Assembly (NCBI GenBank): GCA_025774645.1
Contig: JALGVN010000007.1
Coordinates: 1-37,081 of the forward strand
DNA length: 37,081 bases
From: a bacterium
GTDB lineage: Bacteria > Joyebacterota > Joyebacteria > Joyebacterales > Joyebacteraceae
Direction of reading: 5' to 3'
Position 1 is the first letter of the stretch. Each line of letters opens with the position of its first letter. Positions 1 to 37,081 of this stretch are shown here, one piece after another. The notes beneath the pieces were generated by a model, which did no database searches, was not told where the DNA came from, and saw nothing but the letters and a program-made list of their open reading frames with translations. The translations under genes and the position numbers were made by a program.

Positions 1-24
1 CGCTCCGCGGGGACGCGGGATCGA

Positions 25-1391
25 ATGGAGAGGGTTCGAATCACCGACATGGCGGCGGCACTCGGAATACCCAGGGGCAACCTGCCCGACGGCGCGGTCG
101 GCGGTGTCTCGACCGACTCGCGGACGATCGCGGCGGGCGAGCTCTTCGTAGCGATCCGGGGCGAGCGCTTCGACGGCCACGACCACGTCGACGAGGCGTT
201 CCTCCAGGGCGCGGCGGCGGCGCTCGTCGCTCGCGACGCCAGGCTCGAGGCGGAGGGCCGCGCGCTTCTCAAGGTGGGCGACACGCTGGACGCCTTCCAG
301 GAGCTCGCCGGGTGGTATCGCCGCCGGTTCGAACTCAAGGTCGTCGGAGTGACCGGAACGGAAAGACCACGACGAAGGACATGGCCGCCGCCGTGCTCGA
401 AACGAGCATGCGGACCGCGAAGACCGCAGGGAACTACAACAACCACATCGGGGTTCCCCTTACGCTCTTCCGTCTCACGCGCGAGCACGGCGCGGCGGTC
501 GTGGAGATCGGCATGAACCACCCCGGCGAGATCACCCGCCTCGCCGGGATCGCGAGGCCACAGACGGCGGTCATCACGAACGTCGCCGAGGCGCACATGG
601 AGACGATGGGAACCGTCGAGGCGATCGCGGAGGCGAAGGGCGAGATCCTCGACGTCCTTCCTTCCGACGGAGTCGCCATCCTGAACGCCGATGACCCGAT
701 GGTGATGGCGCAGAAGCACCGGGCGCCCTTCAGGGTCGTGACGTTCGGAACCTCCGGAGCGGCGGACGTGAGGGCCGTTGACATCGAGGAGTCCGACGGA
801 CGAGTGCGGTTCGGGGTCGTCGGGGCCGGCGGGGAGCCGGTTCGGGTCGAGCTTCCGATCCCGGGCGCTCACAACGTCTCGAACGCGCTCGCGGCGATCG
901 CGGTCGGCCGGGTGCTCGGCGTGACGACGGAGGACGCCGCCCGCGGGCTCTCGTCGTTCGAGCCTTCGCCGATGAGGATGAAGGTCCTCCGGGCGGGTTC
1001 CTGGACCGTTCTCAACGACGCATACAACTGCAACCCCGGATCGCTCACTGCCGCGCTTCGGACCCTGGTCGACATCGGCCGGGGCCGGACGACGGCGGCG
1101 GCGCTCGGGGACATGCTCGAGCTTGGACGCCGGAGCGAGGCAGCGCACCGCGAGGTGGGAGCCGCGGCAGCATCGCTCGGCGTGGACTATCTGTTCCTCT
1201 TCGGCCGGGAGGTCGGGGCGCTTCGCGACGGCGCGCTCGACGCCGGGATGGACGCGGAGAGGATCAGCGTGTTCGAAGACAAGGCCGCGCTCGCGCGGGC
1301 GCTCAGTGAGCGTCTCGGTGACGACGCGGTCCTTCTCGTGAAGGGGTCGCGCGGAATGCGTATGGAGGAAGTGGTTGAGTTGCTGACGTAG
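25..1391 (+). CDS. murF: UDP-N-acetylmuramoyl-tripeptide--D-alanyl-D-alanine ligase, frame disrupted near position 360
   Basis: N-terminal half in ORF 25..516 (STDSRTIAAGELFVAIRGERFDGHD...VVGVTGT); remainder in ORF 312..1391 (NGKTTTKDMAAAVLETS...NYNNHIGVPLTLFRL...NDAYNCNP). The two frames meet inside the GTNGKTTT P-loop; synteny with mraY. Confidence 0.93.
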
Positions 1392-1450
1392 GAGGCGCCC
1401 GCCTCCGAGTCGGCGGGAGTTCATTCTCCCCATCGGAAGGGCTGTTAACC

Positions 1451-2533
1451 ATGTTGTATCATCTCTTATACCCCTTAAGGGACCTCGTTTCTGCCTTCAA
1501 TGTCTTCCGGTATATTACCTTCCGATCGGCGTACGCGGCGGTAACAGCCCTGCTCATAAGCTTCCTCCTCGGCCCCATCTTCCTGCGGATGCTCCGAAAG
1601 CACCGGATCACCGACGGCGTGAGGGAGTTCGCGCCGGAGTCCCACGCGGCCAAGGCGGGTACGCCCACGATGGGCGGCCTGCTCATCGTCGTGGCGACGG
1701 TCGTCCCGACGCTCCTGTGGGCGCGCCTGGACAACGACTTCGTCTGGATCATGATCATCGCGACCCTCTGGCTCGCGCTCGTCGGGTTCACCGACGACTT
1801 CCTCAAGGTCGTGAAGAAGCGGCGGAAGGGGCTCGTCGCCCGGTACAAGCTCACCGGACAGCTGGCCCTCGGACTTCTGATCGGCCTCTTCATCTACCTG
1901 ACGCAGCTCGTCCCGAACCCGACCGGCGTGGAGGTGCCGTTTCTCAAGGACGCCATCTTCTCGCTCGGGGCGGCCTACGTCGTGTTCGTCATGATCGTCA
2001 TCACGGCCAGCTCGAACGCCGTGAACCTGACCGACGGACTCGACGGTCTCGCCATCGGGCTCACGATCTTCTGCGGGATCGCCTTCGCCGCCATGAGCTA
2101 CATGGTCGGGCACGTGAAACTGGCGGACTACCTGAACATCCCCTACATCGCGGGGGTGGGGGAGCTCACGGTCTACTGCTCGGCGCTCGTCGGGGCCGGG
2201 CTCGGGTTCCTGTGGTTCAACGCGCACCCCGCGGAGATGTTCATGGGCGACACGGGAGCGCTCGCGGTCGGCGGCGCCCTCGGCACCCTCGCGGTCCTCA
2301 TCAAGAAGGAGGTCTGGCTCGTGATCGCCGGCGGCGTCTTCGTCATTGTTGCCGCGTCGGTCATCATCCAGATCGCCTCGGTGAAGCTCCGGGGGAAACG
2401 CGTGTTCCTCATGTCACCCTTGCACCACCACTTCCAGAAAAAGGGGTGGGAGGAGAGCAAGATCGTCGTGCGTTTCTGGATCGTCGGGGCGCTGTTCGCG
2501 CTCATCGCGCTCTCGACGCTCAAGATGCAGTAA
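1451..2533 (+). CDS. mraY: phospho-N-acetylmuramoyl-pentapeptide-transferase
   Basis: Polytopic membrane protein with KAGTPTMGG, NLTDGLDGLAIG, MGDTGALAVGG and MSPLHHHFQKKGW motifs. Confidence 0.97.
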   Translation: MLYHLLYPLRDLVSAFNVFRYITFRSAYAAVTALLISFLLGPIFLRMLRKHRITDGVREFAPESHAAKAGTPTMGGLLIVVATVVPTLLWARLDNDFVWIMIIATLWLALVGFTDDFLKVVKKRRKGLVARYKLTGQLALGLLIGLFIYLTQLVPNPTGVEVPFLKDAIFSLGAAYVVFVMIVITASSNAVNLTDGLDGLAIGLTIFCGIAFAAMSYMVGHVKLADYLNIPYIAGVGELTVYCSALVGAGLGFLWFNAHPAEMFMGDTGALAVGGALGTLAVLIKKEVWLVIAGGVFVIVAASVIIQIASVKLRGKRVFLMSPLHHHFQKKGWEESKIVVRFWIVGALFALIALSTLKMQ

Positions 2534-2621
2534 AGGCAGGAGAGCAACATGAAGGCAGGTTGGGCAGACGAGAGAGCGTTCAAGAGGAGAGGTTCCACAC
2601 GGAGAGGATGGCTGAGGTTCC

Positions 2622-3998
2622 TTGACAGCGAGGGCGGTTACATCCGTACAGGGGAAGAGGGTTCTCGTGGTCGGTCTCGCAAGAAGCGGACTGGCGGCGA
2701 TCGAGCTCCTTCTGGATTCTGGAGCTTCTGTCGTGGCCGCAGATCTGAGAGCCGAAAGCGCTCTCGGTCTCGATGCGGCCGCGCTCAGGCGGCGAGGAGT
2801 GGAGCTCGTTCTGGGTGAGCAGAGCCCGTCGCTCCTCGAGGGCGTCGACCTCGTCGTGATCTCGCCTGGCGTGCCGCTCGACACTCCGATCCCCACCGCG
2901 GCCAGGGAACGCGGGCTGCCGATGATCGGGGAACTCGAGCTCGCCTACCGGGCTTCCGAAGGGACGTGGCTGGCAGTGACCGGAACGAACGGCAAGACGA
3001 CGACGACCGCCCTTTTGGCCGAGCTCGCGAGGGCGACCGGGAAGCCGGTAACCGTCGCGGGGAACATCGGTCTCGCGGCGAGTTCCGAGGTGCGCGGCGT
3101 CCCGCCGGAGGGGCTCGTGGTGGCAGAGGTCAGTAGCTTCCAGCTCGACACGGCCGACGAGTTCCGGCCCCACGTGGCGGTGCTTCTGAACATCACCGAG
3201 GACCACCTCGACCGCTACGACTCGTTCGATCACTACGCGGAATCCAAACGGCGGATCTTCATGAACCAGACGGCGGACGACTACGCGGTCCTGAATGTCG
3301 ACGACCCGAGGGTCGCGTCGTTCGCCGACGGGATCGGAGCGAAGGTGATCCCGGTGAGCACCGAGCGGGAGGTTCCCGGTGGCGTGTTCGTGCGCGCCGG
3401 CACGATCGTGTCCGGGGTGGGCGGCGCCGAAGAGGAGATCGTCGAGGCGAAGGACCTGGGCATCCCCGGTCCGCACAACCTGGCGAACGCTCTGGCGGCC
3501 GTGGCGGCCGCCGCCGTGGTCGGCGTCGGCGCCTCGGAAGCGGCGGATGTTCTGAAGACCTTCGCGCCGCTCGAGCACAGACTCGAGCCGGTGGCGGAGA
3601 TAGACGGGGTCCTCTACGTCAACGACTCGAAGGCGACGAACGTCGACGCCGTCGGGTTCGCGCTCAGGAGCTACGACGCCCCGATCGTTCTCGTCGCCGG
3701 AGGGCGCGAGAAGGACACGGACTTCTCTCCGCTCGCCGAGCCGATCGCGGACCACGTGAGGCACCTCATTCTGATCGGTGAGGCGGCCGACAAGATGGAG
3801 CTCGCGTTCGCAGGCGCGGCGCCGGTCTCCCGGGCCGGCTCGCTCCACGAGGCGGTGGCCATGGCCGGGAACGCGGCCGCGCCCGGCGACGTCGTGCTCC
3901 TCTCGCCGGCGTGCGCCAGCTTCGACATGTTCGACGACTTCGAGGACCGTGGCAGGAAGTTCAAGGAGGAGGTAGCGCGGCTCGGACCGCGCTCCTGA
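2622..3998 (+). CDS. murD: UDP-N-acetylmuramoylalanine--D-glutamate ligase (TTG start likely)
   Basis: VLVVGLARSGLAA, VTGTNGKTTTTALLAEL, NDSKATNVDA, LLSPACASFDMF. Confidence 0.95.
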   Translation: MTARAVTSVQGKRVLVVGLARSGLAAIELLLDSGASVVAADLRAESALGLDAAALRRRGVELVLGEQSPSLLEGVDLVVISPGVPLDTPIPTAARERGLPMIGELELAYRASEGTWLAVTGTNGKTTTTALLAELARATGKPVTVAGNIGLAASSEVRGVPPEGLVVAEVSSFQLDTADEFRPHVAVLLNITEDHLDRYDSFDHYAESKRRIFMNQTADDYAVLNVDDPRVASFADGIGAKVIPVSTEREVPGGVFVRAGTIVSGVGGAEEEIVEAKDLGIPGPHNLANALAAVAAAAVVGVGASEAADVLKTFAPLEHRLEPVAEIDGVLYVNDSKATNVDAVGFALRSYDAPIVLVAGGREKDTDFSPLAEPIADHVRHLILIGEAADKMELAFAGAAPVSRAGSLHEAVAMAGNAAAPGDVVLLSPACASFDMFDDFEDRGRKFKEEVARLGPRS

Positions 3999-4074
3999 AG
4001 GACGGGGAAGCGCTGCCGGGAGGGCGGACTGCGCACCGTCTTCCCGGCGCCGCCCCGGCACCGGAGGAGGAAGC

Positions 4075-5262
4075 GTGAGGCAGGTCGTACGCTGTGACAG
4101 GGCTCTCATCTGGACGACGCTTCTGCTCGTGCTGGTCGGGCTCGTCACGGTCTACTCGGCGAGCGCGGACATCGCGGCGCGGCACTTCGGTGGGAGCCAG
4201 GTCTTCCTCAAGCGGACGGCGTGGCGGGCGACGCTCGGGCTCGTCGCGATGGCGTTCGGCTACCTCATCGACTACCGCTCCTACCGGAAGTACGCGAAGA
4301 AGGCGATCCTGGTCGCGATCGGGCTCCTCATCCTCACGCTCCTCTTCGGCGAGAACGTCCGGGGCATGAGGGCGTCGCTCATGATGATCCAGCCGGGGGA
4401 GATCGCGAAGCTCGCGCTCGTGGTCTACCTGGCCGACGTGCTCGCGAGGAGGCAGGATGAGCTCTACGACCTCCGGCGCGGGCTCCTGCCCAGGCTGGGC
4501 CTGGTCGGGGCGGTCGTCCTGCTCATCCTGTTCCAGCCGGACTTCGGGAACGCGCTCGCGGTCGTGATGCTCTCGCTCGTGATGCTCTTCCTTGGAGGCG
4601 CGAAGCTCCGTCACATCGCGGGACTCGTGGCGATCGCGGTGCCTGCGGCGTGGCTCGCCGCGAAGAAGGTCCCGCACATCGCGGAGAGGTGGGCGGTCTG
4701 GCGCGCGACGTACGATCTCACGCTCGACGGTCTCGACACGCGCGGAGCGGCCTACCAGATCTACCAGTCGCTCGTTGCGCTCGGGTCCGGCGGGCTCGCG
4801 GGACGCGGGATCGGCGGAAGCCTCCAGCGCTCGTTCATCCCCGATCCCTACACCGACTTCGCGTTCTCGATCTGGGGGGAGGAGCTGGGGTTCCTGGGCG
4901 CGCTCGGACTCGTCACGCTCTTCGCGTTCCTCATGGTGCGCGGCTTGAGGATCGCGATGCGGGCGGACGATCTCTACGGCACGATCCTCGCGGCCGGACT
5001 GACGGCGATGGTGACGACGTACGCGTTCATCAACATCGCCGTGGCGACCGCGACCGTCCCGACGACGGGGCTTCCGCTCCCGTTCGTGAGTTACGGGGGG
5101 TCGTCGCTCATCGTCAACATGGGAGCCATGGGCATCCTCCTGGACATGTCGAAGCGCGCCGTGCTCGACGGCGGAGCGAAGTCGAGACCGGAGGAGCTCG
5201 CGCGCAGCTGGGGAAGGGCACCCGGCGGACGCAGATCGGGCACGAGAAGGAAGAGGTCGTGA
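4075..5262 (+). CDS. ftsW: SEDS-family peptidoglycan glycosyltransferase FtsW
   Basis: VTVYSAS, QPDFGNALAVVML, PDPYTDFAFSIWGEELGF, LPFVSYGGSSLI; GTG start; position between murD and murG. Confidence 0.94.
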   Translation: MRQVVRCDRALIWTTLLLVLVGLVTVYSASADIAARHFGGSQVFLKRTAWRATLGLVAMAFGYLIDYRSYRKYAKKAILVAIGLLILTLLFGENVRGMRASLMMIQPGEIAKLALVVYLADVLARRQDELYDLRRGLLPRLGLVGAVVLLILFQPDFGNALAVVMLSLVMLFLGGAKLRHIAGLVAIAVPAAWLAAKKVPHIAERWAVWRATYDLTLDGLDTRGAAYQIYQSLVALGSGGLAGRGIGGSLQRSFIPDPYTDFAFSIWGEELGFLGALGLVTLFAFLMVRGLRIAMRADDLYGTILAAGLTAMVTTYAFINIAVATATVPTTGLPLPFVSYGGSSLIVNMGAMGILLDMSKRAVLDGGAKSRPEELARSWGRAPGGRRSGTRRKRS

Positions 5263-6446
5263 GGATCATGATTGCAGGCGGTGGAACCGGCGGACACATC
5301 TTCCCAGGCCTCGCGATCGCGGAGGCGGTTGAGCGTCTGCGCCCCGACACACAGGTTTTCTTCGCGGGGCGGAGGGGTTCGATCGAGGAGAGAGTCGTCT
5401 CGAGGACCGGGCGGCCCTTTCTCGCGGTTCCGTCGATGGGCTTGAGACGGAAGGCCGACGTGCGGAACCTGGCGATGCCGTTCGTCGTCGCCGGCGGTTA
5501 CGCGAAGGCTCTCGCCGTCCTCTCCGGAAGGAAGCCCGACGTCGCTGTCGGGACCGGCGGGTTCATCAGCCTGCCGCCGATCGCGGCGGCCCTGACGCTC
5601 CGGGTGCCTACGCTCCTGCAGGAACAGAACTCGCACCCGGGGCTCGCGACGCGGGTCCTGTCGCGCTGGGTGGACGCCGTCCACGTGACGTTCGAGGACA
5701 CCAAGGACCACCTCCCGCACGCGCGGGCGATCGAGGTCTCGGGTAACCCGGTCAGAAGCGGGCTCGCCCTGACCGACCGCGCCGAGGCGCGGGAGAGTCT
5801 CGGGCTCTCGCCCGAGGCCCCGGTCATCCTCGCGTTCGGGGGAAGCAGAGGCGCAGTGAGGATCAACGAAGCGATCAAGGCGGCGCTCCCGCGGCTCAGG
5901 GAACTCGGTGCGGAGTTCATCCTCCAGACCGGGAGCGGGGGCGTCGCCGACATGCAGGACGCCGCCGAGGCCGCAGGGTCACGTGCCGTCGTCCGGCCCT
6001 TCTTCGACGACATGGGTCCGGCCTACGCGGCCAGCGACCTCGTTGTATCGCGCGCGGGGGCGACGACGATCGCGGAGCTGGCCCTTCTCGGGAAGCCGTC
6101 GATCCTCGTCCCGTACCCGTACGCAACGGAGGACCATCAGACGAAGAACGCGCGCGAGATGGAACGCGCGGGGGCGGCCGTCGTCATCCCCGACGGAGAG
6201 CTCACCGGGGAGACGCTTGCCGGCCTGATCGTGGAGCTTCTTTCGAACCGTCACCAGCTCGCGGCTGCGGCGGAGGCTGCCGGAACGCTTGCGCGGCCCG
6301 ATGCGGCTGACCGGGTCGCGCAGGCCGTTCTGGTTCTTGCGGGCGCGGCGGAGCACGCGGCGAACGGTGGCGCGTCGGGCGGTTCCCATGGCATCGGGGC
6401 CGCCGGTGGCGCGGGGAACTCGATCGAGGAGGGACGGTCGTCGTGA
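5259..6446 (+). CDS. murG: undecaprenyldiphospho-muramoylpentapeptide beta-N-acetylglucosaminyltransferase
   Basis: MIAGGGTGGHIFPGLAIAE, GTGGFISLPP, LLQEQNSHPGLATR, VSRAGATTIAEL. GTG start overlaps the ftsW TGA (GTGA). Gly/Ala-rich C-terminal tail. Confidence 0.95.
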   Translation: MRIMIAGGGTGGHIFPGLAIAEAVERLRPDTQVFFAGRRGSIEERVVSRTGRPFLAVPSMGLRRKADVRNLAMPFVVAGGYAKALAVLSGRKPDVAVGTGGFISLPPIAAALTLRVPTLLQEQNSHPGLATRVLSRWVDAVHVTFEDTKDHLPHARAIEVSGNPVRSGLALTDRAEARESLGLSPEAPVILAFGGSRGAVRINEAIKAALPRLRELGAEFILQTGSGGVADMQDAAEAAGSRAVVRPFFDDMGPAYAASDLVVSRAGATTIAELALLGKPSILVPYPYATEDHQTKNAREMERAGAAVVIPDGELTGETLAGLIVELLSNRHQLAAAAEAAGTLARPDAADRVAQAVLVLAGAAEHAANGGASGGSHGIGAAGGAGNSIEEGRSS

Positions 6447-7840
6447 CGATGTTCGGACGGGTCAAGCACGTGCACCTCGTGGGGATCGGCGGCGCCGGCA
6501 TGAGCGGGATCGCCGAGGTCCTCGTCAACCTCGGGTTCGTGATCTCCGGCTCGGACCTTCGCCGGACCGAGACGACCGAGCGCCTGGAGCAGCTCGGTGG
6601 CCGGATAGCTCTGGGTCACGATCCCGGGAACATCGAGGGCGCCGACGTCGTCGTCGTGTCGACGGCCGTCTCGGCCGACAACCCGGAGGTCGTCGCGGCC
6701 CGCGAGCGCATGGTCCCGGTGATCCCGAGGGTCGAGATGCTCGCCGAGCTCATGCGCATGAAGTACTCGGTCGCGGTGGGGGGCACGCACGGGAAGACGA
6801 CGACCACGTCGCTCATCTCGGCGGTGCTCTCGGCGGGCGGCCTGGACCCGACGGTCGTCGTCGGGGGGAAGATCCAGTCGTTCGGGACCGGGGCGCGCCT
6901 CGGTGCAAGCGAGTACATGGTCGCCGAGGCGGACGAGAGCGACGGTTCGTTCCTGAAGCTCTCGCCGACGATCGCGGTCGTGACGACCGTGGACGAGGAG
7001 CACCTCGACTACTGGTCGGGCCTCGAGGAGATCAAGGGCGCGTTCATCCACTTCGCGAACAGCGTCCCGTTCTACGGGTGCTCGGTCGTCTGCCTCGACC
7101 AGAGGAACATCCAGTCGATCATCGGCGACATCGATCGACGGGTTGTCAGCTACGGTCTCGCGAGCCAGGCCGACGTCCAGGCCCACGTGATCGACTCGCG
7201 GGGCGACACGACGGCCTTCAGCGTGGAGGCCGCGGGATTCGAGCTCGGCCAGATGGAGATCAAGATGCCGGGCCTGCACAACGTGTACAACTCTCTTGCC
7301 GCGGTCGCGGTCGGCCTCGAACTGGGCGTCAGCTTCAAGGACATAGCAGGCGCGCTGTGGAAGTTCGAGGGGATCGCGAGGCGGTTCGAGATCAAAGGGG
7401 AGGTCAACGATGTGCTTGTTCTGGATGACTACGGACACCACCCGGCCGAAATTAAAGCAACGCTCTCCGCGGCGGCGGCGCGTTGGAACAGGCGTCTCGT
7501 CGTCCTGTTCCAGCCTCACCGCTACACGCGCACTCAGAAGCTCGCCGAGGAGTTCGGGCGGAGTTTCTATGATGCTACCGTCCTGCTCGTCACGGGGATC
7601 TACGCGGCGAGCGAAGAGCCGATCGAAGGAATAACAGGCGCCACCCTGGTGGAAGCCGCGAGGCGGCACGGCCACAGGAACGCGGAGTACGTCGAGCAGA
7701 TGGACGCGCTGTACGAGCGCGCGATGGGCGTCATCGAGCCCGGGGACATCGTGCTGACCCTGGGCGCGGGCGACATCTACACGGTCGGCGAGAGGATCCT
7801 CTCGACCCTCCAGCGGAGGGAAGACGAGGCGCACAACTGA
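6443..7840 (+). CDS. murC: UDP-N-acetylmuramate--L-alanine ligase
   Basis: HLVGIGGAGMSGIAEVL, GTHGKTTTTS, DDYGHHPAEIKATL, LFQPHRYTRT; GTGA overlap with murG. Confidence 0.96.
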   Translation: MTMFGRVKHVHLVGIGGAGMSGIAEVLVNLGFVISGSDLRRTETTERLEQLGGRIALGHDPGNIEGADVVVVSTAVSADNPEVVAARERMVPVIPRVEMLAELMRMKYSVAVGGTHGKTTTTSLISAVLSAGGLDPTVVVGGKIQSFGTGARLGASEYMVAEADESDGSFLKLSPTIAVVTTVDEEHLDYWSGLEEIKGAFIHFANSVPFYGCSVVCLDQRNIQSIIGDIDRRVVSYGLASQADVQAHVIDSRGDTTAFSVEAAGFELGQMEIKMPGLHNVYNSLAAVAVGLELGVSFKDIAGALWKFEGIARRFEIKGEVNDVLVLDDYGHHPAEIKATLSAAAARWNRRLVVLFQPHRYTRTQKLAEEFGRSFYDATVLLVTGIYAASEEPIEGITGATLVEAARRHGHRNAEYVEQMDALYERAMGVIEPGDIVLTLGAGDIYTVGERILSTLQRREDEAHN

Positions 7841-7922
7841 GTCGCTGCCGGGTCCCGGGCGGGGCCGTGACGCCGGTCGCTCCGGACGACCGCGGCGGGT
7901 GGAACGAACCACGGAGAGTTCG

Positions 7923-8840
7923 ATGCAGATCGACCGCAGGATCATAGACGAGCTGTCGGGCCTGGCGCCCGAGGCGGTCCGCGAGGACGAGCCGATGGCG
8001 AAGCACACGTCGTTCGGCCTCGGCGGACCCGTCGACGTCTTCGTCGAGCCCGCGGACGAGGGCGCCTTCATGGACGCCGCGGCGTTCCTCGCCGACGAGG
8101 GAGTCCCGACGATGATCATGGGCCGGGGCACGAACATCCTCGTCCGGAGCGGTGGTCTCGAGGGGGCGGTCCTGTGCGCGAAGAACGCGTTCTCCGAGGT
8201 CGCCCGGACGGAGGAAGGACTGCAGTCGGGGAGCGGCGTGGCTCTGTCGAAGGTCCTCACGCTCTGTTCGGAAGAGGGACTCACGGGTCTCGAGGGACTC
8301 GCCGGCATTCCCGGGAGCGTCGGCGGGGCGGTGAAGACGAACGCCGGCAGCTTCGGCGACACGATCGGCGGTCGGCTGGCCGAGATCGTTACCTTCCAGC
8401 CCGGGAAGAGCGCGGTCGTGGTGCCCGCGGATGAACTCGCGATCGAGTACAGGCGCACGCAGCTCCCCGAGGGCGCCGTCGTGTCGCTCGTGAGGCTCCG
8501 ACTCGAGGAGGCGCCTCCGGAGGACGTGGAGCGGCGCCGACAGGAGACGCTGGAGAAAAAGTGGAGGTCCCAGCCGACGGGCATGCGAAGCGCCGGCTGC
8601 ATCTTCAGGAACCCGCCCGGAGGATCGGCCGGGAGGATGATCGACGAGATCGGCCTCAAGGGAACACGGGTCGGCGGGGCCGTGGTCTCGGACCTTCACG
8701 CCGGGTTCATTCTGAACGACCGCGGGGCCACCGCCGACGAGGTCGAGGAGCTGATCTCCATCGTGCGCTCCCGTGTGCTCGAGGGGACGGGCATCGAGCT
8801 CGTCCTCGAGATCGAGGTCGTGGGCAGGCGCTCCCACTGA
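7923..8840 (+). CDS. murB: UDP-N-acetylenolpyruvoylglucosamine reductase
   Basis: KHTSFGLGGPVDVF, GRGTNILVRSGG, GIPGSVGGAVKTNAGSFG, SAGCIFRNPPGGSAGRMIDE. Start chosen at ATG 7923; the ORF extends to 7899. Confidence 0.94.
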   Translation: MQIDRRIIDELSGLAPEAVREDEPMAKHTSFGLGGPVDVFVEPADEGAFMDAAAFLADEGVPTMIMGRGTNILVRSGGLEGAVLCAKNAFSEVARTEEGLQSGSGVALSKVLTLCSEEGLTGLEGLAGIPGSVGGAVKTNAGSFGDTIGGRLAEIVTFQPGKSAVVVPADELAIEYRRTQLPEGAVVSLVRLRLEEAPPEDVERRRQETLEKKWRSQPTGMRSAGCIFRNPPGGSAGRMIDEIGLKGTRVGGAVVSDLHAGFILNDRGATADEVEELISIVRSRVLEGTGIELVLEIEVVGRRSH

Positions 8841-8864
8841 GACGTGCGAGCTGGAGGGGGACCG

Positions 8865-9782
8865 GTGAGGGTAACAGGCAGATCGAGACGGGGACGGAAG
8901 CGCGGGGCTTCGCGGAAGCCGCGCAAGCCGGGGAAGAACCGGCGCGTCCGCCGCCGCTCATGGACGGTGCGCCACGCGGCCGTCGTCGCGTCCGCGGTTC
9001 TGCTCGTAGCCGGGATGGGCTACGCGATCTCGAGGGCGTCGATCTGGGGCCGCCGCGCGGGACCGTTCGTCCTCTCGGAGGTCGAGGTCGTAGGGAACGA
9101 GGTGCTGACGGAGAGCGAGGTCGTGGCGCTCTCCGGTCTGGAGGTGGGTACGAACCTCCTCTCCGTGAGCATCTCCGACGTCGAGAGATCGGTCGCGTCG
9201 TCGCCGCGCGTGGAGCGGGCTCAGGCGCTTCGGCTCCTGCCGGACCGCATCGTCGTGCGCCTCGACGAGACTCCGCCCGCGGCGTTCGTGATCGCGCCGA
9301 CCGGGGAGTGTCTCGAGATCACCGACGAAGGGTTGGTGCTCCCCGCCACCGAGCGGACCGCGCTCATCGACCTGCCGCTCATCACGGGCGCGGTCGGCGA
9401 CATGACGCCCGCGGGCGATGGGGCGGCGGGCAACGGGACGGAGGGCGCGGGAGAGGTCTGGGCGACGCAAGAGGTTCACGAAGTGCTTGAGATCCTGAGG
9501 ACGGCGAGGGAAGTCTCGCCCCTCCTCTGGATGGAGATATCGGAAGTCAGGATTGCGCCGGGGTCGGGTCTGGTCATCTATACGGTAGCCGACGGGGCAG
9601 AGATCAGGGTTGGCTCCGGCGCTCTGAATTCGCAGGGACTGAATCGCCTCTGGATGGTCCTCCGGGACCTCCGCTCGAGGGGCGAGCAGGTCCAGTCGAT
9701 AGATCTCACATACAGAGATCAGGCCGTCGTCCGGCTCAGGCCGGGGAGCGGCCGCCGGGCCCCCGCAGGAGGCGCCACTTGA
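8865..9782 (+). CDS. ftsQ: POTRA-domain cell division protein FtsQ/DivIB
   Basis: Basic N-terminus, single TM segment (AAVVASAVLLVAGMGYAIS), POTRA-like 'SEVEVVGNEVLTESEVVALSGLEVGTNLL', position between murB and ftsA; GTG start after GGAGGGGGA. Confidence 0.87.
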   Translation: MRVTGRSRRGRKRGASRKPRKPGKNRRVRRRSWTVRHAAVVASAVLLVAGMGYAISRASIWGRRAGPFVLSEVEVVGNEVLTESEVVALSGLEVGTNLLSVSISDVERSVASSPRVERAQALRLLPDRIVVRLDETPPAAFVIAPTGECLEITDEGLVLPATERTALIDLPLITGAVGDMTPAGDGAAGNGTEGAGEVWATQEVHEVLEILRTAREVSPLLWMEISEVRIAPGSGLVIYTVADGAEIRVGSGALNSQGLNRLWMVLRDLRSRGEQVQSIDLTYRDQAVVRLRPGSGRRAPAGGAT

Positions 9783-11002
9783 GAAAGAACGAGATCGTGG
9801 TCGGTCTGGACATCGGATCGAGCAGGATCAAGGCGGTCGTCGCCGACGTGAGGGATCCGGAGCTTCCGGAGATCCTCGGGCTCGGCGAGTCCGCCTCCGA
9901 GGGGATCGAGGCCGGCGTCATCGTGAACATGGAGAAGGCCTCGAACTCGATTCGCGACGCCGTCGCTGCTGCCGAGGCGGGCGCCGACGTCGAGATCGGA
10001 CGCGTGTCGGTCTCGCTCGACGGCGAGCACATCAAGGGGATCGACAGCCGGGGCGTGATTGCGGTCTCGCGGTCGGGAGGCGAGATCACGCGCTCGGAGA
10101 TCGCGACCGTCCTGGACGCGGCGAAGACGCTCGCGCTCCCGGTCGGGAGAGCGATCATCGACGTCTTTCCTCAGGAGTTCTTCGTCGACGGGCAGCGTGG
10201 CATCCGCGACCCGATCGGGATGTGCGGCGTGCGGCTCGGGTCGAACGTCCACATCGTGACCGCGTCGCAGCAGGCGGTCGAGAACGTGAAGCGCGCGGTG
10301 AAGCGGGCGGGGCTCCGGGTGAGCGGCGTGGCGTTCAAGGCGCTCGCGGCAGGCAGGGCCGCCCTCTCGGAGGACGAGAGGGAGCTCGGCGTCCTCCTCG
10401 TGAACGCGGGAGGCGGGACGACGGGACTCGCGCTCTATCACTCGGGCGCCGTGAGACACACGGGGTCGATCGGGTGGGGCGCCTCGAGCGTGACGAACGA
10501 CATCGCCGTCGGCCTCAGGGTGCCGCTCTCGAAGGCCGAGCAGCTCAAGATCGAGAACGGGTCCGCGAAGGCCGCGGCCACCGACGACACTCCGGTCGCG
10601 ATTCCGAGCGTCGGGGGTCGTCCGCCCCGCGAGACGTCGCGCCACGTGCTCGGGGCGATCATCGAACCGAGGATTCGCGAGATCTTCGAACTGGTGATGA
10701 ACGAGGTGAGAAGCACCGACTACTGGGGGAGGATCCCCGCCGGCGTCGTCCTGACGGGCGGCGGCGCGAGGCTCGAGGGAGTCTCCGAGGTTGCGGAGGA
10801 CGTCTTCGGAGTGCCGACCAGGATCGGCCTGCCGGGAAGGGTGTCCGGCAGGTTCGACGCGATCGCCGATCCGGGGCATGCGGCCGCGGTCGGCGTGATC
10901 CTGTCATCGGTGGACGGCGCCACGGGAGGACGCGCAAGGATCGATGCGCCCCTCGTGGAGACGGTGCAGAGGGTCCGCCAGTGGGTGGACAGTCTTCTGT
11001 GA
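9779..11002 (+). CDS. ftsA: cell division protein FtsA (actin fold)
   Basis: VGLDIGSSRIKAVVA, TNDIAVGLRVPLSKAEQLK, VVLTGGGARLEGV, C-terminal amphipathic VQRVRQWVDSLL; TTG start overlapping the ftsQ stop. Confidence 0.93.
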   Translation: MRKNEIVVGLDIGSSRIKAVVADVRDPELPEILGLGESASEGIEAGVIVNMEKASNSIRDAVAAAEAGADVEIGRVSVSLDGEHIKGIDSRGVIAVSRSGGEITRSEIATVLDAAKTLALPVGRAIIDVFPQEFFVDGQRGIRDPIGMCGVRLGSNVHIVTASQQAVENVKRAVKRAGLRVSGVAFKALAAGRAALSEDERELGVLLVNAGGGTTGLALYHSGAVRHTGSIGWGASSVTNDIAVGLRVPLSKAEQLKIENGSAKAAATDDTPVAIPSVGGRPPRETSRHVLGAIIEPRIREIFELVMNEVRSTDYWGRIPAGVVLTGGGARLEGVSEVAEDVFGVPTRIGLPGRVSGRFDAIADPGHAAAVGVILSSVDGATGGRARIDAPLVETVQRVRQWVDSLL

Positions 11003-12351
11003 TGGGGGCGGAGACGATGAGCGCGAAGAAGACCAAGACCATGAGTGCGAAGAGGACCAACACGACGAAAAAGAAGAGTCACGCAGAGGCACCACGTTCC
11101 CCGCAGATGTCGCTGGGAACCGAGGAGGGGAGAAGGATGACGCTGAAGCTCGAGTTCGAGCCGGAGCTGAGTGCGAAGATCAAGGTCGTGGGAGTGGGCG
11201 GCGCCGGCGGGAACGCCGTCAACCGGATGGTCGAGTCGGGCTTCATCGGCGTCGACTTCATTGCGGTCAACACCGACGCGCAGTCGCTCGACTGCTCGCT
11301 CGCCCTGAAGCGCGTGCAGATCGGCAAGCAGCTGACGCACGGACTGGGCTCGGGCGGCAACCCCGACGTCGGCCGCCAGGCGGCCGAGGAGGACGTCGCC
11401 GCGGTCGAGGCCGTCCTCAAGGGCGCAGACATGGTGTTCATCGCCGCGGGCATGGGCGGCGGCACCGGAACGGGCGCGAGTCCTCTCATCGCGAAGATCG
11501 CGAAGAAGATGGGCGCGCTCGTCGTGGCCGTCGTGACGAAACCGTTCCTCTTTGAGGGGCAGTACCGCATGCGGCAGGCCGCGGACGGGCTCAAGCTCCT
11601 CAAGGACGAGGTCGACACCGCGATCGTCATCCCGAATCAGAGGCTCCTCGCCGTCGCGAGCAAGAACACGCCGATCCGCGAGGCGTTCCGCATCGCCGAC
11701 GACGTGCTTCTGAGGGCGACCAGGGGCGTCTCCGATCTCATCACCGTGCCCGGCCTCGTGAACCTCGACTTCGCGGACGTGAAGTCCGTCATGACCGAGA
11801 TGGGCGACGCCGTCATGGGCACCGGCCTCTCGGGTGGGAAGAACCGTGCGGTCGAGGCGGCGCAGCAGGCGATCCAGAGCCCGCTCCTCGAGGACACGAG
11901 CATCGCGGGAGCCGACGGCGTGCTCGTGAACGTGACGGGCGGACCGGATCTTACGCTTCACGAGATCAACGAGGCGGCGATGATCATCAACGAGGCCATC
12001 GCCGTCGACACGAACATGATATTCGGCGCGGTGATCGACGAGACGCTCAAGGACAAGATCATGATCACGGTCATCGCGACCGGCATCCACGGCGAGAAGA
12101 AGAGGCCCAAGCCCGAGGCGCGACCCGAGCACAAGCCCGACACGGTGAAGCTCACCCCGCGGAGGAACGTCGGACGGATTTCAGAGCCGACGGCCCCCGT
12201 CCAGCCTCTCGTTGCGGCGGGGAGCAGAGCGACCGAGAGCCGCAGAGAGCGCGGCGTGCTCCGCGAGCGCGGTGGCGCGGTCAAGAGCTCACGGAAGAGC
12301 TCGCGACGCGAGCTCGAGATCCCCGCGTTTCTCAGAAGGCAGATGGACTAG
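11002..12351 (+). CDS. ftsZ: cell division GTPase FtsZ (start ambiguous: 11002, 11017 or 11137)
   Basis: GVGGAGGNAVNRM, GMGGGTGTGASPL, NLDFADVKSVM T7 loop, C-terminal peptide ELEIPAFLRRQMD. ATG 11137 has a strong purine-rich SD; earlier in-frame ATGs give a Lys-rich extension. Confidence 0.96.
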   Translation: MGAETMSAKKTKTMSAKRTNTTKKKSHAEAPRSPQMSLGTEEGRRMTLKLEFEPELSAKIKVVGVGGAGGNAVNRMVESGFIGVDFIAVNTDAQSLDCSLALKRVQIGKQLTHGLGSGGNPDVGRQAAEEDVAAVEAVLKGADMVFIAAGMGGGTGTGASPLIAKIAKKMGALVVAVVTKPFLFEGQYRMRQAADGLKLLKDEVDTAIVIPNQRLLAVASKNTPIREAFRIADDVLLRATRGVSDLITVPGLVNLDFADVKSVMTEMGDAVMGTGLSGGKNRAVEAAQQAIQSPLLEDTSIAGADGVLVNVTGGPDLTLHEINEAAMIINEAIAVDTNMIFGAVIDETLKDKIMITVIATGIHGEKKRPKPEARPEHKPDTVKLTPRRNVGRISEPTAPVQPLVAAGSRATESRRERGVLRERGGAVKSSRKSSRRELEIPAFLRRQMD

Positions 12352-12400
12352 CGGACCGGGTTCCGCGCGAGGCGGCCCCGCCTTATTGAAGGAGGTGCCA

Positions 12401-14062
12401 GTGTCCCTTTTCACGAAACTGTTCGGACTGGGAGACAGCGACCACTACAACAAGGGAATCGAGTACTACAACCGCGGCGAGTTCGACAAGGCCGTCGTCG
12501 AGTTCGAGGAGGCCATCTCTTCGAACACGAACAAGTCGGATCCGTACTACCAGCTGGGCATGTTCTACGCTGCGGAGACACACGCGCACCTCGGGTTCGC
12601 CTTCTACCAGCAGGGGGATTTGGGACGTGCGGAGGAGCAGTTCAAGAAGGCCGTCGAGGAGAACGTGCGCTACCCCGATCTCCACTACCACCTCGGGGTG
12701 ATCCACGAGAAACGCGGGGAGCACGCGAACGCCGTCGGGTCGTTCCGGAAGGCCATCGAGATCAATCCCGAGTACATGGAGGCCTACTGCTATCTGGCCA
12801 TCGCTCTTGCGGAGTCCGGCCGGCCCGAGGAGGCCGCCCAGGCTTTCGAGAAGGCGACGAAGTACGGGCTCGCTGTCCCTCTGCCCGAGAAGCTCGCGCT
12901 CCGGGACATCAGCGCGCAGTTCCTGAGACCGCCGTACGAGGAGCTGCGGGAGGCGATGAGCGCGAAGGAGGACTTCAGGACGCTCGTCAACGAGGCCGTG
13001 ACGGCGTACAACGACGGGAACTACACCGACGCCATCACGAGGCTCGAGGAGGCGGTGGAACTCCGTCCTCAGTACCCGGACATCCGGTGCCGTCTGGCGA
13101 TCACGCTGGGGGAGCTCGGGAGGTACGACGAGGCGATCTCCCAGCTCGACGCGGCGCTCGAGACGAACCCGAGCTACGTCGACTCGCTCTTCTTCAAGGG
13201 CGTGTACAGCCTGAAGCTCTCGAAGTTCCGCGAGGCCTGTGAGAGCCTGAAGCGGGCGGTCGATCTGAGGCCTGACTACTGGGACCTCAGGTGCTACCTT
13301 GGGATCGGCTTCTTCAAGCGGGGGATGTTCGAGGAGTCGCGCGGCGAGCTGCTCCGCGTGACGAAGGAGAGCCCCAGGTACTCGCTCGCGCACTACTACC
13401 TCGGGATGACCAGCCTCTCGTCCGGCAAGACCGACGAGGCCCTCCAGGCGTTCAAGGTCGCGTTCGACGACCCGAGGTTCCGGAAGGAGATGCCCGGCGA
13501 GTCGGCCGACATCCTGCTCGAGAGCGGCGACTACGACGCGGCGATCGAGCGGTACACGGCGGCGATCGCGATGAACCCGGAGTACGCCGACCTGCACTGC
13601 GGGCTCGGCGTCGCGTATCTCGCGAGGTCGAAGTTCGAGGACGCGGAGCGCGCGTTCGAGGAGGCGCTCAGGATCAACGACGACTACGCCGAGGCGCACG
13701 CGTGCCTCGGGCGCGTCAAGGCGCTTCTCGACAAGGAGGAGGAGGCGATCACGCATCTTGAGAAGGCGCGTTCGCTTCAGCCCGGCTACGCGGACCTCCA
13801 TCGTGAGCTCGCCGACCGCTACATCGCGAGCCAGCGCCACACCGAAGCGATCACCGAACTCGAGAAGGCCGTCGCGATCAACGCCAACTACGTCGAGGCG
13901 AGGCTGACGCTAGGTCTCACCTACAGGAGGGTAGACCGGAGCGAGGAGGCGGACAGCCAGTTCCGCGACGTTCTGAAGCTCGATCCGAGGAACCCGATCG
14001 CGCGCGCGCAGCTCACCGACTGGACTCCGAGCCACCGCGAGCTTCGGAAGATGCGGATGTAG
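12401..14062 (+). CDS. cytoplasmic tetratricopeptide-repeat protein encoded directly after ftsZ
   Basis: GGAGG SD followed by GTG; many consecutive TPR-like units (YYNRGEFDKAVVEFEEAI..., LGELGRYDEAISQLDAALETNPSY..., EEAITHLEKARSLQPGY...); no signal peptide seen. Confidence 0.9.
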   Translation: MSLFTKLFGLGDSDHYNKGIEYYNRGEFDKAVVEFEEAISSNTNKSDPYYQLGMFYAAETHAHLGFAFYQQGDLGRAEEQFKKAVEENVRYPDLHYHLGVIHEKRGEHANAVGSFRKAIEINPEYMEAYCYLAIALAESGRPEEAAQAFEKATKYGLAVPLPEKLALRDISAQFLRPPYEELREAMSAKEDFRTLVNEAVTAYNDGNYTDAITRLEEAVELRPQYPDIRCRLAITLGELGRYDEAISQLDAALETNPSYVDSLFFKGVYSLKLSKFREACESLKRAVDLRPDYWDLRCYLGIGFFKRGMFEESRGELLRVTKESPRYSLAHYYLGMTSLSSGKTDEALQAFKVAFDDPRFRKEMPGESADILLESGDYDAAIERYTAAIAMNPEYADLHCGLGVAYLARSKFEDAERAFEEALRINDDYAEAHACLGRVKALLDKEEEAITHLEKARSLQPGYADLHRELADRYIASQRHTEAITELEKAVAINANYVEARLTLGLTYRRVDRSEEADSQFRDVLKLDPRNPIARAQLTDWTPSHRELRKMRM

Positions 14063-14117
14063 CCGTGATGTGTGGAGGTAACAGCAAGGCCGGAGAGCGG
14101 GAAGGAGGTCGCCTTCC

Positions 14118-15404
14118 GTGAGAGCTACTGTGATCGCTGTGTCTCTCGTCGTGTTTCTTGCCGCTGTCGCGCCCCGCGTTCACGCCACCACGATCTACGT
14201 TCCCGAAGACGAGCCCACCATCGCGGAGGGCCTTCAGGTGGCGTCGGCGGGCGACACCGTGGTCGTCTCCTGCGGCACATACTACGAGCACGCCATCGAC
14301 CTCAAATCGGGTGTCACCCTTGTGAGCGCCGCGGGGGTGGCGGACTGCGTGACCGTCGACGCCGAGCAGATCGACCGGGTCTTCAGGTGTGAAGGCGCCG
14401 ACGGCTCCACCCGCCTCGTCGGATTCACCGCGATCCACGGCTATCCGCAGGACGACGGCCTCGGCGGGGGCGGGTTGTACTGCGTCGACTCGGATCTCGC
14501 GATCGAGAACTGCGTGTTCGCCTGGAACCGGGCGAGCAGGGGAGCGGGGATGCGCTGCGACTCCGGCTCGAGCCCCAAGATCACCGGGTGCGTCTTTCTG
14601 GAGAACAACGACGGGCTCAGCGGGTCGCACGGGGGAGGCATGGAGTGCTCTCCCGGCTCCTCGCCGACCCTGACCGACGTGGACTTCATCGGGAACTTCG
14701 TCTGGGACAGCGGCGGAGGCATGTGGTGCGAAGGCGCGTCTCCCGTGCTCATCGGTGTCAGGTTCGTGGACAACTGGGCGTACAACGAGGACGGTGGAGG
14801 CATGCTCTGCGAGCTCTCCGATCCCACTCTGGTCGGCGTGGAGTTCACGGGCAACAGAGCGTGGGACGGGGGAGGTCTGTACGCGAGTGAGTGCCCCTTC
14901 TTCGAGATCAGCGGGTGCACGTTCCTGGGCAACGTGGCGGACGCCCGCGGCGGGGCCATCAGGCTGGACGGCGGGTCGTCTCCGCTCCTGATGGGGACGA
15001 CGATCGCGGGCAACAAGGCGCTTCAAGGCAGCGGCATCTTCTGCCACTGGGACTGCCACCCGCAGCTCTCGAACTGCATCATCGCGTTCGGCGAGACAGG
15101 GGGCGCGGCCCACTGCTTCCCGGACGCCGGTTGCTCGATCACGCTTACGTGCTGCGACGTCTACGGCAACGACGGCGGGGACTGGGTCGGGTGTATCGCC
15201 GGCCAATCCGGCGTCGACGGCAATCTCTCGGAAGACCCGCTCTTCTGCAACATGGGAGGAGGCGACCTCACGTTGCGCGGGGACTCGCCATGCGCGCCGG
15301 GGCACAGCGGAGCGTGCGGGCTCATCGGGGCACTCGACGTAGGATGCGACGCGGCGCCCGTGCAGTACGGCAGCTGGGGGGTGATCAAGGCGCGCTTCCG
15401 GTAG
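14118..15404 (+). CDS. secreted right-handed parallel beta-helix repeat protein
   Basis: Signal peptide-like N-terminus (VIAVSLVVFLAAVAPRVHA), TIYVPEDEPTIAEGLQVASAGDTVVVSCGTYYE, repeated GGGM.C..SP.L..V.F.GN units. Confidence 0.88.
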   Translation: MRATVIAVSLVVFLAAVAPRVHATTIYVPEDEPTIAEGLQVASAGDTVVVSCGTYYEHAIDLKSGVTLVSAAGVADCVTVDAEQIDRVFRCEGADGSTRLVGFTAIHGYPQDDGLGGGGLYCVDSDLAIENCVFAWNRASRGAGMRCDSGSSPKITGCVFLENNDGLSGSHGGGMECSPGSSPTLTDVDFIGNFVWDSGGGMWCEGASPVLIGVRFVDNWAYNEDGGGMLCELSDPTLVGVEFTGNRAWDGGGLYASECPFFEISGCTFLGNVADARGGAIRLDGGSSPLLMGTTIAGNKALQGSGIFCHWDCHPQLSNCIIAFGETGGAAHCFPDAGCSITLTCCDVYGNDGGDWVGCIAGQSGVDGNLSEDPLFCNMGGGDLTLRGDSPCAPGHSGACGLIGALDVGCDAAPVQYGSWGVIKARFR

Positions 15405-15441
15405 GCTCCATGGGCGAGCGGCTCGAAGTCCGAATGGATGT

Positions 15442-15470
15442 GCCCCGACCCGCGATCTGCGGGACGGGGC
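15442..15470. terminator. hairpin between convergent genes
   Basis: GCCCCG-a-CCCGC gatct GCGGG-a-CGGGGC, between the beta-helix gene (+) and the VOC gene (-). Confidence 0.6.
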
Positions 15471-15497
15471 GCTCTTCGCTCAGGCTGCGAACCCGGG

Positions 15498-15860
15498 CTA
15501 CTTCGCTTCCGGGTCGTCCTGCATGATGCTGAAGGCGTTGCCCTCGGTGTCCTCGCAGTAGACGATCCAGCCGATGCCGGGGATGGCCGACTTCGGGGCG
15601 ACGATCTTCCCGCCGGCCCCCACGACCTTGGCCGCGAACTCGTCGGCCGAGGGGACCTCCATCGAGAACGACGTCACCGAACCGGGCCGGCGTCGTGCGA
15701 TGCCGCCGTCGATGCCCTCGGCGTCCTCGCCGGTCTTGACCAGCCAGTAGTCGACCGGGCCGTCCCACTTGTTCGTCTTCCAGCCAAACACGTCGTCGTA
15801 GAACTTGACCGCCCGCTCCGGTTCGTCCGCCGCGATCTCGAAGTGCACCGGTCTCAGCAT
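15498..15860 (-). CDS. VOC/glyoxalase-fold protein
   Basis: MLRPVHFEIAADEPERAVKFYDDVFGWKTNKWDGPVDYWLVKTGED...GIGWIVYCEDTEGNAFSIMQDDPEAK; typical single VOC domain. Confidence 0.9.
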   Translation of the reverse strand: MLRPVHFEIAADEPERAVKFYDDVFGWKTNKWDGPVDYWLVKTGEDAEGIDGGIARRRPGSVTSFSMEVPSADEFAAKVVGAGGKIVAPKSAIPGIGWIVYCEDTEGNAFSIMQDDPEAK

Positions 15861-16003
15861 CTTCCCGCTCCTTCGTCTGTCCGGGCGCACCGCCCGGGGT
15901 TGTGGGCTCCTCTGCACGCGTTTGCTGTCACAGCCTGCGGTGGTTAGGATGCGTGTCACGCGTCTCGGTCGCCGGTCTCTCGGCGGCCTGCGCGTGCAAC
16001 TCA

Positions 16004-16032
16004 TTGACACGTACGCAGTTATGTGAGAGTAT
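16004..16032 (+). promoter_or_regulatory. candidate sigma70-type promoter upstream of the C25 peptidase gene
   Basis: Perfect TTGACA (16004-16009), 17-nt spacer, TGA-GAGTAT extended -10-like element (16027-16032); about 65 nt upstream of the start codon. Confidence 0.4.
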
Positions 16033-16096
16033 CACAGTGACCCGCGCGGAGCAAGCGAGCCCCGCGCCGTCGTCACTCTGAGCGAACGGGGGATGG

Positions 16097-19000
16097 ATGA
16101 GAAATGGCCGGCTGGTTCTCGCTCTGTGCGCACTCGTGCTCGTCTCGGGCGCCGCTTCCGCCTCGGGGCGCTGGGTGTCCTTCGGGACCAATCCTGCGCG
16201 GGAGGCCGAGGTCGACGTCATCTCGTCGGACATGTCCGGCGTCACGCTCGCGTTCAGCATCGTCGGAGCAGTCGCCGAGGACGCGTCAACGAACGGCGGG
16301 GAGTACGTGCGCCTGTCGATTCCGCCGTACGGACACACGACGGGCGTGGGGGAGGCGCTCCTTCCGGTGATTCGCGAACTCGTGGAGATCCCGGTAGGCG
16401 CCGTTCCGCGTCTGCGCGTCGTCTCCTCCGAGTCGCGCGTCGCGGCGCTCGGATCGCTCGGTCTCGCGCACCCGCTCCTTCCTGCACAGCCGCCGATCGA
16501 GAAGCTGCCCGGGGCGATCGACGAAGCCGAATTCGTTCTCTCGCGTGACTACTACGGTCGCGACGAGTTTCAGCCGCGAGACCCCGCGAGCGTGGGCGAC
16601 GTGAGGACGCTGCGAGGGCGAAGGTACGTCCAGCTCGAGATCACGCCGCTCCGCTACAACCCGGCCGGCGGCGCCCTCGAGCTCACGACGGACCTCGTCG
16701 TCAGGATCGACTTCGAGCGGGCCGACGCCGCCGCGACGAGGGGCGCCATCGAGAGATACTCGAACGCCCGATTCGACCGGCTCGCGAGCGATCTCTTCGT
16801 GAACGCCGACGCCTTCCGCGCCAGGTACGACCTGCCGCTCCCGATCGAGTATCTGATCATCGTCCACGACAGCTTCTACGACTCGATTCTCCCGCTCGCC
16901 GCGTGGCGGAACCAGAAGGGTCACCACACGACGGTCGTGAAGACGAGCGAGATTCCCGGCGGGAACACCAAGCAGAATATCAAGACCTTCATCCAGGACG
17001 CCTACGACAACTGGCCGGCGCCTCCGACGTACGTGCTTCTCGTGGGCGACACGCCGTACATCGACTACTGGGTCGGCACGCAGTCCGACAACCCCGCCAC
17101 GGACCTCTACTACGTCACCATGGACGGCCCGGACGACTGGGACCCGGATATCTGGATCGGGAGGTTCTCCTGCACGTCCGCGTCGCAGGTCACGAACCTC
17201 GTCAACAAGACGGTGGACTACGAGCGCTACGATCTGGTGAGCGGGACCGACTGGATCAAGAAGGCCGTGTTCATGGCCTCCTGCGACAATTCGAGCGTCC
17301 CCGAGGGCACGCACGAGTTCGTCATCGGCGAGTACCTCGAGCCTCGCGGGTACCTGTCGCAGCGGCTCTACTGCACGCAGGGCGCGACGGCGGGCGACGT
17401 TTCGGCGGCCCTGGACAACGGACGGACACTCTGCATCTACTCCGGGCACGGATCGATCACCTCGTGGGCAGACGGCCCGCCTTACAACGCCGGCCACGTC
17501 AACGCTCTCCACAACGCCGACAAGCTGCCGCTCGTCCACAGCTACTCGTGCCTGACCGGGATGTTCAGCGCGGCGTGCTTCGGCGAGTCGTGGATCAACG
17601 CGCCGGACCGCGGCGCGCTCGTGTTCTGGGGATCGTCGGTGACGTCGTACTGGGGCGAGGACGACATCCTCGAGAGGGGAGCCTTCGAGGCTCTCTTCGC
17701 GGAGGGGTACACGTGGGCGTGCGGAATCAGCCACAGGGCCCTCTACCACCTTCTCGACCACTACGGCACCGGCGGCAGCACGCGCCGCTACTTCGAGATG
17801 TACAACATCCTGGGCGACCCGGCGGTCGACATCTGGACAGAGCCGCCGGCCACGCTCGACGTGAGCCACCCGGCGACAGTCCCGATCGGCCTGCCGGTGC
17901 TCACGGCCGTCGTCTCAGACGGGCGCGACCCGGTCGAGGGCGCACTCGTGAGCGTGGTGAAGACTGACGAGGGCATCCACTCGACGGGGCGCACCGACGC
18001 CGCCGGACAGGCTGTGATCACGCTCGATCCGGCGCCGATGGTCACGGGCGCTCTCGACGTCACGGTGTCGAAGCACGACCGCCTCCCGTTCGAGGGAACG
18101 ACCTCCGTGACGAACGCCGACGTCCCGTTCTGCATCTACGACGGCCACGTGATCGATGACGACGCGAACGGCGGGAGCTCGGGCGACGGCAATGGACTGG
18201 TCGCGGCGAGCGAGACGGTGGAGCTCCTCCTGACGCTCCGGAACGTAGGGCTCGTGGACGGAGAGGGCGTCACCGCGACGCTCTCGACGGACGACCCGTA
18301 CGTGACGATCACGGACGGGTCGGAGGACTTCGGCGCCGTCCCCGCGGGCGGCACTGCCCAGAGCCTTGAGGACTACGACTTCTCGGTCGCGGGCGACTGC
18401 GGCGACGGGCACGAGATCCAGTTCGAGGTGGCGGCGTCCGACGGAGACAGCTCGTGGGTGAGCTTCTTCAGCGTTGGGGTGGGCGCACCGGCTCTCGTGC
18501 TGGGAGGCTGGACGGTCGACGACTCGCCGCCGGGAGGCGACGGCGACGGCTGCCCGAACCCGGGTGAGACGATCACGCTCTCCGTGATCCTCGAAAACGT
18601 CGGCAGCGAGCCGGCGCACGACGTGACGGCCGAACTGGGCAGCGTCGACCCCTACGTCTCGGTCGTCGGCGGGAGCGCAGGTACGGTCCTCATCGGGCCC
18701 GGCGGCTCCGGCGAGCTCGCCCCGGGGTTCACGGTGACCCTCGCGCCGGACACGCCCCCGCTGCACCTCGTCGACTACGAGCTCTCGGTCGGCACGGGCA
18801 CGGGCTACACGGGAACGGTCGCGCTGACGGCCGCGGTGGCCGGGGGTCTCGACGAGGGCTTCGAGGTCACGGGTCAGGACTGGAGCCACCACGTCGTTAC
18901 GGAGGGCTCCCTCGACCAGTGGCACGTCACGGACTACCGCTCGAACTCGGGAAGCTACGCCTGGAAGTACGGTGGACCCGGGGGCGGATACTACATGCCG

Positions 19001-19699
19001 TTCGCCGATGCGGCTCTGGAGACACCGGAGCTGTGTTTGGGCAGCGGCTGCGAGATGACCATGTGGCATCGCCTGAGCGCGCTCGAGGACGGCACCGGCG
19101 CGGCCGAGGACTGCGCGATCGTCGAGATCTCGTCTGACGGGGGAGCGACGTGGAGCCTCCTCGTTCCGCAGGGCGGGTACAGCCACGTGAAGAACTCCGA
19201 CCCCACGAACCCGCTGCCGGACGGGACGCCCTGCTGGTCGGGTACGTTCGACTGGCGCCAGGATGCGTTCGACCTCTCCGCCTACGTCGGCACGGGGCAC
19301 CTTGTGCGGTTCAGGTTCGCGGCCGACAGCTACGCGGGGCAGGAAGGGTGGTACGTCGACGACGTCGCGATCATGTGCTCTCCGTCCGGGATTGACGGGG
19401 GCGAGGTCGGCGCCGCGCCGTCGGAGTTCGCGCTGTTCCAGAACGCACCGAACCCGTTCAACCCGGTGACGACCATCGGTTACGCGCTTCCCGAGCGGAC
19501 CCACGTCACGATCTCGGTCTACAACGTGGCCGGCGCTCTCGTACGGACGCTCGTCGACGGCGAGCAGGAACCCGGCTCGCGCTCGGTCGTGTGGGACGGA
19601 AGGAACGAATCAGGCGGGAAGGTCGGCAGCGGCGTCTACTTCTGCCGCATGTCCGCCGGGAGCTTCTCCGACAGGAGGCTCATGGTCCTCCTGAAGTAG
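16097..19699 (+). CDS. secreted C25 (gingipain-family) cysteine peptidase with C-terminal FlgD-Ig-like domain
   Basis: Signal peptide; C25-like core with LLVGDTPYIDYW, IYSGHGSITSW (His) and HSYSCLTGMFSAACFGE (Cys); C-terminal FALFQNAPNPFNPVTTIGYALPE...VSVYN-like...GVYFCRMSAGSFSDRRLMVLLK. Confidence 0.88.
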   Translation: MRNGRLVLALCALVLVSGAASASGRWVSFGTNPAREAEVDVISSDMSGVTLAFSIVGAVAEDASTNGGEYVRLSIPPYGHTTGVGEALLPVIRELVEIPVGAVPRLRVVSSESRVAALGSLGLAHPLLPAQPPIEKLPGAIDEAEFVLSRDYYGRDEFQPRDPASVGDVRTLRGRRYVQLEITPLRYNPAGGALELTTDLVVRIDFERADAAATRGAIERYSNARFDRLASDLFVNADAFRARYDLPLPIEYLIIVHDSFYDSILPLAAWRNQKGHHTTVVKTSEIPGGNTKQNIKTFIQDAYDNWPAPPTYVLLVGDTPYIDYWVGTQSDNPATDLYYVTMDGPDDWDPDIWIGRFSCTSASQVTNLVNKTVDYERYDLVSGTDWIKKAVFMASCDNSSVPEGTHEFVIGEYLEPRGYLSQRLYCTQGATAGDVSAALDNGRTLCIYSGHGSITSWADGPPYNAGHVNALHNADKLPLVHSYSCLTGMFSAACFGESWINAPDRGALVFWGSSVTSYWGEDDILERGAFEALFAEGYTWACGISHRALYHLLDHYGTGGSTRRYFEMYNILGDPAVDIWTEPPATLDVSHPATVPIGLPVLTAVVSDGRDPVEGALVSVVKTDEGIHSTGRTDAAGQAVITLDPAPMVTGALDVTVSKHDRLPFEGTTSVTNADVPFCIYDGHVIDDDANGGSSGDGNGLVAASETVELLLTLRNVGLVDGEGVTATLSTDDPYVTITDGSEDFGAVPAGGTAQSLEDYDFSVAGDCGDGHEIQFEVAASDGDSSWVSFFSVGVGAPALVLGGWTVDDSPPGGDGDGCPNPGETITLSVILENVGSEPAHDVTAELGSVDPYVSVVGGSAGTVLIGPGGSGELAPGFTVTLAPDTPPLHLVDYELSVGTGTGYTGTVALTAAVAGGLDEGFEVTGQDWSHHVVTEGSLDQWHVTDYRSNSGSYAWKYGGPGGGYYMPFADAALETPELCLGSGCEMTMWHRLSALEDGTGAAEDCAIVEISSDGGATWSLLVPQGGYSHVKNSDPTNPLPDGTPCWSGTFDWRQDAFDLSAYVGTGHLVRFRFAADSYAGQEGWYVDDVAIMCSPSGIDGGEVGAAPSEFALFQNAPNPFNPVTTIGYALPERTHVTISVYNVAGALVRTLVDGEQEPGSRSVVWDGRNESGGKVGSGVYFCRMSAGSFSDRRLMVLLK

Positions 19700-19746
19700 C
19701 GGGTCTCAGCGCGGCGCGTCTCGACGCGCTCATCCGGATGAGAACA

Positions 19747-19780
19747 CGGAACGGCTCCCTCATCGAGGGAGCCGTTTCCG
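19747..19780. terminator. bidirectional hairpin terminator between convergent genes
   Basis: CGGAACGGCTCCCT catcg AGGGAGCCGTTTCCG, one bulge; between the C25 gene (+) and the kinase gene (-). Confidence 0.75.
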
Positions 19781-19831
19781 TTGGGGGGACGAGTACCGCG
19801 CCGTCCGGGGCGCGGCACCCCGCGTTCCGAC

Positions 19832-22800
19832 CTAGTGCGCCCGCATCGCGAGCCGGACCGATCGCACGAGCTCGTAGGGCTCGTACGGCTTCTGCAGGAG
19901 GCGGAGTCCCTTGTCACGGACCAGCGTTCCCTGGTAGTCCTCGTCGAGGCGTCCCGTGCTCAGGAGGACCCGGATCTCCGGGCTCTTCTCTTTGAGTTCG
20001 TCTGCGAGCTGCGTTCCGCTCATGGCGGGCAGCACGATGTTGCTGAAGACGAGGTCGATCTGCCCGCCCTCCGACGCGAAGACCGCGAGGGCCTCCTCGG
20101 CGCTCGCCGCTTCGAGGACCCTGTAGCCTTGATCGCTCAGGGCCTCGACTGCGGACTGACGGACGTCCGACTCGTCCTCCACGACGAGGATCCTCTCCTC
20201 GGGGACCCGCACCGTCCGCCTACCCGACCTGCTCTCGGGGAGCGGCTCTTCCGCGGGGAGGTAGATCATGACGATCGTGCCGCGGCCGCTTCCGGTCTGC
20301 ACGTCGATCCACCCGTCGCGCTTCTGCACGATGTCGTGGACGGTCGACAGGCCCGGGGCACTGCGGCCGTCACGGCGCCGCGGGCTGAACGACGGATCGA
20401 AGATCCTCTCGAGCGACTCGGCGTCGAGGCCCTCGCCGGTGTCTTCGACCGACAGGCGCACGAAGCGTCCGGGGCGCCCGGCGGATCCTGCGGCGAGCTG
20501 CTTCGCGTCGAGCGAGAGGTTCTCCGTCCGCACGGTGAGCGTGCCGCCGTGCGCCATCGCGTCCCTGCCGTTGACGGCGAGGTCCGCGATCACGCGCTCG
20601 AGCTCTTCCTTCTCGATGAGCGCGCTGTCGAGTCTGGGGCGGAGAACGGTGACGACCTGGACGTCGCTTCCGACCAGGCGGCGGAGCGTCTCTTCCATCC
20701 CCTTGAGGACGACGTTCGCATCGAGCCTCTCCGTGTCCTCGGGCGCGGCGCCCGAACTGACGGTCACGAGCTGCATCATCAGCGTCTTGGCGCTGTCGAT
20801 GGTCTTCTTGATCTGGCCGATGTCCTCGCGCGTCGGATCGTCGGAACCGTGGCGGCTCGCCAGAAGATCGGCGTAGCCGACGATCGCCTCGAGCTTCCCC
20901 TCGATCTGGTGGACGACGCCGGTCGCGACCTCCATGATGTCGGCCTTCTCGCCGTTGTGGGCGAGCTGTGCGTGTGCCACCTCCATCTCCGCGACGGTGC
21001 TCTCGAGCTCCTCGAGGAGAGTTGCCCTGCGCCACTCCGCCGCGAGGATGCTCGCGAACGACGAGGCGAACGGGATGTGCTCCTCCGTGAACTCCGGCGA
21101 CCGCACGATCACGACGCCGAATGCGTCGTCGTCGACCGCGAGGGGGGAGAGGGCTGCCTTTCCGCCTTCGAAGAGCTTCTCGGTACGCTCGGCCGCCTCG
21201 ACGGTCTCCTTCTTGAGCATGCGCATCGCGAGGCTCCCGGGATCCTCGAGGAAGACCGTCTTGCGGTCCTCGTAGGCTCCCGCGAGCTCCGGCGTCTCGG
21301 CGATCGTCGCGCGTACCACGGTGGTGTCGATGGCGGCGGGGCCGCCGTCGCCCGTGACGTGCTTGATCGCGAGGGACCCTTCCTCCTCGTCGACGAGCAT
21401 CAGGAGGCACGAGAACCCGAGCTTCCTGAGCTCCCGCTCGGCGGCTTCGAGTACGGCCGAGGGCGTCCGGGCGCGGGCCATCGAGAGCGCGGCGTCGCTC
21501 ACCGCCGCCACGAAGCGTTCGCGACGGCGGAAGACGGTGACGTCCCGCTGGGCGAACACGTATCCCGTCGTCTCGCTCGAGTCGTCGAGGATGGGGGAGA
21601 CCCGCGTGTGGCAGGTCAGGACCGCCCCGTCGGGACCGGTCACCGAGTGCGTCCCGGACCATATCCCGTCCTGGGCGATGGCGTCCCGGATCTCGTTGCG
21701 GACGTCGCCGGCCCTGTCGCCGTTCGAGACGAGCTTCGGCGTCTGTCCGACGAGGTCGTCGCTCGAGCATCCGTGGAGCCTGCCCGCGGCCGGGTTCGCG
21801 TCGGTGATCGTGAAGTCGGTACCCGTCACGAGGATCGCGTCGGGCATCTGAGCGGAGAGCTCACGCGTGAGCCCGCCCTTCTCCTCTTCCGCATCCGGGG
21901 CGGCGACGCCCGAACAGAGCGCCGCGGTCGGGTGCCCCTCCTCGTCGGTCACGAGCGAGCAGTTCCAGACGACGTTCTGTTCGCTGCCGTCGACAGCGAG
22001 AACGACGCTCCGGAAGTCCCTGATCTCGCCGGCTTCACCGGACAGGAGTCGGTCGAACCGGGACTTCGTTTCGACTCTTGCGGCCTTCGGCACGAACGTG
22101 TCGCTCCAGTTCCTTCCGAGGATGCCGTCCTTCCCGATCCCCAGGATCTCGCACCCGCGCCCGTTGACGTCGACGACCGTCTGGTCGACCGAGAGCGTCA
22201 TGAAGATGACGCTCGCCAGATCGAGGTAGCCCCTCGTCCTGTCCCGGTCTCGCGAGAGCTCGGCCTGCATGCTCCGGCTCTCGGTGAGGTAGCTCTCGGC
22301 TCTCTTCTTCTCGCCGAGAAGGGCGTCCTCGAGCCTCCCAAGTTCGGCCCTGCCGCGGTCGCGCTCCTCCCGCGTGTTCGTGAGCTCCTCCTCGAGGCGT
22401 GCCTCCATCCCGGGGCGCCCGGATGTGCGTCCGGGGGACGCCCCCGCAGAGCGCGCGGCGTCCTTCCTGGTCTCCTCGAGCTCCGCCTGGAGCTCGCCGG
22501 TCCGCCCGGTCTGCCAGGCGAGCTGTTCCCCGATGCGCTTGACCTCCGCGTCGAGCGTCTCGGTGCGGTTCCTCTCGATGGAGAGGTTCTGTCTCGCGTC
22601 GTCGAGGTGGGCCTGGATCTCGGCCGTCCCGTCACGCTCACGCGTGATCGCCTCGCGCGCCTTCTCCTGACCGAGCCGGAGCTTCTCGGCCCTCGCCCTC
22701 TCGCGGGAGAGGACCTCCTCCGCTTCGCTCCAGGCGACGCGGATCTTCGCCGATTCCTCGCGCTCGCGCGTCAGCTCCTCGCGAACCCTCTGGCGCTCCT

Positions 22801-25381
22801 CGGCGAGCCGCTCCGTCTTCTTGCGCTCCCTCGAGACTTCCTCCGAGGCCCGCGCCTGATCTGTCCTGAGTTCGGTGGTTCTCTCTCGCTCGCTGCGGAG
22901 TTCCTCCTGCAGCTTCGCGTTCTCCGCCTGCGTCCGCTCGGTCTTGAGTCTCTCGAGGTCGAGCGTCTCCTGCAGGCCCATCTGAGAGGCGAGGAGGTCT
23001 TCCGCTTCCTGTCTCGTCCGGTCGAGCTCGTCCGATGCGTCGTCGTGCTCGGCCAGGTACTGCTCGACCGTCACGCGCTCGATGGCGAGCTCTTCCATGG
23101 CCTTGCGCTGCTCGGCGAGGGCCTCTTCGGCCCTCTCGCGCTCGCGGCGGAGCTCCGCTTCCGACAGCTCCCTGGCCCGCGCAAGCTCGTCCTCGGCTCT
23201 CTTCTGTGAAGCCGTGAGTTGCTCGCTCTTCTCGCGCTCCCGCGCAATCTCGTCCTCGAGTTCGCGGCGGACGCTCGCGTCTTCGATGATGCAGACGGTC
23301 TGGCCTGGGCGCCCCGCGGCGGCGGCGTCGACGAACCTGATCGACGCGTCGAGCGTCGAGCCGTCGGCGCGGGTGAGCGAGAACTCGCGGGTCCTCGGTG
23401 ACTCTCCGGCGAGCGCAGCGGCCAGGGACTCCGGCCGCTGTCCTCCGGACTCCCACCTGATGAGCGCGTCGAGGGGGTGTTCCATGAGTTCGCTGGGCCG
23501 GTAGCCCAGAAGCTCCTCGGTGGCGGCGGTCGCACGGACGATCGCTCCCGAGCTGTCGACGCGGATCGCGGGCGTGCCTGCGGCTTCCAGGAACGTCCAC
23601 GATGCGTCCCAGCCGCTGACGGACGGCACTGGGGCGTCGGGCGTGACGTCTGGGGCGTCAGGCGTGACGTCCGCGGCGTCGAACGTGTCGTCGGCGACGG
23701 GCGCGCCGTCGTTCCGTTCAGTAGGGGTCTTCTGCGCGCCGGCCAGGGTCTCGCTGCCGGCTTCCCGGCTCCTGTCGTCGCTGTCTTCGTCGGTCTCTGA
23801 CGCCGACCAGCCGGATCCGTCCGGCTGAGTCGTCGCGCCCACGGACGCGGGTACCTTCTCTCCGGGCGACTCGTCGTCCTCCGACCCGTTTCTCGGAACG
23901 AGTTTGCACGAGTAGGCGACGCCGAGTGGCTCGCCCCTCTCACTCGCCACGGCCCGTGCGGTCGTCTCGACCTCCACCAGGCTCAGGTCCTTGCGCTTCG
24001 CGGCAAGCGTGCCCGTCCAGCGTCCCTGTTCATCGACCGTCCTCTGAGCGATCTCGAAGATCTTCTCCGAGTCCCAGAGCGTCGCGGCCGCGCGGCCGAC
24101 GATCTCCTCGCGGTCATCGTATCCCCAGAGGTCGAGGCAGGACGGGTTGACGTGCCTCACGGTCCCGTCGAGGTCCGTCACGAATCCGGCACCCGGGGAG
24201 GTAGCGGCTGCGCTCGCGAGGATCATCAAGGCGTCGTCGACAGGGGCGCAGCGCTGTTCGGCCGTCGAGCAGCCGAGCTCGGCGCCGAGCGAGACCGCGA
24301 ACTTCTGGAAGCGTCTGTGCTCGCGCGAATCGTGGGCGCGTTTCTTCGATATCGATACGGAGAGCATTCCAACGAGCTGCCCGTCGTTCTCAAGCCTGGC
24401 GGTCATCGCCCAGCGTCCGCGGTAGGCGCTGCGGATCGGGCAGTCTGCGCACTTCACGGGACCGCTCTCGGTGATGACGAGCTCCCTGCGGACCTGCGCT
24501 CTCATGACGCAGGGCGGGAGCGCGGCGCGCTTCAGCCGGTCGGTGAACGCCTGCAGGCCGTCGTCGAGTCCGGTCCCGACGGCCGACGCGTAGCGTCCCC
24601 CGCCGCCCAGGTACGCGGCCCAGGCGGTGTGATACGCCTTGTCCTGCGCGAGTTCGTCGACGGCGCTCTGGAGGATCTGGTCGGGAGTGTTCGTGACCGG
24701 ACCGTCGGTGTCAGCCGCGCCGTCGGTGTCGGGCGTGTCGTCGGTGTCGGTCATGTCGGCGTCGTCTCCGACGTCTTCGTCTCCGCCGCTGCTGCTCGCG
24801 TCGACCACGTCGTCGGGAGGTTCCTCCGAACCGTCGGCGCAGGTCTCCTCGAGCTCGGTCTCCTCGTCCTCGGACACGTGGACGATCTCCTCGAGCGGGC
24901 CATCGTCGATCTGCCCGTCCTCGGACGGAGACGTCTCCTCCGCGGATCCTCCGACCGTCTCGATGTCCTCTTCCGGTTCGGGACCGTCGAGGAATCCGTC
25001 GGTGTCGATCTCCCAGACCCGCCTGTCAGACGCGCCCTGCGCGCCGTCGCGGGCCCCCCTCGCGGTCCCGTCGGCGTTCCACGCCAGGACGGGGGGATCT
25101 TCGTTCTGCGTCGCGTCCTGCGCCACGTTCGCCTCGACCGCGGCCTTCCGCGACCGGGCGACGCGCGAGCCGATCCAGACGGCGACGACACCGGCAGCGA
25201 GGGCTCCCGCCGCGACACCGATCCTGATGAGCAGCGCCTGGAACGGCGCCTCGCTCCAGAGGAGGTCCACGAAGCCGGCGCCCGACGCGCTCCTTGAAGC
25301 AACGTACGCATCGACCGCCCAGAAGGCGGCGCCGGCGCAGAGCGAGATGCTTATGGTCGTTATCTTCCGCTTCACGGTCAC
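19832..25381 (-). CDS. giant multi-PAS/GAF hybrid histidine kinase-like protein (1849 aa) with degenerate catalytic and receiver residues
   Basis: N-terminal TM region, acidic linker, GAF-like domain with KCADCP, PAS domains, about 350-aa coiled coil, PAS/GAF, HisKA-like 'GVVHQIEGKLEAIVGYADLL', HATPase-like 'DLAVNGRDAM...DTGEGLD', C-terminal receiver 'ILVVEDESDVR...DLVFSNIVLPAMSG...LLQKPY'. Confidence 0.88.
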   Translation of the reverse strand: MTVKRKITTISISLCAGAAFWAVDAYVASRSASGAGFVDLLWSEAPFQALLIRIGVAAGALAAGVVAVWIGSRVARSRKAAVEANVAQDATQNEDPPVLAWNADGTARGARDGAQGASDRRVWEIDTDGFLDGPEPEEDIETVGGSAEETSPSEDGQIDDGPLEEIVHVSEDEETELEETCADGSEEPPDDVVDASSSGGDEDVGDDADMTDTDDTPDTDGAADTDGPVTNTPDQILQSAVDELAQDKAYHTAWAAYLGGGGRYASAVGTGLDDGLQAFTDRLKRAALPPCVMRAQVRRELVITESGPVKCADCPIRSAYRGRWAMTARLENDGQLVGMLSVSISKKRAHDSREHRRFQKFAVSLGAELGCSTAEQRCAPVDDALMILASAAATSPGAGFVTDLDGTVRHVNPSCLDLWGYDDREEIVGRAAATLWDSEKIFEIAQRTVDEQGRWTGTLAAKRKDLSLVEVETTARAVASERGEPLGVAYSCKLVPRNGSEDDESPGEKVPASVGATTQPDGSGWSASETDEDSDDRSREAGSETLAGAQKTPTERNDGAPVADDTFDAADVTPDAPDVTPDAPVPSVSGWDASWTFLEAAGTPAIRVDSSGAIVRATAATEELLGYRPSELMEHPLDALIRWESGGQRPESLAAALAGESPRTREFSLTRADGSTLDASIRFVDAAAAGRPGQTVCIIEDASVRRELEDEIAREREKSEQLTASQKRAEDELARARELSEAELRRERERAEEALAEQRKAMEELAIERVTVEQYLAEHDDASDELDRTRQEAEDLLASQMGLQETLDLERLKTERTQAENAKLQEELRSERERTTELRTDQARASEEVSRERKKTERLAEERQRVREELTREREESAKIRVAWSEAEEVLSRERARAEKLRLGQEKAREAITRERDGTAEIQAHLDDARQNLSIERNRTETLDAEVKRIGEQLAWQTGRTGELQAELEETRKDAARSAGASPGRTSGRPGMEARLEEELTNTREERDRGRAELGRLEDALLGEKKRAESYLTESRSMQAELSRDRDRTRGYLDLASVIFMTLSVDQTVVDVNGRGCEILGIGKDGILGRNWSDTFVPKAARVETKSRFDRLLSGEAGEIRDFRSVVLAVDGSEQNVVWNCSLVTDEEGHPTAALCSGVAAPDAEEEKGGLTRELSAQMPDAILVTGTDFTITDANPAAGRLHGCSSDDLVGQTPKLVSNGDRAGDVRNEIRDAIAQDGIWSGTHSVTGPDGAVLTCHTRVSPILDDSSETTGYVFAQRDVTVFRRRERFVAAVSDAALSMARARTPSAVLEAAERELRKLGFSCLLMLVDEEEGSLAIKHVTGDGGPAAIDTTVVRATIAETPELAGAYEDRKTVFLEDPGSLAMRMLKKETVEAAERTEKLFEGGKAALSPLAVDDDAFGVVIVRSPEFTEEHIPFASSFASILAAEWRRATLLEELESTVAEMEVAHAQLAHNGEKADIMEVATGVVHQIEGKLEAIVGYADLLASRHGSDDPTREDIGQIKKTIDSAKTLMMQLVTVSSGAAPEDTERLDANVVLKGMEETLRRLVGSDVQVVTVLRPRLDSALIEKEELERVIADLAVNGRDAMAHGGTLTVRTENLSLDAKQLAAGSAGRPGRFVRLSVEDTGEGLDAESLERIFDPSFSPRRRDGRSAPGLSTVHDIVQKRDGWIDVQTGSGRGTIVMIYLPAEEPLPESRSGRRTVRVPEERILVVEDESDVRQSAVEALSDQGYRVLEAASAEEALAVFASEGGQIDLVFSNIVLPAMSGTQLADELKEKSPEIRVLLSTGRLDEDYQGTLVRDKGLRLLQKPYEPYELVRSVRLAMRAH
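22240..23275 (-). other. long coiled-coil segment inside the 1849-aa kinase-like protein
   Basis: Continuous E/R/K/A/L-rich heptad-like sequence from RRELEDEIAREREKSEQL... to ...SMQAELSRDRDRTRGYL. Confidence 0.8.
23631..23672 (-). repeat. tandem 21-nt repeat (2 copies) encoding DVTPDAP
   Basis: GGGGCGTCGGGCGTGACGTCT / GGGGCGTCAGGCGTGACGTCC on the + strand, in a linker of the kinase-like gene. Confidence 0.85.
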
Positions 25382-25396
25382 CTCGAGCGGACGCCG

Positions 25397-25446
25397 TCCC
25401 CCTCGGGGGAAGGCGGTCCGTGCAGGGGAGCGGGCCGGGCCCGCTC
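25397..25446. other. two adjacent hairpins between the tandem kinase genes
   Basis: TCCCCC tc GGGGGA (25397-25410) and GAGCGGGC cgg GCCCGCTC (25428-25446). Confidence 0.5.
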
Positions 25447-25449
25447 GGC

Positions 25450-28400
25450 CTAGGTCGGTTCGATCGTCTCCCGGATCGTGCGGAGGAGCTCGCCGATGTC
25501 GTAGGGCTTCGGCAGGAAGGCGAGTCCCTTCTCATCGATCACGGACCACTGCGATTTCTGGTCTGTGTAGCCGCTCGAGAGGAGGACGTGGAGCTCCGGA
25601 CTCACAGAGAGGAGCTCCTCGACGAGCTGCAGCCCGCTCTTGGCCGGGAGGACGACGTCGCTGAAGATGAGGTCGACCCGGCGTTCCTCGTTCTCGAAGA
25701 TGGTCATCGCTTCCTCGGCGCTCGTCGCCTCGAGGACCTCGTACCCGCCCTCGGAGAGCGCTCTCTTGGCGAAGTCCCGGACGTTGTCCTCATCCTCGAC
25801 AAGCAGGATGCGCTCGCCGTGTCCGAGGACCTGCTCCATCGGGAGGTCCGCGACTTGCTCTTCCTCCGTGACGGCGGCCGTCACAGGCATGTACACCTCG
25901 AAGGTCGTGCCCGCGCCGGGCTCGCTCGACACGCCGATCCAACCGCCGTGCGGCTTCCTTCGTGCTGAAGAACGGCTCGAAGATGCGGTCGACGACCGCC
26001 TGGTCGATGCCCTCGCCGGTGTCCTTCACGGAGATTCGCACGTACTCGCCCGGGCGGGCCTCGCCCACGTCCTGGCACTCCGGTTCACCGAGCGTGGTGT
26101 TCTCGGTCCGGATGGTGAGCGTTCCCCCTCCCGGCATCGCGTCACGGCTGTTGATGGCGAGGTTCATGACGACCTGCTCGATCTGGGACGGGTCGGCCTT
26201 CACCTGCCTGAGCCCTCCGTCGAGATCGACCACGAGCTCGACGTCCTCGCCGATGAGGCGGCGGAGCATCTTGTCGGTGTTCGTGACGACGTCGTTCAGC
26301 GAGAGCACCTTCCGCTGGAGAGGCTGTCTCCTGCTGAACGCGAGGAGCTGGCCGGTGAGCGCTGCCGCCTGCTCGCCGACCTTCTTGATCTGCGACACGT
26401 CCGAGTAGGTCGGATCGCCTTCATCGACCCTGCGGAGCACGAGCTCCGCGTAACCCGTGATCGCGGTCAGGAGGTTGTTGAAGTCGTGTGCGACTCCTCC
26501 GGCGAGGTTCCCGATGGCCTCCATCTTCTGCGCGTGGAGGAGAATGTCCTGCGTTCTCTTGAGTTCCTGCAGGCTGTTCTCGAGCTCCTGCATGAGGTTC
26601 GCCTTGCGGAGCGCGGCGGCGAGCTGGTTGGCGAACGCCGTTATGGCCGGGGCGTCCTTTCTGGTGAGTTCGGCTGAGCGAACCGCCAGGACGCCGGTGA
26701 CGTCCTCGCCCGCGATGAGGGGAGCGAGAATCGAACGCTCGGCGTACAGCATGTCGGCGAGACCGTCGCCGTCCCCCCACGTGGAGGGGGCGGACGCCGC
26801 GCGCGTGGTTCCCTGCGGTCCTTCGATGAGGATCGCCCGCCGCTCGCTCGTGACCCTCCTGATCGGGTCCGCCGGGTTTGCCGAGATCGGCACGCCCGCG
26901 ACGGCGAGCGTGTCGATGTACTCGTCGGCCTCTGGGAACTCGACGCTCTCGCTCACGTACCGGAGCGTGACCTCGCACCGGCCCGGGTAAGCCATGAGGA
27001 CCGCGCACGAGAGTCCGACCCTTTCGAGTTCCTGCGCGACGGCCTCGAGGATCTGCTCCGCCCTGAGGTGACGCTCCATGCCGAGGGCCGCTGCGTTCAG
27101 CGTCTGCAGCAGCTGCTCCGCCCTGGTGCGTTCGGTCATGTCGTGGAAGATGGAGATGTACGAGGAGAGGCGTCCCTGCCTGTCCCTGAGAGGGGAGACG
27201 CGGAACTCGACGAGGAACGTGCTCCCGTCCTTCCGCCTGTTCATGCGCCCGCCGCTCCACACGCGTCCCGACGAGACGGTCCGGTGGATCTCGTCCTGGA
27301 ATTCGTCACCCCACGCTTCGGCCGAGAGGAGGTCGAGCGTCTTTCCGATGAGCTCGCCGCCAGGGTACCCGACCTGCAGCGGGATCGAGCCCAGGAACTG
27401 GAGTTCCTCCTCGGCCTGCTTCCTCGATGTGATGTCGCGGACGACGGCGGTGAAGAAGGTGTCGTCGCCTGATTTCCAGGCGCCGATCGAGAGCTCCATC
27501 GGGAACTCGCTCTCGTCCTTCCTGAGGCCGATGCCCTCGACGGTGGCGCGGACATAGCCCTGGCCCTCGGCTGAGACTGCGCGCATGAGACCGTCGACGT
27601 GCGCCTGGAGGAAGCCCTCCGGCACCACGAGCGAGAACGGCCTCCCGACTGCCTCGTCCGAGCTGTAGCCGAACATGTTCTCCGCGGCCTTGTTCCAGAA
27701 GATGATCTTCCCGTGGCTTTCGACGTTGATGAGTGCGTCGTTCGACGTCTCAGCGATCGCATTGAAGCGTCCGTCGCCGTGTCTCCTGGCACCCTCGGCC
27801 TGGGTCCGCGCTATGGCGGGCGCGACGACGGCGGCGATGTCGCACATCAGGTCCTCGGCGTCCTCGCCGAACGCGTCGTCGTCGGTGTAGCTCTGAACCG
27901 CGATGGCCCCGATCGCTCCTTCTGGGGAGAGGAGGGGGACGCCGAGCCACGACTTGCACGGCGTACCGACGACTTCGATCTCACCCGTTGTGACCATGCG
28001 GGCCACGTCTTCCTCGGTGGCGATGAGCGGCGCGCGCGTCCTCACGACGTGCCCCGTCAGGGTCTTCCCCGGCGGGAGGGTCTCGAACTGATTCTGGTCC
28101 TTCTCGTCGAGGAAGAGCGGGAGGTCGATCCTCTCGGTCTCCTGGTTGTAGAGAGCGACGAAGAAGTTCCTCGTGTCGATGAGCTTGCCGAGCTGCTGCC
28201 TCACGGTGCGGTAGAGCTCGTTCGGGTCTTCGGTGGAGCTCGCCTTCGCCGAAACGACCCTGAGGATCTCGCGCTCCATCATCGATCTCCTGCGCCCCGT
28301 CTCGTCGACGAAGGAGAACGCCAGCGCGAGGATCTTCCCTGACTGGTCGGTCGCGACGGTCGCCGAGACGGCGACGGGGAAGGAGGTGCCGTCGGAGTGC

Positions 28401-29989
28401 TTGGCCTCGAGGTCGCCGCTCCATCTGCCGCCTGCCTTCAGTTCGCCGAGCATCTCCGAGACGGCCTGGGGGTTCACGAGAAAGCGACCGATCGGGACTC
28501 CGAGGACCTGCGGTACGTCCCTGTAGTTCCACGCTTTCAGGAACGCGTCGTTGACGCGTACGACCGCGCCCTTGTCATCCGCTATCATGGCGGGGTCGAG
28601 CGAGTTGTCGACAGCGCGCTCGGCGACGCTGATCTCCTGTTCAGCCAGACGGCGCTGGGCAGCGGCGGCGTAGACGTCCGCGAGCCGCTCGAGCGTCTGC
28701 TGGTCGTTCGGCGTGTATCCCTGGCTCGAGTTCGCTACCGCGATCACGCCCAGAAGGTGACCCGCCGCGACGGCGGGCACGCCGAGGAAGTTCGCTATCG
28801 GGGAGGGGGCGTTGGGAACGCCGTCCCACTCGTCGCTCAGCTGGGGTTCGTTCGTCCGGAGCGTCTTCGAGGTCTCGAGGACGCACGTCCAGAGTCCGGG
28901 GTAGCGTCCGGCGGGCGCCGATGTGTCCGGCTGCTCTAGCGCGGTCTCGCCGGTCTCCGCTTCGCAGCCGTCGGCGTCAGCCTGCGCGCACGCCGGGCTC
29001 GACGTTGAGGGGAGGCCCTTCGACGACTGGACGATGGGCACGCCCGATCTGGGGTCCATCATCCAGACGACCCCCTCGCTGCTGCCGGTCGTGGCCATTG
29101 CGTGGTCGAGCACGCTCTCCGCGATCTCGTTGACGGGTGCGTCGCAGGCGACGACCGCGTCGGTCAGCCGGGCGAGCGCCTCGGCGGACTTCTTCTCCGT
29201 CGCGAGTTCGTCGGCCGTCCTGGAGCGCATCCTCTCGAGCTCGATCGCCCGAAGTGTCATTCCCAAGTCCCACGCGACCTTCAGGAGGAGAGCCTTCTCC
29301 TCGTCGTCGTCCACGGTTTGAGGCGGGGCGGAGACGCACAGGACACCGTACGTCCTGTCGCCGGCGGAGATGCGCACGATGAGGTTCCCGCGGCCGTAGT
29401 GCTTCGGCTTGAGCGGGCAGTCGCCACACTCGGCGACCGGGTCCTGGAACACGACCGGGTCGGGTCTCGTGAGCGCCGTGCGCGCGCACGCCGGTCGCCT
29501 CCCGTTCTCCATGGCGTTCCGGAGCGCGTCGAACTCCTCACCCCACCCGCCCTCCGCGGCGGCCGCCAGCCCGCCGCTCCCGTCGAAGATCCCGATCCAG
29601 ACCTTCTCGTAGTTTCTCGTCGATATCAGCTGCCGGCACGCTTCGGCGACCAGCGGCTCGACGTCGGTCTCGCGGATCGTGAACCCGATGATGCTCCGCA
29701 CGGTCTCGAGCTTCCCGTTCAGGTGCTTCGCCTCTTCCTCGGCCAGTCTGATTCGGGCCATGAACATGCCGGGCGCGAGGTAGATTCCCGAGACAACCAG
29801 AAGGACGACCGCTCGGTAGAGGACCTCGTGGAAGAGGTCGCCGGCGAGCCTCATGTTCAGGAACGGGACGTTCCGGCCGATGACGTGACCCAGGATGGGG
29901 TCGATGGTCAAGGCCGCGAGGGCCACGACGATGATCAGGCACAGCGTCTTGGGCAGTCTGCTCATGGTCCGCTCCATTCGTCCCGACAA
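25450..29989 (-). pseudogene. multi-GAF/PAS hybrid histidine kinase with receiver domain; reading frame broken in the HATPase domain
   Basis: ORF 29989..25790 carries TM region, GAF with ECGDCPLKPKHYGR, PAS/GAF domains, H-box GGVAHDFNNLLTAITGYAEL, N-box NLAINSRDAM, G1 DTGEGID and F-box FEPFFSTKE, then goes out of frame. ORF 25932..25450 resumes with (HGGWIG)VSSEPGAGTTFEVYMP and receiver ILLVEDEDNVR...DLIFSDVVLP. Confidence 0.85.
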
Positions 29990-30306
29990 GCGGTGGCGGA
30001 ACGGGTGTGATCGGGTCCTCTCCGTTTCGGACCCGGCCGCGCTCCCGGCCCCCGGGGCGCGAGGTCGCCCGGACGGGATCTCCCCGACGCGGGCAGATAA
30101 TGCGTTTTGCGACCCGTCGCCGCCCTCCGTCCTGAGAGGAGGAGGCGGGTAGGGGGCCTTCTGTCGCCTTCAGGGGCTGGACGGCCCCGTCGGCGGGGTC
30201 CCGCACGGCCGCTCATGGCAGGCAGTGCGGCCCACGCGGTCAATCCGCCGCAGGTGAGCCCCGCACGACGGTCAAAAGCAAGTTCTACGCCAGAATCGGC
30301 TCAGAA

Positions 30307-30328
30307 GAGGGCCGAGAGCACGGCCCTC
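30307..30328. other. perfect 8-bp stem inverted repeat in the divergent intergenic region
   Basis: GAGGGCCG agagca CGGCCCTC; followed by TTCTG on the minus strand. Confidence 0.4.
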
Positions 30329-30442
30329 GAGCCCCCAGGGTCTCCCAGCCGGGGCCTCCGGGCTGTGCCCGCGTTCCGGGTGGGTGCGACCGCGGCCGCT
30401 TCAGGCCGGCTGCCGTCCTGCCACCGCCGTCGCGATTCCGCT

Positions 30443-30471
30443 TTGATTTGCCGGCTCTCGTGTGCTAAAGT
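30443..30471 (+). promoter_or_regulatory. candidate promoter of the STAS/RsbW-like operon
   Basis: TTGATT (30443-30448), 17-nt spacer, TAAAGT (30466-30471), in a locally AT-richer patch. Confidence 0.4.
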
Positions 30472-30576
30472 CGCGCCAATGAATTCGGTCCCCGTGACGC
30501 GCGGGGGCCGAGTCGGGGATGTCCTGGTCGCCGCAGTCGTACCGGCGGCCGATTCGCAACACCACGGAGGTGGATC

Positions 30577-30912
30577 TTGAAGGTCAAGACCCAGATGGAA
30601 GGTGACGTCGCCCTCGTTCACGTCTCGGGCAAGCTCATGGGTGGACCCGAGAGTGAGAACCTGAGGAACGAGATCAAGCAGCTCCTCGACAAGGGCACGA
30701 CGAAGTTCGTGATCAACCTCAAGGGCGTGCCGTGGATCAACAGCACGGGGCTCGGAGCGCTCATGGCTGTCTACACGAGCGTTCAGAGGGGCGAGGGCGT
30801 GCTCAAGCTCGCGCACGTCTCCGACCGGATCCAGAGCCTGTTCATGATCACGAAGCTCCTGACGATCTTCGACACGTACGCGACTGAGAAGGAAGCCATC
30901 GATAGCTTCTAG
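30577..30912 (+). CDS. STAS-domain anti-sigma factor antagonist-like protein
   Basis: MKVKTQMEGDVALVHVSGKLMGGPES...FVINLKGVPWINSTGLGALMAVYTSV; GGAGGTG SD and TTG start. Confidence 0.92.
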   Translation: MKVKTQMEGDVALVHVSGKLMGGPESENLRNEIKQLLDKGTTKFVINLKGVPWINSTGLGALMAVYTSVQRGEGVLKLAHVSDRIQSLFMITKLLTIFDTYATEKEAIDSF

Positions 30913-30934
30913 CGACCCGACCGAGAGAGCGACC

Positions 30935-31390
30935 ATGTCTGATGCGGGGTCCGGAAGCCAGGAGCTCGTGCTTCCGAGCGAGTACGAGACGCTTGAGCGC
31001 GTCGACGAGATTCTCCTCGGCTGCTCGCGCTTCAACGCACTCGACGAGAAGACCCAGAACGAAGTGGCGCTGGCCATGATCGAGGCGGTCACGAACGCCG
31101 TCGTTCACGGCAACCGGCTCGACAAGAGCAAGCAGGTGACCGTCACCTGCGACTGGGATCCTGACGAGATTCGGATCAGCGTTCACGACGAGGGCGAGGG
31201 CTTCGACGAGAGCTGCGTGTGGGATCCGACCGATGCCGAGCACTGCATGAAGTGCTCGGGTCGCGGGGTCTTCATCATGCGGGCGACGATGGACGACGTC
31301 GAGTTCGAGATGTCGAAGGAGACGGGCACGACCGTCAGGATGCGGAAGCGCACTTCGGGAGCGGGGGGCGGGTCCGGGGGGGAGGGGTAG
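30935..31390 (+). CDS. RsbW/SpoIIAB-like GHKL serine kinase (anti-sigma factor type)
   Basis: ALAMIEAVTNAVVHGN N-box, VHDEGEGFDES G1, GRGVFIMRATMDDVEF G2; immediately downstream of the STAS gene. Confidence 0.9.
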   Translation: MSDAGSGSQELVLPSEYETLERVDEILLGCSRFNALDEKTQNEVALAMIEAVTNAVVHGNRLDKSKQVTVTCDWDPDEIRISVHDEGEGFDESCVWDPTDAEHCMKCSGRGVFIMRATMDDVEFEMSKETGTTVRMRKRTSGAGGGSGGEG

Positions 31391-31449
31391 CTTCGGGAGG
31401 CCCTGCGCTCTGTCCGACGAGCTCCATCCAACCGCCGCCACCAAAGAAG

Positions 31450-31477
31450 AGAGGGGCCCTCTTTCGAGGGCCCCTCT
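31450..31477. terminator. intrinsic terminator-like hairpin between convergent genes
   Basis: AGAGGGGCCCTC tttc GAGGGCCCCTCT followed by TGTTGTT. Confidence 0.8.
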
Positions 31478-31502
31478 TGTTGTTCCATACCCGTTTCCCC
31501 GT

Positions 31503-31706
31503 CTATGCTGCTGTCTTCTTGAGCTTGTCCACAGCGCCCGAGCGGATGCAGGAGGTGCAGACGAGGATCTTCTTGGGCGTGCCGTCTATCACGACGCGCA
31601 CGCGCTGGAGGTTCGGCAACCACCGGCGCTTCGTCACGTTGTGAGCGTGGCTGACATTGTGTCCCACGCGCGGGTGCTTCCCGCAGATATCGCAGCGTCT
31701 CGACAT
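31503..31706 (-). CDS. rpmB: 50S ribosomal protein L28 (four-cysteine type)
   Basis: MSRRCDICGKHPRVGHNVSHAHNVTKRRWLPNLQRVRV...KKILVCTSCIRSGAVDK. Confidence 0.96.
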   Translation of the reverse strand: MSRRCDICGKHPRVGHNVSHAHNVTKRRWLPNLQRVRVVIDGTPKKILVCTSCIRSGAVDKLKKTAA

Positions 31707-31972
31707 GGTGTCCTCCAAGGTTCGGTCACGAATTGACGAATCTAGCACGGCCGCCTGCCGCGCGCAAGGTCTTTCGGGGGCCCTCTCGGCCGTCTTGACC
31801 CCGTTTCCGCGCTGGTCTAGAATCTTGGCTGCGCGGTCGCGCCGCATCCCGGTCGGCGGCCGCCCGGCGCCACCGGGCGCCGACGAGCGTCACCGCGTGT
31901 ACACGCGCGTCCCCTGGGAGAGGGAGGACCGGTATCGCTACCGAGACGACGCTCTACTCTGACGTCCGCTAC

Positions 31973-34024
31973 GTGAAGGGCGTCGGCCCCAAAATGGCCG
32001 CTCTCTTCGCGAAGGGCGGCGTCGAGACCATCGAGGATCTCCTCTACTACGTCCCGCGCACGTACGCCGACTGGTCGCGCATCGCGAACGTCGACACGCT
32101 CAAGGTCGGCGACCGCGTGACGGTCGTCGCCCGCGTGCTCTCGTGCGACGTGTCCCGCCGCGGCCGGTGGTCGATGTTCGTGGCCGCGCTCGAGGACGAC
32201 ACGGGGGCGATCTTCGCGAGGTGGTTCAACCAGCCGTACCTCCAGAACGTGCTCGAGACGGGGACGAAGGCGGTCGTCTCCGGCGAGGTGCGCTTCGACA
32301 AGCACGCCAGGCGCACCGAGTTCGTGAACCCTGCGTTCGAGGTCATCCGGGAGGACGAGGCCGCGGAACTCGTGCACGCCGGGAGGATCGTGCCGGAGTA
32401 CTCGCAGATCGGGGATCTCTCCGGCAGACGCATCCGGCGGATCATGAAGACCGCCATCGACCGCTTCCTCGACGTGCTCGTCGACCCGCTCCCCGAGGGA
32501 TTGCGGAAGAAGCACGCCCTGCCCGGTCTCCGCGAGGCCATGGGGGACGTCCACTTCCCGCCGTCGCTCGAGCGGGCGGAGCGGGCCCGGTCGCGCCTGG
32601 CGTACGAGGAGTTCTTCCTCTTCCAGGTCATCGTCGCGCTCCGGAAGCTCCGCGCTGCGACCGGCGGTCCGGCGGTCCGCTTCGACTGGAACGAGGCCGA
32701 GCACGCGCGGCTCCTCTCGTCGCTGCCGTTCGAGCTGACGGCCGCGCAGGAGCGCGTAGTCGGCGAGATCCGCGGCGACATGGCGGCCGACCGTGCCATG
32801 AACCGGCTCCTCCAGGGCGACGTCGGCTCGGGGAAGACGGTCGTCGCGGCCGCGGCGATGCATCAGGCGGTCGCGAACGGGTATCAGGCCGCGATCATGG
32901 CTCCGACCGAGATCCTCGCGGAGCAGCACCACGAGAACATCACGGCGCTCCTCGCGCCGCTCGGGGACCGGGTCGTTCTTCTTCGCGGCGGCATGAAGGC
33001 CGCCGACCGGGAGGAGGCGCTCCGTCACATCGAGAGCGGCGAGGCGGAGGTGGTCGTCGGAACCCACGCGCTCATCCAGGAGGGCACCCTGTTCGGGAAT
33101 CTCGCGCTCGCGGTCGTCGACGAGCAGCACCGGTTCGGCGTCGTGCAGCGCGCGGCGCTCCGAGCGAAGGGGAAGGCGCCCGACATCCTCGTCATGACGG
33201 CGACCCCGATCCCGAGGACGCTCGCGCTGACGGTGTACGGCGACCTCGACGTGTCCGTGCTCGACGAGCTGCCGCCTGGGAGGATGCCGGTCGTCACGGC
33301 GGTGCGCGACGAGGCGGCGCGCGCGAGGGTCTACGAGTTCCTCAGGAAGGAGATCGGGGAGGGGCGGCAGGTCTTCGTCGTCTACCCGCTCGTCGAGGAG
33401 TCCGAGAAGCTCGAGCTCTCGGCGGCGACGAAGATGTACGAGGAGCTCCGCGGGAAGACCTTCAAGGACGCGAGCGTCGGACTCATCCACGGCCGGATGA
33501 AGCCCGAGGAGAAGGACGCGGTGATGGACGAGTTCAGGAAGGGGAAGACCGACCTCCTCGTCTCGACGACGGTCGTCGAGGTCGGGGTCGACGTGCCGAA
33601 CGCGACCGTCATGCTCATCGAGCACGCCGAGCGATTCGGTCTGGCGCAGCTCCACCAGCTGCGGGGCCGGGTCGGAAGGGGAGCGCACAGGTCGTACTGC
33701 GTGCTCATGGTCGGGACCGGGGCGTCCGACGAGGCGAGGGAGCGGATCCAGGTCCTCGCCGACACGAACGACGGGTTCCAGATTGCAGAGAAGGACCTCG
33801 AGATCAGAGGCCCGGGCGAGTTCCTGGGAGTCAGACAGCACGGGCTCCCGCGGTTCTCGGTGGCCGACCTCTCGCGCGACTCGGAGCTCCTCGTGCTGGC
33901 GCGCGACGACGCGTTCGCGTTCGTCGACGACGATCCGGGGATGAAGGGGACCGAGGCGGCGCTCGTGAGAGCGGCGATCGAGCGCCGGTTCAGGGACAGA
34001 GAGACGTTCATCGACGTGGGGTAG
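31973..34024 (+). CDS. recG: ATP-dependent DNA helicase RecG (true start probably upstream, near 31934)
   Basis: YVKGVGPKMAALF, LLQGDVGSGKTVVAAAAM, MAPTEILAEQH, VVDEQHRFGV, MTATPIPRTLALT, GRVGRGAHRSYC. Confidence 0.95.
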   Translation: MKGVGPKMAALFAKGGVETIEDLLYYVPRTYADWSRIANVDTLKVGDRVTVVARVLSCDVSRRGRWSMFVAALEDDTGAIFARWFNQPYLQNVLETGTKAVVSGEVRFDKHARRTEFVNPAFEVIREDEAAELVHAGRIVPEYSQIGDLSGRRIRRIMKTAIDRFLDVLVDPLPEGLRKKHALPGLREAMGDVHFPPSLERAERARSRLAYEEFFLFQVIVALRKLRAATGGPAVRFDWNEAEHARLLSSLPFELTAAQERVVGEIRGDMAADRAMNRLLQGDVGSGKTVVAAAAMHQAVANGYQAAIMAPTEILAEQHHENITALLAPLGDRVVLLRGGMKAADREEALRHIESGEAEVVVGTHALIQEGTLFGNLALAVVDEQHRFGVVQRAALRAKGKAPDILVMTATPIPRTLALTVYGDLDVSVLDELPPGRMPVVTAVRDEAARARVYEFLRKEIGEGRQVFVVYPLVEESEKLELSAATKMYEELRGKTFKDASVGLIHGRMKPEEKDAVMDEFRKGKTDLLVSTTVVEVGVDVPNATVMLIEHAERFGLAQLHQLRGRVGRGAHRSYCVLMVGTGASDEARERIQVLADTNDGFQIAEKDLEIRGPGEFLGVRQHGLPRFSVADLSRDSELLVLARDDAFAFVDDDPGMKGTEAALVRAAIERRFRDRETFIDVG

Positions 34025-34088
34025 CGAGACGGCAGCCGGCCGGAACCCGGCCCGACGCCGGGCGGCCGCGGCAGCGGAGGAGCGACGC

Positions 34089-34634
34089 ATGACCAGGGAA
34101 GAGAACATCAAGGTCCTCAAGGAGAACTGCAGGAACAAGAACCTCTTCAAGCACATGCTGGCGACCGAGGCCGTGATGGCCGGCCTGGCCGAGAAGCTCG
34201 GGGAGGACGCGGAGTCGTGGGCGATGGCGGGGCTCATGCACGATCTCGACTACGACGAGACCTTCGACGAGCCGGACCGCCACGGGCTCCTTTCGGCCGA
34301 AATGCTGGCCGGAATGGCCTTTTCGGACGAGATCATCCACGCGGTGAAGGCCCACAACGACCACGTACCGCGGGAGAGCCAGATGGACCGGGCGCTCTAC
34401 GCGAGCGACCCGGTGACCGGTCTCATCGTGGCGGCGGCTCTGATGCATCCCGACAAGAAGCTCGCCGCCGTCGACGTCGAGTTCGTAATGCGGCGGTACG
34501 CCGAGAAGCGGTTCGCCGCTGGAGCCTCGCGCGAGCAGATCCAGTCGTGCACGGAGATGGGACTCACGCTCGAGGAGTTCGTCGGGATCGCACTCGCGTC
34601 GATGCAGGGAATCAGCGGGGATCTGGGGCTGTAG
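34089..34634 (+). CDS. HD-domain protein (putative phosphohydrolase)
   Basis: FKHMLATEAVMAGLAEKLGED...WAMAGLMHDLDYDET...RHGLLSAEML...IIHAVKAHNDH. Confidence 0.87.
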   Translation: MTREENIKVLKENCRNKNLFKHMLATEAVMAGLAEKLGEDAESWAMAGLMHDLDYDETFDEPDRHGLLSAEMLAGMAFSDEIIHAVKAHNDHVPRESQMDRALYASDPVTGLIVAAALMHPDKKLAAVDVEFVMRRYAEKRFAAGASREQIQSCTEMGLTLEEFVGIALASMQGISGDLGL

Positions 34635-34649
34635 CTTCGGGCGAAAGAG

Positions 34650-34677
34650 AGAGCGCCCTGCGGACGCGGGGCGCTCT
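34650..34677. terminator. hairpin between convergent genes
   Basis: AGAGCGCCC (34650-34658) paired with GGGCGCTCT (34669-34677), followed by TGAATTT. Confidence 0.65.
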
Positions 34678-34703
34678 TGAATTTGCGTTCATGTCCGGAC
34701 GGG

Positions 34704-35957
34704 CTAGTACAGCACGCGCTCCGGGTTCATGCGCTTCCGGTTCTGTCTCACCTCGAAGTGGACGTGGGGACCGTTGGAGATGCCGGTGCTGCCGACCTTC
34801 GCGATCTGATCGCCCCTCTTCACGGTCTGGCCCCTCTTCACGAGGATCTTCGAGCAGTGCCCGTACGTCGTCTCGTACCCGTTCGGGTGCTCGATGACGA
34901 CGGCGCGACCGAGGCCGCCGTTCCAGCCTGCGGAGACCACGCGGCCCGCCAGTGCCGCTCGAACAGGAGTCCCGGACGGGGCGGCGATGTCGAGACCGTG
35001 ATGCATCATGCGTCTGTGGAAGATCGGGTGGTACCGGTTGCCGTACCGGCCGGAGATCCTGCCGTGCACCGGCCAGCCGAACCTGAAGAGCTGACCGAGC
35101 GCTTCCGTGCCGGGCACGAAGAGCTTCTGGCCGACGTGCAGCGCCTGGACGTCGACGCCGGGATTCGCGTTCACGAGTTCCGTGAGCTCGACGTTGTACT
35201 TCTTGCAGACGCCGCTGATCGTGTCGCCCTTCTTGATGCTGACGTAGGTCCCGTCCGTGTCGGGGATCTCGAGGATCTGGCCGGGCCTGAGGTAGCGCGC
35301 GCTCGGGAGGTCGTTCATCGCGATGATGGTCTCCATCTTGACGTGGTACTTCCTCGCGATGTTCCAGAGGCACTCGCCCCGCGCGACCGCGTGGCGGACG
35401 ATGATGGGGGCGCCCTGCTTGGCCTTGCCGTTGCCGCCTATGGGGGCGTCTGTCGAGATCGGGTAGAGGAATTCGAGCGAGCGGTCCCAGGACCTGTCCC
35501 TCGAGTAAAGGAGGGGGAGCCGGACTTCGGTCTCCCTGCGTGGAACCTGTGCGTAGCTCGCGCCGTTCGCGCTCGCGAGGAGGTCGAGGTCGATGCCGTG
35601 GGCCGCGGCGATCGTCTCGAGACCTTCGCCTGGCGACGCCGTGTACTGGAAGCTCTGGGCGTCGCCGGGGATGGGCGTCACGACACCGAGGACGTCGAAG
35701 CTCGACTTCAAGTAGTCGGACCCGGCCTGGTTCAACACGCGGCCCCAGGGCGAGAGTTCGCCGAACATGGGGCTCCGCGGGTTCAGACCGACGGGATCGC
35801 CGCTCACGACCTTGTGGAGCGTGAGCCCGGACGTCACGGCGAGGGTGACGACGAGAACGGAGAGCACGGAGTAGAACCGCGCAGTTGCCGGGAGTCGGCC
35901 GAACTGCGCGACGAGTGTGCTCGTGGGATAGGCTTCTGTCTGTTGTCTGGTTACCAT
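34704..35957 (-). CDS. membrane-anchored LysM + M23 (LytM/NlpD-like) peptidase
   Basis: N-terminal TM (FYSVLSVLVVTLAVTSGLTL), LysM units (ARGECLWNIARKYHV..., KKGDTISGVCKKYNV...), M23 motifs HHGLDIAAPSGTPV and GPHVHFEVRQN. Confidence 0.93.
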   Translation of the reverse strand: MVTRQQTEAYPTSTLVAQFGRLPATARFYSVLSVLVVTLAVTSGLTLHKVVSGDPVGLNPRSPMFGELSPWGRVLNQAGSDYLKSSFDVLGVVTPIPGDAQSFQYTASPGEGLETIAAAHGIDLDLLASANGASYAQVPRRETEVRLPLLYSRDRSWDRSLEFLYPISTDAPIGGNGKAKQGAPIIVRHAVARGECLWNIARKYHVKMETIIAMNDLPSARYLRPGQILEIPDTDGTYVSIKKGDTISGVCKKYNVELTELVNANPGVDVQALHVGQKLFVPGTEALGQLFRFGWPVHGRISGRYGNRYHPIFHRRMMHHGLDIAAPSGTPVRAALAGRVVSAGWNGGLGRAVVIEHPNGYETTYGHCSKILVKRGQTVKRGDQIAKVGSTGISNGPHVHFEVRQNRKRMNPERVLY

Positions 35958-36150
35958 AGGTCAGGGGCGAATATACCGTTCCCGCCCCGGGCTGTCAAGG
36001 CGGGGGAGACGTTACAGCATGCTTGCCAATGTGCAAAGACGGGGCCAGTTGGACATGTAATGTCAGGCTCTAGAGCTTGTCGGGGAGCGAATCACAGATA
36101 CCGCGCTCTGGCTTGAATCTACGCCCGGCCGACGCCCCCCACCAGCCCCG

Positions 36151-37068
36151 CTACCTCCGGAGCGAGAACCCGATGCCCATCGTCTGCTTGACGCGCCAGG
36201 CATCGACGATCTTCTTGTCGTACTTGAACTGGAGGTAGAAGTTGAGCGAGAAGACGTCCGTCAGCTTGAGTGCGAGCGCCTGCTCCCAGTCGATCTCGAC
36301 CGCCTGCCAGTAGTCGGCCTCGGGAGTGCCCGCCCACTCGTCCTCCCGCGAGTTCTGGTACGCCTTGTAGGTCCACAGCCTCGTGCTGTAGTCGAGCCGG
36401 GACTCCCAGAACGGGTAGCGGAACTCGCTGATGAACTCGATGCCGGCGTCGTACGTCCACTGGTCGCTCCGCGTCCCCGTCAGCGTGTCGGCGACGTCGG
36501 CGTCGAGGAGCTGTCTGGCCGCCGCGCCGAGCCGGAACGAGAGTTCCTTCTCCTTCATGCCAGCGAAGAAGTCTCTGAGGAGCCCGGCAGACTCCGTGAA
36601 CGTCGTCGGGTTCAGGTAGCGCAGGTTCGTGGGATCGCTGTCGTCGACGAAGTCGCTCTCGACTCGGAGGGCGCCGTAGGGGCCTGCCGGCCAGCCGACG
36701 TCGAACCCGAAGACGGAGCCCAGATCGATGACGTCGGTCGAGATCTTCACGTCCTCCCACTCGCGCGTGTCGTCGTCCTGCGACCGCGTCTCGCCGTAGC
36801 TGAGGCGTAGCGTGGTTTTGTTCGTGACGACATTCGGCGTGATTCGCTTCTGGGCAATGCTTCGCGTGTCGAGCGTCCAGCTGTACGAGCTCACCTCGCT
36901 CCCGCTCCAGTTGTCGCTGTAGTTCGCCTGGTTGACGTTCAGACCTATGTTGGTCGCGATGTACCACTCGTCGGCGGAGAGCGTGTCCGGGGCCGCCGGC
37001 TGGTCCGCGGCGAGGAGCGGCGCGGCAGCCAGCGCCAGGGCGAGGAGCGCGATCCAGGGTGCTTTCAT
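36151..37068 (-). CDS. outer-membrane beta-barrel-like protein (DUF3078-like)
   Basis: Signal peptide MKAPWIALLALALAAAPLLAA; NIGLNVNQANYSDNWSGSEVSSYSWTL...NKTTLRLSYGETRSQDDDTREWED; alternating amphipathic strands. Confidence 0.75.
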   Translation of the reverse strand: MKAPWIALLALALAAAPLLAADQPAAPDTLSADEWYIATNIGLNVNQANYSDNWSGSEVSSYSWTLDTRSIAQKRITPNVVTNKTTLRLSYGETRSQDDDTREWEDVKISTDVIDLGSVFGFDVGWPAGPYGALRVESDFVDDSDPTNLRYLNPTTFTESAGLLRDFFAGMKEKELSFRLGAAARQLLDADVADTLTGTRSDQWTYDAGIEFISEFRYPFWESRLDYSTRLWTYKAYQNSREDEWAGTPEADYWQAVEIDWEQALALKLTDVFSLNFYLQFKYDKKIVDAWRVKQTMGIGFSLRR

Positions 37069-37081
37069 GCGAGGCTCCTGT

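Follow-up and report, generated by a model that had tools for sequence, protein, structure and literature searches.

In Caulobacter, the hybrid kinase CckA is controlled by the pseudo-histidine kinase DivL, which has kept its other boxes (PMC4211667). In Corynebacterium glutamicum, a dead ChrS influences the signalling of the paralogous HrrS (PMC9491836), and in ShkA of Caulobacter, which is an active kinase, an internal pseudo-receiver serves as a c-di-GMP switch (PMC7010744). The phospho-accepting Asp is missing from 2.0% of receivers and the phospho-accepting His from 0.9% of HisKA domains, and a 2025 review terms the switching of bacterial pseudo-receivers a mystery (PMC12632262). Few natural, conserved pseudo-histidine kinases have been described. 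Pseudo-histidine kinases and pseudo-receivers are thus already known, and it is their combination in one conserved hybrid kinase that is new; a limited literature search with narrow phrases turned up no report of a conserved hybrid kinase in which the phospho-His and the receiver Asp are both missing.

Such a protein is encoded in the window (the whole stretch of 37,081 nucleotides analysed here, contig JALGVN010000007.1) by a gene with a GTG start (Table 1). The first-pass annotation had reported a frame open over 5.5 kb, and all 1849 codons are indeed uninterrupted. Two hydrophobic N-terminal segments are followed by a GAF domain with a CxxC motif, PAS1, PAS2, a coiled-coil-like segment of ~340 aa, PAS3, PAS4, GAF2, a DHp-like region, a CA domain and a pseudo-receiver. 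Pfam matches include HATPase_c (52 bits) and Response_reg (64 bits), both above the cut-off, as well as PAS and GAF domains; no Pfam match to HisKA was found in the protein. The ~340-aa segment is conserved in two orthologues (G002 and G008, introduced below) and has no counterpart in any of the canonical paralogues compared. We read it as a putative coiled coil from its composition and a heptad-like signal at 3.5 residues, which is weak although the strongest among the periods tried. An AlphaFold2 model of the core, monomeric and of moderate confidence (pLDDT 75, pTM 0.45), shows DHp, CA and REC elements as expected; its best match among solved structures is the DHp-CA region of CckA (5idj), the CA domain aligns to 5idm at 2.9 A, and ShkA (6qrj) is also among the matches.

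Table 1. Features of the pseudokinase and of the adjacent hybrid kinase in the window
Feature	Coordinates	Strand	Basis or remark
Pseudo-hybrid histidine kinase (1849 aa)	19832..25381	-	ORF reading, Pfam, alignment
Putative membrane anchor: first ~100 aa, two hydrophobic stretches	25082..25381	-	Sequence; conservation in the orthologues of G002 and G008
Glu/Arg-rich coiled-coil-like segment, aa 706-1045	22247..23266	-	Pseudokinase clade only
GAF2 domain, aa 1291-1450	21032..21511	-	Pfam, paralogue comparison
DHp-like region, aa 1451-1570	20672..21031	-	His1491 at 20909-20911, then Gln
CA/HATPase domain, aa 1571-1715	20237..20671	-	G1 intact; F-box and G2 degenerate, first N-box Asn replaced
Pseudo-receiver, aa 1728-1849	19835..20200	-	Asn1781 for phospho-Asp; acidic pair and Lys kept
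CckA-like hybrid kinase upstream of pseudokinase	25450..29989	-	Broken in window assembly; intact in G001, G002, G008

In the window copy, the phospho-His site is occupied by His1491 (CAC) with Gln1492 next to it, the N-box reads D1600/N1604, the G1 box (DTGEG) is intact and the G2 box is degenerate (RSAPGLS at aa 1673-1679, within GRSAPGLS). At the phosphorylation site of the receiver stands Asn1781, encoded by AAC at 20039-20041 (GTT on the + strand), while the acidic pair E1735/D1736 and Lys1831 are retained. The positions given for this protein in the first-pass annotation (His, Gln, G2, the Asn codon, acidic pair and Lys) are all right to the base.

A search of 20 genomes of the phylum identified orthologues at the same position in three other species, two belonging to the genus of the window organism (G001 and G002) and one to a different genus of its family (G008), with 91, 64 and 42% identity to the window protein core, so that the evidence on the pseudokinase comes from four species. 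In G001 the orthologue carries a frameshift of its own, near window-protein residues 272-288, and is thereby divided in two (L031 8606-9637 and 9367-14298). In the order window/G001/G002/G008, the phospho-His site reads H/Q/G/K and the residue following it Q/Q/Q/E (acid lost in three of the four); the first N-box Asn is D/D/D/G, lost in all, and the second is N/S/N/N, kept in three. G1 is intact throughout. The F-box Phe is replaced in every copy (S/S/S/A), GTGLG of the G2 box has become RSAPG/RSAPG/RTTRN/RAGFG, broken in every copy, and the receiver Asp is Asn in all four, which come from separate assemblies. The first-pass annotation had proposed to test whether His-Gln, the degenerate G2 and the Asp-to-Asn change co-occur in orthologues: the last two do so without exception, but His-Gln is not uniform, since the phospho-His itself has been lost in three of the four. 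The His read at 20909-20911 is therefore correct for the window copy but is not conserved, and with Q, G or K at this site in the orthologues and His in all 77 canonical kinases it looks like a leftover.

These 77 are the other hybrid kinases aligned from the 20 genomes, and every one of them keeps the His, the Asp after it, the second N-box Asn, the F-box Phe and the receiver Asp, so that the losses in the pseudokinase are not due to chance. A first test for enrichment of losses at catalytic motifs over other conserved columns, which included a few wrong-frame rows, found none, and was later rerun domain by domain. About half of the near-invariant canonical columns in DHp/CA are lost in the pseudokinases compared to one of 13 in the receiver, this being the phospho-Asp, always changed to Asn (Fisher p 0.005–0.022 per sequence, the four sequences not being independent). 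With 12 of these 13 columns kept, the pseudo-receiver is preserved specifically, its phosphorylation chemistry excepted, and the kinase half has drifted. No orthologue has the intact catalytic residues that the first-pass annotation had named as the counter-case, G2 and the receiver Asp being lost in all four. The protein thus retains the kinase fold (HATPase_c above the cut-off, predicted DHp-CA fold resembling CckA) and has lost catalytic residues in a conserved manner, except for the His of the window copy, as is proper to a pseudo-histidine kinase; it likewise carries an aspartate-less pseudo-receiver (Response_reg match, Asn in all copies). An active hybrid histidine kinase would have intact H, N, F and G2 boxes and a receiver Asp, which this protein does not. 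Nor is it an orthologue of DivL, for which Tyr or Ala at the phospho-His site, intact remaining boxes and no receiver would be expected: it has H/Q/G/K at the His site, has lost other boxes and possesses a receiver.

The dN/dS analysis suggested in the first-pass annotation points to purifying selection. Nei-Gojobori estimates between the window and G001 are 0.143 for the 400-aa core (bootstrap 95% interval 0.09–0.21), 0.089 for the CA domain and 0.15 for the receiver, compared to 0.72 for the linker between PAS1 and PAS2; the degenerate CA domain is the most constrained part of the protein. Over the whole protein the ratio is 0.23, versus 0.16 for the canonical neighbour. These ratios rest on G001, as divergence at synonymous sites is too high to give reliable values against G002 or G008. 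With a core ratio of 0.14, the core of the pseudokinase is under purifying selection and is not decaying, and we reject recent decay or sequencing error on the evidence of the four species together with the low dN/dS.

Directly upstream of the pseudokinase, in the same synteny in all four genomes, lies a hybrid kinase gene whose nearest solved relative by sequence is CckA. It is encoded on the same strand, with 68 nt between its stop and the downstream pseudokinase, and this linkage, conserved in four of four genomes, is what would be expected of a regulator and the kinase next to it. The first-pass annotation had credited this neighbour with a canonical GxGLGLS box, which is true only of G001, G002 and G008; in the window the box is missing because it falls within a 50-nt deletion relative to G001, accompanied by a frameshift (~25951), so that the gene exits its frame just past EPFFSTKEA and the remainder with DLIFSDVVLP sits in another frame. 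A PAS domain of the gene has also lost 72 nt in frame relative to G001 (~27371). The missing PAS segment, whose presence elsewhere in the window genome would have pointed to an assembly error, was not found there; contig C365, which might have carried the neighbour a second time, holds a different kinase. Both gaps fall within otherwise conserved stretches and the assembly is fragmented and 81% complete; assembly error is a plausible explanation. If the frameshift is real, the proposed partner is dead in the window organism.

The locus is conserved across the phylum, with RecG, an RsbW-like ATPase and a STAS protein on one side of one or two hybrid kinases and, in most genomes, a convergent C25 peptidase beyond them. 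The pseudokinase occupies the second place in four genomes, while in G019 (L034) and G009 (L035) both hybrid kinases of this locus are intact and present a natural before-state of the pair. The pseudokinases form a single clade (support 100/100) on long branches (0.86 and 1.44); AU tests on its position gave p 0.018 for placement with only the four neighbours and p 0.31 with the second genes, and together with the trees they did not single out one sister group. PAS3 also occurs in second-place and single kinases but not in the first gene, whereas the CxxC GAF has its counterpart in the first gene, and on these grounds the pseudokinase appears to be a mosaic derived from this locus. Similarity to the neighbour is 53–54% for the pseudo-receiver versus 37–41% for DHp-CA, a single-gene paralogue comes close to this value for the pseudo-receiver (52%), and in a receiver tree the pseudo-receivers group weakly with first-gene receivers (71/68).

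The non-catalytic role proposed by the first-pass annotation is well supported by the losses conserved in orthologues (G2 and receiver Asp in all four, phospho-His in three) and by purifying selection. Since the phosphotransfer steps are all lost, constraint is retained, the gene has a fixed place behind a CckA-like kinase and a rod has been added, we propose that the protein acts without catalysis, most likely as a modulator of that kinase or a scaffold for it that is anchored in the membrane, the partner being suggested by the invariant tandem position in four of four genomes. A hybrid-kinase paralogue would have arisen at a tandem kinase locus, and autokinase activity and receiver phosphorylation would have been lost once, in the common ancestor of the two genera, with the gene since kept by selection. 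The pseudokinase would regulate the adjacent kinase as a dimer anchored in the membrane, using its PAS/GAF sensors and long rod to control where the active kinase is placed or how active it is. It would do so by heteromeric DHp/CA contacts and/or by docking of the pseudo-receiver at the site meant for the neighbour's own receiver or partner. We infer dimerisation, contact with the neighbour, pseudo-receiver docking, absence of activity and direction of effect, and we hold the explanation as a whole, that of a true pseudo-enzyme selected as regulator of the adjacent kinase, to be probable.

It is unlikely that the protein is instead a stand-alone sensor scaffold or a ligand-binding protein (e.g. 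a nucleotide-binding CA domain with a rod) acting on proteins other than the adjacent kinase: G1 is kept in all copies, the second N-box Asn in three, and the coiled-coil-like segment is unique to this clade, yet the same hybrid kinase gene always immediately precedes this one. Some nucleotide binding or weak activity may persist, as the window His, G1 and the second N-box Asn (three of four) have survived. That the protein is still catalytic with unusual motifs, for example as a phosphatase or as a weak kinase using His1491, is nevertheless very improbable: the window copy retains the His and HATPase_c scores above the Pfam cut-off, but the orthologues have Q, G or K at this site, the acid after it is lost in three, and the F box, G2 and receiver Asp are gone from all four. 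A gene decaying toward loss, or an assembly artefact, could be suspected from the accelerated clade, the frameshift in the N-terminus of the G001 copy and the broken neighbour in the window. This is largely refuted, and we give it scarcely any credence, as the frame is open in the window, G002 and G008, dN/dS is far below 1 with CA most constrained, and the same Asp-to-Asn change occurs in four separate assemblies. A specific form of the regulatory reading has the pseudo-receiver act as a decoy on the neighbour's DHp, or bind a shared Hpt, and so block phosphotransfer. The phospho-Asp alone is changed among the near-invariant receiver columns, and the greater resemblance to the neighbour's receiver and the weak grouping with first-gene receivers agree with it; however, a single-gene paralogue is nearly as similar, the sequence data do not separate a decoy from general modulation, and we regard this form as doubtful.

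Like DivL (PMC4211667), the pseudokinase is a kinase homologue with several PAS domains that lacks a functional phospho-His and is linked to a hybrid kinase of the CckA type. DivL, however, keeps the H, N, G1, F and G2 boxes except for the His itself and has no pseudo-receiver (PMC4211667), whereas the window protein has lost F, G2 and the receiver Asp, derives from a tandem hybrid-kinase locus and carries a long coiled-coil-like rod. Dead ChrS offers the example of a catalytically dead kinase acting on signalling by an intact paralogue, which for the window protein is only proposed, but it is a laboratory-evolved frameshift, non-hybrid and not conserved (PMC9491836). ShkA likewise has a pseudo-receiver within a hybrid kinase, but its kinase is active (PMC7010744), unlike the predicted-dead window protein. 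Pseudo-receivers in general share the Asp-less receiver (PMC12632262); here both losses occur in one hybrid protein and are conserved across species. We suggest, tentatively, that a doubly dead hybrid kinase may have become fixed as the dedicated partner of its CckA-like neighbour, with a membrane-anchored rod and an Asp-to-Asn decoy receiver mimicking that of the neighbour, as an independent analogue of CckA-DivL in another phylum. The locus would be the second case, apparently of independent origin, in which a pseudokinase is associated with a CckA-type kinase, and the matched pair of intact kinase and dead paralogue, together with the both-intact relatives G009 and G019, allows the gain of a non-catalytic role to be placed on a tree and tested.

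At 30577-34024 (+) of the window lie a divergent STAS protein, an RsbW-like HATPase_c_2 protein and RecG, syntenic through the phylum, with a possible anti-sigma partner-switch pair among them beside the kinases. At 16097-19699 (+), convergent with the kinases, is a C25 (gingipain-like) peptidase with a propeptide and a C-terminal FlgD-Ig-like domain. The relatives are sediment metagenome-assembled genomes (BHB10-38_Bin_124, Meg22_46_Bin_130 and Meg19_46_Bin_182); other bins with the prefixes BHB10-38 and Meg22 appear in a study of new FCB phyla in Guaymas Basin and Bohai Sea sediments (PMC9727166).
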